Positions 1 to 64,000 of a stretch of 64,000 nucleotides of DNA are shown here, in pieces. The notes below the pieces were generated by a model. That model was not told where the DNA came from and did not search any database. It saw nothing but the letters and a program-made list of their open reading frames with translations. How positions within the stretch are numbered: position 1 is the first letter of the stretch; the number at the start of each line of letters is the position of its first letter. Both the position numbers and the translations under genes were made by a program. The stretch is from contig JAPPMM010000043.1 in the NCBI GenBank assembly GCA_028819075.1, positions 62,001 through 126,000 of the forward strand, read 5' to 3'. This DNA comes from Gammaproteobacteria bacterium (GTDB taxonomy: Bacteria > Gemmatimonadota > Gemmatimonadetes > Longimicrobiales > Gaopeijiaceae).

Positions 1-232
1 GCCCGTCCCAGTTGTAGGTGACGGCTTCCTGGCCGATCAGGACCTTGTCGCCCTCCCCGTCCATGACGCATACGCAGGACGGCATGACGGGCGTCTGAGT
101 GACGGGTTCGAGCTTCGCGAGGTCCGGCAGGTTGAGGATGTGCGGCCGGCCCGAGCGGTCCTCGCAGATGGTCGTGTTGGAGGTGCCGAGGTCGATGGCC
201 CAGTGGGTTGGCATGGATGAATCTACTGTCAT
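1..232 (-). CDS. Hsp70 (DnaK-like) family protein, N-terminal fragment
   Basis: The gene runs off the left edge, so only the first 77 or so residues are seen. Translated from the ATG at 230-232 it contains WAIDLGTSNTTICED, the phosphate-1 ATP-binding loop (DLGTSNT) of the Hsp70/actin ATPase fold, followed by a stretch ending VLIGQEAV, as in Hsp70 proteins (VGxxA). It is therefore probably a cytoplasmic ATP-dependent chaperone or one of the atypical Hsp70 paralogues; the sequence departs from true DnaK enough that I do not name it dnaK. A second in-frame ATG at 212-214 gives a tighter fit to the usual Hsp70 N-terminus. It is divergent from the membrane protein that follows. Confidence 0.85.
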   Translation of the reverse strand, partial: MTVDSSMPTHWAIDLGTSNTTICEDRSGRPHILNLPDLAKLEPVTQTPVMPSCVCVMDGEGDKVLIGQEAVTYNWDG

Positions 233-333
233 GACGTATGGTGTCGAGTTCGCCGAGGATTGCGGGCCAACCAGGATCACAGGCGATGGCCGGACACAAC
301 TCCGATCGGGAAGCTGCGGACCAGGGCACACGG

Positions 334-1017
334 ATGAGCGGTTCGGGGATCCCCGTGGGACTGCTCATCGCGGTGGTGATCGGCCTGCTGGCGCTGCTCG
401 GCATCGGTACCCGCTACTACGTCCACGGGGACGTGAACGCCATCCATTGCCTGTTCAGTGTGTTCTTCTCGACCAATCTCCTGATCTGCTACTGGGAGAT
501 GTGCCTGTTCTTCCGCAGGGACCATGTCGCGGCGCGCGCGCAGCATTGGCGCCAATGGCGGCGTGAAACCGGCCGCACCCCGGCGGTCGAATTCCTGACC
601 GCCAGGGTTCCGCTGCGCCGGATCCTGTCGCCGACGGTCTGGGCCGACGTCTGGGCGACGTACTCGATGATCGATTCGGCGTACGAGGAGCGCGGCAGCT
701 TCGGCTTCGCTGCAGACGTCGGCAACGGGTTCGTGACGCCCATTCCGACATTGCTCCTGTACGCGGCGTATACCCTCGAATCTCTGTCCGCCATCGTGGC
801 CGGGATCATCGGGGCGATGCTCTTCTGGCAGTGGGTCTACGCGTCGTCGCTCTACTGGGTCAGCTTCTTCATGGCCCGGAAGCACACCCGCCTCACCAGG
901 CGTGAACTCTTCGTCTACGTGCTCGGGCTCAACGCCGTCTGGGTGTTGATTCCGATGTTCGGCCTGTACGTGTCCGTTCGTCTGATTCTCGACGGCGCCT
1001 ACGGCGTTCTGGGATGA
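334..1017 (+). CDS. Predicted multi-pass membrane protein, unknown function
   Basis: I do not recognise this family. The reading frame opens at 238, but that would leave almost no room for a promoter divergent from the Hsp70 gene, and the first 32 residues are polar and low in complexity. The start at 334 (MSGSGIPVGLLIAVVIG) puts a membrane helix at the N-terminus. Further hydrophobic helices lie around HCLFSVFFSTNLLICYW, the TPIPTLLLYAAYT region, IVAGIIGAMLFWQWVY, and a last one near VLGLNAVWVLIPMFGLYV, so about five segments are likely. An Arg-rich loop (about residues 65-80 from this start) sits between helices 2 and 3. No enzyme motif is visible. Confidence 0.6.
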   Translation: MSGSGIPVGLLIAVVIGLLALLGIGTRYYVHGDVNAIHCLFSVFFSTNLLICYWEMCLFFRRDHVAARAQHWRQWRRETGRTPAVEFLTARVPLRRILSPTVWADVWATYSMIDSAYEERGSFGFAADVGNGFVTPIPTLLLYAAYTLESLSAIVAGIIGAMLFWQWVYASSLYWVSFFMARKHTRLTRRELFVYVLGLNAVWVLIPMFGLYVSVRLILDGAYGVLG

Positions 1018-1019
1018 AC

Positions 1020-1054
1020 TGGACATCACTGGTGACTGGTCATATAATATGTCC
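1020..1054 (+). promoter_or_regulatory. Promoter with overlapping palindromic operator for phd-vapC
   Basis: TGGACA (1020-1025) and TATAAT (1043-1048) are separated by exactly 17 bases, a good sigma-70 type promoter. The -10 box sits inside the near-palindrome CATATAATATG (1041-1051), extended by GG and CC at both sides. An antitoxin bound here would occlude RNA polymerase, as in other autoregulated toxin-antitoxin operons. A ribosome binding site AGGAGG follows at about 1065-1070. Confidence 0.6.
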
Positions 1055-1078
1055 ATATCATGCTAGGAGGATGAAGCC

Positions 1079-1336
1079 ATGAAGACACACCCGAAGGCGC
1101 AGGAGAGCACGGCGCCGCCCCGGAGGATCGGCGCGGCGCGATTCAAGGAGCAGTGCCTCGCGTTGCTGGATCGGCTCGGTCCTGACGGCCTGGTGATCAC
1201 CAAGCGAGGCAGACCGGTCGCGCGGGTGTTGCCCTACGATCGGGACTCGGCCAGCCTGATCGGCAGTCTGCGGGACAAGCTCGAGATCCGGGGGGATATC
1301 ATGTCCACGGGGATTCGCTGGGACGCGGAGTGCTGA
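1079..1336 (+). CDS. Phd/YefM-type antitoxin
   Basis: An 85-residue protein of the prevent-host-death/YefM antitoxin family. It has the typical N-terminal DNA-binding half with FKEQCLALLDRL, then the family hallmark VITKRGRPVARVLP (residues ~39-53) and a loose C-terminal tail that in this family wraps around the toxin. The start follows AGGAGG by 7-8 bases. The stop codon overlaps the GTG start of the following PIN toxin, so the two are translationally coupled. It should neutralise the PIN nuclease and, with it, repress the promoter just upstream. Confidence 0.88.
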   Translation: MKTHPKAQESTAPPRRIGAARFKEQCLALLDRLGPDGLVITKRGRPVARVLPYDRDSASLIGSLRDKLEIRGDIMSTGIRWDAEC

Positions 1337-1692
1337 ACCTCGACACGCATATCCTCATCTACGCCCTGCGCGGAGAACTGGCCGAAAGCGAGCGGCAATT
1401 GCTCGCCGAAACGCAGTGGTCGGTCTCCTCCATCGTCTTCTGGGAGATCGCGAAGCTCAACCAACTGGGCCGGGTCGGGGTGGACCTCGACGACCGGGAC
1501 GTGGTCCGGGCCCTGAGTCGCATCCGCTCGTGGCCGATCGATCTGGCAGTGGCCCGCGCCTCGGCCCGTCTGGATTTCAGGGGCGATCCGGCCGACGAGA
1601 TCATCGCGGCGACCAGCGTCGTCCACGGAATCCCGCTCGTCACGCGGGACGCCGTGATTCGCAGGTCAACGCTCGTCCCACTGGCTCTTTAG
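1330..1692 (+). CDS. vapC: PIN-domain toxin, VapC family
   Basis: A 120-residue PIN-domain ribonuclease, the toxin partner of the preceding antitoxin. The acidic residues of the PIN active site are present: D5 in LNLDTHILIYA, E39 in VFWEIAKL, D86/D89 in GDPADEIIAATS and D107 in VTRDAVI. Members of this family use these to hold Mg2+ or Mn2+ and cut RNA, often tRNA. Translation starts at GTG 1330, inside the end of the antitoxin gene (7-base overlap). Length and motif order are normal for the family, so the module looks intact. Confidence 0.9.
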   Translation: MLNLDTHILIYALRGELAESERQLLAETQWSVSSIVFWEIAKLNQLGRVGVDLDDRDVVRALSRIRSWPIDLAVARASARLDFRGDPADEIIAATSVVHGIPLVTRDAVIRRSTLVPLAL

Positions 1693-1708
1693 CCCGCAGG
1701 GAAGAGCC

Positions 1709-2347
1709 ATGCTCCACGGGGCGAGACACGGATGGGTAGAGGTCGTCGCCGGCGTCATGTTCAGCGGCAAGTCCGAGGAGCTGATCCGGCGCGTGCGGCG
1801 CGCGCTCATCGCCGGAAGGCGGGTGCAGCTCTTCAAGTCGCACCTGGACGACCGCTACGGCGGCCAGTTCCGCATCTCGTCGCACGACGGCCGCCAGATC
1901 GACGCCGAGCCCGTCTCCAACTCCGTGCAACTCGCCGAGAAGGTCCGTCCGGAGACGCAGGTCCTCGCCATCGACGAGGCCCAGTTCCTGGATGACGGCA
2001 TCTGCGGGGTTGTCGATGCGCTGGCGGACGCGGGGATGCGCGTGATCGTGGCCGGAACCGACATGGACTTCCGCGGCGAGCCCTTCGGTCCCATGGGCCT
2101 GCTGCTGGCGCGCGCGGAACGGATCGACAAGCTGAATGCCATCTGCGTCGTGTGCGGCGATCCGGCGACCCGGAATCAGCGCCTCATTGACGGCAAGCCG
2201 GCGCCCGCGGAGGGCCCGACAATCAAGGTAGGCGGCGCCGAGTCCTACGAGGCGCGCTGCCGCGGCTGCCACGTGGTCCCGAAGCGCGATCGGGCACAGG
2301 GAGAGTTGCTGCTGAGGCGCGCGAAGGAGGGGTGGGAGGGGGTGTAG
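1709..2347 (+). CDS. tdk: Thymidine kinase (type II)
   Basis: A 212-residue thymidine kinase of the type II (prokaryotic/vaccinia-like) family, which phosphorylates thymidine to dTMP with ATP in the salvage pathway. The P-loop GVMFSGKS is at residues 15-22, the Walker B-like DEAQF at 89-93, and the zinc-binding cysteines appear as CVVC (146-149) and CRGC (184-187). The lasso region holding the substrate lies between the two cysteine pairs. The gene begins 16 bases after the vapC stop and may be co-transcribed with it. It converges on the M14 peptidase gene with only about 10 bases between the stops. Confidence 0.95.
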   Translation: MLHGARHGWVEVVAGVMFSGKSEELIRRVRRALIAGRRVQLFKSHLDDRYGGQFRISSHDGRQIDAEPVSNSVQLAEKVRPETQVLAIDEAQFLDDGICGVVDALADAGMRVIVAGTDMDFRGEPFGPMGLLLARAERIDKLNAICVVCGDPATRNQRLIDGKPAPAEGPTIKVGGAESYEARCRGCHVVPKRDRAQGELLLRRAKEGWEGV

Positions 2348-2357
2348 CGCGCCTGCG

Positions 2358-3992
2358 TTACCCCCCCGGCACCCGCAGAATCGGATACACTTCCCCGGCG
2401 CTCAGCCGGTCCGCGAGGAATCCCCAGTTCGCGAAGCCGTCGTCGGACTGCGGCTCCAGCAGGGTGAACAGCAGGCGACCCAGCGGCTGGTCGACCCGCG
2501 CCAGCATGTCGCCTGCGGCCGGGGTGACCCGGGCCTGCTCGTAGCCCCCGAAGATGGTCTGCTCGTTGCGGCCCTGGAACGGCTGTGCGGCCGTCTGCAC
2601 CGAATCGATGCGGAACTGCTCCACATCCAGCGGTGTCGTCCCGGCCGGCTCCAGGGCGACGCCGTGCGCTGCGAGCCGCGTCAGGACGTCCTCCAGATCC
2701 GCGGGAACCAGGTAGGCCTCCGGTACGCGCTCCCGCACCGTCGGCGCAAACGTCCCGTACTCGTACATCGGCGCGACGTACTGGGTATCGGCGCGCAGGA
2801 GCAGCGGGCGTCCGGTGAGCGGGTGCGTCTCCTCGATCGTTGCGCCCATGAGGATGTCGACCGGCGCGGCCGACCGCTCGGGCACGGCGCGGAGCGCCAG
2901 CGTTTCGCCCACCAGCGCGGCGGCATCGGCCTCCGCGACGATGCTCCGGACCTCGTCCGCGTGCCCGTGGACGTAGTCAAGGATCTCTTCGACGAAATAC
3001 AGCGTCGCGAGCACCCGCTCCTCGAAGGACGCGTAGGAGTAGGCCTCGCTCAGGATCGCGATCCGGTTGCGCAGGCCGATGTAGTTGTTGTTGAAGCGCG
3101 GGCGGTGGTCGAAGGTGTACCAGCCGGGCTCGCCCCCGCCGGGCGCGAACGCGTTGCCGTAGTAGTAGTACTCCCAGCCGTGCTTGTCCCGGATCTCCCC
3201 GGTCACGTGCGGAAGGAGTCCCTCCCGCAGGAAGTCGTCGATTCCGGCCGGCGTGTTGGGGTGGAGCGGCGGCGAGTACGTGAGATGGTAGGCGTGCTGC
3301 GTCCCGTTCGTCGTATGCAGATCGACGGCCACATGCGGATCGTATTCGCTGAAGAGCCGCGCCACCGACCGCGCCTCGGGCGAGTCGAGCTTCATGTGAT
3401 CGCGGTTCAGGTCATAGCCCTGGGCGTTTGGCCGCTGCCCCATCCCCCCGAAGGGCCCGTACTGGCGGCCGCGGTTGGTGAGGGTCACCCGCTCATTGCC
3501 GTCCGCGTTATAGATGGGCCCGATGAGCAGGACCATCGACTCGCGCCATGCGCTGTGGCGGCCGGCCATGATGTCCCGGAGCAGCATCTGGAGCGCCTCC
3601 TTCCCGCACACCTCGCCGGCGTGGATGTTGCCCTGGAGATAGACCACCGTCCTGCCGGAAGCCCGGATCGAGGCAGGGCTTGCATCCGCGACGTCGCCCA
3701 CTACCGCCAGGGGAAGCGCCCGCCCCTCGTTGGTATAGCCGAACGTGGTGTAGTGGACCGACGGCGAACTAGCGGCCGCGCGCTGCAGGAAGTGCACGAC
3801 ATCGGCGTGGGAGCTGGTCTCGCGATAGTCCGAGCGTTCAGCGCGTGTGAGAAACGGGTCGTCGGGGGCCGGGGCGCTCTCGCACGCCGCGAGCACGGCC
3901 GTGACCGCCGCGAGTCCGCCGAGGAGCGCCCGCCGGCGAGCCGCTTGTGCCGTATGCGAATGCGTTGCATGTCCTGTTGCTGAAGTCGCCAT
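2358..3992 (-). CDS. M14-family zinc carboxypeptidase, lipoprotein
   Basis: A 544-residue exported metallopeptidase. The N-terminus has an Arg pair, a hydrophobic stretch and the lipobox LAAC (Cys37), so it should be a lipoprotein facing the periplasm. Zinc ligands of the M14 fold are visible: H124 and E127 in NIHAGEVCG, and H226 in VAVDLHTTNG. YDLNRD (193-198) holds the substrate-carboxylate arginine. The C-terminal 200 residues form a further domain of unknown role. The family removes C-terminal residues from peptides or cell-wall stem peptides; the substrate here cannot be read from sequence. It is divergent from the BCCT transporter. Confidence 0.88.
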   Translation of the reverse strand: MATSATGHATHSHTAQAARRRALLGGLAAVTAVLAACESAPAPDDPFLTRAERSDYRETSSHADVVHFLQRAAASSPSVHYTTFGYTNEGRALPLAVVGDVADASPASIRASGRTVVYLQGNIHAGEVCGKEALQMLLRDIMAGRHSAWRESMVLLIGPIYNADGNERVTLTNRGRQYGPFGGMGQRPNAQGYDLNRDHMKLDSPEARSVARLFSEYDPHVAVDLHTTNGTQHAYHLTYSPPLHPNTPAGIDDFLREGLLPHVTGEIRDKHGWEYYYYGNAFAPGGGEPGWYTFDHRPRFNNNYIGLRNRIAILSEAYSYASFEERVLATLYFVEEILDYVHGHADEVRSIVAEADAAALVGETLALRAVPERSAAPVDILMGATIEETHPLTGRPLLLRADTQYVAPMYEYGTFAPTVRERVPEAYLVPADLEDVLTRLAAHGVALEPAGTTPLDVEQFRIDSVQTAAQPFQGRNEQTIFGGYEQARVTPAAGDMLARVDQPLGRLLFTLLEPQSDDGFANWGFLADRLSAGEVYPILRVPGG

Positions 3993-4136
3993 GTGTTCAC
4001 CGCGCCTTTCCGAGGGTCGGGTTGGTTTGCGCCACCAGCCCCAACCTATATTGCTGTCCGGCGACCGGCAGCAGCCTCATGCCGATATCGCGCAGCGCGC
4101 CGATCTTCCCGAGGTGAGCGAGTCGGCCATCGACCC

Positions 4137-5729
4137 ATGGAGAGCGAGCGGCACCGACGAGCCACGGCGCGCGGCGGGCTGTGGAAGGGGCTCAATCCCG
4201 CGATGGCGCTGGCCGCCAAGGGCGTCGTTCTGGTCTTCGTCCTCGCCACGGTTCGGGACGTGGAAGCCGCCGGCGCCGTCTTCGGCCGCATCCGCGACTG
4301 GATCGAGGGCACGCTCGACTGGTTCTACATCCTGACCGTCTGCGCCGCCGCCTTCACCTGCCTGTTCCTGGTGTGCAGCCGGTTCGGCAGGATCCGGCTC
4401 GGCGACGACGCCTCCGAACCCGAGTTCAGAACGTCCTCCTGGATCGCGATGTTGTTCTCGGCGGGAATCGGCATCGGGGTGCTCTTCTTCTCGGTTTCCG
4501 AACCGCTCTTCTATTTCGACACCAGCCAGACTGCGGGCTACCCGAACAACCCATTCGCCGACATGGCGGGCGCCGCGTTGCCGGACGAGCAGCGCGCCGT
4601 GCACGCGATGCGGGTCACCTACTTCCATTGGGGCATACACGGATGGGCCGCGTACGTCGTAGTCGGGCTGTGCCTGGCCTACTTCGGATTCCGCAAGAAG
4701 CTGCCGCTGACCCTGCGCTCGGCTCTCTACCCGCTTATCGGCGACCGAATCTACGGCCCGATCGGTGACCTGGTGGACCTGCTGGCGGTGTTCGGCGGGG
4801 TCTTCGGCATCGCGACCTCCCTGGGCCTCGGGGCGAGCCAGATGGCCACCGGACTCAACGTGCTGTTCGACGTGGATCCGGGTGTCGTCACGCAGGTCGG
4901 CCTCATCGCCGCCATCTCGCTGGCGGCAACATTGTCGGCGGTATCCGGCGTGAGGCGCGGGATCCGCATGCTGTCCGAATGGAACATCGTCCTGAGCATC
5001 CTCCTGCTCGGGTGCTTCCTGTTCCTGGGCCCCTTCACGTGGCTCGTCGAATTCGTCGCCACCTCCGTCGGCGCGTACCTGTGGCACGTGGTGCCCATGG
5101 GATTCTGGATCGCCGACACTCCGGACGAGGCCGCCTGGCAGAACGCCTGGACGATCTTCTATTGGGGATGGTGGATCTCCTGGGCGCCCTTCGTCGGCAC
5201 GTTCATCGCCCGCATCTCCCGCGGGCGCACGTTGCGCGAGTTCATCCTGGGGGTGCTGTTCGTCCCGACCGGCCTGGGGCTCCTGTGGTTCGGGGTTTTC
5301 GGCGGCAACGCCCTGCATCTGGAACTCAACGCCGCGGGCGGCGTGGGGACCGCCGGGATCATGGAACTGGTTCGGGCGGCAAACTACGAAGCCGCGCTTT
5401 ACGCGACCATCGGCCAGATGACCGACGCCGGCTGGCTCGCCTGGGCCATGTCCGCCATGGCCACCCTCCTGCTGGCGACCTGGTTCGTCACGTCGTCCGA
5501 CTCCGGCACCCTTGTCATCACCACCTTCCTGAGCATGGGCGACGCTCATCCCCCGCGGCGCTTCCGCATCGTCTGGGGACTCGGCGTGGGGGCGGTGGCC
5601 GCCGTACTCCTGCTTGCCGACGGCCTCCAGGCCCTGCAGACCGCAGCCATAGCCGCCGCCCTGCCCGTGAGCGTCGTGCTGCTGTTCATGATGGCCGGGC
5701 TGCTCAGGTCGCTGGCACGGGATCCGTGA
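4137..5729 (+). CDS. BCCT-family betaine/choline/carnitine transporter
   Basis: A 530-residue, roughly 12-helix inner-membrane transporter of the BCCT family, which imports quaternary ammonium compounds such as glycine betaine or choline with Na+ or H+. The family signature is intact in the C-terminal half: FYWGWWISWAPFVGTFIARI followed by SRGRTLREF. The earlier frame extension from 3993 is rich in Arg and Pro and overlaps the divergent promoter region, so the ATG at 4137 (MESERHRRATARGG, then a first membrane segment) is preferred. The C-terminal cytoplasmic tail is very short, so osmosensing of the BetP type is unlikely. It stands alone. Confidence 0.92.
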   Translation: MESERHRRATARGGLWKGLNPAMALAAKGVVLVFVLATVRDVEAAGAVFGRIRDWIEGTLDWFYILTVCAAAFTCLFLVCSRFGRIRLGDDASEPEFRTSSWIAMLFSAGIGIGVLFFSVSEPLFYFDTSQTAGYPNNPFADMAGAALPDEQRAVHAMRVTYFHWGIHGWAAYVVVGLCLAYFGFRKKLPLTLRSALYPLIGDRIYGPIGDLVDLLAVFGGVFGIATSLGLGASQMATGLNVLFDVDPGVVTQVGLIAAISLAATLSAVSGVRRGIRMLSEWNIVLSILLLGCFLFLGPFTWLVEFVATSVGAYLWHVVPMGFWIADTPDEAAWQNAWTIFYWGWWISWAPFVGTFIARISRGRTLREFILGVLFVPTGLGLLWFGVFGGNALHLELNAAGGVGTAGIMELVRAANYEAALYATIGQMTDAGWLAWAMSAMATLLLATWFVTSSDSGTLVITTFLSMGDAHPPRRFRIVWGLGVGAVAAVLLLADGLQALQTAAIAAALPVSVVLLFMMAGLLRSLARDP

Positions 5730-5808
5730 TGGGGTCGGGAGCGGAGGGGTCCGCTTAGGAAAACTTTCTTCCTTGGCGGGATTCCAAGAAAAGCGAAGGG
5801 CCGGAACT

Positions 5809-5844
5809 TTTCGTTAGTCCTTTCCAACGAAGACGCTAACGAAA
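5809..5844. repeat. Inverted repeat, 9-bp arms, between BCCT gene and HNH gene
   Basis: TTTCGTTAG (5809-5817) and CTAACGAAA (5836-5844) are perfect inverted copies 18 bases apart. They lie in a visibly AT-richer 150-base stretch that separates the 3' ends of two converging genes. A second weaker hairpin (CTTGG/CCAAG) is just before it at about 5772-5788. A bidirectional terminator is the simplest reading, although there is no clear T-run. Confidence 0.45.
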
Positions 5845-5878
5845 GTAAACGCCTTGAATCTTTCTTACGGCGGCGCCA

Positions 5879-6934
5879 TCACGCCGCGGACAGAATCCTT
5901 CGCCAGCCGTCCGACAGCGGCCTCAGTTCTTTCGCCTGAACCCATACCTGCCGCCCCGCATGGTGGGCCTGACCGTAGGCCCAGCGTGCGATCCGACGAG
6001 TCGCGGGCCAATCATGCAGCACCTTCAGCTCGTCGAAGCCATCACGCAGTTCGTCCCGGCAGATACGATTCCGCTCGGTCCATCGTTCGAGGTGCTCTTC
6101 CGCGGCGAGCAGGTCCGACTTGCTCGAGTTACACCCCTGGTGGGCCAGTACGAAGTTGTGGCCAAGGTCCAGCGAGTACAGCCTCCATGGGATGAAGTGG
6201 TCGACATCGGCCCGCGACCTGATGTCGCGTTCGCAGTAGAAGCGTCGGCCCCGCTGCACTTCCCGGAGCAGGGGACGGTACACGGCGAGTGAGCTGCGTT
6301 GCGATCCGAACAGGAACGACCGCAGGTCCACGACCTGGCCCAGAAGGCGAGGGTTGCGCCGCTGGACGAAGTGGGACCATGCTCCCTCGATCATGTCGGT
6401 GATCATCGGATAGAAGGCCCGAAAGCAGTATGCGACTCCGGGTTCGAGCCGAACGGTTCCACCGGCGTCCAGATTCCTGTAGAGGAACTCCAGGCGTTCG
6501 GACCCGACCGTCTGCAGCTTCCAGAGCGGCATCTTCCTTACCGTCTGCTCAACCTTGCGCCGCAGGGCGCCCCAGTCCGAGGGACTTCTCTCCAGATCGG
6601 CCAGAGAGCCTTGGTATCGGTTGTGGCGCTCCGCCAATTCGCGCACGATTGCCGCCTGTCGGCCCGTGTTCTGACTGAGGATCCCCGAGTCGCTACCGGC
6701 GACGAACGGAGCGACCTGGGGCCAGTAGAGTCGGACAAACTGTCCGGCGATCTCGGCAGTGGATAGTTCCAGCTCATGGCCACTATCGTCGCCCCTGACC
6801 AGGCACAGGTCCGCGATGGCGTGCAGCAGCGCAAACTTGTAGCTGGAGACGAAGCTGCCCTCGTCCAGAAGCCGCTGGAGCGAACGCAGGAATGCGAGTT
6901 GCCCTTCGGCCGTTGGCGGTCGCGGCTCGTTCAT
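5879..6934 (-). CDS. HNH endonuclease domain protein, partner of DUF429-HIT protein
   Basis: A 351-residue protein with a C-terminal HNH nuclease domain. The core is VDHFIPW (244-250), then LGHNFVLAH (258-265) and the closing GCNSSKSDLL, giving the expected D/H-N-H order (D245 H246, N260, H265, N269). The first of the usual two zinc cysteines is missing (RRFYCERD has only C234), so zinc binding may be altered. The N-terminal 230 residues are helical and begin with SYKFALLHAIADL, a type of segment often seen in front of nuclease domains in restriction or phage-defence proteins. Its ATG overlaps the stop of the upstream DUF429-HIT gene by 4 bases, so the pair is co-translated. Exact substrate is unknown; DNA cleavage is the family expectation. 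Confidence 0.85.
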   Translation of the reverse strand: MNEPRPPTAEGQLAFLRSLQRLLDEGSFVSSYKFALLHAIADLCLVRGDDSGHELELSTAEIAGQFVRLYWPQVAPFVAGSDSGILSQNTGRQAAIVRELAERHNRYQGSLADLERSPSDWGALRRKVEQTVRKMPLWKLQTVGSERLEFLYRNLDAGGTVRLEPGVAYCFRAFYPMITDMIEGAWSHFVQRRNPRLLGQVVDLRSFLFGSQRSSLAVYRPLLREVQRGRRFYCERDIRSRADVDHFIPWRLYSLDLGHNFVLAHQGCNSSKSDLLAAEEHLERWTERNRICRDELRDGFDELKVLHDWPATRRIARWAYGQAHHAGRQVWVQAKELRPLSDGWRRILSAA

Positions 6935-8148
6935 TCGTCCCAGTACGCGGCGCGCTCGGGCACGACCCAGCGAATGCCGCCTCTCGGGTCTTCCACATCG
7001 CCTTCGAAGCGGGGAATGACGTGTACATGCGCGTGGTCCACAGTCTGGCCCGCCGCCGTCCCTTCGTTGAGGCCTACTGTGAAGCCGTCGGGTTCGGACT
7101 CTGACTGCAACTCATGCCGCACCCTGGCCACGAGGCGCCAGATGTCCGCCTGGGCTTCGGCGCTCTGGTCGAAGAAGGCCTCAGCGTGAGCCTTGGGGAT
7201 TACGAGCGTATGCCCGCTGCTGACGGGATACCGGTCCCGGATGGCGATGGCATGCCGCGACTCGGCGACGACGGAGTCCGCGGCGAGGTGGCAGAAGGGA
7301 CAATCGGCCGGAGGGGCGGCTTTGGCCGGCGCACTTGTGGGAGTCTCTCGGACTTCGCGCGGCCACCACATTTTTCCCTCGAGAAGTTCGGCCGGATCCC
7401 GGGATGCGGTGAGCGCGGAGAGCTCGTCCAGGTGGCGGGCCATGACCACGGCGGAAATCGCCGCGTCGAAGGCATCCTCCGACGAAGCCGCCTTGCCTGC
7501 GAGCACGTCATCGATCTCGAAAAAGCGGCGCGCCAGCGACTCCTTGCGCGCGGAATAGTCGGACTTGTTCACCGGCCCCGTGAGCAGCCGCGGATAGATC
7601 TCGATCACCAGGGGCGACTTGACCTCGTGAAAGGGCCAAATCGAGAAGCCTTCCCGCCGGAGTGCCGCCACGTGAGGTATCCCTCGGATCGAGCCCGTGC
7701 CGACCGCGCCCGCGCCGCCAATCTGGAAGACGCTCTTCGGAAACGAACTCTCCAGGTCAGACGCTTGCTTCTCCGTCTTCCGAAGGAGCTCAAGCCCGGT
7801 CGGTTTCTTTCTTCCAGGTCTCCCCCAGAACGGGGGCGGGCAATCGCGCAGCCATTCCTCGCCGTGCCTGGCAACGAGCTTCCAAACGTCCTCGCTCGAC
7901 TTCGCGCCCTCTCGCTCAGCAAACCAGCTGGGAAACGAAAACGCGAAGTCAAGGCCAATGACAACATCGGGGTGCGCATTGGCATCCTCGATCAGATGCG
8001 TGACTACTTCCTGACGATCACGTCCCGACTCCAGCCGCGTGAGGCGTCCGCCTCGAACCTCGGCAAGCCAGATCTTGGATCGCGCCCCGGCCTTCGCTCC
8101 GGACCAATCGACTGCTATGACGCGTTTCACGGCATAGGGCGCCTGCAC
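6931..8148 (-). CDS. DUF429 (RNase H-like) - HIT domain fusion protein
   Basis: A 405-residue fusion. Residues ~8-260 match the DUF429 type: IAVDWSGAKAG (D14) at the first strand, VIGLDFAFSFP (D67), VIEIYP (E183) and EDAFDAAISA (E224 D225, D228), spaced like acidic residues of an RNase H-like fold. A Pro/Ala linker leads to a HIT domain (~283-400) with CPFC (283-286) and the catalytic histidine triad DHAHVHVIP (H372, H374, H376). HIT enzymes hydrolyse or transfer nucleotidyl groups, for example dinucleoside polyphosphates or adenylated substrates. The start is GTG at 8148, or GTG at 8130. The gene is coupled by a 4-base overlap to the HNH gene. I infer a two-protein nucleic-acid/nucleotide processing system, perhaps defensive; no function is proven. 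Confidence 0.85.
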   Translation of the reverse strand: MQAPYAVKRVIAVDWSGAKAGARSKIWLAEVRGGRLTRLESGRDRQEVVTHLIEDANAHPDVVIGLDFAFSFPSWFAEREGAKSSEDVWKLVARHGEEWLRDCPPPFWGRPGRKKPTGLELLRKTEKQASDLESSFPKSVFQIGGAGAVGTGSIRGIPHVAALRREGFSIWPFHEVKSPLVIEIYPRLLTGPVNKSDYSARKESLARRFFEIDDVLAGKAASSEDAFDAAISAVVMARHLDELSALTASRDPAELLEGKMWWPREVRETPTSAPAKAAPPADCPFCHLAADSVVAESRHAIAIRDRYPVSSGHTLVIPKAHAEAFFDQSAEAQADIWRLVARVRHELQSESEPDGFTVGLNEGTAAGQTVDHAHVHVIPRFEGDVEDPRGGIRWVVPERAAYWDE

Positions 8149-8161
8149 AGTTCCTCACGCC

Positions 8162-11100
8162 TCACGACACCAGCCCCGCCGCCGTCTCCACCTCGATCTC
8201 CTCCATCCCCAGCCGCCTCAACTCGGCGTTGACCTCGGCCAACTCGTCCGCCCAGACGGCCTGGAGCCGGGTCAGGTGACCGTCGAGCCGCTCCACCATG
8301 ATCTCGTAGACCGCGTACATGCCGCTTCCGGGGCGCCCGTCGCCCTGCTCGGACATCGACAGCAGGTTGGCCAGGCGGTTGTTCACCCTGATGGGGAAGT
8401 TGAGGGGATCCTGGTTGGACTGGTTGCGCACCTGGTAGATGTCCGCTTCCACCGCCGACGCGCTCTCCCGCAGCCGCTCGCCCGCGCCGGCCAGCCGCTC
8501 ATCGTCCGACGCCTCCAGCCGCTCGTCCAATTGCGCCTTCACGTTCCGGATCGCGATCACGGCCGAGTTGGCCTGGTGCACCCGGTCCCGGATCTCGACG
8601 CCGAACTCGTACTGGGCGACCAGATCCTCCTCGGTCACGTCGGTGATCCACGGGTGGGGGCGGACCTCCACCTCGGTGGTCTCGCTGCGGTTGCCAACGG
8701 TGAGCCGCGCCGTGTACATGCCCGGCAGGACCGCGGGCGCCATCGTACGCACGCCCCAGAGGATCATCCCCGGGAAGGTCGCCGGCGGATCCGTGCGCAG
8801 GTCCCAGCGCAGCCGGTTCAGCCCCGCCTCCAAAGGCAGCGCCGGACCCGCCCAGCGATCCCGCTCCTCGCCTTCCACGGCGGGCTCGAACGTGCGCACC
8901 ACATCGCCCGACGCGTCCACGATCTCGAGCGTCGCATCCCCCGGTTCATCGGCGAGCCACCACGAGAGCACCACCCCGTTCGCGGAACGATACGCGGCCG
9001 CGGGCTCGAACAGCACCAAGTCGCGCCCCGTCGTCCCCGGCTGGATCTGCCGCAGCGGCGCGATGTGGTCGAGGACCCAGAAGCCGCGCCCGTGGCTCGC
9101 CATCGCCAACTCGTCGTGCTCGGGGATCACGTCGGTGATTGGGATGTCGGGGAGGCCCGGGTTCAGCTCCTGCCAGGAACCGCCGTCGTCAAATGAGATG
9201 TAGACGCCGTGGTTGGTGCCGGCGTACAGCAGCCCCGCCCGGTTCGGGTCCTCGCGGATCGAGTTCACGTAGGCGTCGTCCCGGATTCCGTCAACGATTC
9301 GGGTCCAGGTCGCCCCAAAATCATCGGTTTTCCATACGTGGGGCCGAAAATCATCGAGTAGAGCGCGACGGGCCGAAACGTAAGCCCGCCCTGCGTCGAA
9401 CGCCGAGGCGTCGATGAGGCTCACGCGCCCGAAGTCCGGCATGTCGGGGGGCGTCACGTCGGTCCAGTTCTCGCCCCCGTCGCGCGTCACGTGCACGAGC
9501 CCGTCATCGGAACCCGTCCAGATCACGTCGATGTCGACCTTGCCGGGACCCACGGCGAAGATCGTCGCATAGACCTCGGGGCCGTTCATGTCGCCGGTGA
9601 TGGGCCCGCCGGAACGTCCCAGCGTCATGGGGTCGGCGCGGGTGAGGTCGGGGCTCAGCACGTCCCAGTTGGTGCCGCCGTCGGTGGTCCGCCATAGCCG
9701 GTTCGACGACGCGTACAAGACGTCGGGATCGATGGGCGAAAAGATGATGGGAAAGGTCCACTGCCAACGCTCGACCATGTCCAGGGCCGGCTCCCCGGAG
9801 TAGAACCAGGGGTAGGGATTGACCTCGCGCGAGGTGCCCAGGCGCCGGTTGAACCGGTCGATGTAGCGGCCGTTGTTGGTGCCCGAGAAGAAGACGTCGA
9901 GGTCCTTCGGGTCGGGCGCGATATAGCCCGGTTCTCCGCCCCCGGCCACGTAGTGCACGCCCATCGAGCCCTCGGTGATCGCGGGGGCCCGCGCGTCCGC
10001 GGCTGCGGCTGCGGCGGTGTCGGCGTCGTCCGCATTCGCGGCTGCCGCGAGGGCTTGCTCGAAGCTACCCGCGTTCCAGTCTGACGGCAGGCAGAGCGTG
10101 CTGTTGTCGTGCTGCGACCCGCAGATGTGCCACGGGACGTGCGCCGTGGTAACGCCGTGGTAGAACTGCGCGGTGGAAAACTCCTGGTCGGTCCAGTCGC
10201 TCCCGGTGGTGAAGCTCACCGCGCCGCCGCCGTCGTTGGCCACCACGACGTGCGCGGGATCGTCGGGGTCGATCCAGAAGTCGTGGAAGTCGACGTGGGT
10301 GCCGTTGTTGATGACTTCGTAGGTGGCGCCGCCGTCGGTGGAGCGGAAGAGCGAGGTGTTCTGCACGTACACCACGTCCTCGTCGTGATGGTCCGTGAAG
10401 ACGTGCGTGTAATAGAACGCCCGCTGCCGGATTCGCCGCTCGTCGTTGACGAGCTCCCAGGTCGCGCCCGCGTCGTCCGAGCGGAAGAGGCCCCCGTCGT
10501 CGTGCTCGAAGAGGGCGTAGACCCGGTTCGAATTGGCGCTCGAGACCGCCACCCCGATCCGGCCCACGACGCCCTCGGGCGGCATCCCCGGATTGCGGGT
10601 CATCTCGGTCCACGTGCTCCCGCCGTCGACGCTTTTGAACATGCCGCTGCCCGGCCCGCCGGAGGACATCGTGTACTCCTTGCGGAAGGCCTCCCAGAGC
10701 GACGCGTAGAGCACGTCGGGGTTGTTGCGGTCGATCGCGAGGTCGATGGCGCCGGTGCGCTCGTCGCGGAAGAGCACCCGCTCCCAGCTGTCGCCGCCGT
10801 CGGTGCTCCGGAAGACGCCCCGCTCCTCGCTTGGCACGCCGTACTTTCCGAACGACGCCACATAGACGATGTCCGGATCGGTGGGATGGATGCGGATCTT
10901 GGAAATCCCGTCCGATTCGTGGAAGCCGATGTGCTCCCAGGTCTCGCCCCCGTCGCGGCTCCGGTAGACGCCGTCCCCGGGCAGGATGTTGCCGCGAATG
11001 CAGGTCTCGCCCGTGCCGATGAAGACGAGATCGGGGTCGGTTTCGGCGACGGCAACCGCGCCGACCGAAGCCGACGTGATCTTGAAGTCCGTCACCGGGA

Positions 11101-11371
11101 ACCATTCCTCGCCGCCGTCGACGGTCTTCCAGAGGCCGCCCCCGGTCGCGCCGAAATAGGCCTCCTGCGGGCGCCCCTTGACGCCGCTGACCGCGATGGA
11201 ACGGCCGCCGCGGTCGGGACCGAGGTTGCGCCACGAGTAGCCGGCCAGGAAGGCCGAGTCGAGGACGACGGGTGTCTGGGCGTGGAGAGTGGAGGCGAGG
11301 GGGGTCAGAGCGGGAGCGACGGCAGAGAGCGTCGTGACGAGCAGAAACGGCTTGAGGCGGAGGCGCTTCAC
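8162..11371 (-). CDS. Exported Asp-box (BNR/sortilin-like) beta-propeller protein
   Basis: A large secreted protein of about 1,070 residues. At least nine Asp-boxes of the S/T-x-D-x-G-x-T-W type are visible, for example SRDGGETWEHIG, STDGGDSWERV, SVDGGSTWTEM, TTDGGTNWDVL and SFDDGGSWQEL, which form the blade turns of sialidase or Vps10/sortilin-like propellers. The first propeller opens with NLGPDRGGRSIAV; a Ser/Ala/Asp-rich insertion lies near the middle, and the C-terminal ~300 residues add a beta domain and a helical end. The GTG at 11369-11371 has AGGAA upstream and starts a clear signal peptide (KRLRLKPFLLVTTLSAV), so it is preferred over the TTG at 11416. It is a paralogue of the protein at 17742-20852. 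Enzyme activity is not established for the family. Confidence 0.87.
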   Translation of the reverse strand: MKRLRLKPFLLVTTLSAVAPALTPLASTLHAQTPVVLDSAFLAGYSWRNLGPDRGGRSIAVSGVKGRPQEAYFGATGGGLWKTVDGGEEWFPVTDFKITSASVGAVAVAETDPDLVFIGTGETCIRGNILPGDGVYRSRDGGETWEHIGFHESDGISKIRIHPTDPDIVYVASFGKYGVPSEERGVFRSTDGGDSWERVLFRDERTGAIDLAIDRNNPDVLYASLWEAFRKEYTMSSGGPGSGMFKSVDGGSTWTEMTRNPGMPPEGVVGRIGVAVSSANSNRVYALFEHDDGGLFRSDDAGATWELVNDERRIRQRAFYYTHVFTDHHDEDVVYVQNTSLFRSTDGGATYEVINNGTHVDFHDFWIDPDDPAHVVVANDGGGAVSFTTGSDWTDQEFSTAQFYHGVTTAHVPWHICGSQHDNSTLCLPSDWNAGSFEQALAAAANADDADTAAAAAADARAPAITEGSMGVHYVAGGGEPGYIAPDPKDLDVFFSGTNNGRYIDRFNRRLGTSREVNPYPWFYSGEPALDMVERWQWTFPIIFSPIDPDVLYASSNRLWRTTDGGTNWDVLSPDLTRADPMTLGRSGGPITGDMNGPEVYATIFAVGPGKVDIDVIWTGSDDGLVHVTRDGGENWTDVTPPDMPDFGRVSLIDASAFDAGRAYVSARRALLDDFRPHVWKTDDFGATWTRIVDGIRDDAYVNSIREDPNRAGLLYAGTNHGVYISFDDGGSWQELNPGLPDIPITDVIPEHDELAMASHGRGFWVLDHIAPLRQIQPGTTGRDLVLFEPAAAYRSANGVVLSWWLADEPGDATLEIVDASGDVVRTFEPAVEGEERDRWAGPALPLEAGLNRLRWDLRTDPPATFPGMILWGVRTMAPAVLPGMYTARLTVGNRSETTEVEVRPHPWITDVTEEDLVAQYEFGVEIRDRVHQANSAVIAIRNVKAQLDERLEASDDERLAGAGERLRESASAVEADIYQVRNQSNQDPLNFPIRVNNRLANLLSMSEQGDGRPGSGMYAVYEIMVERLDGHLTRLQAVWADELAEVNAELRRLGMEEIEVETAAGLVS

Positions 11372-11455
11372 GGTGGCATTTCCTGTGGATTCGGGAGCGG
11401 GGATCGGCCGGGTCAAGCTACCGGAGCGACGGAGGATGCTACAAGCAAACGGCCG

Positions 11456-11863
11456 CTAACCGATTTGGTAGTCCAGGGCCAGCGCATGCTTGCCGTCCGC
11501 ATCCACGTGGATCTCCATTGTGCCCGACAGGCCCGCCAGCTCACCCGTTCCGGACCCCGGCACCACGTGGCCGTCGGTGCGCGGCGGAGCGCCGGCCTCG
11601 GCTATGCCCCAGTGATGGAGCACGAACGTGCCTTCGCGGCCCCCGAGCGTGCCCGAGACCTGTTCGGACGCGATGTAGCCCGCGTTCTCCAGCGGGCCTT
11701 CGGTGCTGGCACGGCACATGAGCAGCCGCACGCGGCCCTCTCCATCCAGATCACCCTGGTAGCGCTTTGAGACGCGCGCTTCAGAGAGGAAGGGGCCTTC
11801 GCCTTCATCAGCGTCGGGCACAGGATCCCAGCCGGTGATTTCGAAACTGGAGACGGTCTTCAT
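11456..11863 (-). CDS. DUF3224 domain-containing protein
   Basis: A 135-residue soluble protein of the DUF3224 family, which folds as a small beta-barrel related to allene oxide cyclase-like barrels. Typical features are the opening FEITGWDP, VSKRYQGDLDGEG, and the later FVLHHWG and GTGELAGLSGTMEI segments with a GSGTGEL turn. There is no signal peptide. No enzymatic role is established for the family. It is followed 40 bases downstream by the Asp-box giant on the same strand, but it is not obviously linked to it in function. Confidence 0.88.
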   Translation of the reverse strand: MKTVSSFEITGWDPVPDADEGEGPFLSEARVSKRYQGDLDGEGRVRLLMCRASTEGPLENAGYIASEQVSGTLGGREGTFVLHHWGIAEAGAPPRTDGHVVPGSGTGELAGLSGTMEIHVDADGKHALALDYQIG

Positions 11864-11895
11864 GAGCTGGAGTCCTTGGGCAGAGGATGATTGAA

Positions 11896-12195
11896 TTAGA
11901 GCGTGGGTGCGGACGGACGATAGGGTTCGACGTTGACCTCGCCTTCCCGCTGCCGGGTGCGGGCGATGTCGTAGGAGGCCTGCATCCGCATGAGCGTGTC
12001 CATCTTCACCCCGAACGCCTTCTCGATCCGTAGGGCCATGATGCCGGACAGGCTCGACCGACCATTCAGAAATGTGGAAAGCGCCGGTCGGGACACTCCG
12101 AGCACCTTCGCGGCGGCAGCGACGGTCAGCCGGTGGGGTTCGATCACCTCGGTCTTCACGAAAGCACCGGGGTGTGGGGGATTCAGCATGCGCAT
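11896..12195 (-). CDS. higA: HigA-family antitoxin (XRE helix-turn-helix), apparently orphan
   Basis: A 99-residue Xre-type DNA-binding protein of the HigA antitoxin family. The N-terminus MRMLNPPHPGAFVKTEVIEP is the family hallmark, followed by the helix-turn-helix LTVAAAAKVLGVSRPALSTF and the SLSGIMALRIEKAFGV segment. Starts are possible at 12195 (ATG) or 12189 (ATG). HigA normally follows a higB toxin in the same operon; the sequence upstream on this strand (12196-12560) encodes no HigB-like protein in any frame that I can see, so the antitoxin may be solitary or acting in trans. The opposite strand upstream encodes a lipoprotein. Confidence 0.85.
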   Translation of the reverse strand: MRMLNPPHPGAFVKTEVIEPHRLTVAAAAKVLGVSRPALSTFLNGRSSLSGIMALRIEKAFGVKMDTLMRMQASYDIARTRQREGEVNVEPYRPSAPTL

Positions 12196-12336
12196 GTGCG
12201 ACTCCCGGCTAGTGGCGGCGCAGACCTGGATGGGCGATGTTCTCGGATTCTTACCGCGAAGTGTTGCGTGACGGTTTACGGAGATCAAGGGACGGCTCGG
12301 AGGCTGATCCCAAAATGCCAGGTTGGTCCGGTCACG

Positions 12337-13083
12337 TTGTGGATCAGGGGTGAGAGCCGGCTGACGAAGACGATCCCGCGGTTCATCGCGGTTGCGATCG
12401 TTGCGCTGTCCGCTGGTTGCCGGAGCCTTCCGACCGACACCGGCGAGGCCGTGGCCTTCCACTTCGATTTCGATGAGGGACCGCTGGGGTTCGTCGCTGG
12501 CTTCGCCGACTATCCTCCTGCTCATGAGGAGATCTACGAGTTGACATCCGGGCACCGTGCGCTCCCACCGCCTCTCGAGTCGCGGTCCGGGCTGTTTATT
12601 TCCGGTGTCAACAGAAGTGACGATCTGTTCATGTTCTTCAAGGGACTAATCGCCGGCCTGACCCCCGACGCGAGCTACGCCGTCGAGGTCAGCGTGGAAA
12701 TCGCGACGAGCACGCCGTCCGGTTGCGTCGGCGTCGGGGGTGCGCCGGGCGAGAGCGTCTGGATCAAGGCTGGCGTGACCGCCGAAGAACCGCTCGCGGT
12801 CATGGATGATTCCTACCTGCGCATGAACGTCGACGTCGGAAGTCAGTCCAACAGCGGCACGCAGGCGGTGGTGCTCGGCGACGTGGCCAACTCGCGGCAG
12901 TGCGAGCAGTCCCCCGAATGGGAACTCAAGGCCCTGGAGAGGCAATCGATACCGGCAAGTCTCTCCGTGCCCGCCGATGGCCGCGCGTGGCTCCTGATCG
13001 GCGCCGATTCGGGATTCGAGAGCCGGACGGACGTGTACTTCACGCGCGCGTCGGTTACGCTGACGCCGAGTCCGGGGGGATGA
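12337..13083 (+). CDS. Conserved lipoprotein of unknown function
   Basis: About 248 residues. The N-terminus has basic residues, the hydrophobic run FIAVAIVAL and the lipobox LSAGC, so it is a lipoprotein. The start is uncertain: TTG at 12337 places this signal correctly, while the frame itself stays open to 12133, overlapping higA on the other strand. The mature part begins with VAFHFDFDEGPLGFVAGFAD and contains SDDLFMFFKG, PSGCVGVGG and WLLIGADSGFES, a pattern shared by a widespread set of uncharacterised secreted proteins that look like beta-sandwich (galactose-binding-like) domains. I cannot assign a ligand. It is followed at once by the macro/transposase chimera. Confidence 0.65.
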   Translation: MWIRGESRLTKTIPRFIAVAIVALSAGCRSLPTDTGEAVAFHFDFDEGPLGFVAGFADYPPAHEEIYELTSGHRALPPPLESRSGLFISGVNRSDDLFMFFKGLIAGLTPDASYAVEVSVEIATSTPSGCVGVGGAPGESVWIKAGVTAEEPLAVMDDSYLRMNVDVGSQSNSGTQAVVLGDVANSRQCEQSPEWELKALERQSIPASLSVPADGRAWLLIGADSGFESRTDVYFTRASVTLTPSPGG

Positions 13084-13089
13084 TCGGAG

Positions 13090-13635
13090 ATGGCTCCTGC
13101 TCCATTGGGAGGAATGGCGGCGGGATCGTCGGCAAGGATGGTGGTTGTCGTTGGCGATATCACGAAGCTTACGGTGGACGCAATCGTCAACGAGGCGAAC
13201 CGGTCGCTATTGGGTGGTGGCGGGGTGGACGGCGCCATCCACAGGGCCGCCGGGCCGGGCTTGCTCGATGAATACCGTAATCTCGGGGGATGCGAGACCG
13301 GTGACGCCAAGATCACACGTGGGTACGGCTTGCCGGCGGCTCATGTGATCCACACCGTGGGGGTCGGCAGGCCCCAGTCCAACGGCTTCATCGAGCGGTT
13401 CCACCGCACGCTCCTCGAAGAACATCTCCGGATCAAGGGACGGACGACCTGGTACGAGACCGTCGAGGAGATGCAGAAGGATCTGGACGTGTATCTTGAG
13501 ACCTACAACCGGCGCCGGCCCCACCGCGGCCGCGGCATGGAAGGGCGGACGCCCTACGACGTCTTCAAGGCCGGGATCCCCCGAAAGCGAACCCGCAAGC
13601 CCTCAGCCGGGAAGGAGGTGAAGAAGGCAGCGTAG
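13090..13635 (+). pseudogene. In-frame chimera: truncated macro domain fused to transposase C-terminus
   Basis: A 181-residue open frame made of two unrelated halves. Residues ~17-91 are the first half of a macro (ADP-ribose-binding) domain: [16 protein letters not shown], then [18 protein letters not shown] and HVIHTVG, exactly where the fold should continue. At residue ~92 it switches to the C-terminus of an IS481/IS3-type transposase: [20 protein letters not shown] (with the third catalytic acid of the DDE triad), [11 protein letters not shown] and GRTPYDVF. The macro domain lacks its second half including the second phosphate loop, and the transposase lacks its first two acids, so neither activity is expected. 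The likely original start is ATG 13138. An insertion followed by deletion explains the join. Confidence 0.85.
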
Positions 13636-13684
13636 AACCTGACCTCGGTGAGGCCGGGTGTCAGGTGATTACCATACTTGTACA
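13363..13684 (+). mobile_element. Insertion sequence remnant (IS481/IS3-like), right part only
   Basis: The transposase coding part starts abruptly at about 13363 inside the macro-domain gene and ends at 13635. After it, CCTGAC (13638-13643) and GTCAGG (13660-13665) form an inverted repeat, then TGTCAGGTGATTACCATAC and TTGTACA run to 13684, which looks like the terminal region of the element. No matching left end or target duplication is seen. Just beyond lies the AT-rich foreign gene. Confidence 0.6.
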
Positions 13685-13698
13685 CGCCTTGTGCTCAA

Positions 13699-14535
13699 TC
13701 AATACCGTCTTTGGAGGTACTTCGTTACCACGAATCTGGGGATGTAAGGCTCGCGCCTAACGTCATCCATCAGATCCCAGAAAAGGTGTTTCCCAAGCTG
13801 TGATTTGATTCCACTGGGAAATCGATAACGATATCGTGCGATCCTTGGGTTTTCGTCCCACCACGTCTCCACGTATTCTCGTCGTCTTGCACTCGCGTAC
13901 TCGTAGATTCCCCATCTCACGTCATTCAGATGTTGCGCGATAGTGCTCGCATGGTACACTAGGATATCATCGAAAAAATGGTCGTAAAATTCAGGTAATG
14001 CGATCATGCACTTTTCTATGTCTACTTGTACTCCGTTTTTTTCTAGGATTTCGCCAAACTTCTTCCCTTGGCGTGTCAATTGTGTGTAGTTGTGTTTACA
14101 GATATTACCACAACTAGTGATGAAGTCGCGTCTCTTGATCTTTAGGTCTATTGTGAGATCTAACGAAGGAAACCATCTCTGCTCTATGGTAACTTCCTCA
14201 CCAAGCCACTGATCGAAATTGGCCACGGCCGATGAAAGCGGTTCTATGCTGTCGCTCAAGAGTGGCTGATGGCATACCAAACGAAGTAGGCCAAGGTAAT
14301 TGTCGGAGCCGCCGAAGAACTCTCTTGGTATTGAAAAGAAATCGGCCAGAAGGATACTGAAGTATGCGTGATGCGTGGGCGTGTTGAACCGTATTTCAGA
14401 TCCGTAAGGAGCGATGGAGAACGTCATTGTTTCGTTGTTGACCATATCGTCGATGAGATCTAGCGACGCCTTGACAGCGGCAACCTCAACTTCCAGTGGT
14501 GATAAACCTAGTTTGTCCTTCAGGGATTTAGACAT
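13699..14535 (-). CDS. AT-rich uncharacterised protein, probably horizontally acquired
   Basis: I do not recognise a named family. The 278-residue protein (ATG at 14535 with AGGTGAG upstream; a GTG at 14547 is also possible) is mostly helical, has no signal peptide or membrane segment, and is rich in aromatic residues. Notable segments are RRDFITSCGNICKHNYTQL (a charged helix with Cys and His), LPEFYDHFFDDILVYH, and the C-terminal PSGIKSQLGKHLFWDLMDDV and RFVVTKYLQRRY. Its base composition is clearly more AT-rich than every neighbour, with many A/T third positions, so it is probably foreign. A helical RNase-like (HEPN type) fold is a thought only; the spacing R-x11-H does not match the usual R-x4-6-H motif. 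Confidence 0.7.
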   Translation of the reverse strand: MSKSLKDKLGLSPLEVEVAAVKASLDLIDDMVNNETMTFSIAPYGSEIRFNTPTHHAYFSILLADFFSIPREFFGGSDNYLGLLRLVCHQPLLSDSIEPLSSAVANFDQWLGEEVTIEQRWFPSLDLTIDLKIKRRDFITSCGNICKHNYTQLTRQGKKFGEILEKNGVQVDIEKCMIALPEFYDHFFDDILVYHASTIAQHLNDVRWGIYEYASARRREYVETWWDENPRIARYRYRFPSGIKSQLGKHLFWDLMDDVRREPYIPRFVVTKYLQRRY

Positions 14536-14556
14536 CGTAGGTCTCACCTACCCCCG

Positions 14557-17028
14557 CTACCCCAACTCCTCCAACACCCTTTCCGGCCGCAACGGCAGCC
14601 TCCGCATCCGCACCCCCGTCGCGTCGAAGATCGCGTTCGCAATCGCCGCCGGCACCGGCCGATGCGACGGCTCCCCCGCCCCGTAAGGCCGCAGATCCGG
14701 CCGGTCCGGGTTCGGGTCGCCGTTCACCATCACGACGTCGATCTGCTCGGGCGTGTCCATGTGCGTGAGGGTCGGATGGGTGCGCCAATCGACGCTGGTG
14801 ACCTTCTCGCCGTCGAAGCGGACCTCCTCGTAAAGCGTCCGGCTGATCCCGTGCAGCAAGTTGCCCTGGATGGTGCTCTCGAGGCTGTTCGGGTTGATCA
14901 CCAGGCCGCAGTCGTGGGCGCACACCATGCGCCGGACCCACACCCGGCCGGTCTCACGGTCGACCTCGACCTCGGCGACCACGGCGATCGTGGTGCGGGC
15001 GCGATACGCGTACGCGATGCCCCGCCCCGTCAGCACGCGCCCGCTCCCCACCGTCCCGGGTGACGGGCGCGCGTCCCACCCGTACGCCTCCGCCGCGGCC
15101 TCGACCACCGCGATCGAGCGTGCTCGGCGGAAGGCCTCGTCGTCATCGGTCGTCCCGCGCAGCAGGCGCAGCCGGAACTCGATCGGATCGGCACCGGCGG
15201 CCGCGGCCAGCTCGTCGATGAACGACTCCCCGGCGAAGGTCGTCTGCGGGCCGTTGGGGTCGCGCAGGTTGCCGGTGCGGAGCGGCGTCTCGAACGCCAG
15301 CGGGAAGCGGACCGCCCGCGTCTCCTGGCGCCGGTTCGGGATGTGGTACATCTCGTCGGGGCCGCGCCCGCCGCCCGGAGACGGCCGCTCGGGCCGGAAG
15401 CCCATCAGTTGCGCGATCAGCACGGTGCGGGCCTGGTTGTATCCCACGTGCGCGTAGTTGGCGATCCGGCCGCGATAGTCCAGCGCGACCACGTTGCTGT
15501 CCGCGTCCAGCCCCCCGCGCAGGTCGATGGCGAACGCGGGGCCCTTCGTGTCCCACGCCGTCTCCTCGTGCCGCATCCACTGCACCCGCACCGGGCGGCC
15601 CAACTCCCTGGCCAGGTACGCGGCTTCGAAACCCGCGTCGTCCGCCGCCGTGCGCCCGTAGAGCTGGGGCCCGTCCATCCAGATCACCCGCACCTGCTCC
15701 GGATCCATCCCCAGGAACTCGGCGATCCCGGTCCGGTGGCTGTACGGCTTCATGTCGTTGGTGTAGATGGTCATCTGGCCATCCGAGGGGTCGGCCAGAG
15801 CGTGGGCGGGACCGATGGCGGTGTGCCCGTGGAAGGGGATGTCGTACGCGGCTTCGACAACGGTCGCGGCGCTCGCCAGCGCTCCGTCGGGGTCCCCCTG
15901 CGCCTGCGCCGCGCCGCGTCCACCCGAGCCCGGCACGCGCTCCGCGCTCCGCATGTAGTCGAAGAGATCGTCGGATGCCGGGAAGGGCGCCGTGGCGGGC
16001 TTCTCCCACTCGACCACGAGGCGTTCCGCGGCCTCGATCGCCTGCTCCTCGCGCTCGCACACCACCGCGACGTAGTTGCCCTCGCTCACCACGCGGATGA
16101 AGCCCGGCAGGTCGCGCACCGACGACTCGTCGATGGCCGCGAGCGTCGCCCCCGCGAAGGGCGGGCGCACATTCCGGGCGTGCACCATGCCCGGAAGCCT
16201 CACGTCGACGGCCCACTCGAGCGACGCATCGACCTTCCCCGGGATGTCGTAGCGCGGGATCGACTGGCCGACCAGCTTCAGGTCCTGCACCGGCTTGATG
16301 CTCGCGACACCGGTGGTCGCGTTGATGTTGCCCCCGGTCAGCGCGACATCGAAGCGCCCGCCGCCGATCAGCTCGCCGTAGGTGACCGTCCGCGCGGGAT
16401 CGTCGCGCAGCGAAATCACGCCCTCGCTCACGCTGAGTCCCTCCACGGGCACGCCGAAGCGTTCCGACGCCATCTCCAGCAGCACGCGCCGGGCCTCCGC
16501 CGCGATCCGGCGTCCAACCATGGCGTCGCGCTCGATCGCATCCGAACCCCCCGAGCCGCCCTGGTCCACGGTCATGTCGGTCCGGCCCATGACCACCGTC
16601 GCCTGATCGAAGGCGAGGTCGAGCTCGTCGCACATCATCTGCTGGGTGGCAGTCCCGGTCCCCTGCCCGCCATCGGTCTTGCCGACGTAGAAGGTCGCGG
16701 TGCCGTCCTCGTGCACGACCAGCCACGAGTCGAGCTGAAGGAAGTCCGGATCGGGATAGGAAGCCGGCTCGGAGGACTCGTCCCCGGCAGGCTCTGTCCC
16801 AAAGCCCCATCGGCCCGCCCCGGCTGCGCTCACGCCGCTCACCCCGAAGACGAACAGTCCCGAAGTCTTGAGAAAGTCGCGGCGGGATGTGGTTCCGCCC
16901 CAGCGCGCGAGCGCGTCGTCGAGCGCCGTGGGGACCTGACCGTTCACCCTTGCCCGGCCTGCGCGCTCATCGGGCTCGCCCTCTCCCTGCGTCCGTCCGT
17001 TTCGCGCATCGCGTCGCCCGCCGCTCAT
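14557..17028 (-). CDS. Molybdopterin-binding subunit of xanthine dehydrogenase-family oxidoreductase (IorB-like)
   Basis: An 823-residue catalytic subunit of the molybdenum hydroxylase family. A twin-arginine motif TSRRDFLKTSG (~residues 47-57) followed by a hydrophobic segment shows Tat export with folded cofactor. Molybdopterin-contacting glycine-rich segments include GKTDGGQGTGTATQQM and GQLYGRTAADDAGFE, and the catalytic base Glu786 lies in GAGEPSHRP near the C-terminus. The layout with a single 2Fe-2S partner and no FAD subunit resembles isoquinoline 1-oxidoreductase and periplasmic aldehyde oxidoreductases. The stop/start overlap with the upstream iron-sulfur subunit (4 bases) shows one operon. 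The substrate, an N-heterocycle or aldehyde, cannot be told. Confidence 0.9.
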   Translation of the reverse strand: MSGGRRDARNGRTQGEGEPDERAGRARVNGQVPTALDDALARWGGTTSRRDFLKTSGLFVFGVSGVSAAGAGRWGFGTEPAGDESSEPASYPDPDFLQLDSWLVVHEDGTATFYVGKTDGGQGTGTATQQMMCDELDLAFDQATVVMGRTDMTVDQGGSGGSDAIERDAMVGRRIAAEARRVLLEMASERFGVPVEGLSVSEGVISLRDDPARTVTYGELIGGGRFDVALTGGNINATTGVASIKPVQDLKLVGQSIPRYDIPGKVDASLEWAVDVRLPGMVHARNVRPPFAGATLAAIDESSVRDLPGFIRVVSEGNYVAVVCEREEQAIEAAERLVVEWEKPATAPFPASDDLFDYMRSAERVPGSGGRGAAQAQGDPDGALASAATVVEAAYDIPFHGHTAIGPAHALADPSDGQMTIYTNDMKPYSHRTGIAEFLGMDPEQVRVIWMDGPQLYGRTAADDAGFEAAYLARELGRPVRVQWMRHEETAWDTKGPAFAIDLRGGLDADSNVVALDYRGRIANYAHVGYNQARTVLIAQLMGFRPERPSPGGGRGPDEMYHIPNRRQETRAVRFPLAFETPLRTGNLRDPNGPQTTFAGESFIDELAAAAGADPIEFRLRLLRGTTDDDEAFRRARSIAVVEAAAEAYGWDARPSPGTVGSGRVLTGRGIAYAYRARTTIAVVAEVEVDRETGRVWVRRMVCAHDCGLVINPNSLESTIQGNLLHGISRTLYEEVRFDGEKVTSVDWRTHPTLTHMDTPEQIDVVMVNGDPNPDRPDLRPYGAGEPSHRPVPAAIANAIFDATGVRMRRLPLRPERVLEELG

Positions 17029-17501
17029 CGGTCCTCCCCTTCGGCCATCGCTTCCGCCGCGCGCTTCACCGCCGACTGGATCCGGTAGTAGGTCATGCAG
17101 CGGCAGAGCACGCGATTCATGCCCTCCCGGATCTCGTCATCGCTCGGGTTGGGACTGTAGCTCAGCAGCGCCGCGGCGGTTAGGATCTGCCCGTTCTGGC
17201 AGTACCCGCACTGCGGCACCTGCTCGTCGATCCACGCCTGCTGCACGGGATGCAACTCCCCGTTCTCGGGCAGTCCCTCCAGCGTCGTGATCTCGCCCGT
17301 CGAGCGCGACACCGGCCGGTTGCAGGACCGGATCGCGCGCCCATCCATCAGCACCGTGCACGTCCCGCACTGGGCCAGCCCACAGCCGAAGCGCGGTCCC
17401 CGCAATCCGAGATCGTTGCGAAGGACATACAACAGCGGCGTGGACGGATCGACATCGAGCGTATGCGTCTCCCCGTTTACCCTGAGCGTGATTTCGCTCA
17501 T
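17025..17501 (-). CDS. (2Fe-2S)-binding subunit of xanthine dehydrogenase-family oxidoreductase (IorA-like)
   Basis: A 158-residue electron-transfer subunit with two 2Fe-2S clusters. The ferredoxin-type cluster uses C40, C45, C48 (CGLAQCGTC) and C60; the helical C-terminal cluster uses C98, C101 (CGYC), C133 and C135 (CRC). ATG at 17501 is chosen because MSEITLRVNGETHTLDV is the standard family N-terminus; the upstream open frame has no similarity. It passes electrons from the molybdenum site of the next gene product to a cytochrome or other acceptor. No own signal is present; it is expected to travel with its Tat-signalled partner. Confidence 0.93.
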   Translation of the reverse strand: MSEITLRVNGETHTLDVDPSTPLLYVLRNDLGLRGPRFGCGLAQCGTCTVLMDGRAIRSCNRPVSRSTGEITTLEGLPENGELHPVQQAWIDEQVPQCGYCQNGQILTAAALLSYSPNPSDDEIREGMNRVLCRCMTYYRIQSAVKRAAEAMAEGEDR

Positions 17502-17741
17502 CGATGCATCCCCCTTCGAACGGAGGGCCTCGCGGGCCCGCAGGTCTCTCTCCACGGGCAAGTGTGCGATCCGAGCTCGCTGGCGGCAAGCGGATGCTCT
17601 GCGTACCTGATGACCGTGACCTGCCATGTTCGCGCTAGTGCCCCATATTGCGTCTGAAATGAGCACTGCTCCTGGAACGATCCCCGCTGCTTCGAGGACC
17701 CTCGATGAGGTGATATCGGGGACCGCTGATTTGGAGGAATC

Positions 17742-20700
17742 ATGTTAGACCAAGTTTCCTCGTCGTTTATCTCACGCGTGAAGCGTCGAGGCCAAGTCTC
17801 GCGACGAGCATTGGGGCGAACGACCCTCCCACTGCTCGCCGCGATCTCCCTTGCCGCGGCGCCAGCTTCCCTCACTGCCCAGGACCCCATCTCCCTCCTC
17901 CCTCCCATGGAGTGGCGCTCGATCGGCCCGGACCGGGGCGGCCGCTCCATCGCGGTGGCGGGCCACGCCGACCGCCCCTTCGAGTACTACTTCGGCGCGA
18001 CCGGCGGAGGGCTCTTCAAGACCACAGACGGAGGGTCCACCTGGACCCCCGTGACCGACGGCCAGGTCGGCAGCGCCTCGGTGGGCGCGGTCGCGATGGC
18101 GCCCTCCGACCCCGACATCGTCTACATCGGCATGGGCGAGGTGCAGTTGCGCGCCAACGTCCTTCAGGGAGACGGCGTCTACCGCTCCGACGACGCCGGA
18201 AAGAGCTGGCGGCACCTCGGCCTCGCCGACACCCACGCGATCGGGCGCATCCGCATTCATCCCACCGATCCCGACCGCGCCTACGTGGCGGCGCTCGGAC
18301 ATCCCTTCGGGCCCAACTCCGAGCGCGGCGTCTTCCGCACCACGGACGGGGGCAGGACCTGGGAGAAGATCCTCTTCCGCGACGAGCGCACCGGGGCCGT
18401 CGACCTGGTCATGGATCCGAGCGATCCGGACGTCTTGTACGCCACGCTCTGGCAGGTGTACCGCAAGCCGTGGCGCCTGTGGAGCGGCGGCGAGGGGTCA
18501 GGGATCTTCAAGACCACCGACGGCGGCGACACCTGGAGCGAGATCACGCGCAATCCGGGCCTCCCGGACGGCGTGCTCGGCAAGGTCACGATCACCGTGT
18601 CCGGCGCGGATCCGGACCGGGTATGGGCAAACCTGGAAGCCGAGCGGGGCGGGCTCTACCGGTCCGACGACGGCGGCCGGACCTGGGAGTTCATCAACGG
18701 CCACCGCGACATCTGGCAGCGCGCCTTCTACTTCCAGCGCCTGGAGGCGGACCCGGTCGACCGCAACACGCTCTACATCCTCAACTTCAGGCTCATGCGC
18801 TCGACCGACGGCGGAAAGACGCTCGAGAGCGTTCCCGAGACCCACGCGGACCATCATGACCTGTGGATAGATCCCACCAACCCGTTGCGCATGATCAACG
18901 GCAACGACGGGGGCGGCGTGGTGACGGTGAACGGGGGCCGCACCTGGACCTCGATGCGGTATCCGACGGCGCAGATCTATCGCCTGACGACGACCTCGGA
19001 CTTTCCCTACCACGTGTGCGGCGCGCAGCAGGACAACTCGACGGCGTGCGTGTCCTCCGAGCCGGGACATCTGCGCAATCCCCGCGCCCCGAGCACGGAG
19101 TGGATGTACGCAGTGGGCGGAGGCGAGATGGGCTACATCGCGCAGCATCCCGGCGATCCGGACATCTTCTACGCGGGCGCGACCAATACGCTGACCCGCT
19201 ACGACCGGGGGACCGGCCTGGTCACCGACATCCAGCCCTGGCCCCGGATCGTCATGGGCGAGCCCGCTCGCGACATGCCCGAGCGATGGAACTGGACCTA
19301 TCCCATCGCCGTGGCGCCGCAGCCGCCGCATGCGCTCTACGTCGGGTCGCAGCACCTGTGGCGATCCCTCGACGACGGCAAGTCATGGGCGAAGATCAGC
19401 CCGGATCTGACGCGCGCCGAACCGGAGACGCTCGACGATTCCGGCGGCCCCATCGTGAAGGACCAGGACGGGCCCGAGATCTACGGCACGCTGTACGCGA
19501 TCACGCCTTCGCCGCATGAAGCGGGCACGATCTGGACGGGATCCGACGATGGGCTCGTGCACGTCTCGCGCGACGATGGTGGGACCTGGCGCGACGTGAC
19601 CCCTCCCGACATGCCGCCGCACACGCGCGTCATGACCGTGGAGGTGGCTCTGCACGCTCCCGCAACCGCGCTGGTGGCCGGGATCCGGTACGAGATGGAC
19701 GACCGTTCGCCGTACGCGTGGCGCACCGACGACTACGGCGCGAGCTGGACCCGCATCAGCGATGGCATTCCGGATGGCGCCTTCGTGCGCGTGGTACGGG
19801 AGGATCCGAAGCGCGCGGGACTCCTGTACGCCGGCACCGAGCACGGCGTGTTCGTGTCCTTCGATGGCGGCTCGAGCTGGAGCGACCTGTCGTTCGGGCT
19901 TCCGGACACGCCGGTCACGGGGCTTTCGGTCGAGGAGCGCGATCTGGTGATCAGCACCCATGGCCGCTCCTTCTGGGTGCTCGACGACATCGAGACGCTC
20001 CGGCAGTTGAGCGCGGATGTCGCTGCCGCGGACGTGCACCTCTTCCAGCCGGCCAACGCGATCCGGCGATCGGTCCCCGCGGTAATCGACTTCCGGGCAG
20101 GCCAGCCGGGGGCGGAGGGGCGGAGGGCGCGGCTCGACATCCTCACCGACGATGGGGAGCACGTGCGCACCCTGGTCGACGCAATCGTGGATTCGGGCAC
20201 GCAGCGGGCCCGCTGGAACCTCCGCTATCCGGGCGCGGTGACGTTCGACGGCATCGTCCTCGAGGGCGGCAACCCGGCCGTGGGCCCATGGGCCCCGCCG
20301 GGCCGCTACCGGGCCCGGCTCACCGTCGCCGGCATGACACGCGAAGCCACCTTTGACGTGCAGCCGGATCCAAGGCTCGGAGACGTCCCCGCCACCGCCT
20401 TCACCGACCAGTTCCGCCTGGCCATGGCGATCCGAGACGCCGAAAGCCGGGCGAACACGAGCGTGCTGCTGGCGCGCGACCTCCGCGCCCAGGCCGACGC
20501 GATCGTCGCCCGGAGCGACGCCGACCTGAGGGACCTGGTGTCCCGCTTCACGGCAGGGATCGAGGCGGTCGCGGGAGAGCTCTACCAGCTCCGGAACCAG
20601 AGCCCGAAGGACAAGATCGCCTTCCCCATCAGGCTGAATGATCGCCTGACCGGCCTGCGCAGCCACCTGGAACGGGGCGACGGCACGCCCATCGACGCAT

Positions 20701-20852
20701 ACCAAGCCGTCTTCGAGGAGCTGTCGGCGGAGCTGGAGGCGCACCTGCAAGACCTCGAGCGGATGCTCAGCGACCGTCTACCGCGCCTGAACCGGCGGCT
20801 GGAGGAAGCGGGACTACCGCAGATCGTCGTAAGGGAGGCACCGACCCGATGA
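17742..20852 (+). CDS. Exported Asp-box (BNR/sortilin-like) beta-propeller protein, second paralogue
   Basis: A 1,036-residue secreted protein, paralogous to the one at 8162-11371 and in opposite orientation. The start ATG follows GGAGG by 5 bases and leads a signal peptide (VKRRGQVSRRALGRTTLPLL, then an Ala-rich core ending LTAQ). At least ten Asp-boxes occur, such as TTDGGSTWTPV, SDDAGKSWRHL, TTDGGRTWEKI, TTDGGDTWSEI, SLDDGKSWAKI and SFDGGSSWSDL. As in the paralogue, SIGPDRGGRSIAVAG opens the propeller and a beta domain plus a helical tail (LYQLRNQSPKDKIAFPIRLN) closes it. The ATGA overlap with the following lipoprotein shows co-transcription. Function in the envelope is unknown; peptide or glycan binding is a guess. 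Confidence 0.88.
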   Translation: MLDQVSSSFISRVKRRGQVSRRALGRTTLPLLAAISLAAAPASLTAQDPISLLPPMEWRSIGPDRGGRSIAVAGHADRPFEYYFGATGGGLFKTTDGGSTWTPVTDGQVGSASVGAVAMAPSDPDIVYIGMGEVQLRANVLQGDGVYRSDDAGKSWRHLGLADTHAIGRIRIHPTDPDRAYVAALGHPFGPNSERGVFRTTDGGRTWEKILFRDERTGAVDLVMDPSDPDVLYATLWQVYRKPWRLWSGGEGSGIFKTTDGGDTWSEITRNPGLPDGVLGKVTITVSGADPDRVWANLEAERGGLYRSDDGGRTWEFINGHRDIWQRAFYFQRLEADPVDRNTLYILNFRLMRSTDGGKTLESVPETHADHHDLWIDPTNPLRMINGNDGGGVVTVNGGRTWTSMRYPTAQIYRLTTTSDFPYHVCGAQQDNSTACVSSEPGHLRNPRAPSTEWMYAVGGGEMGYIAQHPGDPDIFYAGATNTLTRYDRGTGLVTDIQPWPRIVMGEPARDMPERWNWTYPIAVAPQPPHALYVGSQHLWRSLDDGKSWAKISPDLTRAEPETLDDSGGPIVKDQDGPEIYGTLYAITPSPHEAGTIWTGSDDGLVHVSRDDGGTWRDVTPPDMPPHTRVMTVEVALHAPATALVAGIRYEMDDRSPYAWRTDDYGASWTRISDGIPDGAFVRVVREDPKRAGLLYAGTEHGVFVSFDGGSSWSDLSFGLPDTPVTGLSVEERDLVISTHGRSFWVLDDIETLRQLSADVAAADVHLFQPANAIRRSVPAVIDFRAGQPGAEGRRARLDILTDDGEHVRTLVDAIVDSGTQRARWNLRYPGAVTFDGIVLEGGNPAVGPWAPPGRYRARLTVAGMTREATFDVQPDPRLGDVPATAFTDQFRLAMAIRDAESRANTSVLLARDLRAQADAIVARSDADLRDLVSRFTAGIEAVAGELYQLRNQSPKDKIAFPIRLNDRLTGLRSHLERGDGTPIDAYQAVFEELSAELEAHLQDLERMLSDRLPRLNRRLEEAGLPQIVVREAPTR

Positions 20853-21937
20853 GAATGAGGCGCGTCATTGCCCCGCTGGCTTCAATCATGGTCTTCTGCA
20901 CGGCGTGCGAATCCGCTCCGGAGGCGGCGCCTGTGATGCTCATGGACCCGGTGGCCACCTCGGAAGCTCCTCTCACCGGCATCAACTCAATCGCCCTGGC
21001 CGACGAGACCACGGCGTGCGTGATCGAGTCCTACGAAGAGCGCATCCACTGCCTGGGCCGGGATGGGGAGGAAGTGGGCGCCTTCGGACGACCCGGCGAG
21101 GGTCCAGGCGAATTCCGTAGTCTGATGGAGGTCGTCGGCGGGCCGAACGGCACCATAGGTGCCATCGACTGGGGGTTGGCGCGAATGACCGTCTTTGAAA
21201 CGACAGGCACGCGGGTCTCCGAAGTGAATCTGCCCTTCTTCGGGCCCTACCGGGCAACAGCGTCCTTCGATTCCGTCTTGTTCGGTTATGGAATGGCGAG
21301 TCGCTCCGGCGACCTCGCGACGGGGCTCCAGACGCTACACACGGGATTGGACCTTGCGTCCGGCGACATTCTTTGGGAGAGAGGCTATCCCGTCGATCTC
21401 TTGGAAACCGGATGCAACTGGGGGCCGTCGAGCGAGCTCAGCCTGGGTGTGCCCACGCCAACGGGTGGAATCGTCTTCCCCGCGTGCGGCGGATTGATGA
21501 TCCTTCTGGAGGACCGCGACGGCGATGCCGCCTCGCTGGTGGAGGCTCCCCTGTACGTCGAGGAGTTTCGAACCGAGGCGGAGGTGGACGCATTCGCGGC
21601 GCAGCAGCGGACGAGCATGTTCGGTTCCGAGGCCGCCGTTGAGAGATACCGGACGACGCCCCTCCGCTATAACGTCGGACGCCCGATCTTCGACGACCGC
21701 GACCGACTCTGGGTCCTCACGCGTCGATTTCACGAGGGGTTCTCGCATCTGGACATCTACGCGGGTACCCGGCTCATCGGCGTGGTGCAAGTGCGGGATC
21801 GAGCGGTCGGTTTCGATCTGCGGGGTTCGACGCTTGTCATCCTGACAGACAGGCCCGTCGACCCCGAAGATCCCGACGGCTACCCTGACCGGGCCATCGA
21901 CTGGTACGACATCGGCAAACTGGAGATCGGCCGGTAG
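20849..21937 (+). CDS. Six-bladed beta-propeller lipoprotein
   Basis: A 362-residue lipoprotein: basic N-terminus MRMRR, hydrophobic core and lipobox FCTAC. The sequence CLGRDGEEVGAFGRPGEGPGEF is the typical first blade of the six-bladed (NHL/BACON-like) propellers common in Bacteroidota and Gemmatimonadota; later blades are more diverged (RPIFDDRDRLWVLTRR, HLDIYAG, DRAIDWYDIGKLEIG). Its ATG overlaps the stop of the Asp-box protein by 4 bases, so both are made together and may act together on the cell surface. No catalytic motif is seen. A paralogous propeller lies at 39011-40258. Confidence 0.82.
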   Translation: MRMRRVIAPLASIMVFCTACESAPEAAPVMLMDPVATSEAPLTGINSIALADETTACVIESYEERIHCLGRDGEEVGAFGRPGEGPGEFRSLMEVVGGPNGTIGAIDWGLARMTVFETTGTRVSEVNLPFFGPYRATASFDSVLFGYGMASRSGDLATGLQTLHTGLDLASGDILWERGYPVDLLETGCNWGPSSELSLGVPTPTGGIVFPACGGLMILLEDRDGDAASLVEAPLYVEEFRTEAEVDAFAAQQRTSMFGSEAAVERYRTTPLRYNVGRPIFDDRDRLWVLTRRFHEGFSHLDIYAGTRLIGVVQVRDRAVGFDLRGSTLVILTDRPVDPEDPDGYPDRAIDWYDIGKLEIGR

Positions 21938-22067
21938 GGGAGCCAACCCACCGCCCACGCTGCAATCCGGCCCGGCCCCACCCCGTCACGGGATCCTCTC
22001 CGGCGTACCGCCGTACTCTCTAGAGAGACTGCCTCCTCTCCCCGCCAGCTGCCGGAAGCACCCCGCA

Positions 22068-22901
22068 TTGAACACCGAATCCCTCACGGTCGCCCTCATC
22101 ACCGACGTCTTTCCGACCCGGGCAGACGAAGAGCGGCTGCTCGATCATCTGCGGGAGGCGAAAGCGCGCGGCGCGAAGCTGGCGGTGCTGCCGGAGCTGC
22201 CGCTGAATCGCTGGGCGCCCCTGAGCCAGATTCCGTCTGAAGCCGACGCCGAGCCTCCGTACGGGCCCCGGGAGAGCGCGATGGCCGTGGCCGCGCGGGC
22301 GACCGGGCTGGCGGTGCTGGGCGGTGCGATCGTGCACAACCCGGCCACCGACCGCCGACACAACACTGCGGTGCTCTTCGGCGCCGACGGCGAAGAGCTG
22401 CTGCGTTACCGCAAGATCCACTTGCCCGACGAAGAGGGGTACTGGGAGGCGCATCACTACGATCCCGGCGGGGAGTTGCAGGCGCCGGCCGACGTGGGCG
22501 GATTCGGCATCGGGGTGCAGGTGTGCTCGGACGCCAACCGTCCTCAGGGGTGCAACGCGCTCGCCGCCATGGGCGCGGACGCCATCCTCCTGCCACGAGC
22601 CACGCCGGCGGAAACCTACCCGCGCTGGCGGCTGGTGCTGCGTGCCAACGCGGTCACCAGCTGCGCCTACGTGATTTCGGTGAACCGGCCCGGCACCCGG
22701 TCGCAGGGAGTCATCGGAGGGCCGTCGATGGTCGCGGGCCCGTCAGGCGAAGTGCTGCTCGAGACGCGTGATCCGGTAGCGACGATCACGCTGGAGAAGT
22801 CGGTCCTCGCGCGAGCCCGCAAGGAGTATCCCGGCTACCTGGATGTGCGCGCGGACGTCTACGCGCGCGCTTGGCAAGTTGCCCGGAAAGGCAGGGACTG
22901 A
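22068..22901 (+). CDS. Carbon-nitrogen hydrolase (nitrilase superfamily)
   Basis: A 277-residue cytoplasmic hydrolase. The nitrilase catalytic triad is complete: E43 in LPELPLN, K116 in YRKIHLPDEEGYWEA and C153 in GVQVCSDANRP. The family hydrolyses nitriles, amides or carbamoyl groups via a cysteine thioester; members with this YRKIHLPDE-E pattern include N-carbamoylputrescine and omega-amidase-like enzymes, but the substrate cannot be fixed. The start is TTG at 22068 with GGAAG upstream. It stands alone and converges on the ALDH gene with a 9-base gap. Confidence 0.9.
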   Translation: MNTESLTVALITDVFPTRADEERLLDHLREAKARGAKLAVLPELPLNRWAPLSQIPSEADAEPPYGPRESAMAVAARATGLAVLGGAIVHNPATDRRHNTAVLFGADGEELLRYRKIHLPDEEGYWEAHHYDPGGELQAPADVGGFGIGVQVCSDANRPQGCNALAAMGADAILLPRATPAETYPRWRLVLRANAVTSCAYVISVNRPGTRSQGVIGGPSMVAGPSGEVLLETRDPVATITLEKSVLARARKEYPGYLDVRADVYARAWQVARKGRD

Positions 22902-22910
22902 GGTCCCGTC

Positions 22911-24518
22911 CTACCCGAACCGCACCCCCTGCGCGAGCGGCAGCTCGGGGCTCCAGTTGACCGTGTTGGTCTGGCGCCGCATGTAGGCCTTCCACGAATC
23001 GGAGCCTGACTCGCGGCCGCCTCCGGTCTCCTTCTCGCCCCCGAACGCGCCCCCGATCTCCGCGCCGCTGGTGCCGATGTTGACGTTGGCGATGCCGCAG
23101 TCGCTGCCGCGGTGGGAGAGGAAGAGCTCCGCCTCGCGCATGTGTTCGGTGAAGATCGCGGACGAGAGGCCCTGAGGCACGTCGTTGTGCTGGGCGATGG
23201 CCTCAGCCACCTCCTCCACTGCCTGCGCCGGAGACGCATCCGCGCTCCCGTACCCCAGGATGTAGAGGATGGGCGCGAAGGTCTCCTCCTGCACGATGTC
23301 GAACTCGTTGCGCGCGCGGGCGATGCAGGGCGTGACGTAGTGGCCGCCGGGGCAGTCCGGGCCGTCCAGGCGCTCGCCTCCGCAGAGGATCTCGCCCCCC
23401 TCCTCAGTGACCCGGCGCGCCGCGCTCTCCAGGTCGACGACCGCTTGGTGATTCACCACGGGACCCATCAGCGTCGACGCGGCGCGCGGGTCGCCGATGC
23501 GCACGTCGCCGTAGGCAGACACCAGCCGCCGCTCCAGCTCCTCGCGGATGGACTCGTGCGCGATGATGCGGCGCGTGCTGGTGCAGCGCTGCCCGGCCGT
23601 GCCCACCGATCCGAACAGGATCGCGGGCAGCACCAGATCCATGTTGGCGTGCGGGGTGACGATGATGGCGTTGTTGCCGCCCAGCTCGAGGATGGTGCGG
23701 CCCAGCCGCTTGCCCACCACCTGAGCCACCCGGTAGCCCATCCGGCAGCTGCCGGTGGCGGATACCAGCGGGATGCGCCGGTCGTGCAGGAGCCGGTCGC
23801 CCACCGTGGATCCCCGCCCCACCACCAGCGAGAAGATCGCCGGATCGTAGCCGTTCTCGCGCGCAACCTCCCCCGCGATACGGGTGCATGCGATCGCCGT
23901 GAGCGGGGTCTGGCTGGAAGGCTTCCACAGGGTGGCGTCCCCGCACACCGCCGCGATGGCGGCGTTCCAGCTCCACACCGCGACCGGGAAGTTGAACGCC
24001 GAGATCACCCCGACCACGCCCAGCGGGTGCCACTGCTCGAACATGCGGTGGTCCGGGCGCTCGGAGTGCATGGAGAGCCCGTAGAGCTGGCGCGAGAGAC
24101 CGGTCGCGAAGTCGCAGATGTCGATCATCTCCTGCACTTCGCCCTCGCCCTCGGTGAGGATCTTCCCCATCTCGAGCGTGACCAGCGCGCCCAGCTCCGA
24201 CTTGTGCCGGCGCAGCCGGTCGCCGATCTGGCGCACCACCTCGCCGCGCTTGGGAGCGGGCACCGTCCGCCACTGCAGGAACGCCTCGTGCGCCCGCTCG
24301 ACGATGCGGTCGTACTCACCCTCGGTGACTTGGCGCACGGTCGCAATACGCGTGCCGTCGACGGGGGTATGGACCTCGAGTTCGGGCCCGGAGCCCATCC
24401 ACTCGCCCGCGAAACCGCCCGGATTCACATCTTCGAGTCCCAGCGCCGCCAGCAAACGTGCGCTGCGGGAGGAGGTGGCAGCCGAAGGCGCCGGAGTGGT
24501 CATGGTCGAAGGGTTCAT
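22911..24518 (-). CDS. Aldehyde dehydrogenase, ALDH7 (antiquitin) type
   Basis: A 535-residue NAD(P)-dependent dehydrogenase. Active-site residues are present: N176 in FNFP, E278 in LELGG and C312 in GQRCTSTRR. The C-terminal signature GAFGGEKETGGGRESGSDSW with YMRRQTNTVN is the antiquitin/ALDH7 pattern, whose members oxidise alpha-aminoadipic semialdehyde (piperideine-6-carboxylate) in lysine catabolism. It starts one base after the stop of the creatininase-fold gene, so it belongs to the same minus-strand operon. An alternative ATG at 24503 would shorten the N-terminus by five residues. Confidence 0.93.
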   Translation of the reverse strand: MNPSTMTTPAPSAATSSRSARLLAALGLEDVNPGGFAGEWMGSGPELEVHTPVDGTRIATVRQVTEGEYDRIVERAHEAFLQWRTVPAPKRGEVVRQIGDRLRRHKSELGALVTLEMGKILTEGEGEVQEMIDICDFATGLSRQLYGLSMHSERPDHRMFEQWHPLGVVGVISAFNFPVAVWSWNAAIAAVCGDATLWKPSSQTPLTAIACTRIAGEVARENGYDPAIFSLVVGRGSTVGDRLLHDRRIPLVSATGSCRMGYRVAQVVGKRLGRTILELGGNNAIIVTPHANMDLVLPAILFGSVGTAGQRCTSTRRIIAHESIREELERRLVSAYGDVRIGDPRAASTLMGPVVNHQAVVDLESAARRVTEEGGEILCGGERLDGPDCPGGHYVTPCIARARNEFDIVQEETFAPILYILGYGSADASPAQAVEEVAEAIAQHNDVPQGLSSAIFTEHMREAELFLSHRGSDCGIANVNIGTSGAEIGGAFGGEKETGGGRESGSDSWKAYMRRQTNTVNWSPELPLAQGVRFG

Positions 24519-24519
24519 T

Positions 24520-25335
24520 CTACCGTCCCTGCGTCAGCTCGCGGATCTGCCGCACCGCCGCCTCCACCTTGAGCTGGACGCCCATCCTGCCGTATTCGAC
24601 GGAAGCCTTGGTGGGGTCGCCGGAGACGCCGCTGCCCTCGAACCCGCCTCCGGGGGCGAGTTCGCCCTGGCGGATGTGCTCGGGCGCGATGTAGAGAAGC
24701 TGGGACGTGTCGCTGATGCCGGCGTGCCCGCCGATGGTCGCCGCGTCGTAGCCGTGCTCCTCCATGAGCCAGTCGCGGAACCCGTTGCCGGAGTAGTAGT
24801 CGCCCACGAAGTGGACCCGGCCCTGCCTCCCCGCGGCCGCCCATTCCTCGTTCAGCATCTCCGACACGGTGCGCATGCCGTTCTGGTTTCCGCCGCTGTC
24901 GCCGATGAAGACGATGTCGGTGAAGCCGTGCACCTCGAGGCTGCGGGCCGCGTATTCGAGCAGCTTCATAAAGTGCTCGTTGGGAAGCGTGATCGCCCCC
25001 GCGTAGCGCATGTGTCCGGTGGGTCCGTCGGGCCCGTCGATGGCGCCTTCGGGAACATAGGCGATGACCGGCGCCACCAGCGCGTTGCCCAGTTCGCGCG
25101 CGATCATGTCGGACGCGTGGTTGATGATGAACTTGTGTTTGCCGAGCACCATGTGGGGTCCGTTCTGCTCGGTCCCCGCGGTGGGCACGATGATGGTGGT
25201 GACCCCCTCGCCGATGGCGGCCCGGACTTCGGTCCAGGTGAGTTCGTCGAGGAAGACGGTGTTGGGCCGCTGTGCGGCGGCGGCGCTCGCGGTCACGAAC
25301 ACGGCGAGGGCAGCGGAAGTCAGCGTGCGGATCAT
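24520..25335 (-). CDS. Exported creatininase-fold protein with altered metal ligands
   Basis: A 271-residue protein with a Sec signal (MIRTLTSAALAVFVTASAAA, cleavage before QRPN) and a creatininase-family body: WTEVRAAIGEGVTTIIVPTAG, TEQNGPHMVLG (55-65) and later IGDSGGN (144-150) and GGHAGISDTS. Classical creatininases read EQHGPHLPLxxD and NGHGGN; here the His after EQ is Asn58, the Asp is His67 and the His of HGGN is Ser. Glu56 is kept. So the two-metal site must differ and creatinine hydrolysis is unlikely. Exported members of this type are common in environmental bacteria and uncharacterised. It lies between a quinone oxidoreductase and ALDH7. Confidence 0.82.
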   Translation of the reverse strand: MIRTLTSAALAVFVTASAAAAQRPNTVFLDELTWTEVRAAIGEGVTTIIVPTAGTEQNGPHMVLGKHKFIINHASDMIARELGNALVAPVIAYVPEGAIDGPDGPTGHMRYAGAITLPNEHFMKLLEYAARSLEVHGFTDIVFIGDSGGNQNGMRTVSEMLNEEWAAAGRQGRVHFVGDYYSGNGFRDWLMEEHGYDAATIGGHAGISDTSQLLYIAPEHIRQGELAPGGGFEGSGVSGDPTKASVEYGRMGVQLKVEAAVRQIRELTQGR

Positions 25336-25367
25336 GGGGTCCTCCGGAATGCGCGTAGGTGATGTCG

Positions 25368-26354
25368 TCACGGCACTAGAATGGTGCATCCCTGCGTCTG
25401 CCGCGACTCCAGCGCGCGATGAGCCTCGGCGGCTGCGGAAAGCGGGAAGCGCTGGCCTATGGTGAGCCCGATGCGGCCCGCCTGAATGTGCCCCAGCAGT
25501 TCGCCTGAAGCTTCTTCCAGGTCCTCGCGCCGCTCGATGTAGGGCTTGAGCGAGGGACGGGCCACGGTGATCCCCCTGGCGCTCAGGCGCAGCAGGTTCA
25601 GGGGAGAGACCGGGCCGGAGGCGTTGCCGAAGGTGATCATCATGCCGAAGAGGGCAAGGCACTCCATGGAGCCGTCGAAAGTGGCCTTGCCGACCCCGTC
25701 GAAGACTACCGGGACACCCTCGCCGCCGGTAATCTCGCGCACCCGCTCGACGAAGTCTTCCTCCTTGTAGAGGATGACGTGATCGCATCCGTGGTCGCGG
25801 GCGAGGCGGCCCTTTTCCGCACTGCCCGCGGTGCCGATGACGGTGGCGCCCAGCGCCTTGCACCACTGGCAGAGGATGGTGCCCACACCGCCCCCGACCG
25901 CATGGATCAGCACGGTCTCGCCCGCGCGCACCCGGTAGGTGCGGCGGCAGAGATACCACGACGTCATGCCCTTGAGCATGGCCGCGGCGGCGGCCTCGTA
26001 CCCCACGCCGTCAGGGATGGCAACCAGTTGGGCGGCGGGCATCACCCGCCGCTCGCAGTAGCCGCCCAGCACGCTCCCGTAGGCGACCCGGTCGCCGGGC
26101 TGGAAGGTCGGCCCGTCCGTCGCCGGCGGACCCGCCGTCTCCACCACCCCGGCCGCCTCCATCCCGAGCACGGCCGGCAGCGACGGCACCGGGTAGAGTC
26201 CGCTCCTGTGGTAGGTGTCGATGAAGTTCAGCCCGACCGCCTCGTGGCGGACGAGCACCTCGCCCGGGCCGGGTTCCGGCAGGGGCACTTGTTCCCACCG
26301 CATCATCTCCGGGCCCCCGAGCTCGTGGATGCGGATGGCCATGGTGGTGGTCAT
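25368..26354 (-). CDS. Zinc-independent alcohol dehydrogenase / NADPH:quinone oxidoreductase (MDR family)
   Basis: A 328-residue medium-chain reductase of the quinone oxidoreductase branch. It has IHELGGPEMMRWEQVPLPEP at the start, the substrate-side VGLNFIDTYHRSGLYP, and the NADPH-binding Rossmann motif HAVGGGVGTILCQWC (around 150). No structural or catalytic zinc ligands are seen. It should reduce quinones or alpha,beta-unsaturated carbonyls with NADPH in the cytoplasm. ATG 26354 (MTTTMAIRIHELGG) or 26342 is preferred; the upstream extension to 26435 overlaps the next gene and has no family similarity. It is in line with the upstream small membrane protein and downstream creatininase-fold gene. 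Confidence 0.9.
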   Translation of the reverse strand: MTTTMAIRIHELGGPEMMRWEQVPLPEPGPGEVLVRHEAVGLNFIDTYHRSGLYPVPSLPAVLGMEAAGVVETAGPPATDGPTFQPGDRVAYGSVLGGYCERRVMPAAQLVAIPDGVGYEAAAAAMLKGMTSWYLCRRTYRVRAGETVLIHAVGGGVGTILCQWCKALGATVIGTAGSAEKGRLARDHGCDHVILYKEEDFVERVREITGGEGVPVVFDGVGKATFDGSMECLALFGMMITFGNASGPVSPLNLLRLSARGITVARPSLKPYIERREDLEEASGELLGHIQAGRIGLTIGQRFPLSAAAEAHRALESRQTQGCTILVP

Positions 26355-26385
26355 ATCGGTCTTGTGGAAGGTTGGAATGGATGTC

Positions 26386-26727
26386 TCACGGCGATTCCGC
26401 GATCCTTGCCAGCCCGGCCCGCGCCGCACGCACAAGGGCTTTCAGCGTATCCCGCGGCGACTCGCCCATCTCCAGCTCCAGAACGCGCTCATAGAGCCGG
26501 GTGGCGAGTTCGATGTCGCCTCGCCCCTCGGCCAGCCCCGCCCTGCGCACCATCTCCGAGGGCGGATCCTCCGGCCGCTCGGCGTTGGGGTCGCGCACCA
26601 GGTTCGTCACCAGCGGCAGCGAGAGCACGATCAGCCCGATGGCGAGCAGCACGCGACCGAGTTTGCGGTTGCGCTGGCGAACGTCGGCCCGTCGCTGCTG
26701 CTGGGACCGGGGAGGCTGGGCGGGCAT
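26386..26727 (-). CDS. Small single-pass membrane protein with helical C-terminal domain
   Basis: A 113-residue protein. A basic Gln/Arg-rich N-terminus (MPAQPPRSQQQRRADVRQRN) is followed by one membrane helix (LGRVLLAIGLIVLSLPLVTNL) and a charged helical part (AGLAEGRGDIELATRLYERVLELE) that resembles a single tetratricopeptide-like hairpin. No family name can be given. It is the first gene of the minus-strand series leading to the quinone oxidoreductase; 31 bases separate them. Confidence 0.7.
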   Translation of the reverse strand: MPAQPPRSQQQRRADVRQRNRKLGRVLLAIGLIVLSLPLVTNLVRDPNAERPEDPPSEMVRRAGLAEGRGDIELATRLYERVLELEMGESPRDTLKALVRAARAGLARIAESP

Positions 26728-26887
26728 CGATGTGGTAGCTGCGGTCGAGGAAGAGCGGAGGGAAACGGCTCCAATCGCATGCAGCGAGTGCCGTCAGCGG
26801 GTCTCCGCGGGGGGATCGTTTGCGCGCAAACGTTGGCGCTTGCCGCCCCTGGGATCAAGAGCGGGCGTCAGGAGACCGGCTGCCGCC

Positions 26888-27742
26888 TCAGGGCCAGAGG
26901 TTGATGGGAATCAGCGCCATGGGTCTCTCGGCCATGCGCTGCATGAAGTTGTAGGTGTAGGCGCGGACCTCGGCACCCGACGAGTAGACCTCCAACGTGT
27001 AGATCTGAGCCGTCGGATAGGTGTCGAGCTCGTCGAGCCCTCCAAAGGCGGGGATCTCGTCGATGAACACCCTCGGGCTGATCACCCTGCCACGCCGGAT
27101 GATGCACCGGCTCGAAATGTTGGGGGACATCTGCGCCCCGACTCCAAAGACGCCCGCGCCCGCCGGACACGGGACGGGATAGTAGCGGGTCTCGCGCTCC
27201 AGGAACTCGAGGGCGGTGGACGACGCGCTGCGCAGCAATCGCTCCTGGTCGAAAGCGCGGGTCTGATACGCCGCGGACCGCCGCCGCGAGCGAAGGCGCC
27301 GCTCCATGGTGGTGATATTCTCCACCACCGCCGTGACGCCGTCGAGCAGGACGGGCTGGGGTATCAACTCGATCTCGATGAAGGCACCTGCCTCGGGCAC
27401 CTCGATCCTCGCCCCCGCCTCCTCGTACCCGAACTGGATCGCGGCGACGACCTGGAAGCCCACGCCGACATCCTCGAAACGGAAGGTGCCGAGCGAGTCG
27501 GCGAGCACGCCGTAGCTCTCGTGCTCCAGGTAGACCGCGGCTCCCGGCACGGCGGTGCCCGTAAGCGCATCGTAGACCACGCCGTGCAGCGGCGCGCGCA
27601 CGGGCACGGACTCCGGCTCCTGCGCATCGATTGCGGCGGGCAGGAAGAGGCAGGCCATCGCCAGGAGGAGGCAATGGGTCGGTCTGGTCGCGACGCCTGC
27701 GCACGTTCGGTGCCGTCGTCCCTCCGGTATGCTTCGGTGCAT
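26888..27742 (-). CDS. Exported carboxypeptidase-regulatory-like protein, tandem copy 2
   Basis: About 284 residues with a signal peptide (THCLLLAMACLFLPAAIDAQ). A carboxypeptidase regulatory-like beta-sandwich follows: LHGVVYDALTGTAVPGAAVY, FRFEDVGVGFQVV, IEIELIPQPVLLDGVTAVVE. This is how the N-terminal plug domain of TonB receptors starts, yet no barrel follows; instead there is a Cys-containing domain ending PRVFIDEIPAFGGLDEL, YTLEVYSSGAEVRAYTYNFM and PINLWP. It is a clear paralogue of the gene immediately upstream (27760-28671). Role is unknown; a TonB-plug-like fragment that docks to receptors is a possibility. Confidence 0.78.
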   Translation of the reverse strand: MHRSIPEGRRHRTCAGVATRPTHCLLLAMACLFLPAAIDAQEPESVPVRAPLHGVVYDALTGTAVPGAAVYLEHESYGVLADSLGTFRFEDVGVGFQVVAAIQFGYEEAGARIEVPEAGAFIEIELIPQPVLLDGVTAVVENITTMERRLRSRRRSAAYQTRAFDQERLLRSASSTALEFLERETRYYPVPCPAGAGVFGVGAQMSPNISSRCIIRRGRVISPRVFIDEIPAFGGLDELDTYPTAQIYTLEVYSSGAEVRAYTYNFMQRMAERPMALIPINLWP

Positions 27743-27759
27743 CTCGTCCAGCCCTCCCG

Positions 27760-28671
27760 TCACGGCCACGGGCCGAGGGCGATCAGCGCCTCGGGATTTG
27801 CAGCCATGCGCTGCATGAAGTTGTAGGTATAGGCCCGGATCTCGGCGCCCTGGGAATAGACCTCCAGCGCGTAGATCTGCGTCGTCGGATAGTTCCTGAG
27901 CGCGTCCAGACCGCGGGCGGCCGGCATTTCGTCGATGTACACTCTCGGGCTGACCACTTGGCCCCGTCGCCAGATGCAATGACTCGACAGCGCGCCGGGC
28001 GCCTGGGAGGGAAGGTTCCATCCCCCGAGACCTCGGGCCGGCTGCCATCCCGGCAGCGTCACGCCGCCCATGATCGGACAGGGACGCCGCTCCAGGCCGG
28101 TCTCCCGCCACAGGAACTCGAAGACATCGGGCTCCGGGCTGCGCAGCAGCCGTTCCTGGTCGTACGCCCGGGCCTGGTACGGAAGGGACTGCCGGCGCGT
28201 CCGAAGCCGTCTCACCATGGTGTCGATGTTGTCGGCCACCGCTGTGACGCCGTCGAGCAGGATCGGCCTGGGCTTGAGGTCGATCTCGATAACGGCCCCG
28301 GCTTCCGGCACCTCGACATCTGCCGCGATCTCCCAGTACCCGAACTGGGTTGCGACGACGGTCCGCGGGCCGGCGGGGACGCCCTCGATGCGGAACGCGC
28401 CATGCGCGTCGGTGAGCGCGCCGTAGTTCTCGTCCTCCAAGTACACCGCGGCTCCCGCGACCGGGGTTCCCATGACTTCGTCCAGGACAACACCCCGGAG
28501 GGTGACCAGTACCGGGGCCGGATCTTCCTCTTGCGCATGCAATCCCGATGCCGACAAGAGGCCGAGCGTCGCCAGCAGAATGGGGCGCGCAAAGGCGTCC
28601 CGCAGGCCCCCCGGCCAGCGATTCCGCCTTCGTCGGCAACGGTTTGGATCCATCTCGTCCTGCAACTCCAT
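27760..28671 (-). CDS. Exported carboxypeptidase-regulatory-like protein, tandem copy 1
   Basis: About 303 residues (ATG 28671; ATG 28653 is an alternative). Signal peptide FARPILLATLGLLSASGLHA, then TLRGVVLDEVMGTPVAGAAV, FRIEGVPAGPRTVVATQFGY, and LLDGVTAVADNIDTMVRRLR. The second domain shares with its neighbour YQARAYDQERLLRS, a C-P-I/A-x-G block, RRGQVVSPRVYIDEMPAARG, and the end YSQGAEIRAYTYNFMQRMAA plus a final GPWP. The two genes lie 17 bases apart, so they arose by tandem duplication and are co-expressed. They sit directly after batE and may be read from the Bat operon. Confidence 0.78.
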   Translation of the reverse strand: MELQDEMDPNRCRRRRNRWPGGLRDAFARPILLATLGLLSASGLHAQEEDPAPVLVTLRGVVLDEVMGTPVAGAAVYLEDENYGALTDAHGAFRIEGVPAGPRTVVATQFGYWEIAADVEVPEAGAVIEIDLKPRPILLDGVTAVADNIDTMVRRLRTRRQSLPYQARAYDQERLLRSPEPDVFEFLWRETGLERRPCPIMGGVTLPGWQPARGLGGWNLPSQAPGALSSHCIWRRGQVVSPRVYIDEMPAARGLDALRNYPTTQIYALEVYSQGAEIRAYTYNFMQRMAANPEALIALGPWP

Positions 28672-28748
28672 CGCGCGGGCCGCGCGTTCCGGGTGTCCGT
28701 TGGTTACGACGCGTCCACCATCTTCGTTCCCGCCACCCACTGATTCTC

Positions 28749-29507
28749 TCACACCTCTTCCAGCACCTCCGCGCGCACCCAGCCCACCTTGCCGTCGTCG
28801 AGCACCACCTCCAGCCACTCCTCGGAGCTGCGGTCCACGCGCACCCGGGTGCCTTCGTGGATGACGAAGAGCTGCAGGGCGGGATCGTCGGAGGGGGCGC
28901 TCTGCACGCCCACCTCGGCGGCGAGCACGACGCCATGGCGGGCCTGCCCCAACCCGGTTTCGCGGACGGCCAGGGTGGCGCCCAGCAGCAGAACCAGGAT
29001 GCCCCCCGCGACCGCGGTGCGCCGCGGCCACGATGCCGCTCCCGGCCGCAGCACCAGCACCAGCACGGCCCCGGCCGCCATGAGGTAGCCCGCCGCCGTC
29101 AGTCCGATGAGGAGTGAGCGCGGGAACAGGTTCATCCACCACGACCCGACCCGGAAGAGCCAGAAGCGCGGCAGCGGCACGATCTCGTCCACGCCCAGCG
29201 AGCGGGCCAGCTCCAGGTTGGCGAGGATGTCGGCGTCGCTGGGGGCGAGGCGGCGGGCCCGCTCGTAGTAGAGGATGGCCCGGCCCAGCTCGTTCGCCTT
29301 GAAGTAGGCGTTGCCGATGTTGTAGTAGAGGCCCGGGCTCTCGAATCCTGCCTCGCGGATGCGCAGGTAGTTGTCGAGCGCGCCCTGGTAGTCTTCCTGC
29401 TGGTAGAGGCGGTTGCCCTCCTCGAAGAGTTCGTCCTGGGCGTGGAGCGGGGCGGGGGGGAGCGCCAGCGCCAGGAGGGCTGCCGTTAGAATCATCCGCG
29501 CGCTCAT
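28749..29507 (-). CDS. batE: BatE: TPR and SH3 domain membrane protein
   Basis: A 252-residue protein ending the Bat operon. Signal (MILTAALLALALPPAPLHAQ), two tetratricopeptide repeats starting at LFEEGNRLYQQEDYQGALDN and LGRAILYYERARRLAPSDAD, two membrane helices (RSLLIGLTAAGYLMAAGAVL and TAVAGGILVLLLGATLAV) and a C-terminal SH3-like domain ending DDGKVGWVRAEVLEEV. The order TPR, membrane, SH3 is that of BatE. The start at 29507 overlaps the batD stop by 4 bases. It works with the other Bat proteins in the cell envelope; the precise role is unknown though the operon was linked to oxygen tolerance in Bacteroides. Confidence 0.87.
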   Translation of the reverse strand: MSARMILTAALLALALPPAPLHAQDELFEEGNRLYQQEDYQGALDNYLRIREAGFESPGLYYNIGNAYFKANELGRAILYYERARRLAPSDADILANLELARSLGVDEIVPLPRFWLFRVGSWWMNLFPRSLLIGLTAAGYLMAAGAVLVLVLRPGAASWPRRTAVAGGILVLLLGATLAVRETGLGQARHGVVLAAEVGVQSAPSDDPALQLFVIHEGTRVRVDRSSEEWLEVVLDDGKVGWVRAEVLEEV

Positions 29508-31390
29508 CGGGCGAGGTGCTCCGCCATGGCCGCCATCGCCGCCTCCACCCGACCGAGGAAGCGCGCGCGCTCCTCCGCCGACGCGGTCGGCGGGGCGAAG
29601 CGCTGCCGGTCGCACTCCTCCAGGCACTCCAGGTAGGGCTCGGCCGCCTCGGTGTCGACGCCCGGGACGGCCAGGCGGTCGCGCACCTCGTCCCGGATCA
29701 TGCCGGCGGCGGCAATGTTGAGCTTGTCGGCCAGGAAGCCCTCGAGCGCGTGTCCGGCTTCGGCGTAGAAGGCGCGCACGTCCTCCCCGTCCACCAGCTT
29801 GCGCGCTTCCGCGAGGCGCTTCCGCGCCACCTTCGCCGCGCGCCGCGAGCGGGCGTACGCGACATCGCCGTGCAACCTGTCGCGGTGCCGGCGCAACCCC
29901 GCCGCCCCGCCCAACGCCGCCAGCGGCACGAGCAGGGTGATCCAGAAGAGCGGGTGCGCGAACAGCGTCCGGTTCGCCAGCACCAGGGCCGGGCTGCCGA
30001 GTTGGATGAAGCGGATGTCGGTGCGCAGTTCCTCCACCCCCGCCCGCACCCTGCCCGTCCCCAGTGGCCCGTCCGCCGCCACCCCGGTGACCTCGACCGC
30101 GAGCGCCCCGCTGGCTGCCACCTCGTAGGTCTCCCGCCCGGGATCGAAGTAGGCCAGCTCGACGGGCGGGATCGCCCCCACTCCCGGCACCCGGGGCACC
30201 AGCACGTACTCGTAGGTGCGCGTCCCGCTCACCCCCGCGTCGGTGCGGTCGACGCGCTCGGTCACCTCGGGCGGGAAGGCCTCGAAGCCGGGCGGGACTT
30301 CCACCTCGGGCTCGGCCAGCATGCGCAGGTTGCCGCTCCCCGCAACCTCTACGGTCAGGGTGACCGCGTCGCTGACCTGTACGCTGTCGCGGTCGAGGGT
30401 CGCGGCAACTTCCAGGTCGCCTACGAAGCCGGTGAAGTTCTCCGGGCGCCCGCCGGGCAGCGGCAGCACCTCGATCTCCACCGGCCGCGAGGCCGCCGCC
30501 GTCGAGATGCTCGAGTTCAGCAAAGACCCGCGCCCGAAGAAGTCCTCGAACGGGTCGAAGGCCGAGCGGCGCCGCACCCGCACCTGCGCCTCGATGCCCA
30601 GCGGCTCGAGGGTGCGCGTGCCCGACCCGGTCGGGAAGAGCGCCACCTTGCGGATGGTCGCGGTGGTGTACTGCATCCCGTCGCGGACCGTCTGCCCGAT
30701 CACCGGATTGCCCGCCGGCGGATACTCCTCCACCCAGAACCCCGTCGCGGGAGGCAGTTGGGTGATGCTGTACGAGCTCACGTTCACGCGCGTGAAGATG
30801 CGGTAGTCGACCACCACCGGCTGATTCTCGTACACCTGCCGCCGGCTCGGCACCGCCTCCACGAAGAGGTCCTCGGGCGCAATGCCGCGGTCTGCGGTGC
30901 CCGGTCCCGCCGAGGATCCCTGGGGGACGGGCGCGTCGGCAACGGTCAGGGTGAGGGGTTCGGTGGCGAAGGCGCTTCCCGCCGCGCGCACCTCGATGGG
31001 ATCGATGGTGAAGGTACCCGTCCGGGTGGCCTGGAACCGGTACTGGATGGTGAGGCTGATGGTGGTGCGCCCGCCCGACATCTGCATCGAACTCGAGGAG
31101 CCGCTCCCCAGGTACACCGAGAAGGAGCTCAGGTCCGGCAGTTCGGGGTCCTGGTCCACACCCTGGGTTCCGGACACCTCCACGTTCAGCACGAACTGCT
31201 GTCCGACGCCGACCTGGTTGCTGCTCAGGTAGGCGCGCGCGGAGACTTCCTGGGCGGCCGCGTCTGTCGGGCCTGCGGCCAGCGCCAGGGCCAGCGGCAA
31301 CAGCGCGGCAAGCCTGGTCGCGACCGCTCTGGTCGCCACGCGCGCAGACACCAAGTCCGCGACATCCTGCAGTACCCGCACTCCCCTCAT
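29504..31390 (-). CDS. batD: BatD: oxygen tolerance protein
   Basis: A 628-residue membrane-anchored periplasmic protein. After a signal peptide (LAALLPLALALAAGPTDAAA) come BatD-type immunoglobulin-like domains (VSARAYLSSNQVGVGQQFVL, FSVYLGSGSSSSMQMSGGRT, PVVVDYRIFTRVNVSSYSIT, FWVEEYPP), a membrane helix near LFAHPLFWITLLVPLAALGG and a helical cytoplasmic tail with AKVARKRLAEARKLV. Length and order fit BatD. It overlaps batE downstream and batC upstream by 4 bases each. In the family it is thought to help the VWA proteins BatA and BatB assemble envelope complexes. Confidence 0.93.
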   Translation of the reverse strand: MRGVRVLQDVADLVSARVATRAVATRLAALLPLALALAAGPTDAAAQEVSARAYLSSNQVGVGQQFVLNVEVSGTQGVDQDPELPDLSSFSVYLGSGSSSSMQMSGGRTTISLTIQYRFQATRTGTFTIDPIEVRAAGSAFATEPLTLTVADAPVPQGSSAGPGTADRGIAPEDLFVEAVPSRRQVYENQPVVVDYRIFTRVNVSSYSITQLPPATGFWVEEYPPAGNPVIGQTVRDGMQYTTATIRKVALFPTGSGTRTLEPLGIEAQVRVRRRSAFDPFEDFFGRGSLLNSSISTAAASRPVEIEVLPLPGGRPENFTGFVGDLEVAATLDRDSVQVSDAVTLTVEVAGSGNLRMLAEPEVEVPPGFEAFPPEVTERVDRTDAGVSGTRTYEYVLVPRVPGVGAIPPVELAYFDPGRETYEVAASGALAVEVTGVAADGPLGTGRVRAGVEELRTDIRFIQLGSPALVLANRTLFAHPLFWITLLVPLAALGGAAGLRRHRDRLHGDVAYARSRRAAKVARKRLAEARKLVDGEDVRAFYAEAGHALEGFLADKLNIAAAGMIRDEVRDRLAVPGVDTEAAEPYLECLEECDRQRFAPPTASAEERARFLGRVEAAMAAMAEHLAR

Positions 31391-32103
31391 CGCCAGTTCT
31401 TGCGCGGTCTCCGCCCGAGCGAGTCGGCCCGTGGCGGGCGGTCGACCTCGTCAGGGTCTTCCTGAATGGCCTGGAGCAGGCGCTCGGCTTCCTCGGGCGT
31501 CATCTGCCCGGGCGGCGGCTGGGCCGGCTGCTCCTGCTCCTGGTCGTCGTTCTCGGGCGGCGGCTGGTCCTGCTCCTGCTCATCCTGCTCCGGATCTCCC
31601 TCCGGGGGAGGCTGCTGCTGATCCTGATTCTCCTGATTCTGATCCTGCTGATTCTCCTGCTCCTCCATCTGCTCGAGCACACGCTCGAGATTGTGCTTGG
31701 CGTCGAGATCCCCGGGGTTGATGCGCAGCGCCTGCTTGTACGCCTCGAGGCTCGCGTCGAGCTGCTGCTGACGGAAGAGCGAGTTGCCCAGATTGTACCA
31801 GGCGCCCTCGGCCAGCGCCGTGTCTCCGCTCTGGATGGCGTCCCGGTACGCCTCGAGGGCGCGCTCGAATTCCTGATTCTGATAGAGGGCGTTGCCCTCG
31901 TTGAAGCGGATGAGCGGGGAACCCGGATTCTCGCGCAACGCCTCCAGGTACATCTCGTGCGCCTCGGCGTACCGCCCCTCCGCGTAGAGGCGGTTGGCCT
32001 CCTCGACCAACGAGCGCTGGGCGCTCAGCGCACCCGGCAGGAGAAACGCGCCAGCCATCAACAGCGTGCCGGTCGTCATCAGCAACGCCATCCGGTTTCT
32101 CAT
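31387..32103 (-). CDS. batC: BatC: TPR protein with Gln-rich acidic tail
   Basis: A 238-residue exported protein. ATG 32103 gives a signal peptide (MRNRMALLMTTGTLLMAGAF... ending LSAQ). Three tetratricopeptide repeats follow (ANRLYAEGRYAEAHEMYLEA, GNALYQNQEFERALEAYRDA, GNSLFRQQQLDASLEAYKQA). The last 90 residues are low-complexity Gln, Asn, Glu and Pro (EEQENQQDQNQENQDQQQPP), then a helix MTPEEAERLLQAIQEDPDEV and a basic end RRPRKNWR. This last part recurs in BatC proteins. It overlaps batB and batD by 4 bases. Confidence 0.9.
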   Translation of the reverse strand: MRNRMALLMTTGTLLMAGAFLLPGALSAQRSLVEEANRLYAEGRYAEAHEMYLEALRENPGSPLIRFNEGNALYQNQEFERALEAYRDAIQSGDTALAEGAWYNLGNSLFRQQQLDASLEAYKQALRINPGDLDAKHNLERVLEQMEEQENQQDQNQENQDQQQPPPEGDPEQDEQEQDQPPPENDDQEQEQPAQPPPGQMTPEEAERLLQAIQEDPDEVDRPPRADSLGRRPRKNWR

Positions 32104-33146
32104 TCGGCACCTCCCGTCCACCGGGTGGCCTGCCTCCGGGCCTCGCCCCTTCTCCGAGCCGGCAGCAGCGGTTCGATCAGCAGCAGGAGGAGCGCCGCTC
32201 CCAGGAAAAGCTGGAACTGCTCCTCGAACTGCGCGATCTCACGGGCATCGATCTCGCGCGTCCCCACCGCGCTCATCTCGTCGATGAGGGCGTCGAGTTC
32301 GACGCTCTGCGGGGTGCTGAGGTAGAAGCCTCCCCCGGTCGCGTCGGCGACTCGCCGCAAGGTAGCCTCGTCCAGGCGCGTGGTCACGACGTTGCCGTCG
32401 GCGTCCCGCTGGAACCCCTGCCTGTTGCCCGCGTCGTCGAACTCGGGGATCGGGACCCCGTCGGGAGATCCGATGCCCACCGTGAAGACGCGCACGGCGG
32501 CATCGTTGGCGCGCCGGATGGCTTCGTCGACCTCACCCTCGTGGTCCTCCCCGTCGGTCACGATGAGGAGCACCCGGAACTCGCGCACCTCCTCGTCGAA
32601 GAGGTCGAGCCCGACGTTCATCGCCTCCCCGAGATTTGTCCCCTGCACCGGCACCAGGTCGACGTCCATGGCGTTCAGGAAGAGCTGGGTGGCGGCGTAG
32701 TCGGTGGTCAGCGGACTCTGCACGAAGGCCTGGCCGGCGAAGGCCACCAGCCCCACGCGGTCGCCCTCGAGCCGGTCCACCAGGCGCAGGATCTCCAGCT
32801 TGGCGCGCTGCAGCCGATTTGGCGCAATGTCCTCGGCGAGCATGGAACGGGACAGATCGAGCGCCACCACCACGTCCTTGCCTTCGCGCCGCACGGTCTC
32901 CAACCGGGTGCCGAACTGGGGGCGTGCCAGCGCGGTGAGCAGCAAGCCGACGCTCCCGAGGAAGAGCAGGGTGCGCAGCGTCCGGTTGCGCCGGTGCACC
33001 GACGCCGCCAGCCGGCGCACGAGCTCGCTGTCGCCGAATCGGTCCAGCGCCTGCCGGCGCGTGCGCGCGCCATGCCAGAGCAACAGCGCCAGCAGGGGCA
33101 CCAGCAGCAGCCCGAAGAGCAGTTCCACGGATCCGAATCTGAACAT
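32100..33146 (-). CDS. batB: BatB: VWA-domain membrane protein
   Basis: A 348-residue inner-membrane protein. Two N-terminal helices (VELLFGLLLVPLLALLLW and TLLFLGSVGLLLTALA) come before a von Willebrand A domain with an intact metal-ion site: DLSRS (97-101), the Thr of VQGTNLG and the Asp of IVTDGEDHEG. A last helix near the C-terminus (LFLGAALLLLLIEPLL) anchors it. It pairs with BatA (start 34145) whose layout is alike. It is probably a periplasmic, Mg2+-dependent adhesion or chaperone factor that uses MoxR ATPase energy. Confidence 0.92.
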   Translation of the reverse strand: MFRFGSVELLFGLLLVPLLALLLWHGARTRRQALDRFGDSELVRRLAASVHRRNRTLRTLLFLGSVGLLLTALARPQFGTRLETVRREGKDVVVALDLSRSMLAEDIAPNRLQRAKLEILRLVDRLEGDRVGLVAFAGQAFVQSPLTTDYAATQLFLNAMDVDLVPVQGTNLGEAMNVGLDLFDEEVREFRVLLIVTDGEDHEGEVDEAIRRANDAAVRVFTVGIGSPDGVPIPEFDDAGNRQGFQRDADGNVVTTRLDEATLRRVADATGGGFYLSTPQSVELDALIDEMSAVGTREIDAREIAQFEEQFQLFLGAALLLLLIEPLLPARRRGEARRQATRWTGGAE

Positions 33147-33152
33147 TGGCTG

Positions 33153-34145
33153 CTACGGGAGCTTGCGCAGGAGCGTGTTCGCGAGACCGGCTTCCATCAG
33201 CAGAAGCAGGAGCCCGGCCGCGAGGGGGAAGTGGAAGAGTTCGGTATAGCGCGTGAAGTTCTGCACCTCGATTTCCGTGGTTTCCAGCTCGTCGATTTCC
33301 TGGTAGATGCTTGCCAGGCTCTCGGTGTCGGTGGCCCGGAAATACTGTCCGCCGGTGGTGCTCGCGACCTCGGCCAGGGTCTCCTCGTCCACGTCCACGC
33401 GCACGGTCGCGTAGCGCCGGCCCAGCAGCGGGTCGTCGACCGGCACGCGGGCGGTGCCGCGCGATCCGGCCCCGATGGTATACACCCGCACGCCCAGGGC
33501 CTGTGCCATCTGTGCGGCGGTGAGCGGGTCGATCTCGCCGCGGTTGTTGCGGCCGTCGGTGAGCAGCACCACGACCTTCGACTCGGCGACGCTCTCGTTC
33601 AGCCGCTTGATCGCGGTGGCGAGCCCCATCCCGACCGCGGTGCCGTCCTCTACCATGCCCACGTCCAGCTCGTCCATCAGCTCGCGCACGACGCCGTAGT
33701 CGAGGGTGAGCGGCACCTGGGTGAAGGCCTGACCCGCGAAGACCACCAGGCCGATTCGGTCATTCCGACGCCCGGAGACGAAGTCGGCCGCGACCTGCTT
33801 GGCCGCGTCGATGCGGTTGGGCTCGAGATCCTCCGCCAGCATGGAGCTCGAGATGTCCAGCACCAGCACGATGTCGATGCCCTCGGTGAGGACGTTCTCG
33901 CTGGTGACGCCGGCCCGGGGCCGGGCGAAGGCCGCCACCAGCGCAACGACCGCCAGCAGGCGCAGCACCGGCAGGACGTGACGCCAGCGTCCGCCCCGGC
34001 GGACATCCGCTCGCCGCACCGCCGCGAGGTCCGAGTAGACGAGCGAACCGCCCCTGCGCGTCCGGCGCGCGAAGTACCACCACGCGAGTGCGGGCACCGC
34101 GAGCAGCAGCCAGAGGAAAGCGGGATCCGCGAATTCGAAGTTCAT
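33153..34145 (-). CDS. batA: BatA: VWA-domain membrane protein
   Basis: A 330-residue VWA protein. N-terminal helices (FLWLLLAVPALAWWYF and VLRLLAVVALVAAFA) are followed by the VWA domain with the metal-ion motif DISSS (97-101), GTAVGMGL and LLTDGRNNRGEIDP, then a C-terminal helix (LAAGLLLLLMEAGL). It is transcribed just before batB with a 6-base gap and overlaps the DUF4381-like gene upstream by 4 bases. The arrangement is the standard one for the Bat operon. Confidence 0.92.
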   Translation of the reverse strand: MNFEFADPAFLWLLLAVPALAWWYFARRTRRGGSLVYSDLAAVRRADVRRGGRWRHVLPVLRLLAVVALVAAFARPRAGVTSENVLTEGIDIVLVLDISSSMLAEDLEPNRIDAAKQVAADFVSGRRNDRIGLVVFAGQAFTQVPLTLDYGVVRELMDELDVGMVEDGTAVGMGLATAIKRLNESVAESKVVVLLTDGRNNRGEIDPLTAAQMAQALGVRVYTIGAGSRGTARVPVDDPLLGRRYATVRVDVDEETLAEVASTTGGQYFRATDTESLASIYQEIDELETTEIEVQNFTRYTELFHFPLAAGLLLLLMEAGLANTLLRKLP

Positions 34146-35215
34146 CGTCCGTCCCCGCCGGCAAGCGGGACGACTTGCGGCTGCGCGGCAACAGCCCCGG
34201 CAGGTTCGCCGGTGCCCGGCAAGCCATCCGCCTCCGGTTCATCGCCCCCCTTCCCTTCCTCCTCCGGCTCGGGCTCCGGGGGCGGCAGGGTCGCGTCCAC
34301 GAGCGCCCGCGCGTCCGGCACGATCAGGGCGCACGCGGTCGGGCTCGGGCGGTGTTTTGCGAACTTGACCAGGTCGCAGTGCGCCAGGAACGCCGTGAAA
34401 CGATCGTGGATGTCCCAGCTCACGCCCGCGTTGTCCAGTTGCTCGAGCACCTCCCGGCTGGTCATCTCCAGCGCCCGGATGGCGTAGCGCCCTTCGAGGT
34501 AGCGCCGGATGATGTCCGACACCTCGATGTAGTACTCCTTGATGCGTCCCTGCCCCAGGAGCCCCGACGTCTCCAGCCAGTCCAGTTGTTCATACGCGAG
34601 TTCGTGCGCGGGACGCGGCGGATCCTCGGAGACGGGTCCCTCGTCGGTGGTGCGCTGCCGGGCGCGGCGCGCCAGCCACCAGCCGCCGGCGGCGGCCAGC
34701 GCGAGCGCGAGGACCCAGAGCCCGATCACCAGCATGCTGCGCGGGATGGACAGCGGACCACGGATGTCGCGGATGTCCTGCCCCTCGTCGAGGCCGACGC
34801 TCACCACCGCGATGCCGAACGGGTCGGTGACGAGTTCGGTCACGCCGGCGGGGGAGGTGACGCCCACCGTGAAGCTCGGGATCTCCAGCTCGCCCAGCTC
34901 GAAGGCGGCCAGGGTGAGTACGGCGGTGGTCGTGGCGCGCCCGTCGGCCACGGTGGTGGGGCTCACCACCGCTCCGAGCACCTCGAAGGGCGCCAGGTCG
35001 AGCGAGTCGGGCCACTGGACGGCCGCGTCGGGAGCGTGCTCGACGGCTACGGACAGGTGGAGGCGCCCGCCCACCGTGGTCGTGGTGGTGTCGACCGCGA
35101 CGCGGAGGGAGGGGGGTGCGGGAAGTTCCTGGGCGACCGCGAGGCCGGGGGCGCCCGCAGCAAGGAGCGCCATCAACGCGGCGCGACAGGCTACCCTCGC
35201 CCATCCCCGCCTCAT
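34142..35215 (-). CDS. DUF4381-like membrane protein of the Bat operon
   Basis: A 357-residue protein with a signal peptide (VACRAALMALLAAGAPGLAV), a BatD-like beta-sandwich ectodomain (VDTTTTTVGGRLHLSVAVEH, VADGRATTTAVLTLAAFELG), one membrane helix (SMLVIGLWVLALALAAAGGW) and a cytoplasmic helical part (AYEQLDWLETSGLLGQGRIK then EYYIEVSDIIRRYLEGRYAI, ALEMTSREVLEQLD). The last part is the DUF4381/four-helix pattern usual between the DUF58 and BatA genes. The C-terminal 50 residues are Pro, Glu and Gly rich. Overlaps both neighbours. Confidence 0.83.
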   Translation of the reverse strand: MRRGWARVACRAALMALLAAGAPGLAVAQELPAPPSLRVAVDTTTTTVGGRLHLSVAVEHAPDAAVQWPDSLDLAPFEVLGAVVSPTTVADGRATTTAVLTLAAFELGELEIPSFTVGVTSPAGVTELVTDPFGIAVVSVGLDEGQDIRDIRGPLSIPRSMLVIGLWVLALALAAAGGWWLARRARQRTTDEGPVSEDPPRPAHELAYEQLDWLETSGLLGQGRIKEYYIEVSDIIRRYLEGRYAIRALEMTSREVLEQLDNAGVSWDIHDRFTAFLAHCDLVKFAKHRPSPTACALIVPDARALVDATLPPPEPEPEEEGKGGDEPEADGLPGTGEPAGAVAAQPQVVPLAGGDGR

Positions 35216-36087
35216 CGCCGCCGCTCCCGCTCCTTGAAGAAGCGCATCAGCGGGCGCACGTAGGGCCGGTCCACGCGCACGTCGATCAGGTCCACCTTGC
35301 CGTGGCGGAGCGTCCGCTCGAGCTCCTCCTCGACCGCGGCCCGGTCGCGCCCGAAGGCCTCCCGGAAGCTCCGGTCGGAGGTGTTCACCACGAACCGCTC
35401 ACCTGTCTCGGCGTCCTCGAACTCCACCAGCCCGATGGGAGGCAGTTCCGTCTCGCGCCGGTCGCGCACCCGCACCGCGATGGTGTCGTGGCGCCGTCCC
35501 GCGATGTTGAGGGCGCGCCCGAACCCGCCCGCCAGGAAGTCCGACACCAGGAACACCACCGCCCGCCGCCGGGTCACGCGCGTGAGGTACTCGAGAGCCA
35601 TGCGGATGTCGGTGCCGCTCCGGTCCGGCCGGTGGTACAGGAGCTCGCGCAGGACCCGCAGCACATGCCGGCGCCCCTTGCGCGGGGGCACGAACTTCTC
35701 GATCCGGTCGCTGAAGAGGATCAGCCCGACCTTGTCGTTGTTCTTGATCGCGCTGAAGGCCAGCAGAGCGCAGATCTCCACCGCCACATCGCCCTTCATG
35801 CGCATCCGCGTCCCGAAGTTGCCCGACGCGCTCACGTCCACCACCAGCATCACGGTGAGTTCGCGCTCCTCCTCGAACACCTTCACGAACGGGGTGCCGG
35901 TGCGCGCCGTCACATTCCAGTCGATGCTGCGAATGTCGTCCCCGTACTGATACTCGCGCACCTCCGCGAAATTCATCCCCCGTCCCTGGAAGACGGAGTG
36001 ATACTCGCCGGAGAAGACCTCGTTCACGAGACCCCGCGTGGTGATCTCGATGCGCCGGACCTTGCGAAGGATTTCGCTCGCGATCAT
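35212..36087 (-). CDS. DUF58 domain protein of the Bat operon
   Basis: A 291-residue cytoplasmic protein with a DUF58 domain, a VWA-related fold. Typical pieces are RRIEITTRGLVNEVFSGEYH, the invariant GRGMNFAEVREYQYGDDIRS followed by IDWNVTARTG, then a degenerate metal site DVSASGNFG and LVSDFLAGG. It follows moxR with a 4-base gap. DUF58 proteins accompany MoxR ATPases almost always and are thought to be their direct client or adaptor. Confidence 0.93.
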   Translation of the reverse strand: MIASEILRKVRRIEITTRGLVNEVFSGEYHSVFQGRGMNFAEVREYQYGDDIRSIDWNVTARTGTPFVKVFEEERELTVMLVVDVSASGNFGTRMRMKGDVAVEICALLAFSAIKNNDKVGLILFSDRIEKFVPPRKGRRHVLRVLRELLYHRPDRSGTDIRMALEYLTRVTRRRAVVFLVSDFLAGGFGRALNIAGRRHDTIAVRVRDRRETELPPIGLVEFEDAETGERFVVNTSDRSFREAFGRDRAAVEEELERTLRHGKVDLIDVRVDRPYVRPLMRFFKERERRR

Positions 36088-36091
36088 TCCG

Positions 36092-37093
<1,002 letters not shown>

Positions 37094-37199
37094 GTGTTTC
37101 TTGGGTCTTGTGGATGTGAAATCGAGGTAGCCCGAAAATATGATAGCACAGAGCAGGAAAACGTTGCGCGCGCGCGGGCGGTCGGGGCAACTTGGGGCC

Positions 37200-37541
37200 A
37201 TGACACCATCGGCAGCAGGGCACACGAGCGCGGATCCGGTCCTCGAGCAGGCCGCCAACTGGCTTGGCGAGGGGCGCCGGGTTGCGCTGGCGACGGTCAC
37301 GCGCACCTGGGGTTCGGCCCCGCGGCGCGCGGGCAGCCACATGGCGGTGGCCGAGGGCGGGGACTTCACGGGGTCCGTCTCCGGCGGATGCGTGGAATCG
37401 GCGGTCATCCATGCCGCCATGGAAGTCATGGAGTCGGGCGATCCGCAGCGGCTCAAGTTCGGCGTCACCAACGAGATGGCGTGGGAAGTCGGGCTCGCCT
37501 GCGGGGGAGAGGTGGAGATCTACGTCGAAGCGGTGCGCTGA
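37200..37541 (+). CDS. XdhC/CoxI N-terminal domain protein
   Basis: A 113-residue protein with only the N-terminal XdhC_CoxI domain: ATVTRTWGSAPRRAGSHMAV, GSVSGGCVESAVI and LACGGEVEIYVEAV. The invariant CVE and CGG cysteines are there. XdhC proteins bind molybdenum cofactor and add the terminal sulfido ligand before it enters xanthine dehydrogenase-type enzymes. The Rossmann half is encoded by the next gene, 3 bases later. ATG 37200 is chosen as a start; the open frame begins at 37140. Two molybdenum hydroxylases in this window may be its clients. Confidence 0.88.
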   Translation: MTPSAAGHTSADPVLEQAANWLGEGRRVALATVTRTWGSAPRRAGSHMAVAEGGDFTGSVSGGCVESAVIHAAMEVMESGDPQRLKFGVTNEMAWEVGLACGGEVEIYVEAVR

Positions 37542-37544
37542 TCC

Positions 37545-38264
37545 GTGCGACCCGCCCTCCTCGACACTCTTCTCGAAGCGCAGCGGTCGGGGCGAAGCGT
37601 AGTCCTCGCGACCCGGCTGAGCGACGGCGCCCAGGAACTGGTGGAAATCGGGCCCGCCGGAGCGCGCGAACCGCGAACCATCGCGGGGGTTTCGGCCGAT
37701 CAGGTCTACGCGGCCCTGCGCGCCGAGGAAGCCCAGGTGGCCGAGACCGCCGACGGCCCGGTCCTCCTCCGCCCCTACACGGTGCCCCGCAGGCTGCTGG
37801 TGGTGGGCGCCGTGCACATCGCCCAGGTGCTGGCGCGCACCTCCCCCGAGGTCGGCCTACCGGCCACCATCATCGACCCGCGCGAGGGGTTCGCCACCCG
37901 CGAACGCTTCCCCGGCGCGGAGCTCGTGCGGGCGTGGCCGGACCAGGCGCTCGAGCGGATCGGGCTGGATGCGCGCAGCGCGCTGGTCGTGCTCGCCCAC
38001 GACCCGAAGATCGACGACCCGGCCCTCAGCGCGGCCCTCGAAAGCGACGCCTTCTACATCGGCGCGCTGGGAGGACGCCGCACCCGGCGGCAGCGGCGGG
38101 AGCGCCTCCTCGAGGCCGGCTTCGCCCCTGAAGCCGTCGCGCGCATCCACAGCCCCGTGGGGCTAGCAATCGGCGCGCGCACCCCCGCGGAAATCGCCTT
38201 CTCCATCCTGGCGCAGATCATCGACGTCATCCGCAATCCGGGGGCATCGCCGCTGGGGCGATAG
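37545..38264 (+). CDS. XdhC-family C-terminal (Rossmann) domain protein
   Basis: A 239-residue protein with the XdhC Rossmann domain: RRLLVVGAVHIAQVLARTSP, IIDPREGFATRERFPGAE, VVLAHDPKIDDPALSAALES, FYIGALGGRRTRRQRRERL and HSPVGLAIGARTPAEIAFSI. It starts with GTG at 37545, 3 bases after the N-domain gene, so the usual single XdhC is split into two co-translated subunits. Together they should handle molybdenum cofactor sulfuration for the molybdenum hydroxylases nearby. The N-terminal ~85 residues carry no cysteine motif. Confidence 0.9.
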   Translation: MRPALLDTLLEAQRSGRSVVLATRLSDGAQELVEIGPAGAREPRTIAGVSADQVYAALRAEEAQVAETADGPVLLRPYTVPRRLLVVGAVHIAQVLARTSPEVGLPATIIDPREGFATRERFPGAELVRAWPDQALERIGLDARSALVVLAHDPKIDDPALSAALESDAFYIGALGGRRTRRQRRERLLEAGFAPEAVARIHSPVGLAIGARTPAEIAFSILAQIIDVIRNPGASPLGR

Positions 38265-38335
38265 AGGGCTTGGGGATGGCGAGGAGAACAGGACTTGCGA
38301 GATCCGCGAGTTCCTTGCGGCGCCGGGGCGATCGG

Positions 38336-38356
38336 ACTTAGTTTAGTGACCTAAGT
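38336..38356. promoter_or_regulatory. Candidate operator upstream of phd-vapC pair 2
   Basis: ACTTAG (38336-38341) and CTAAGT (38351-38356) form an inverted repeat with a 9-base spacer, 26 bases before the antitoxin ATG. The AT-rich stretch here is the obvious promoter region. Autoregulation by the antitoxin is expected from the family. Confidence 0.4.
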
Positions 38357-38381
38357 TCATCCCCTTCAGGGAGCCATCGTC

Positions 38382-38627
38382 ATGCGCACCTACAACATGC
38401 ATGAGGCCAAGACGCACCTCTCGCGCCTGGTGCGGGAGGCCGTCGAGGGAGAGCCGTTCATCATCGCCCGCGCGGGCAAGCCGCTGGTCAAGGTCACCGC
38501 GGTGGACGGCGAAGAGCGCGGGACCGCCCGGCGTCTGGGCTTCCTCGCCGGACACGTCTCCCTGCCACCCGATTTCGACCGCATGGGCAGGAAGAAGATC
38601 GAGGCATCGTTCGAGGGCAGATCATGA
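38382..38627 (+). CDS. Phd/YefM-type antitoxin
   Basis: An 81-residue antitoxin. MRTYNMHEAKTHLSRLVREA is the standard Phd/YefM N-terminal beta-alpha DNA-binding unit, then EPFIIARAGKPLVKVTAVDG (VITxRGKPVAxL pattern) and a charged tail DRMGRKKIEASFEGRS that should contact the toxin. The stop overlaps the toxin ATG by 4 bases. It is the second Phd-type antitoxin of the window; the two are alike in design but not close in sequence. Confidence 0.9.
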   Translation: MRTYNMHEAKTHLSRLVREAVEGEPFIIARAGKPLVKVTAVDGEERGTARRLGFLAGHVSLPPDFDRMGRKKIEASFEGRS

Positions 38628-39010
38628 CGTTTCTTCTCGACACCCATCTTCTGCTCTATGCCGCGGGCATGCCGGAACGGCTTCCGAGCGTCGCCCGCAC
38701 GATTCTGGAGGATCCCGATGCGGAACTCGCGTTCAGCGCCGCATCCCTCTGGGAGGTCGCGATCAAGAACGGGCTGGGACGCGAGGACTACCGCGTCGAG
38801 CCGCGCCTGCTGCGACGGGGTCTGCTTGAGAACGGGTACACGGAGCTGTCCGTCTCCGGCTCCCACGCCGTGGCGGCGGACCTGCTGCCCCCGATCAACA
38901 GTGACCCCTTCGACCGGATGCTGGTGGCGCAGGCTCAGATCGAAGGGCTGACGCTGCTTACGCTGGATCCGGTCATCGGGCGCTATCCGGGACCGATTCG
39001 GCTGCTCTGA
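38624..39010 (+). CDS. vapC: PIN-domain toxin, VapC family
   Basis: A 128-residue PIN nuclease. Active-site acids: D6 in LLDTHLLLYA, E44 in SLWEVAIKNGLG, D94/D97 in DPFDRMLVAQA, and D115 in LTLDPVIG. The SLWEVAIKxxLG segment marks the branch of PIN toxins paired with Phd-type antitoxins. It is complete. It ends one base before the stop of the converging lipoprotein gene at 39011. Confidence 0.92.
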   Translation: MTFLLDTHLLLYAAGMPERLPSVARTILEDPDAELAFSAASLWEVAIKNGLGREDYRVEPRLLRRGLLENGYTELSVSGSHAVAADLLPPINSDPFDRMLVAQAQIEGLTLLTLDPVIGRYPGPIRLL

Positions 39011-40258
39011 TCAGCGCCCTTCCCGCAGTTCGGCCGGTATCCGGGCCAGGAACGGCTGCTGAACCCCGAGGCTGTCCTCGCGCACGCCCAGAATGGTATC
39101 GCCCCGGATGTCGAAGACATCGGCCGGGGCACCCAGATCCAGCACCCCCAGGTAGTCGCCCTCGAAGCTGAACACGTCCCACAGCGGTCCGCCGAAGCCC
39201 GACGGTCCCCGGTTGGCGTAGGTGATGCGCTGGTCCAGCCTCTCCACCGACCGGACGCGCTGGACAAGGATGAGTTCCGCGCCGATTTCGATGTCCGCCA
39301 TCGCGGGCAGGCGTTCGGGCAGGCGAAACAGGGTGCGGAGGTCCGGAGGGGTTTCGCTCGGATCCATGTTCCGGGCGATGATGTCGAGGAGGATCTCATG
39401 CTGTTCCTCACTCAGCAGTTCCTCGTCGCGATCCCATGATATCCTGCGCACGGGTGTGCCCCCCCGGAAGAGGGTGACCCACGGCTCGGACATCCAGCCG
39501 GCTACGGCTTCGTCCGGCTCGCGCGTGGACCAGACGAGCATGTCCGCCCAGACCGGCCAGCGCTGGTCCACGGGGTTGAAGGGCGGGCGGACCGCGTACA
39601 CCGCCAGCGTGTCGAGCAACGCCCCTGCGATGGACCTGTGCGCTAGGACGTGCCACGGGGCGGTTGCGGACCAGAGGTGCACCGCTAGCGTCGCGTCGCT
39701 CGCAGCTCTCCATTCCGGCATATACGACTGCAGGATATCCCACCGGTGCGATTCGACCAGGCCGCCGTCGCGGTCGAAGACGCTCACGGTTTGGTTGATG
39801 GCGTCGGGCACCAGGAGGCGTCCATCGCCGATGCCGACCATCGCGATCGTGGCGTCGCCGCTGATTTCGCCCGGTCCGGAGCCTCTCCGGCTGATGCGGC
39901 GCAGGAAGGAGCCGTCCGGTGAAAACTGCCGTATCTCGGCGGCGTCCCGGTCGAGGACGGCGACCGTCCCGTCGTCCAGCAGTTCGACCCCGGCCACTTC
40001 CGCGAAGAGCGTCTCGGGAGGCCCTTCCATGTCCCCAATGGTCAGGATGTACTCTGCCGGGTAGACTGCGCGGCCATAGTCGGCCAGCGGCCCGTGGCGC
40101 ACGAGCTCCACGCCGGCGCTGTCCTGGACGATGGGGGTGGGGCCGACATCTTCCGGGCCGCATCCCGTCGCGAATCCGACGAACATCGAGGCGAGGGCGA
40201 TGCATCCCCCGGCGGGTAGGCGCGCGTGCGATGGTGGAAGGTTCACGTATCGATCCAT
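39011..40258 (-). CDS. Six-bladed beta-propeller lipoprotein
   Basis: A 415-residue lipoprotein (hydrophobic run then lipobox FATGC). Blade motifs include VELLDDGTVAVLDRDAAEIR, FSPDGSFLRRISRRGSGPGE, and VSVFDRDGGLVES, the usual signature of exported six-bladed propellers with a GPGE turn. It is a distant paralogue of the propeller at 20849-21937. ATG 40258 is chosen to give a proper signal. It follows the NHL-repeat protein by 46 bases on the same strand and may end the TonB-receptor operon. Ligand is unknown. Confidence 0.82.
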   Translation of the reverse strand: MDRYVNLPPSHARLPAGGCIALASMFVGFATGCGPEDVGPTPIVQDSAGVELVRHGPLADYGRAVYPAEYILTIGDMEGPPETLFAEVAGVELLDDGTVAVLDRDAAEIRQFSPDGSFLRRISRRGSGPGEISGDATIAMVGIGDGRLLVPDAINQTVSVFDRDGGLVESHRWDILQSYMPEWRAASDATLAVHLWSATAPWHVLAHRSIAGALLDTLAVYAVRPPFNPVDQRWPVWADMLVWSTREPDEAVAGWMSEPWVTLFRGGTPVRRISWDRDEELLSEEQHEILLDIIARNMDPSETPPDLRTLFRLPERLPAMADIEIGAELILVQRVRSVERLDQRITYANRGPSGFGGPLWDVFSFEGDYLGVLDLGAPADVFDIRGDTILGVREDSLGVQQPFLARIPAELREGR

Positions 40259-40304
40259 CGGTGCATGTCGAGGATGATTCCTCCCCGGCGAGCCGCGGCG
40301 AGGC

Positions 40305-41510
40305 TCAGAACCGGATCGGGGTCCGCCACACCAGGTTGAGCTGGTCGTCGGCAATGAAGAGGAAGCCGAGGTCGGAGGCAAGGCCCGCCGGAGCGGGCAG
40401 GGCGGTCTCGCCCGCTTCCAAGCCGGAGCCATTGTAGTCGGACGCGCCGTTGCCGGCGAACGTGCGGATGACTCCGGTGGCGGTATCAACGGCGCGCACC
40501 CGGCGATTTCCGCGGTCGGCGATGAAGAGCGTCGTCCCCCCGTCGACTGCCACCACGGCCTCGGGGAAGGCGAGCCTTGCGCGGTGGGCCGGTCCGCCGT
40601 CGCCCGAGAACCCCTGTGTCCCGGAGCCGGCGACCGGCTCGATGATGCCGGTGTCCAGGTCGACCACGCGGACGCGCTGGTCGGCCGCGTCGGCGATGTA
40701 GAGGCGCCCATCCGCAACCGCCAGCCCGCGAGGGGCGCGCAGACGCGCCTCGGTGGCGGGTCCGCCGTCACCCGAGCTGCCGGCTCGTCCGTTGCCCGCG
40801 GCGGGGACAAGGGTGCCGTCCAGGGCGATGCGCCACACGCGGTGTTCGGGCCAGTCGCTCACGAACACGTCACCGGTCCCGGATACGGCCACGCCGGTGG
40901 GTTCGCCGAAGCGGGCTTCGGCGGCCGGGAGGCCGCTTGCCGGAGGCTCGCCCCCCGGGTCGCCGGCCAGAACGGCGACCGCCCCATCGCCAGCCGCCCC
41001 CGGAGCCACCTGGAAGACCCTTCCGGCCCGGCCGTCCGCCACCAGCAGCGTGCCGTCCGGGGCGAGTGCGAGGGCTTCGGGACGGCGCATGCAGGCGGGA
41101 CCCGAGCACCCGCTATGGTCCGCCACCACGGCGACATCGCCGTTAGCACGCACTGCCAGGATGCGGGCCGCCCGGCGGTCGGCGATGTAGAGCGTGCCGT
41201 CCGCCCCCAGCGCCAGCCCGCGCGGCGAGGATAGTTCGAAGTCGGTGGCGGGCACGCGTTCCGCGGGTTCGAGGTCGTCCGGCTTCCCGGCCACGACCCG
41301 CATGACGCCTGGCGCATCTCCGAGAATCACGACCGGGTCGCCGCAGCCTGCGAGCGCGATCGTCAGCATCAGCGCGAACCCGCCACCCGCCGCGGCTCCG
41401 CGTCCGGGCCTTACGAGCCTCCCGACATCCGCGCTCAGGCCGTCGATCACGATCCCCCGCCAACCGGCGTGCACCATCCTCCTTCCCCAGCCGGCCTTCA
41501 CGATCCTCAT
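40305..41510 (-). CDS. NHL-repeat beta-propeller lipoprotein
   Basis: A 401-residue exported protein with at least five NHL repeats: FELSSPRGLALGADGTLYIA, PEALALAPDGTLLVADGRAG, FGEPTGVAVSGTGDVFVSDW, LRAPRGLAVADGRLYIADAA, and LAFPEAVVAVDGGTTLFIAD. Between blades are GDGGPA turns (two), seen in many bacterial NHL proteins. A lipobox LAGC follows a hydrophobic run (GGFALMLTIA), though the leader is long (about 55 residues). It overlaps the preceding PD40 gene by 4 bases, so it is co-translated. Confidence 0.85.
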   Translation of the reverse strand: MRIVKAGWGRRMVHAGWRGIVIDGLSADVGRLVRPGRGAAAGGGFALMLTIALAGCGDPVVILGDAPGVMRVVAGKPDDLEPAERVPATDFELSSPRGLALGADGTLYIADRRAARILAVRANGDVAVVADHSGCSGPACMRRPEALALAPDGTLLVADGRAGRVFQVAPGAAGDGAVAVLAGDPGGEPPASGLPAAEARFGEPTGVAVSGTGDVFVSDWPEHRVWRIALDGTLVPAAGNGRAGSSGDGGPATEARLRAPRGLAVADGRLYIADAADQRVRVVDLDTGIIEPVAGSGTQGFSGDGGPAHRARLAFPEAVVAVDGGTTLFIADRGNRRVRAVDTATGVIRTFAGNGASDYNGSGLEAGETALPAPAGLASDLGFLFIADDQLNLVWRTPIRF

Positions 41511-42715
41511 TCCTCGAACGGGACGACCCAAAGATCGTGCTTTCCGCCGCTCAGCAACCGGACATACGCCAGCCGGCTTCCATCGGGCGAAACGGCAGGC
41601 TCTCGGCCTCGTTCGGTGTCCGGAATCGGAGTCGCCGCCGCCCCTTCCACAGGCACAGTCCACAGGCGTCCGTCCCGCCGGAAGACGAGGCGGCCCGAGT
41701 CAGGCGTCCACGCGGGCTCCTCTCCCCGGCCCAGTTCGCGGGTTTCCGATCCATCCGGCCGCACCAGCGCGATCCTCCGGTCCGCCACCTCATAGTCCAC
41801 GCGCTCCTGCCGGCAGACCGGCCCCAGAAACCCGGAATGGGTGCAGCTCGCGGCAACCGAGTCGCCCTGTACCAGCCTTGTGAACGCGATCCACTCACCA
41901 TTCGGCGACCAGGCCGGAGCCACGCCGCCATCGGTGCCGGGCACCGCTTCCGCGTGGGAAGAGGCAAGGTCCCAGAGCAGCACCCGAAGCCCGTCGCTGA
42001 ACGCGACACGAGTCCCGCCCGGATCCCAACTGGGACGGAAGAGGGGCGGATTCTCCTCGTGGAACAGGCGTTGGAAGGGGTAGTAGCGGATGCGGAAGTA
42101 GCCGGGCAGGAACGGGTCGCCCCGCAGCGGCACGAACTCCCGCCCCTCGAGCGATACGGCGAGCGAGCGGCCAAGCGCCGGCGAGCCTCCTCCCTCCCGG
42201 TCCATGAGGTGAAGCCGGATCTCGGCCAGGCGAGCGGAGACCCGCGGAGCACCGGACGGATCGCAAACGACCACGGCCGCCGGACAGAGGTCTTCGTCGG
42301 CCACTGCCCGCATCTCCACGTAAGCCGCCCGGACTCCGTCGGGGGAGGGCGCCGGGCTGGCGAGCCAGTGGGCTGCACCGCCGGGAAACTGGAGCGCCGG
42401 GAGCAGCGGCTCAGCGGCCCCGCCGGTGGCGGCGATCTTCATCAGAACGCCCGGGCTCTGCGCGAATGGCGCGACGCCCTCGGCCGCGTAGGCCAGCGAG
42501 TCGGGCCCGAGCCAGACCGGCGCACGCTCGTCGAGCCCGGAGAAGGTGAGCTGGAGCGGCCCCGTCACTTCGATGGACGGACGGTCCAGGGAGACGAACG
42601 GCGAGGTGGCTTCCCGGCAGCCGAAAGCCCAGAGCGCCCCCAGTGCCATCCAGGCGCCTGGGCGCAGCATCGAAACCGAGCCCCGGCGCACCATCCAGGT
42701 CCAGCCCCGGCGCAT
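41507..42715 (-). CDS. TolB-like (PD40) beta-propeller lipoprotein
   Basis: A 402-residue lipoprotein. Start ATG 42715 overlaps the receptor stop by one base; internal ATGs at residues 8 and 16 may be used instead, the latter giving a compact signal MLRPGAWMALGALWAFGC. TolB-type repeats occur: HWLASPAPSPDGVRAAYVEM, RPSWDPGGTRVAFSDGLRVL, VAPAWSPNGEWIAFTRL, EPAWTPDSGRLVFRRDGRLW, EPAVSPDGSRLAYVRLL. These pack into a propeller. With the TonB receptor it resembles surface lipoprotein/receptor pairs, although the partner here is of PD40 rather than SusD type. Confidence 0.85.
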   Translation of the reverse strand: MRRGWTWMVRRGSVSMLRPGAWMALGALWAFGCREATSPFVSLDRPSIEVTGPLQLTFSGLDERAPVWLGPDSLAYAAEGVAPFAQSPGVLMKIAATGGAAEPLLPALQFPGGAAHWLASPAPSPDGVRAAYVEMRAVADEDLCPAAVVVCDPSGAPRVSARLAEIRLHLMDREGGGSPALGRSLAVSLEGREFVPLRGDPFLPGYFRIRYYPFQRLFHEENPPLFRPSWDPGGTRVAFSDGLRVLLWDLASSHAEAVPGTDGGVAPAWSPNGEWIAFTRLVQGDSVAASCTHSGFLGPVCRQERVDYEVADRRIALVRPDGSETRELGRGEEPAWTPDSGRLVFRRDGRLWTVPVEGAAATPIPDTERGREPAVSPDGSRLAYVRLLSGGKHDLWVVPFEE

Positions 42716-45648
42716 CACCGGAACCCGACCTCGACGCCCAGCCTCAGCTGCAGCGGCTCGTTGAAGAACAGCGACGGATCCATACGGTCCAGAGCGGCCG
42801 CCAACCGCACCGTCCGGTATTCCACATCCGTGATGCGCCCGTTGCCGTCCAGATCCGCAAGCGCGCTGTAGCGCGGTGATTCCCGCGGGATGGCGCCGCC
42901 CGCCCCGCCCCGCGCCAAATCGAGGACCTGCGCCGCAGGGGGCGCAATCGTGCCCGTATCGCGGCGGAGCGCCAGCACGTTTGCGCGGTCGAGGAGGTTG
43001 CGGCCGTCGAACACGATGCGCCAGCGGCAGTCCGAACAACCCGGCAGGTCGCCGACTTCGAGGGTGGCGCGCAGGTCGAGCTGTACGATCCAGGGCAGGA
43101 GGCGGGCGGGATCGGTGCGCCCGGCGTCCGATTCGCGCTCCCCGGCGAGCAGCTGACGGTCCAGGGGGTACCCGCTCTTCGCCGCCGTGGCGAGGGCGAC
43201 GCCCCAGCGCCGATCGGCTTCCCCTGCGGCGCGACCCGCGAAAACGGCCAGGTTCGCGGAGTGGCGCCGATCGAACGCCAGAGGGAACTCCTCGCGGGTC
43301 GCGTCGGGATCCTCCAACTCCGGGTCGAGCGCCGTCGAAACCACGCCCACCGTCTTCTTCAGCGCGTAGCCCAGACGGAGCCGCAGGAACGGCCACCGGG
43401 CCCGTACCGACATCTCCGCGCCCCGCACCGTCCCGAAATCTCCTCCCGTGAACTGGCCTTTCCCGAACCCGGCGAAACGCAGGCTGCCGGTCACGAGATT
43501 GTTCAGCTCCTTGCGAAATCCGACCAGGGCCACGCCCGCGCTCTCGCCGATCTGTCGCGTGAGCCCGAACTCGAGATTCGTCCCCTTCTCGAATGCCAGA
43601 TCCGGATTCCCCTGCCGCCGGATGTCTGTTCTGAGCGAATCGCCAAGCGTGGTGTCGAGGAAGAAACGGAAGTCCGGAGGCTGCGCGACCTGGCTGTAGT
43701 TGAAGCGGAAGGCGAGCTGTCCGTCCGTGCCCGGCACGGGGCCCGAGACGCCTATGCGCGGCGTGACGCCCATCTTCCATCCCACGCGCGTCCCCGGGGC
43801 GAGAAAATCCACCCGGTCGTGACGATAGTCGAGACCGGCGCGGAAGGCATCGATTCGCGCGCCGAGCGTGACGGCGATTTCGTCCTCCGCCGCGAGTCGC
43901 GCATCCACGAAAGCGCTCACCGACCCCGGATAGAAGAGCGCGTAGTTGGGCGACGATCCGGCCAGAAAGCTCCTCGCCCGCTCGTAGGACTCGACGCGAT
44001 AGAGCTTGGTCCCGCCTCCGGCGCTGAGGACGTGACCGGCGGACGACAGCAGCTCGGCGAAAAGGTCGGCGCCGACGAACCCGGTGCGCGTCCAGTTGGC
44101 GATGCCGGGGGTCCCCTCGGTGTGGAAGATGCCCTCGGCGGCGGGCCCGAAGGGAGATCCGACGGAGCCGCCGGGAGGAAGGTATCCGGGCACCGGAGCC
44201 GCGGACCTCAACTGATCCTGCACCGGACTGCGCACGAACTCCTCGCCCAGGAAGGCCAGCCGGGCCGGTCCGAACCCCGCGACGGTGCGCCGGCGTGCCC
44301 GGGAGTCCGGATCGACCACGCCCAGGTAGCGGTCCAGCCGCATGGCGGATCCCCGCAGCGTGACGTGGGCGCCCCCGCCCAGCCCCTGCCGCGACCAGTC
44401 CAGCGACGCGGTGGCGAGCGTGCCGTCCGCCCGCTGTCCGAGCTGGTATTCGGGGTTGTACTTGAACTCGGAGGTGTACAGCCCGGACTGCACCCGGTTG
44501 TGCAGGAGCGTGGTCGTCAGGGCCAGCCCGTCCGCGATCGGCCGGTCGACGCGCGCGAAGGCCAGAAGCTTGTCGCCCGCCTGGTGGGGGAAGGCGGCCG
44601 CAGTGTAGGGGCAGGTCAGCCCCGCAGTGGCCGGATTCCCCGTCACCCGCTCGATGAGCGCGTCCAGTTCGCCATCGCCGTCGCCGGGCCGGAGGCAGGT
44701 CAGGCCGCGGGCGCGCGGCTCCGCATCCAGCATGCCCTGGGCAAGCACGCTCGCGAACACCACCGAGCCCCGCCCGAGCACGGGCGCCGGTCCCCCTGCG
44801 GATGCCGTAAGCGCCGTGAAGCCCCGAAACGTTTGTTCCGGCGCCCAGTGGTCGGTGCGCACGGCCGCCGCTCCCCGCCATCGCTCCGCATCACCACGCC
44901 TTGTCGTGTAGTGCACCACCCCCGAAAGCGCCGATCCGAAGCGCGCCCCGAGCCCGCCGGTCACCACTTCGATCTCCTCGAGGGCGTCGGAGGGGTGCTC
45001 CAGCGCGGGACCCCGGGACGACGCTTCGAACTGGTTCTTGAACTCCAGACCGTCGACCACGTAGGCCTCCTGTCCGATGCGCCCCCCGCGGAAGTGGCCG
45101 TCGCTGACCCCCGGTGCCAGCTCGATGGCCTGCGAGACCTCGTCGATCGGCAGCTCGCGCAACTCCCGGGCCTGGATCAGCTCGTGGGTTGCGCTTACCT
45201 CGGGCTCCACCAGGCGGACGCGTTCCACTTCGACCCGGATTTCGTCGAGTTCCAGCGCCTCCGGCTCCAGCTCGACGAGAATGCGGGCAGGCTGACCGGG
45301 ACGCACGCGAACGCCCTCGACCGTCGTGGTGGTGTAGCCGAGCACGGAGACCGTCACGGCCCGGTCCCCGAAAGGCACCGCCACCAGGATGAAGCGGCCG
45401 TCGGGCGCGGAGGAGGTCCGAAGCTCCGTCCCCTCGACGACCAGGAGGGCATCCTGGAGCACCACGCCGGTGGATGCATCGACGACGCGGCCCAGAATGC
45501 TGCCCGCGTTCTGCGCCGCCGCCCGCCCCGGCACGGCCAGGGCGCCGGCGAGGACCGACAGGACCAGCAGTCGCGCGATCCGGCGGCCCGGGAGGAAGCG
45601 CTGGTTCACGACACCGCGCCGCGACGCGTCGGGAGGCGGCCGCTCCAC
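42715..45648 (-). CDS. TonB-dependent receptor with carboxypeptidase-like N-terminal domain
   Basis: A 977-residue outer-membrane receptor. Signal peptide RIARLLVLSVLAGALAVPGR; carboxypeptidase regulatory-like domain GSILGRVVDASTGVVLQDAL; then the plug with IEVVTGGLGARFGSALSGVV and a long beta-barrel rich in aromatic and Gly residues, ending LQLRLGVEVGFR. Starts are GTG 45648 or GTG 45609. The gene is followed by two overlapping lipoprotein genes and preceded, 3 bases away, by the coxE-like gene, so it is possibly co-transcribed with the cox-like cluster. The C-terminal residue is Arg rather than the usual Phe. Substrate unknown. Confidence 0.9.
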   Translation of the reverse strand: MERPPPDASRRGVVNQRFLPGRRIARLLVLSVLAGALAVPGRAAAQNAGSILGRVVDASTGVVLQDALLVVEGTELRTSSAPDGRFILVAVPFGDRAVTVSVLGYTTTTVEGVRVRPGQPARILVELEPEALELDEIRVEVERVRLVEPEVSATHELIQARELRELPIDEVSQAIELAPGVSDGHFRGGRIGQEAYVVDGLEFKNQFEASSRGPALEHPSDALEEIEVVTGGLGARFGSALSGVVHYTTRRGDAERWRGAAAVRTDHWAPEQTFRGFTALTASAGGPAPVLGRGSVVFASVLAQGMLDAEPRARGLTCLRPGDGDGELDALIERVTGNPATAGLTCPYTAAAFPHQAGDKLLAFARVDRPIADGLALTTTLLHNRVQSGLYTSEFKYNPEYQLGQRADGTLATASLDWSRQGLGGGAHVTLRGSAMRLDRYLGVVDPDSRARRRTVAGFGPARLAFLGEEFVRSPVQDQLRSAAPVPGYLPPGGSVGSPFGPAAEGIFHTEGTPGIANWTRTGFVGADLFAELLSSAGHVLSAGGGTKLYRVESYERARSFLAGSSPNYALFYPGSVSAFVDARLAAEDEIAVTLGARIDAFRAGLDYRHDRVDFLAPGTRVGWKMGVTPRIGVSGPVPGTDGQLAFRFNYSQVAQPPDFRFFLDTTLGDSLRTDIRRQGNPDLAFEKGTNLEFGLTRQIGESAGVALVGFRKELNNLVTGSLRFAGFGKGQFTGGDFGTVRGAEMSVRARWPFLRLRLGYALKKTVGVVSTALDPELEDPDATREEFPLAFDRRHSANLAVFAGRAAGEADRRWGVALATAAKSGYPLDRQLLAGERESDAGRTDPARLLPWIVQLDLRATLEVGDLPGCSDCRWRIVFDGRNLLDRANVLALRRDTGTIAPPAAQVLDLARGGAGGAIPRESPRYSALADLDGNGRITDVEYRTVRLAAALDRMDPSLFFNEPLQLRLGVEVGFR

Positions 45649-45651
45649 TCG

Positions 45652-46848
45652 TCAGGATGCCCGCGCCCGCGTGCCCGGCGCCGTCCGCCCCAACGCCCTC
45701 GCCAGCGCCTCCACGCTCGCGAGATTGTGCACGGGCCGGTGCTCGTCCACCTCCGGCAGGAGCGCCCGGATTCCCGCCGCCCGGGGCGCGAACTTCTCGT
45801 AGCGCAGCAGCGGGTTCAGCCAGATCAGCCGCCGGCACGACTTGCGCAGCCTCCGCGCCTCGAAGGCGATCCCGCTGGCGCCCTCGCGGTCGAGCCCGTC
45901 GGTCACGAGCAGCACCACTGCCCCCTCGGCCAACAGGCGCCGGGACCAGTGCAGGTTGAAGGCCCGCAGCGCCGCGCCGATGCGTGTGCCGCCGTACCAG
46001 TCGAGCACCGTCTGCCCCACGCGCTCCATCGCCCGGTCCACATCCTGGTCGCGCAGAAGGCGCGTGACGTTGGTGAGCCGGGTGCCGAACAGGAAGGTGT
46101 GGATGCGCTCGCCGGCGTTGGTCAGGGTGTGGAAGAAGTGCAGCAGGATGCGCGAATAGGTCTCCATCGACCCCGAGATGTCGCAGATGGCCACAAGCGT
46201 CGGGCGGCGCGTGGCGTGTGAGCGGCGCCGCAGAGACATGGGATATCCGCCCGTACGAAGGCTGGCCCGCAGGGTGCGGCGCGCGTCGATCCCCGGCCCA
46301 TGAGGATCGGGGCGGAAGCGGCGTGTCAGGATCGGCCGCAGATCCAGCTTCAGGTGGCGGAGCGCCTCCCTGGCCTGCCGGACCTCCTCCGCGGTCATCT
46401 GCTCGAAATCCTTGGTGCGCAGCACCTCCGAGGGTGAGAAGGCCATGCGCATGGATATCTCCTCGCCTTCCCGCGCCTGCGTCGACTCGGTGTACCCCGG
46501 GGCCGTTCCCGCCGAGAGTCGGGCCGGAGCCCGCTCGCCCGGCTCGCCCTCACCCATGCGCGACGTCGAGAGCAGCGCCTGCAGGGCCTCATCCCGCCCC
46601 AGCGGATCACGCCAGAAGAGGCGGAACGCGCTGTCGAAGATGGCGCGCTGTTCGGGAGCCGATACCAGAGTACCGTGCAGCGCCCAGTAGAACTGGCTCC
46701 GTTGGGTGGTGTCGACGACTCCCAGTGCACGCGCCGCGGAGAGCGTGTGACCCGGACCCACCGGCATGCCGGCCGCGCGCAGCATGCGCACGAAATGGGC
46801 GACGTTTTCGGCGAGCTTGCCGGGCGGGCTGATGGGCTTGGGGGCCAT
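45652..46848 (-). CDS. CoxE-like VWA-domain protein
   Basis: A 398-residue cytoplasmic VWA protein of the CoxE family. N-terminal helical part (LAENVAHFVRMLRAAGMPVG, RDEALQALLSTSR) then Arg-rich segment and VWA domain with metal site DISGSME (223-229), GGTRIGAAL and LVTDGLDREG. In carboxydotrophs CoxE and the AAA ATPase CoxD help build the copper-containing active site of CO dehydrogenase. Here the CoxD-like gene is at 49937-50959 and three exported-protein genes stand between. Complete length. Confidence 0.88.
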   Translation of the reverse strand: MAPKPISPPGKLAENVAHFVRMLRAAGMPVGPGHTLSAARALGVVDTTQRSQFYWALHGTLVSAPEQRAIFDSAFRLFWRDPLGRDEALQALLSTSRMGEGEPGERAPARLSAGTAPGYTESTQAREGEEISMRMAFSPSEVLRTKDFEQMTAEEVRQAREALRHLKLDLRPILTRRFRPDPHGPGIDARRTLRASLRTGGYPMSLRRRSHATRRPTLVAICDISGSMETYSRILLHFFHTLTNAGERIHTFLFGTRLTNVTRLLRDQDVDRAMERVGQTVLDWYGGTRIGAALRAFNLHWSRRLLAEGAVVLLVTDGLDREGASGIAFEARRLRKSCRRLIWLNPLLRYEKFAPRAAGIRALLPEVDEHRPVHNLASVEALARALGRTAPGTRARAS

Positions 46849-46858
46849 GCCGCGCGGT

Positions 46859-48448
46859 TCAGCCGCCCTGGGGCACGATCAGCCAGCGACCGTCGTAGTC
46901 CGCCGGAAGGACGCCCTCCCGCACCACGGTCGACCGCTCTCCCCCGGCGATGAAGGTCACGCGGACATCCACGCGCACCACGTCCGGCGGAAGGCCGAAG
47001 TGGGCCGGCGCGGTGCCCTGCGAGCAGTAGCCGCCCCCCGTGTCGATCAGGCGGGTGCCCAGCAGCGCACCGGTCTCGTGGTCGAGGAGTTGGACCTCCG
47101 CGCCGGGGACCATCGACCGCCCCGTGGCGTCGGCGGCCGCAACCTGCAGTGAGCGGGCCGCCGTTTCCGGGGCGAGCAGGTTGCGGTACAGGTGGTGGGT
47201 GCCGCCGGCCTCGTCGTTGTTGGCGATCGACAGGTCCAGATCGCCGTCGCGGTCGAAGTCCGCCCAGGCCACGCCGTGGCTGGGGCCGTGCTCGAGGAGG
47301 TTCGCCGGGAGCGCGTTCCGGAAGCGGCCGCCTCCGGCGTTCATGAACAGGTGGTCCTCGACCGCGGCGATGCCGGACAGATAGGAGGTCACCACCAGGT
47401 CGGGCAGGCCGTTGTGGTCCACGTCCCCCCAGACGGCCGACGTCGAATGGTAGTCGACGCCCAGCGTGGCCGGATCGGTGACGTCCGTGAACGTGCCGTC
47501 GCCGTTGTTGCTCCAGAGGATGTCCGGCCCGTAGGTGGCAACGAACAGATCCAGGTCGCCGTCGTTGTCGAAATCGGTCACCGCCGCGGCCACGCTGCCG
47601 TATTCCGCTCCCCTGCCCGGGTGGTTCATGCCCAGCGCGGGAGCGACATCCACAAACGTGCCGTCGCCCTCGTTGCGGTAGAAGGCGTCCTCGTCGCCGT
47701 TCTGGTTGGACACGTGCACATCCAGATCGCCGTCCCGGTCGTAGTCGAACCAGGCGACGCCGACGGTGCGGCGGGGGTCGCCCAGGCCTGACTCGGCGGT
47801 CACGTCGGTGAAGGTCCACGCCGGGGCGTCTCCGGCCGGTGAATTGCTGACGCTTTCCCGCGGAGCCCCGTCTTCGCCCGGTGCCCCGTCGTTCCGAAAC
47901 ATCCGGTTGGGCTGATCGCGCAGCGCGACGAAGAGGTCGAGGTCGCCGTCCCCGTCGTAGTCGATCCAGCTCGGCTGCCGGCTGGTGCCCACCAGATCCA
48001 CCCCCAGACCGGGCGCTACGTCTGTGAAACGACCCCCGTCGTTGCGATAGAGCCGGTTCGGCGTGCCCTCCGCGACCGGATATCCGACGTAGAGATCAGG
48101 ATCGCCGTCGCCGTCGTAGTCACCCCACGCTCCGGCCCGCGTGTCCTCGAGGTCCGCGAGCCCCACCTCCACGGCCACGTCCACGAAGCCCCCACCGTCG
48201 TTGCGGTAGAGGCGATTCGGCGTGTAGCGCATCCCCACGAACAGGTCCAGATCTCCGTCGCCGTCGTAGTCGGCCCAGGAGTTGGTTTGGGCCCCTGGAG
48301 TCTCGAAGAGGTCCGGCTGCACCCGGTCGAACGCAACGGGGGTCATCCCGGCCTCTCCCGTGTCGCAGGCCGTCGCAAAGGCCAGCAACAGGAGGAGTAC
48401 GCGTAGTCGATGTCCCGAATGCAGCGGTGCATCTGCGGAATACGGCAA
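46859..48448 (-). CDS. CRTAC1-like FG-GAP/VCBS repeat lipoprotein
   Basis: A 529-residue lipoprotein (LRVLLLLLAFATAC lipobox). It has seven or more FG-GAP/VCBS repeats with the calcium loop DYDGDGDLDLF, DYDGDGDPDLYV, DYDRDGDLDVHV, DFDNDGDLDLFV, DVDHNGLPDLVV, DFDRDGDLDLSI, forming an integrin-like propeller, then an ASPIC/UnbV C-terminal domain (SMVPGAEVQLLDHETGALLG, TAPAHFGLPPD). Start appears to be TTG 48448. It lies inside a 21-bp tandem repeat at its 5' end. Probably a surface adhesin or matrix component; nothing ties it to the cox-like genes on either side except orientation. Confidence 0.85.
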   Translation of the reverse strand: MPYSADAPLHSGHRLRVLLLLLAFATACDTGEAGMTPVAFDRVQPDLFETPGAQTNSWADYDGDGDLDLFVGMRYTPNRLYRNDGGGFVDVAVEVGLADLEDTRAGAWGDYDGDGDPDLYVGYPVAEGTPNRLYRNDGGRFTDVAPGLGVDLVGTSRQPSWIDYDGDGDLDLFVALRDQPNRMFRNDGAPGEDGAPRESVSNSPAGDAPAWTFTDVTAESGLGDPRRTVGVAWFDYDRDGDLDVHVSNQNGDEDAFYRNEGDGTFVDVAPALGMNHPGRGAEYGSVAAAVTDFDNDGDLDLFVATYGPDILWSNNGDGTFTDVTDPATLGVDYHSTSAVWGDVDHNGLPDLVVTSYLSGIAAVEDHLFMNAGGGRFRNALPANLLEHGPSHGVAWADFDRDGDLDLSIANNDEAGGTHHLYRNLLAPETAARSLQVAAADATGRSMVPGAEVQLLDHETGALLGTRLIDTGGGYCSQGTAPAHFGLPPDVVRVDVRVTFIAGGERSTVVREGVLPADYDGRWLIVPQGG

Positions 48449-48512
48449 ACCATCTCCCGAATTCAGCAGTCCATCTCTCGAATCCAGCCGTCTATCTCCC
48501 GAACGAGTACGA
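48408..48512. repeat. 21-bp tandem repeat, five units
   Basis: Five consecutive 21-base units at 48408, 48429, 48450, 48471 and 48492. Units 3 and 4 (CCATCTCCCGAATTCAGCAGT and CCATCTCTCGAATCCAGCCGT, shortened here by reference) differ at only four or five bases; units 1, 2 and 5 are more diverged. The block covers the last codons and stop of the barrel-protein gene and the first codons of the FG-GAP gene. Confidence 0.7.
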
Positions 48513-49388
48513 GAAGTTTATGAGCGGCACGCAGCAGCCCCCGTCGCCGTCGGCGATGGCGCCCATGGCTCCGACTTCGGTGTTGAAGCGGTCGCCGATG
48601 ATGCGGACCCCTGCCGACAGGACGACGCCCACTGCGTCGGGAAGGACATAGTTCTCGGTGATGAGCTTGATCCTGCGGCTGACCCGGGTCTCGCCGCCCA
48701 GCATGAACGCCGGCTCGTTCAGGACCTCGTCTCCCGAATAGAAATAGCCGATGCCCGCGGAAAGGGCCCTTTCCGTGTCACCGAACGTCGCCACGCCGTA
48801 CGCGACCCCAACCACCTCGTCATCGAAGAAGAAAGCGAGCGTTCCGACGGATGCCTGGACCTCGGCCTGCCGGATAATCTGCAGCTTCGGACCAAGGTAG
48901 AACGGCTCGAGTTCCCCGAAGAGAATGGGCGCCCCGCCTACGATGGTGAAGCGGTCGGTGATCCCGACCGCGGCGAACGGCAGGACGACCACGTAGGTGC
49001 CGATGTACGACTCACCACCCCTGAGCGAGCGCCCGGTCGATGTGAAGAACAGCCTCGTACCGCCGGGATCCTCGGCCCAGAACTCGCCCTCCACCACCTG
49101 CCCGCTGGCCGGACGGACGGCTTCGATCCCGGAACGTTCCACATCGAGGCGGGCCCCGCCCACGGTTTCGAAGACCACACGTGCCCCATCCAGCTCCACG
49201 ACCTGCGCAAAGATCACCGAGCCGTCGCCGAGCCGAACCTCGTAGATGGTGTCGCTGGGAGCGGGGATGTCGGGGGGCGCCTGAGCCTGGACTGCGGCCG
49301 GGGAGACGAATGCCCCCGCGAGAGCGGAAACGGCGATGACAAGCACCGGCACCGGGGAAACAGCTGGAACTCGGCGCAAGCTGCGCAT
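48492..49388 (-). CDS. Exported protein with predicted outer-membrane barrel, unknown
   Basis: A 298-residue exported protein of no family I recognise. The signal (MRSLRRVPAVSPVPVLVIAV... ending VQAQ) precedes IYEVRLGDGSVIFAQVVELD and VVFETVGGARLDVERSGIEA, which look like a small beta-domain (SH3/Sm-like, as in proteins measuring 'G-x-V/I-x-G' strands). The rest alternates hydrophobic/polar residues with Gly and aromatics, and ends FNTEVGAMG...LINFSYSFGR, compatible with an 8- to 10-strand barrel. It is downstream of another small barrel gene on the same strand. Confidence 0.68.
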   Translation of the reverse strand: MRSLRRVPAVSPVPVLVIAVSALAGAFVSPAAVQAQAPPDIPAPSDTIYEVRLGDGSVIFAQVVELDGARVVFETVGGARLDVERSGIEAVRPASGQVVEGEFWAEDPGGTRLFFTSTGRSLRGGESYIGTYVVVLPFAAVGITDRFTIVGGAPILFGELEPFYLGPKLQIIRQAEVQASVGTLAFFFDDEVVGVAYGVATFGDTERALSAGIGYFYSGDEVLNEPAFMLGGETRVSRRIKLITENYVLPDAVGVVLSAGVRIIGDRFNTEVGAMGAIADGDGGCCVPLINFSYSFGR

Positions 49389-49502
49389 ATGTCCTCCGTG
49401 CAATCGCGATGTGGATTCCGGAACACCTTGTCCGGATACACTACCGCAGCGCTGAAGGGCCAACCTGGCCAGTACCAAACAACTGGCGGCGCGCTGCCGC
49501 AC

Positions 49503-49936
49503 TCAGAACGAGATGTAGCCCCCGATCTGGAACAGAACGAGCGCATCGTCGCTGTCTGCCAGCGACTGCCGGTCCAGGATCACGCGTCCGCCGTACCGCC
49601 GGCCGAGCGTCAGGCTGGCGCCGAGGGTAGTGAGGATATCGTCACCGTCGTAGGCGAGTCCCGCGCGCGCCGCTGGCCGCGCGAGCCAATCGGCGCGTCC
49701 GAGCCGGACGGACAGGCCTCCGCGGCTGGTCGTGCCCGCGGCATCGATGCAGCGCCAGTTGTCGACGTTGGCGTACACCGACACCGGGTCGGCGACACGG
49801 GCCTGGACGCCGACGTAGTGCCCGGGACAGGCGATGCTGTTGCCGCCGTCGATGCCTGCTTCAAGCATCAGCGATTCCGGCGCATCCTGGGCCTGTATCG
49901 GCGCAGCCAGCAGCAGGCACACGACCATCAGACGTT

Positions 49937-49940
<4 letters not shown>
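49503..49940 (-). CDS. Small exported protein, probable outer-membrane beta-barrel
   Basis: A 145-residue protein with a short signal (MKRLMVVCLLLAAPIQAQ). The mature part has alternating beta-strand segments (LMLEAGIDGGNS, VGVQARVADPVSVYANVDNW, GGLSVRLGRADWLARPAARA, ILTTLGASLTLGRRYGGRVI) and ends LVLFQIGGYISF, with a C-terminal Phe as barrel-assembly signals like. Two Cys (in SIACPGHY and NWRCIDA) may form a disulfide. Its ATG overlaps the stop of the coxD-like ATPase by 4 bases, so it is co-translated with the cox-like operon. Confidence 0.72.
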
Positions 49941-50959
<1,019 letters not shown>

Positions 50960-50980
50960 CTGACGCTTCGCCGGACTCCG

Positions 50981-51775
50981 CTAGCCGCAGGCCTCCACGG
51001 CCCGCTTCGCCATCACCGTGACCAGATGGGCCCGGTACTCGGCGCCCGCCACGTTGTCGGACAGGAGTCCGTCCGCGGACACGCCGATCCCCGACACCGC
51101 ATCGGCCGAGAAGTCGTCCGCCAGCGCGGCCTCCATCTCCGCCACCCGGAAGACGCCCGCGCCCGCACCGGTCACCGCGACCCGCACTCCGTCGTCACCC
51201 CGGGCCACCATGACCCCCGCGACCGCATACTTCGACGCCGGGTTCTCGAACTTCGCGTAGGCGGCCCGCGCCACGATGGGGAAGCACACGGCGGTGACCA
51301 GCTCATCCTCCTCGAGCGCGGTCTCGAACATCGACCCGAAGAAGTCGTCCGACGAGATCTTGCGCCGGTCGGTGATGATGGTCGCTCCCAGCCCGACGCA
51401 CGCCGCCGGATAGTCGGCCGCCGGATCGTTGTGCGCCACCGAGCCACCGATGGTGCCGCAGTTGCGCACCTGCGGATCGCCGATGCGGCCGGCCATCGCC
51501 GCCAGCGCCGGGATGCGCTCCTGCACCACGCTCGACGCCGCAACCTGCGCGTGCGTGCAGCAGGCCCCGATCTTGAGGCAGTGCCCGTGATCCTCGATGT
51601 CGCTCAGCCCCGGCACGTTGCGCAGCGACACCAGATCGCTCGGCGCCGCCATGCCCAGCTTCAGGACGGGCACGAGGCTCATCCCTCCCGCCAGCACCTT
51701 GCCGTCGTCCGCGCCCCTGAGGGCGCTCAGGACACCGTCAACCGAAGACGGTGCGTGATATTGGAAATCGTCCAC
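50981..51775 (-). CDS. CO dehydrogenase-like FAD-binding subunit (CoxM-type)
   Basis: A 264-residue FAD subunit of the CoxM/xanthine dehydrogenase family. FAD-binding motifs are AGGMSLVPVLK (residues ~29-40) and TIGGSVAHNDPAADYPA (~108-124). It accepts electrons from the two iron-sulfur clusters of CoxS and passes them to quinone or cytochrome. It lies 12 bases after coxL. The order S, L, M differs from the M-S-L order of form I clusters and fits form II-like operons. Confidence 0.92.
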   Translation of the reverse strand: MDDFQYHAPSSVDGVLSALRGADDGKVLAGGMSLVPVLKLGMAAPSDLVSLRNVPGLSDIEDHGHCLKIGACCTHAQVAASSVVQERIPALAAMAGRIGDPQVRNCGTIGGSVAHNDPAADYPAACVGLGATIITDRRKISSDDFFGSMFETALEEDELVTAVCFPIVARAAYAKFENPASKYAVAGVMVARGDDGVRVAVTGAGAGVFRVAEMEAALADDFSADAVSGIGVSADGLLSDNVAGAEYRAHLVTVMAKRAVEACG

Positions 51776-51787
51776 TGTCGCCTCCGG

Positions 51788-54163
51788 TCAGTCCTGGGCC
51801 TGTGCGGCCTGAATCGCTTGCCAGACCCGCTCCGATGTCGCGGGCATCTCGATGTGGGTCACCCCCAGCGGGCTCAGCGCGTCGACCACCGCGTTGATCA
51901 CCGCGGGCGGAACGCCGATGGAGCCGACCTCGCCGACTCCCTTCACACCCAGCGGGTTATGCGTGCAGTGGGTGGTGTTGTGGTTGATGTTGAAGTTGGG
52001 CAGGTCACCCGCGCGCGGCATGGTGTAGTTCATGTACGAACCGGTCACCAACTGGCCCTCCGCGTCGTACTCGCAGTGCTCGAGCAGCGCCTGTCCGATG
52101 CCGTGCGCCAGGCCGCCGTGCAGCTGCCCGTTCACGATCATGGGGTTGATGATGCGCCCTACGTCGTCGGCGCCCGTCACCGCCACCAGCTCCACGACGC
52201 CCGTCTCCGGGTCCACCTCCACCTCGGCGACGTGGGTCCCCGCCGGGAAGGTGAAGTTGAGCGGATCGTAGAATGCGGTCTCCTCGAGTCCGGGCTCGAG
52301 CCCCTCGGGATAGTTGTGCGGGACGTAGGCGGTCAGCGCGACCTCGCCGATGCTCTTGGAGCGGTCGGTCCCGGCCACGGTGAAGTTGCCGTCGGCGAAC
52401 TCGATGTCCTCCTCTGAAGCCTCAAGGAGATGCGCGGCGATCTTCTTGCCCTTGGCGATGACCTTCTGCACCGCGTTGTAGATGGCCGTGCCCCCCACCG
52501 CCAGCGAGCGCGACCCGTAGGTGCCCATGCCGAAGGGGATGGAGTTGGTGTCGCCGTGCACCACGTCGACGGCATCGAAGCCCACGCCCAGCGTCTCGGC
52601 GACGATCTGGGCGAAGGTGGTTTCGTGCCCTTGGCCGTGGCTGTGCGTGCCGGTGAAGACCGATACCGAGCCCGTGGGATGCACGCGCACGCTGCCTACC
52701 TCGTACAGGCCCGCGCGCGCGCCCAGCGATCCCACCACCGCCGAGGGCGCGATGCCGCACGCCTCGATGAAGGTGGAGATGCCGATGCCGCGCAGCTTGC
52801 CCCGGCCGGCCGCCTCCGACCGCCGCGCCTCGAAGCCGTCCCAGTCCGACGCCTCGAGGGCGAGATCCAGGGTGGCGTCGTAGTCGCCCTGGTCGTACTG
52901 GAGCGCGACCGGCGTCTGGTAGGGGAATTCGCGGATGAAGTTGCGGCGCCGGATGTCGACCCGGTCGATGCCGGTCGCGGCCGCGGCCTTGTCGACCAGG
53001 CGCTCGAGCAGGTAGGTGGCCTCCGGCCGCCCCGCTCCCCGCAGCGCGTCCACCGGGACGGTGTTGGTGAACACCCCCTCGACCTCGCAGTAGATGGCGG
53101 GGGTCGTGTACGGCCCCGCGAACAGGATGCCGTACAGGTAGGTGGGCACGCAGGTCGCAAAGGTGGAAAGGTAGGCGCCCAGGTTGGCCTGGGTGGAGAC
53201 CTTCAGGCCGACGAACTTGCCGTCCTCATCGAGCCCCAAGGTGGCCGTGCTGGTGTGGTCGCGGCCCTGGGTGTCGGAGACGAAGGCCTCCGAGCGGTCG
53301 GACGTCCACTTCACCGGCCGGCCCAGACGGCCCGCGGTCCAGGTGATTATGGCCTCTTCCGCGTAATGGGGGATCTTGGAGCCGAAGCCGCCCCCGACGT
53401 CGGGCGCCACGATGCGCAGCTTGTGCTCGGGCAGCCCGAGCACGAAGGCGCCCAGCAGCAGCCGGATCAGGTGCGGGTTCTGGCTGGTGGTGTACAGGGT
53501 GTACACGTCCGTGGTCGGGTCGAAACTCCCGATGGCGGCGCGCGGCTCGATCGCGTTGGGGACCAGCCGCTGGTTCACCACGTCGATGGAGACCGTATGG
53601 GCGGCGCCGGCGATGGCCTCCTCCGCAGCGGCACGGTCGCCCACCTCCCAGTCGTAGCACAGGTTGCCGTCGGCCTCGTCCCACACCTTTGGCGCGCCGT
53701 CCGCGCGCGCGGCGGCCAGCGAAGCGACCGCGGGCAGCTCCTGGTAGTCGATGTCGATCAGGGCGGCCGCCTCGCGCGCCTGGTCGCGGGTCTCGGCGAC
53801 CACGATGGCCACGACCTCGCCCACGTGGCGCACTTTGCCGATGGCCATCGGCGGGTGCGCGGGCTCCACCATCGGCGACCCGTCCTTCGAGTGGATCAGC
53901 CAGCCGGTGGGAACGCCGCCCACGCCCTCCATGTCGGGCCCGGTGAACACCGCGTGAACCCCCGGCGCCGCCTCCGCTGCGCTGGTGTCGACGCTCGCCA
54001 GGTTCGCGTGCGCCACGGTCGAGCGCAGCAGGTGGGCGTACAACTGCCCGGGCAGGTTGATGTCGTCGGTGTAGCGGCCGCGCCCGGTGAGGAAGCGCGC
54101 GTCCTCCTTGCGCTTCAGCGACGCGCCGATGAAGCCGGTTCCGTTGCTGCCGTTGTCGCTCAT
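51788..54163 (-). CDS. CO dehydrogenase-like molybdopterin subunit (CoxL-type, form II-like)
   Basis: A 791-residue catalytic subunit. Molybdenum-site glycine-rich segments [20 protein letters not shown] and [15 protein letters not shown] are present, with the catalytic Glu745 in GVGEVG. The active-site loop reads DALRGAGR (RGAGR at 375-379), the pattern of form II CoxL-like proteins; the selanylcysteine motif AYRCSFR of true (form I) CO dehydrogenase is absent. So it may oxidise a substrate other than CO. ATG 54163 overlaps the coxS stop by 4 bases. No Tat signal, so it is cytoplasmic. Confidence 0.92.
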
Positions 54164-54633
54164 GACCCACCTCCCATCGCGTCCGCGCCGGCCATCACGG
54201 CCTTCACGATGTTGTGGTAGCCGGTGCACCGGCAGAAGTTGCCGTCGAGCCAGTGCCGGACGTCACCCTCGCTCGGGCTCGGATTCCGGTTCACCAAGTC
54301 GATGGCGCTCATCACCATTCCGGGCGTGCAGAACCCGCACTGCAGCCCGTGGTGCTCCCGGAAGGCCTCCTGCATCGGATGCAGGTCCGCCCCGTTCGCA
54401 AGTCCTTCGATGGTGGTCACCTCCGCCCCGTCGGCGTCCACCGCGAGGCAGGTACAACTCTTCACGGACTGGCCGTTCATGTGAACGACACAGGCCCCGC
54501 ACTGGCTGGTGTCGCACCCCACGTGAGTCCCGGTCAGCGCCAGTTGCTCGCGCAGGAAGTCGACCAGGAGGGTGCGGCCCTCGACATCCGCCGAGCGCGA
54601 GACCCCGTTCACCGTCATCGTTACCGCGGGCAT
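54160..54633 (-). CDS. CO dehydrogenase-like 2Fe-2S subunit (CoxS-type)
   Basis: A 157-residue iron-sulfur subunit. Cluster ligands: C40, C45, C48 and C60 ([10 protein letters not shown]) and C99, C102, C134, C136 (CGFC and CRC). The ATG at 54633 follows AAGGAGG, a strong ribosome binding site. First gene of the cox-like operon, transcribed from the 260-base gap shared with the DUF1028 gene. Confidence 0.94.
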
Positions 54634-54896
54634 CGATCCTCCTTTCGCAAGATGAGGATGCATCAACAAAAGCATCGATTAATCAGATTCACGGGCGTCG
54701 TTCCGCCGTATCGACGCAACCGGTCCCGCCGAGTTTATCTAGGGTGTCGCCGCTGACGCAATCTTTGTTGCCGCGCCGCGCCGCCCTACGTTGGCGGCAG
54801 TCTGCTCCTTCCCCGGGGACGCGCGCTTCCCAAGCTGGGCGGCAGGCCGTCCCCCGGCCGGCAGCAGGCCGTGGAACACCACTCCGAGGAGGACCG

Positions 54897-55946
54897 ATGA
54901 TCGCTCGACGAATGATGACCCTGACGCTCGTGGCGCTCGCGCTTGCGGCGGACGCCCGCGCACAGGAACCGGCAGGGTGGCGGACGGGCGAAGAGCTCGT
55001 CTTCCACACCTTCTCGATCGCGGCCATCGACCCCGCCACCGGGGAATCGGGGGTGGCGGTCACCACCCGCAACGCGTGCGTGGGCAATGGGGTGCCATGG
55101 GTGCGCAAGGGCGTGGGCGCGGTGGCCACCCAGGCGGCGACCCGTACCGAGTACGGCTACGAACTCCTCGACCTGATCGAGCAGGGCGTGTCCCCGGAGG
55201 ATGCGCTGGCCCAGCGCCTGGCGGCCGACGACAACGCCGCAAGCCGCCAGATCGGGGTGATCGGCCTGGACGGCCGCTCCGCCCAGCACACCGGGACGCG
55301 CAGCCAGTGGGCGGGTCATCGCGCGGGCCTCAACTACGTGGCGCAGGGCAATACCCTGGTCGGGCCGGAAGTCGTCGATGCCGTGGGCGAGAGCTTCGAG
55401 TCCACCGAGGGCACGCCGCGCCACCTGGCCGACAGGCTCATCGAGGCCCTGCAGGCCGGGCACCTGGTGGGCGGGGATGCGCGCCACGGCGAGGCCCAGT
55501 CCGCCGCGGTCATCGTCGCCGATCCGCGCCCCGGCATGGCACGCCGCGAGGACGGCCTCACCGTGCAGATCAACGTGTGCGAGCACGAGGACCCGCTCGC
55601 CGAGATGCGCCGCATCTACAACGCCATCTCCGAGACGCTGGGCTTCCGCATCCTGCAGCAGGAGGTTGGGCGCGACATCTATCAGCTCAAGCTCATGCTG
55701 CACGAGCTGGGTTACTACCGTCCGGAGGCCGACGACGTCTCGCCCCAGGATGACGACTGGAACGTCTACACGCAGGATGCCGTCGATGCCGTGGACCGCT
55801 ACCGGGCCGAGCAGGGATGGCGCACGACCGTTCCGGGGTACGTGGATGCGGCCACGATCGAGCAGCTGTGGAGCGACCTGGAGGAGGCGGGGACAGCCGA
55901 GGAGGTGCGCCAGCGGCTTCTGGAGGTACAGCGGATCCGCAGATAG
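54897..55946 (+). CDS. DUF1028 protein with peptidoglycan-binding-like domain
   Basis: A 349-residue exported protein. After the signal (MIARRMMTLTLVALALAADARA) comes a DUF1028 domain (FSIAAIDPATGESGVAVTTR, WVRKGVGAVATQAATRTEYG, VIGLDGRSAQHTGTRS), an N-terminal-nucleophile-like fold seen in putative secreted hydrolases. The C-terminal ~90 residues (YQLKLMLHELGYYRPEADDV, YTQDAVDAVDRYRAEQGWRT, PGYVDAATIEQLWSDLEE) look like a peptidoglycan-binding domain. Start chosen at ATG 54897 after GAGGAGG. Its nucleophile cannot be named with safety. It is divergent from coxS. Confidence 0.85.
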   Translation: MIARRMMTLTLVALALAADARAQEPAGWRTGEELVFHTFSIAAIDPATGESGVAVTTRNACVGNGVPWVRKGVGAVATQAATRTEYGYELLDLIEQGVSPEDALAQRLAADDNAASRQIGVIGLDGRSAQHTGTRSQWAGHRAGLNYVAQGNTLVGPEVVDAVGESFESTEGTPRHLADRLIEALQAGHLVGGDARHGEAQSAAVIVADPRPGMARREDGLTVQINVCEHEDPLAEMRRIYNAISETLGFRILQQEVGRDIYQLKLMLHELGYYRPEADDVSPQDDDWNVYTQDAVDAVDRYRAEQGWRTTVPGYVDAATIEQLWSDLEEAGTAEEVRQRLLEVQRIRR

Positions 55947-55967
55947 GCGGGGCTGCAATGGGAGCCG

Positions 55968-57236
55968 ATGATGGCCGCGATCACCCGGTGTGAGCCCGCG
56001 CGCACGACGGCAGAGGCGTCGGTCGGACCGTCGCGCGGATCTCGCCCGCTCCCCGCGCTTCCCTGCCTCGTCGTGGCCCTCTCGCTCTTCCCCTTGCCTG
56101 GCGCCGCCCAGCAACCCGGGCTCTCCGGCTACTACCTGAACGTCGGCACTCATGTGCAGGAGAGCGTGCTCGGGCCGGCGGGCGCGTCGGACGTGCAGCG
56201 CCTGCGCCTCATGTGGAACGCGGCGCCCGGCCCGCTGCGTCTGGACGCCGCGTACGAGCAAACCCTGACGTTACGTCAGGCCGGCGCACCCGGCGCACAG
56301 CTCTTCACCGCTGCGGGCACGGTCTCCGGAGGCGACTGGCTCTCGCTGGACGGCGAGATCCACTCCGGCAAGCGCGCCGAGTGGCGGCATCGCTTCGACC
56401 GGCTGAGCGCGCGGGTCGACCTCGGCGCCAACGCGGACCTCACCGTCGGCCGACAGCCGGTGTCGTGGGCGACCACCCTGGTCCTCACCCCCGCCGACCC
56501 CTTCGCCCCGTTCGATCCCTCCGACCCCTTCCGCGAGTACCGCATCGGGGTGGACGCCGCGCGCCTGCGCTACTATCGGGGGGCGTTCACGCAGTTCGAG
56601 GTGGTGGCCCGCCCCGCCCGCGTCGGCGAACGCGAGACGCTCACCCTGCTCGGACGCGCGAGCACCAACGCGGCGGGCTGGGATGTGGGGGGATGGGCGG
56701 GCGTCGTCCACGACACCTTCGGCGGTGCGGCCTTCCTGAGCGGAGCGGTGGGGTCGTGGGCGCTCAGGGCCGAAGCGGCGGCGCGTGACCTGGACGGCCG
56801 CACGGCCCTGCGCGGGGCGATCGGGCTCGACCGCACCTTCCTCATCGGCGCGCGCGACCTCTACGTCGTCATCGAATACCAGCACGACGGCCTGGGCGCG
56901 ACCTCCCCGGACGAACTCGTCGCCACCGCAACCAGCCGCGCCTTCGCCCAGAGCGAGATGCAGGTGCTCGGCCGCGACACGGGGGTGCTGCAGCTCTCGT
57001 ACGCGCTGCACCCTCTGGTGTCGGTGAGCGCGCTATGGCTTGGCAGCCTGCGTGACGGCTCATTCCTCGTGTCGCCGGGCCTGAGCTACTCGGCGACGGA
57101 GAGCCTTGCGCTGCGGCTCGGGGCGTTCTTCGGTGTTGGCGACGACCCACCGGGGCAAGACCTGACTCCAACCCTCAGGTCCGAATACGGGGCCCTCCCC
57201 AGAGTGCTCTTCCTGTCGGCCAACTGGTTCTTCTAG
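55968..57236 (+). CDS. Outer-membrane porin-like beta-barrel
   Basis: A 422-residue barrel protein. A long basic N-terminus then a signal core LPALPCLVVALSLFPLPG and GAAQQ. The mature part shows about 16 alternating strands (WLSLDGEIHSGKRAEWRHRF, FGGAAFLSGAVGSWALRAEA, DLYVVIEYQHDGLG, DGSFLVSPGLSYSATESLAL), and the protein ends VLFLSANWFF with a terminal Phe expected for Bam-mediated insertion. Mid-part DPFAPFDPSDPFREYRIGVD resembles alginate-export/porin types. It follows DUF1028 by 21 bases and may be co-transcribed. Confidence 0.8.
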   Translation: MMAAITRCEPARTTAEASVGPSRGSRPLPALPCLVVALSLFPLPGAAQQPGLSGYYLNVGTHVQESVLGPAGASDVQRLRLMWNAAPGPLRLDAAYEQTLTLRQAGAPGAQLFTAAGTVSGGDWLSLDGEIHSGKRAEWRHRFDRLSARVDLGANADLTVGRQPVSWATTLVLTPADPFAPFDPSDPFREYRIGVDAARLRYYRGAFTQFEVVARPARVGERETLTLLGRASTNAAGWDVGGWAGVVHDTFGGAAFLSGAVGSWALRAEAAARDLDGRTALRGAIGLDRTFLIGARDLYVVIEYQHDGLGATSPDELVATATSRAFAQSEMQVLGRDTGVLQLSYALHPLVSVSALWLGSLRDGSFLVSPGLSYSATESLALRLGAFFGVGDDPPGQDLTPTLRSEYGALPRVLFLSANWFF

Positions 57237-57248
57237 CGTGAGATCTAC

Positions 57249-57284
57249 TTGCGAGCGATACTCGGTGTAGCTACACTGTAGCTA
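57249..57284 (+). promoter_or_regulatory. Promoter and operator for dinJ-yafQ type module
   Basis: TTGCGA (57249-57254) and TACACT (57272-57277) are 17 bases apart. The palindrome TAGCTACA-C-TGTAGCTA (57268-57284) covers the -10 box and is also a pair of TGTAGCTA direct repeats (57266-57273, 57277-57284). It fits a ribbon-helix-helix antitoxin operator. AAGGGAGA before the ATG serves as ribosome binding site. Confidence 0.6.
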
Positions 57285-57306
57285 AATTGCAAAAGGGAGA
57301 TCCAGA

Positions 57307-57564
57307 ATGAGTACAGACACCGTTGTGCGCGCCCGCATCGACAGCGATACCAAGGCACGGGCCACCGAGGCACTCCAGGCCATGGGTCTGACCGTGTCCG
57401 ACGCGATCCGCCTCCTGATGCTGCGGGTAGCAGAGGAAAAGCGGCTGCCCTTCACCATCCAGGTGCCCAATCGGACCACCGTCGAAGCCATGAAGGAACT
57501 GGCCGCCGGCAAAGGCCGACGGTTCGACAGCGTTGAGGAGTTGTTCCGCGATCTCGACATCTGA
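57307..57564 (+). CDS. dinJ: RelB/DinJ-family antitoxin
   Basis: An 85-residue antitoxin. Its N-terminus DTVVRARIDSDTKARATEAL followed by MGLTVSDAIRLLMLRVAEEK is the ribbon-helix-helix of the RelB/DinJ family. The C-terminal part (RTTVEAMKELAAGKGRRFDS, VEELFRDLDI) should wrap the toxin. It ends one base before the toxin start. Confidence 0.9.
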   Translation: MSTDTVVRARIDSDTKARATEALQAMGLTVSDAIRLLMLRVAEEKRLPFTIQVPNRTTVEAMKELAAGKGRRFDSVEELFRDLDI

Positions 57565-57565
57565 C

Positions 57566-57838
57566 ATGCTGATCCCCGTCCGCTCCTCGCGGTTCAGGCG
57601 TGACGTCAGGAAAGCAAGAGCGCGGGGTAAGGATATGGACAAGCTGCGGGCGCTGCTGGCATCGCTGGTCCAGCGGGAGCCCTTGACCGCGCGTCATCGC
57701 GATCATCCGCTGCGAGGAATCTGGAAGGGATACCGGGAGGCGCATATCGAACCGGATTGGCTCGTGATCTACCATATCAAGGGTAGCGAGTTGCACTTGG
57801 TCCGTACCGGTACCCACTCCGACCTGTTCAAGGAATAG
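57566..57838 (+). CDS. yafQ: YafQ-family mRNA interferase toxin
   Basis: A 90-residue RelE/YafQ-type ribosome-dependent endoribonuclease. Residues that matter in E. coli YafQ are kept: H47 and H44 in ARHRDHPL, H60, D64 and W65 in AHIEPDWLVIY, H84 and F88 in TGTHSDLF. The order antitoxin-toxin and the length are standard, so the module looks functional. Confidence 0.92.
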   Translation: MLIPVRSSRFRRDVRKARARGKDMDKLRALLASLVQREPLTARHRDHPLRGIWKGYREAHIEPDWLVIYHIKGSELHLVRTGTHSDLFKE

Positions 57839-57944
57839 GCGGGTCGCCGCGGGCCGATCCTCACCCCGACAACCTTCGATAGTCCCCTCACGCGTATCAG
57901 TGACGCTTGAACTCCCAGGCATTGTGAGCTTTCAGGCGCTATAT

Positions 57945-57960
57945 CCCCCAATATGGGAGG
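57945..57960. promoter_or_regulatory. CCCCC-N5-GGG box 1
   Basis: CCCCC-AATAT-GGGAGG, 98 bases upstream of the ankyrin lipoprotein ATG (58058). First of at least five boxes of this design in 57.9-63.4 kb. Confidence 0.45.
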
Positions 57961-58057
57961 TACGCTACGGTCGGCATCCCCCGTAGATTCATTCTCAGAC
58001 TGTCCAGCGATGCACCATCGTGGGCAACGACGCAGGATTCAGAATGAGGCACCGCAG

Positions 58058-59077
58058 ATGAACACGAGGACCATTACGCGGAGCCTGCTCGCGATCGGTC
58101 TCGCGGCCTGCGGAGGCGGCGACGCCGATCCCGTGACTCCCGCTGCCACCGATACCTGCCCCCTCGGTTGGAATACGAGCGCGTTCTTCCAGTCCGCAAC
58201 CGCAGAGACCATCCGTGCGTGCGTCAGCGCGGGCGAGAATGTGAACTCTCGGGCTCCGGATGGAAGGACCCCCCTCCACTTCGCGGCGTCGAATACGGAT
58301 GACCCGGCGGTGATCCGGGCGTTGATCGACGCCGGCGCGCGCCCCAGCACTCGCAACGACGAGGACCAAACCGTGCTGTGCGTGGCGGCGGCCGAGAACG
58401 AGAACCCGGCGGTGATTCAGGCTCTGATCGACGGGGGGGCGCAGGTGACCGACCTGTGCGGACATGTTTCGGACGCCCAGCATGGCATCACGCCGCTCCA
58501 CCTGGCAGTGCGGGACAACCCGAATCCCGACGTGGCGGAGGTGCTCATCCTGGCGGGCGCGGACATCGACGCCAATCCGCTTCGGCGCGGCACGCCGCTC
58601 TGCCTGGCGGCCAGGCAGAGCGTGAACACGGAGATGATTCGCCTTCTCTTGCGGCACGGCGCGGGAGTGGGTTGGTCCGCCCAATGCGCGGCCAGCAACG
58701 AAGACCCCGCAGCGATTCGGATCATGATCGAGGCGGGCGCCAGCCTCTCTCGGGTCCTGCACGTCTCCATCTTCAATCGAACAACGCTGGTGACGGAGAT
58801 CGTGATCGGAGCGGGAGCCGATCTGAACGAGCCGATAACGCTGGAGTTGAGAGAAGGGACGACGGAGGGATCCACGCCCTTGCACCTCGCAGCCAGGACC
58901 ACTGGAATCAACTTGGAGGCCGTTGAGTTGTTGCTCATGGCCGGAGCCGATCCGAATCTCCGGGACAGTACCGGACGAACTCCGCTGGACTGGGCGGAGA
59001 CAGGGGGGCGGACGGCACTGGCGGCACTCTTGCGGGAATACGGCGGGAAGCCCGGCGCCGAGGCCGCTGAGGTCTAG
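58058..59077 (+). CDS. Ankyrin-repeat lipoprotein 1
   Basis: A 339-residue lipoprotein: MNTRTITRSLLAIGLAAC with lipobox GLAAC. The mature N-terminus has TCPLGWNTSAFFQSATAETI then RAC, a Cys-WNT-FF signature shared with two other genes here. Ankyrin repeats follow, for example DGRTPLHFAASNTDDPAVIR, ITPLHLAVRDNPNPDVAEVL, and a last GSTPLHLAARTTGINLEAVE, TGRTPLDWAETGGRTALAAL. About eight repeats are visible. Ankyrin repeats bind proteins; export to the envelope is the odd part, since most are cytoplasmic in bacteria. Host interaction is a hypothesis only. Confidence 0.87.
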   Translation: MNTRTITRSLLAIGLAACGGGDADPVTPAATDTCPLGWNTSAFFQSATAETIRACVSAGENVNSRAPDGRTPLHFAASNTDDPAVIRALIDAGARPSTRNDEDQTVLCVAAAENENPAVIQALIDGGAQVTDLCGHVSDAQHGITPLHLAVRDNPNPDVAEVLILAGADIDANPLRRGTPLCLAARQSVNTEMIRLLLRHGAGVGWSAQCAASNEDPAAIRIMIEAGASLSRVLHVSIFNRTTLVTEIVIGAGADLNEPITLELREGTTEGSTPLHLAARTTGINLEAVELLLMAGADPNLRDSTGRTPLDWAETGGRTALAALLREYGGKPGAEAAEV

Positions 59078-59080
59078 CTG

Positions 59081-60235
59081 CTAGGGGCCGCGAGACCGGG
59101 GAAAGCCCTCCAGCGACAGCACCCGCCGCACCAGATCCGCCTGCCGCGAGATGCCTTGCTTGCGGAAGATCCGCTTCAGGTGCCAGCGGACGGTACCCTC
59201 CGTGCGCCCCGTGGCCGCGGCGATCTCTCGCACGGTTCGGCCGGCTGCCAACATGGTCGCGAGCCGGCTCTCAGCCGGACTCAGGTCCAGTGCCTCCGCC
59301 ACGAGGCCGGGATCGATCCGGGGCCGGCTTGCCGGATCGGCGATCAGCACAAGCGCGGCTACTCGCTGTGCGCGAAGGTCCCATTCGCGCCTGGTCACAG
59401 GAGTGACGTGAACGGTCAACCGCGTGCGGGCGTTGGGCGGTGCGATCGTCATCGAACCGGCCGACGCCGGGAGGCCGTGCGGAGGCAACGCACGGGCCAG
59501 CAGCCGCTGCAGCGCGTCGTTCTCCACAAAGCCGGCCGCGCTCAGGACACGACCCCTGTCGGAGAGTGCTCTACCTTGACTCAGGAGGCGGCGCGCCCGG
59601 TCGTTCGCGGCCACAATGCGCGCGCGCGAATCGAGCTGGATGACGCCGAAGCGGTCGTTGTCGAGCAACTCCGCGAGCGAACTGCCCAGCGCCCTCGCGT
59701 CATCCAGCACCCCCCGCACTCGAGCGAACTGGCGGATGTGCGGCAGAAGGTGCTCGATCGTCTCCACCTGGGCCGTATTCCAGCCCCGGTCAGGTTCCGA
59801 CGAGTCAGCGAGGATCCAGAGGACATGCGAGCCGCTTGATCCGTCCAGGCGCACATGGAGGCCGCTCTTCTTCGTCCTCCACCATGTGCGGTTGCATGCG
59901 GGCGAGGTCTTCTTCTCCTGCTCAGTGTACAGGCGGCCGGACGGAATCAATTGAGCGTCGGGCAGCCTCAGGGCGCGCGGGACCCTCTCGTCGCGGTGGT
60001 AGAACTCCGAGAAGTACTGCTTGTCGTGGTCCGTGCGGCGCTCGTTGCCGTAACAGCTCTCCGAGAAGAAGATCTGCGCGTCGGCCGCCGAACTCCCCCG
60101 GCCGATCACCAGCGAGTTGCCCCTCGTCCTTACGATCTCATTGATCGTGCAGGCCGGCACGGTCCATGGAACATCGCCGAGCGCGGCGTCGTGCAGCATT
60201 CCCACGATGCGTTCCAACTGGTCCTGACTTGTCAT
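59081..60235 (-). CDS. LuxR-type transcriptional regulator
   Basis: A 384-residue regulator with a C-terminal LuxR-type helix-turn-helix: LSPAESRLATMLAAGRTVRE then IAAATGRTEGTVRWHLKRIF. The N-terminal 250 residues resemble a sensory (GAF/PAS-like) domain; GVIQLDSRARIVAANDRARR is a PAS-like segment. ATG 60235 is the first good start. It converges on ankyrin gene 1, with 3 bases between stops. It is the obvious candidate to act at the repeated boxes, one pair of which lies 140-195 bases upstream. A degenerate copy of its first 30 codons is just upstream. Confidence 0.85.
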   Translation of the reverse strand: MTSQDQLERIVGMLHDAALGDVPWTVPACTINEIVRTRGNSLVIGRGSSAADAQIFFSESCYGNERRTDHDKQYFSEFYHRDERVPRALRLPDAQLIPSGRLYTEQEKKTSPACNRTWWRTKKSGLHVRLDGSSGSHVLWILADSSEPDRGWNTAQVETIEHLLPHIRQFARVRGVLDDARALGSSLAELLDNDRFGVIQLDSRARIVAANDRARRLLSQGRALSDRGRVLSAAGFVENDALQRLLARALPPHGLPASAGSMTIAPPNARTRLTVHVTPVTRREWDLRAQRVAALVLIADPASRPRIDPGLVAEALDLSPAESRLATMLAAGRTVREIAAATGRTEGTVRWHLKRIFRKQGISRQADLVRRVLSLEGFPRSRGP

Positions 60236-60330
60236 GGCATCATGGAGGCCGACGTCGTCCACGGCACATCGCCGAGCGGGGCCTTGCGTATCATGGGCGG
60301 GATGCCCTCGAAACGCTCCTGGTGGCTCAT
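60236..60330 (-). pseudogene. Duplicated N-terminal remnant of the LuxR-type regulator
   Basis: Read on the minus strand from ATG 60330, the sequence gives MSHQERFEGIPPMI followed by PLGDVPWTTSASM, which matches the true start of the regulator (MTSQDQLERIVGML, ALGDVPWTVPACT). It then runs into the real gene. Only this head is duplicated. Confidence 0.6.
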
Positions 60331-60378
60331 GGCGCTCCCCTTGTGATGGCGGGCCCGGCCCTCGCCGTGCCGACGATA

Positions 60379-60396
60379 CCCCCTCAATAATGGGGG
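60379..60396. promoter_or_regulatory. CCCCC-N8-GGGGG box 2
   Basis: CCCCC-TCAATAAT-GGGGG, 144 bases upstream of the LuxR ATG and 49 upstream of the remnant ATG. The right half (CTCAATAATGGGGGATC) is repeated at 61408-61423. Confidence 0.4.
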
Positions 60397-60647
60397 ATCT
60401 TTCGCCCGGACGCGCCCCCCAAATAGGGGGAAATACGTCATCGTGCAACAGACCCGCGGAAGCACGCTGGACAAACGCTGGCCGTCGTCACATGCTCACC
60501 ATGAATCGTGAGGCGGCGGCATATCCCTGGGTATGCCGGGACATGGGTCGCCGTCTGACCTGTATTGTCGCCATTTTACGCAAATTCGTCGCATTGGCGA
60601 CAGCTGATAGTTCCCCATTGCGAAACGGAGCCGGTGTCCGCCGTCGG
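60382..60647 (+). repeat. ~260-bp direct repeat, copy 1
   Basis: 266 bases that recur at 61408-61662 with small gaps and substitutions. Shared blocks include CTCAATAATGGGGGATCTTT, GACCCGCGGAAGCA, CGGCGGCATATCCCTGGGTA, TGCCGGGACATGGGTCGCC and GATAGTTCCCCATTGCGAAA with CGGAGCCGGTGTCC. No coding gene is apparent within. The repeat carries box 2 and box 3 at its left end. Confidence 0.85.
60415..60430. promoter_or_regulatory. CCCCC-N5-GGGGG box 3
   Basis: CCCCCC-AAATA-GGGGG, 180 bases upstream of the LuxR ATG and 85 upstream of the remnant ATG. Same 5-base spacer as boxes 1, 5, 6 and 7. Confidence 0.5.
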
Positions 60648-60738
60648 CTGTGGCTGTGTCCCCTGCATGTGCAAAGGTCGTCCCTGTCCGTGCATCTGCA
60701 CCCCGTGTGAACATCTCCAGCCACTGTGCCGATCTGCT

Positions 60739-60752
60739 CCCCTTTGTTGGGG
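60739..60752 (-). terminator. Possible hairpin after ankyrin gene 2
   Basis: CCCC-TTTGTT-GGGG just past the stop codon of the minus-strand ankyrin gene. It could form a short hairpin. There is no clear T-run, so it may instead be a variant of the repeated C/G boxes. Confidence 0.25.
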
Positions 60753-60755
60753 TTC

Positions 60756-61292
60756 TCAATCACACAGGCTCGGCCCGATCTCGATCGAGCCAGTCGCGCC
60801 GTTCCGCATGAGTAGTTCGACCACTTCCTCGGTGTTGTGCCACAGCCAAGCGACGCTCAGGGGCGTCCAGACCGGCCCCGCCACCGCGTTCACTTGCGCG
60901 CCCGCGTCGATCAGCGCCTGAAGCACGGCCGGGTTCGGGTTGTCGCGAGCCGCGACGTGCAGCACGCTCGCGTTCGCATAGCATTCACTCAGTTCCCAAT
61001 TGTTAAAGGCGCACCAGTCGTTCGCCGAGGCGCCGTGCCGGATCAGCACGTTGATGACCTCAGGGTCGCTGGTGAACCGCGCGGCCATGCATATCGGGGA
61101 GTCCCGGCCGTCGTTGCGGTCCGTCGTGCTTGCGCCCGCTCCGAGGCAAGTCGCGATCTCAGCCGCGCTCGCCCGCTTGAAGAAGCCTTCCGTGTTCCAG
61201 GAGTCACAAGGATCGGGTGCCGTAGGCTCTGGATCGGTGGTGGTGGCACAGGCCATCACGAAGATCAGCGGCAGGAAGCAGCTTCCCCTCAT
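60756..61292 (-). CDS. Ankyrin-repeat lipoprotein 2
   Basis: A 178-residue lipoprotein: MRGSCFLPLIFVMAC (lipobox VMAC). The shared signature reads PCDSWNTEGFFKRASAAEIA followed by TC. Three or four ankyrin repeats follow: FTSDPEVINVLIRHGASAND, VLHVAARDNPNPAVLQALID, and WTPLSVAWLWHNTEEVVELL. It is shorter than gene 1. Intact, with an AGAGAGG ribosome site. It lies between the two copies of the direct repeat. Confidence 0.85.
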   Translation of the reverse strand: MRGSCFLPLIFVMACATTTDPEPTAPDPCDSWNTEGFFKRASAAEIATCLGAGASTTDRNDGRDSPICMAARFTSDPEVINVLIRHGASANDWCAFNNWELSECYANASVLHVAARDNPNPAVLQALIDAGAQVNAVAGPVWTPLSVAWLWHNTEEVVELLMRNGATGSIEIGPSLCD

Positions 61293-61407
61293 GACCTCTC
61301 TTTCTTCGGCTAGGGTTCTCGCGCCTTTGGTCGCGGCTCATGGGACCCACTCCAAGAGAGAGGCCGAGGCGGAAAACCGTCCCCCAAACCCGTCTAGTAA
61401 GTAGGAT

Positions 61408-61662
61408 CCTCAATAATGGGGGATCTTTCGTCCGGACGCGCCCCCCAAACAGGGGGATAATCCTCATCGTGCACTAGACCCGCGGAAGCATGCTGGACAA
61501 ACGCTGGCCCGTCGTCACATGCTCACCATGATCATGGAGCGGCGGCATATCCCTGGGTATGCCGGGACATGGGTCGCCGTCTGACCTGTTTTGCGCGAAT
61601 TCGTCGCATTGGCGACAACTGATAGTTCCCCATTGCGAAACGGAGCCGGTGTCCACCGTCGG
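61408..61662 (+). repeat. ~260-bp direct repeat, copy 2
   Basis: 255 bases, matching 60382-60647 with gaps. It lies between ankyrin gene 2 (minus strand, start 61292) and the frameshifted ankyrin gene (plus strand, start 61696), so it may hold promoters for both. It carries boxes 4 and 5. The rest of 61293-61695 shows no gene. Confidence 0.85.
61441..61456. promoter_or_regulatory. CCCCC-N5-GGGGG box 5 (with box 4 at 61407-61423)
   Basis: CCCCCC-AAACA-GGGGG, 149 bases upstream of ankyrin gene 2. Box 4 (TCCTCAATAATGGGGGATC) is 33 bases nearer the gene. The two copies keep the spacing found in copy 1 (boxes 2 and 3). Confidence 0.5.
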
Positions 61663-61695
61663 GCCCGTGCCAGCAGCCGGAGAGGTCTCGGGACG

Positions 61696-62381
61696 ATGGA
61701 TTGCACTGGACTACGATGCTCAGGATCCTGGAGGCTGGCGTTGCTGGCTTGCTTCGCGCCGCTGTCCTGTGGGGAATCGGCAGCGACCGAGCCGGAGTCG
61801 CCGCTGTGCGAGGACTGGAACACGACCAACTTCTTCACGACCGCGAGCGCCGCAGAGATCACGGCCTGCATCGGAAGCGGCTCCAACCCGAATGCCACGA
61901 CATCGGACGGTCAGACGCCGCTCCATTTCGTGGCCTGGGTGGGCAGCGATCCCGGAGTCGTGCGGGTGCTGGTCGACGCGAACGCGGACATGAGCGCCAG
62001 AAACGACATCCGGCGCCCATCTGCCTGGGCGCGCAGCATGGCGATCATCCACCCGTGATCAGCGCATTGCTCGATGGCGGTGCGAGCGTCCACGACTGGT
62101 GCCCGCTGCCCTGGTTTCTGGCCAAGTGGGTGCCGCCCATCAGCCCACTGCACATATCGGCGGCGACCAATGCCAACCCGGATATCACCGAGACGTTGAT
62201 TCTGGCCGGAGCAGACCTGAATGCGGTTGGCGGCGAAGTCAACTACACACCCCTCGATCTGGCGGTTGAGCGGGGAACGCAGGAAGTAGCGGATCTGCTG
62301 AGACGTCATGGAGCGAAGCATCGCACGACATGTCTGCCGCCCGACTACGATGTGGGCTGTCCGCCACGGCCCGGCGGATAG
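61696..62381 (+). pseudogene. Ankyrin-repeat lipoprotein 3, frameshifted
   Basis: From ATG 61696 the product starts with a lipoprotein signal (GSWRLALLACFAPLSC; lipobox PLSC), then the signature LCEDWNTTNFFTTASAAEIT, AC, and an ankyrin repeat (DGQTPLHFVAWVGSDPGVVR). It stops at 62058. The other half continues in another frame: PVISALLDGGASV, DITETLILAGADLNAVGGEV and YTPLDLAVERGTQEVADLLR to 62381. One missing base near 62013, in the CGGCGCCCATC region, explains the break. It is either a pseudogene or a base error in the assembly. Confidence 0.75.
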
Positions 62382-62385
62382 ACAG

Positions 62386-63262
62386 TCATCTTCGACCAAG
62401 CCGAGGCAACGCGCACGGGGCAACGGTATCGTGCCTCCAAGCCTCCTCGGCGAGATGGGGCTCCCACACCGAACCGACCCACTCACCGAATCGCCGAGCG
62501 ATCCGCTCTGGATCGTCCGCCGCCGCCGCGAGCGTACATTCGGCCATCCGCATGAAGTTCCTCTCCAGGGTGCGGCGTTGGAGGCCCACCTGATCGGCGA
62601 TGGCGTTCCAGGCGTCCCGCGAGCGGGCGCGCACGGCCCAGAGAAGAACAGCCCAGCTCAGGAATTCCTTCAGGCTGCACCGAAGAGGTACCTCCCTGCG
62701 CCAGTAGCGACTCAGGGTAGAAGCAGCCAGGCCGACATGACGCGCCAGGTGACTGACGGAGTGCACGGGAATGAACGGGACGCCGCCGTCATCATTGTGC
62801 AGACCGCAGACCCGGCTGATCGTCTCCCTGAGGGGGGGGTCTGAAGGAATAGTCCGAGAGCAGCTTCAAGCCGAGTTGCCACATCGGACCCCGGCTGACC
62901 CTCCTGAAGTCCTCGAGCACTTCGGCCAGGCGGCTCGTGGCCTCGTCCGTCCACACCACCTGCAGCCTGCCGGAACGGAGCGGATACAGTCGTCGCAGGC
63001 AGTCCACCGAAAGGGGCGCCACCACGACGCACGGCGGGCTCACAGGCCCGAAGGCCGATCGCAGCCACTCGAAATCCTCGCCAGAGCAGGTCGTGGTCCC
63101 GAAGACGACTGCGCAGGCGCCCACGGACGGCTCCAAGAGCGCCTCTCGTGAAGTCAACCGCCCGATCGGCAGGCCGGCGAGCGTTCGCTCCAGTCGGTCG
63201 CCCAGCTCGCCGTTCTCGCAATACAGCAGGTAGACCAGTGGTCCCGATTGCGTCCGTGCCAT
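62386..63262 (-). pseudogene. AraC-like regulator split by a frameshift at a G8 tract
   Basis: From ATG 63262 (MARTQSGPLVYLLYC) the N-terminal 157 codons run to a stop at 62792. The C-terminal half (62386-62766 in another frame) holds two AraC-type helix-turn-helices: HSVSHLARHVGLAASTLSRY and AWNAIADQVGLQRRTLERNF. The frames meet at a run of eight G (62832-62839, eight C on the coding strand); with seven C the frame reads on as FRPPLRETISRVCGL into the second half. So one gene of about 292 residues is broken by one base. Switching by slippage, real decay, or a sequencing error are all possible. Confidence 0.7.
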
Positions 63263-63363
63263 ACCGTCCCGCGGCAACACGCTCAACCAACCGTCGCGGT
63301 CAACTCGTTGCTCTAATGTGATCTCGACAATACCAGTATGGCATGATCCCGATTTTGTCGCGC

Positions 63364-63378
63364 CTCCCAAATCGGGGG
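63364..63378. promoter_or_regulatory. CTCCC-N5-GGGGG box 6
   Basis: CTCCC-AAATC-GGGGG, 102 bases upstream of the AraC-like gene start (63262). Spacer of 5 as in the other boxes. Confidence 0.45.
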
Positions 63379-63411
63379 ACTGCGTTCCGGCAAGTGGAAG
63401 TTGCTGAAATA

Positions 63412-63424
63412 CCCCCCATATGGG
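63412..63424. promoter_or_regulatory. CCCCC-N5-GGG box 7
   Basis: CCCCC-CATAT-GGG, 150 bases upstream of the AraC-like gene. The centre CCCCATATGGGA closely resembles box 1. Confidence 0.45.
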
Positions 63425-63483
63425 AAGCTAATATACCGACAAATCACGGATGAGTATACGACATTATCCCGCAAACGGGTCCT

Positions 63484-63966
63484 TCAGCGAGAGTCCCCGC
63501 GACCGGGACGCGGCAGCCATCGCCCGACCCGCTTCATGTACGCCACATACTCGTCCCCGAACTCCCGCGTGAGCCGTGGCTCCTCGTAGAGCCGGATGAA
63601 CAGCGAGAAGAAGACGAAGATCGCTGCGCCGTAGGCCCAAAGGACCGGCATCCCGTAGAGAACGGCCCACCCCGTGACCGCGCTCAGCACCGCCACGTAC
63701 ATGGGGTTGCGCGTGTACCGGTAGAACCCGCGGGTCACCAGCCGCTTCGGCGCATCCGTGATCGCGGGCGTGCCTCGGCCGAAGGACGCGAAGTCCCACG
63801 CGGATCGCAGGTAGAGGACCGCACCGACCGCCAGGAGAAGCAGGGCGAGAGCACGAGCGGCGCCGTCTGCGGTCGCCCGGTCCCCCGCGATGAGCAGCGG
63901 AACGAGCACCGCAACGCTGCCGGGCACCACCAGCGTGAACAGGGCCGTCTTCAGCAACGGACTCAT
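63484..63966 (-). CDS. Isoprenylcysteine carboxyl methyltransferase-like membrane protein
   Basis: A 160-residue, four- or five-helix membrane protein of the ICMT/PEMT-type methyltransferase family. The C-terminal half has the S-adenosylmethionine-binding pattern RGFYRYTRNPMYVAVLSAV and RLYEEPRLTREFGDEYVAYM, ending RVGRWLPRP. N-terminal helices are VPGSVAVLVPLLIAG and ALALLLLAVGAVLYL. ATG 63966 is preferred over the GTG 63996. Bacterial members methylate unknown lipids or thiols. Confidence 0.87.
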   Translation of the reverse strand: MSPLLKTALFTLVVPGSVAVLVPLLIAGDRATADGAARALALLLLAVGAVLYLRSAWDFASFGRGTPAITDAPKRLVTRGFYRYTRNPMYVAVLSAVTGWAVLYGMPVLWAYGAAIFVFFSLFIRLYEEPRLTREFGDEYVAYMKRVGRWLPRPGRGDSR

Positions 63967-64000
63967 GTCGTGCCTCCCCTGGGGTTCCGGCGACACCTGC

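Follow-up and report, generated by a model that had tools for sequence, protein, structure and literature searches.

An HNH nuclease gene co-translated with a DUF429-type-HIT fusion gene: a candidate mobile immunity module with exchangeable enzymatic partners

Two overlapping minus-strand genes in the window (the whole 64,000-nucleotide stretch of DNA that was analysed) encode an HNH nuclease and, upstream of it, a protein in which an RNase H-like domain of the DUF429 type precedes a HIT domain. The pair may well be an uncatalogued, compact and mobile immunity module, in which a DNase effector of the Cas9 HNH type is combined with a nucleotide-acting regulatory partner; we give this reading a probability of about 0.5. 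It is favoured because the pair is mobile, occurs across several phyla and is often found among anti-virus genes, and because the HNH protein stays constant while its partner is swapped. The residues conserved in HNH nucleases lie in this constant part, the likely effector.

The fusion gene (6931 to 8148, minus strand) encodes 405 amino acids from a GTG start at 8148; translation may instead begin at the GTG at 8130, since relatives begin at MKRVIAVDW. It is followed by the HNH gene (5879 to 6934, minus strand; 351 amino acids), and the two share the four bases of an ATGA stop/start overlap at 6931 to 6934. Both reading frames, their strand and the overlap are as an earlier sequence-only reading of this DNA had given them, and the overlap recurs in most of the fusion relatives. 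The module is bordered on the left by a gene for a BCCT-type transporter (3993 to 5729, plus strand) and on the right by a co-directional gene for a VPS10/BNR-repeat-like protein of 1084 residues (8162 to 11416, minus strand), each present in eight out of eight genus genomes searched. The start of the fusion lies 13 bases past the stop codon of the latter gene, which ends at 8162, and a search of the window from 5700 to 8400 gave no sigma-70 promoter-like site. Near the module site, a VapBC-like pair (1079 to 1692, plus strand) and a HigA-like antitoxin reading frame (11896 to 12555, minus strand) were read by eye. A second contig, JAPPJO010000118.1, is from the same species as the window; its congeners are labelled Gemmatimonadetes/BD2-11, and its own Gammaproteobacteria label is probably wrong.

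The C-terminal part of the fusion (residues 282-404; 6937 to 7305, minus strand) is a HIT domain resembling FHIT and Ap4A phosphorylase, ending in a DPRGGxRWVxPxxAxYW motif. Pfam PF01230 matches residues 291-382 with an E-value of 4e-21, and HIT structures are matched with Z-scores of 13-15. The histidine triad, H372-A-H374-V-H376 (7021 to 7035, minus strand), keeps the HxHxH pattern in all nine aligned fusions, bearing out the earlier claim of a complete HIT domain with an HAHVH triad. Fold and triad, the latter within a GQTVxHxHxH motif, place the domain in the FHIT branch of the HIT superfamily; unlike the FHIT and Ap4A phosphorylase proteins, it is fused to an RNase H-like domain, is co-translated with an HNH protein and has its own C-terminal motif.

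For the N-terminal 270 residues of the fusion, Pfam gave no match. The gathering score of PF04250 (DUF429) was not reached by eight DUF429-type members, and this model also had no match in the window genome. When a profile of the region and its stand-alone relatives was compared with PF04250 members using hhalign, probabilities of 97-99% were obtained, against 0.0-0.7% for unrelated, column-shuffled and reversed controls, indicating remote homology across nearly the whole domain, with the same acidic motifs. The domain spans residues 9-263 (7360 to 8124, minus strand), and Asp14, Asp67, Glu183, Asp225 and Asp228 are invariant in eight relatives, including stand-alone forms; these acidic residues fit an RNase H-like fold and may be catalytic. 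The assignment of this fold comes from the profile comparison only, because the listed matches of the whole fusion model in the fold search were all to HIT proteins and in the N-terminal part much of the model has low confidence. Unlike DUF429 itself, the domain lies below Pfam detection and forms a separate family with stand-alone members of its own; judged from these profiles, the name is valid only at the superfamily level. Of the DUF429-HIT fusion originally proposed, the HIT half stands, and the DUF429 half stands as a superfamily assignment and not as a Pfam family.

In the HNH protein, an N-terminal helical domain (residues ~9-193) is followed by the HNH core and C-terminal helices. The core contains the motif C231-x2-C234...D245-H246...N260...C268-N269..K272 (6107 to 6244, minus strand), invariant or nearly so in alignment A1. 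Pfam PF01844 matches it with an E-value of 0.002, under the cut-off, and no NCBIfam family scores above cut-off. The predicted model has a pLDDT of 87, and its core superimposes on Cas9 HNH domains with a Z-score of 7.3 (97 residues, rmsd 3.3), a likeness at the level of the fold only. With the beta-beta-alpha metal core, the catalytic histidine and the flanking asparagine and zinc cysteines in place (Cys231, Cys234, Asp245, His246, Asn260, Cys268 and Asn269 are conserved), the protein belongs to the HNH nuclease superfamily. Although Cas9/IscB HNH is the nearest solved fold, the window protein has neither a RuvC domain nor a guide RNA, and its N-terminal domain is different. No confident structural match was found for that domain; its similarity to a winged helix (Z 5.7) is not meaningful. 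The HNH core and helical region recognised from sequence are thus upheld by fold and conserved residues, albeit with weak support from Pfam.

Homologues of the HNH protein are spread patchily over the phylum, being present in 26 of 395 genomes. A HIT gene of the same subfamily lies directly upstream on the same strand in 20 of the 23 loci with readable surroundings, many with the ATGA overlap, and the order of the fusion is retained in about ten distinct relatives within the phylum. Values of dN/dS are well below 1 in all three domains (0.15-0.41 for the DUF429 part, 0.20-0.31 for the HIT part and 0.11-0.30 for the HNH protein); purifying selection acts on both module genes. These low values and the ten or so relatives with the fused order show that the pair is not a product of chance. 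HIT and HNH genes are associated in Gemmatimonadota, Pseudomonadota, Actinomycetota and Bacteroidota, in both gene orders. A search from the HIT side of the fusion reached the pair independently, in the order HIT-HNH on Aromatoleum and Polaromonas plasmids, and in the order HNH-HIT on Hymenobacter and Persicobacter plasmids and in an Actinomarina genome; the HIT proteins that it reached in Jeotgalibacillus, Pontibacillus, Paraburkholderia, Thioalkalivibrio and Euryarchaeota have no HNH neighbour. Among the genomes searched, the fused form is confined to Gemmatimonadota. The sequence-only reading would have taken the pair as incidental if the fusion were unique to this assembly or if the homologues did not co-occur; neither is the case, with the pair kept at 20 of 23 loci in the phylum and found in three others.

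What stays constant at these loci is the HNH protein; its partner is a HIT protein, the DUF429-HIT fusion, a SAM methyltransferase or nothing recognisable. A small class I SAM methyltransferase (Methyltransf_25/TehB-like) adjoins the HNH gene in Acinetobacter, Pseudoalteromonas, Marinomonas and other Pseudomonadota. In all, a SAM methyltransferase gene is adjacent at 11 tabulated loci, and further such pairs are on virus-like contigs. Four more cases, one in Thioalkalivibrio and three in other genomes, have the methyltransferase and a divergent SYK-type HNH domain joined in a single protein of ~560-640 residues (L058/L114, L064, L065 and L066). A second HNH family, B, related to the first at 99.6% in hhalign, likewise has a HIT protein or a methyltransferase as partner, usually downstream; a search of 200 genomes from the phylum, which had no positive control there, did not detect this second family. 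A PRA-PH/MazG-like pyrophosphohydrolase, possibly a third regular partner, adjoins the HNH gene on two plasmids, once with a fragmented HNH gene and once in the opposite orientation. Among ten actinobacterial homologues, eight lack any recognisable partner, so one is not always required; several of these eight have nuclease, McrBC or helicase genes next to them. When the partner label was mapped on a tree of 53 HNH proteins, 14 changes were required, a number as low as this being reached in none of 200 shuffles. In this tree, the join of two long branches, the divergent methyltransferase fusions and family B, may be unreliable, by the tree program's own warning. The label is therefore clustered on the tree, yet changes more often than a single origin for each partner would require.

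All fused loci on the tree form one supported clade (100/98). It includes G066, in which the HNH reading frame is intact and no HIT or DUF429-type gene is detectable next to it. In G318, the sister of this clade, a stand-alone DUF429-type gene (L101:7375-8199), DUF4258 and DUF2283 genes, a stand-alone HIT gene and the HNH gene follow each other on one strand, an arrangement that looks like the state before fusion; a second, partial copy of the DUF429-type gene lies ~6 kb away (~880-1113, minus strand). Outside G318, no HIT or HNH neighbour was seen for the stand-alone DUF429-type relatives. From the single fused clade, the gene row of G318 and the lack of HIT and HNH neighbours in these relatives, it follows that the fusion arose once, in this lineage, from a HIT-HNH pair that is older. 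The unit proposed from the sequence therefore holds as a pair, but its exact form is particular to this lineage, the general unit being an HNH protein with an exchangeable small enzyme.

The site occupied by the module is variable. A blastn comparison of the G000 site with the same site in relatives showed that flanking homology ends at 5735 and restarts at 8160; the whole segment between (5736 to 8159), which contains only the two genes, is missing from G389 and G279. Across the genus of the window, the same transporter and VPS10-like borders enclose differing cargo: exactly the two module genes in the window species, the module and DUF433 in G161, Fic and the module in G077, Fic and YoeB in G085, a short segment lacking the module in G389 and G279 (with an Xre-type gene in G389), and a macro-domain gene and others in G098. 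The macro gene of G098 (L163) is intact, and its lipoprotein-like neighbour is the same as that at 12133-13083 of the window, where the start of a macro domain (13090 to 13635, plus strand) is in frame with what appears to be the C-terminal half of an IS transposase. Decay of either module gene is frequent, with the HIT gene frameshifted in G161 and the HNH gene split or stopped in G138, G247, G140 and G115, although sequencing errors are possible. Relatives of the module are also found on plasmids and virus-like contigs, the latter including methyltransferase-HNH pairs; annotated phage records contained no HNH homologue. A family B-like HNH gene stands alone beside prophage lysis genes (holin, amidase-like) at L171:3950-4957, like an accessory gene carried by a prophage.

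The search for known defence systems next to the module identified none in the window genome, where the site is variable and outside recognised defence islands. In two relatives, the DUF429-HIT and HNH genes lie directly downstream of the ZacA, ZacB and ZacC genes of Azaca, recognised by PADLOC in one (L096:8937-17779; E-values 3e-121, 4e-166 and 0) and by sequence in the other (L098:1919-10863). A second related helicase is encoded near the module in L096. The neighbours in other relatives include cas I-Fv genes, McrBC with type I restriction-modification, type I restriction-modification, a Schlafen-type helicase, a PLD-helicase-DUF3427 protein and a gene resembling cytosine methyltransferases together with a putative restriction gene; in Hymenobacter, the HNH-HIT pair is close to a NUDIX-DEAD helicase pair. 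The suggested link with defence thus holds, indirectly, for the relatives, with complete Azaca, McrBC, type I restriction-modification and cas I-Fv neighbours and mobile cargo, but not for the window site, which has no identified defence neighbour. A gene for an SOS response-associated peptidase (SRAP) recurs by HNH modules with different partners (L015:11147-11779, L114:405-1178 and L168:2481-3179).

PADLOC has no system model for the module and returned only generic similarity to HIT, PtuB, Cas9, PDC-M01B and mad2. In the open-access papers searched, no description of a HIT and HNH pair was found, in agreement with the earlier statement that no described system with this exact pair was known. 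As in type II Thoeris, where the HIT protein ThsC has been proposed as a regulator of the nucleotide signal (PMC8565338), a HIT-family protein is encoded beside a presumed effector; unlike Thoeris, the module lacks ThsA and ThsB, its effector would be an HNH nuclease, and the adjacent genes are a transporter and the VPS10-like gene. The PADLOC ThsC model matches the window HIT domain only as a generic HIT protein (E 1.6e-12). With Septu, the module shares an HNH nuclease effector, the match to PtuB being short and over the HNH core, but the rest of the HNH protein has no similarity and no PtuA ATPase adjoins it; its neighbours are the fusion gene and the transporter gene, and in relatives its partner is a HIT protein or a methyltransferase. 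The Zac genes are absent beside the module in the window, and adjoin it only in L096 and L098. Classical (type II) restriction-modification was set aside, as it would require a DNA methyltransferase for a partner: the window module has no cognate one, and the methyltransferases of relatives match small-substrate models (Methyltransf_25/11/TehB) and not DNA methyltransferase models. The SauUSI-like PLD-helicase-DUF3427 protein and the Hymenobacter NUDIX-helicase pair resemble the module in that an effector acting on DNA shares its island with a small neighbour that acts on nucleotides, but their effectors are different and contain no HNH domain. MazG and other nucleotide-acting domains appear in predicted defence candidates (PMC13092281). 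There is a real chance that the module is a distinct class in its own right.

In the proposed mechanism, the HNH protein would be a metal-dependent DNase effector. Its Cas9-type HNH fold is preceded by a helical domain, the probable task of which is to recognise DNA or a trigger. The substrate of the co-translated partner would be a nucleotide or some other small molecule. In the window, this partner would be an FHIT-like hydrolase with an extra RNase H-like domain; elsewhere it would be a stand-alone HIT protein, a small SAM methyltransferase or, possibly, a pyrophosphohydrolase of the MazG-like kind. In the uninfected cell, the partner would remove or alter a nucleotide signal, keeping the nuclease off or resetting it, and only when this balance is disturbed would invading DNA be cut. 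DNA as the HNH substrate, the anti-phage role, the direction of regulation and the role of the DUF429-type domain are what we infer. By analogy with the proposal for ThsC (PMC8565338), the simplest role that the partners could share is control of the nuclease via a nucleotide-type signal; the chemistries of HIT proteins and methyltransferases differ, so a single shared role is unproven. More tentatively, the module may represent a widespread and uncatalogued class of two-component immune nucleases, with one HNH effector and interchangeable small-molecule enzymes (HIT, SAM methyltransferase, possibly MazG-like); DNA restriction would then be gated by nucleotides or small molecules. If true, a very small (~2.4 kb) and widespread immune module would be added, combining a Cas9-like HNH nuclease with exchangeable enzymatic partners; the role of HIT proteins in bacterial immunity, a question left by ThsC, would become testable, and one logic would be suggested for the HIT, methyltransferase, MazG and NUDIX neighbours of immune nucleases.

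A different, rather unlikely explanation is modification-dependent (type IV-like) restriction, in which the HNH protein would cut DNA with modified bases and the partner would destroy modified nucleotides, sparing host DNA from being marked. Several partners (HIT, MazG-like) do belong among nucleotide-acting enzymes, the Hymenobacter pair is close to a NUDIX protein beside a DEAD helicase, and the neighbour of one actinobacterial homologue is a PLD-helicase-DUF3427 protein, of a kind for which binding to modified DNA has been predicted (PMC7159879). The methyltransferase partners, however, are at odds with such a nucleotide-destroying role, neither SRA nor another known modified-base reader was detected, and the winged-helix similarity of the N-terminal domain is, as already described, not meaningful.

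Slightly more doubtful is a toxin-antitoxin-like addiction unit, with the HNH protein as toxin and the co-translated enzyme as antitoxin, which would persist on mobile elements and might abort phage infection. The two genes are overlapping and mobile, either is often decayed, Fic, YoeB and Xre genes occupy the site in congeners, and DUF4258-DUF2283 genes are interposed in L101. Against this, the intact HNH gene of G066 without a detectable HIT gene and the mostly partner-less actinobacterial homologues would not be tolerable for an antitoxin-dependent toxin, and the part of antitoxin would have to be played by each of two unrelated enzymes.

An operon for DNA repair or nucleotide metabolism without an immune role is improbable. 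HIT and HNH domains are also found in repair proteins, and the SRAP gene recurs nearby, but the patchy occurrence, the mobile cargo, the plasmid and virus-like contigs, the defence neighbours and the frequent pseudogenes argue against it. That the genes are incidental neighbours, a chance arrangement in this assembly, might be suggested by the restriction of the fused form to Gemmatimonadota in the genomes searched, but is refuted by the recurrence of the pairing in four phyla and both orders, by purifying selection and by the precise insertion of both genes together.
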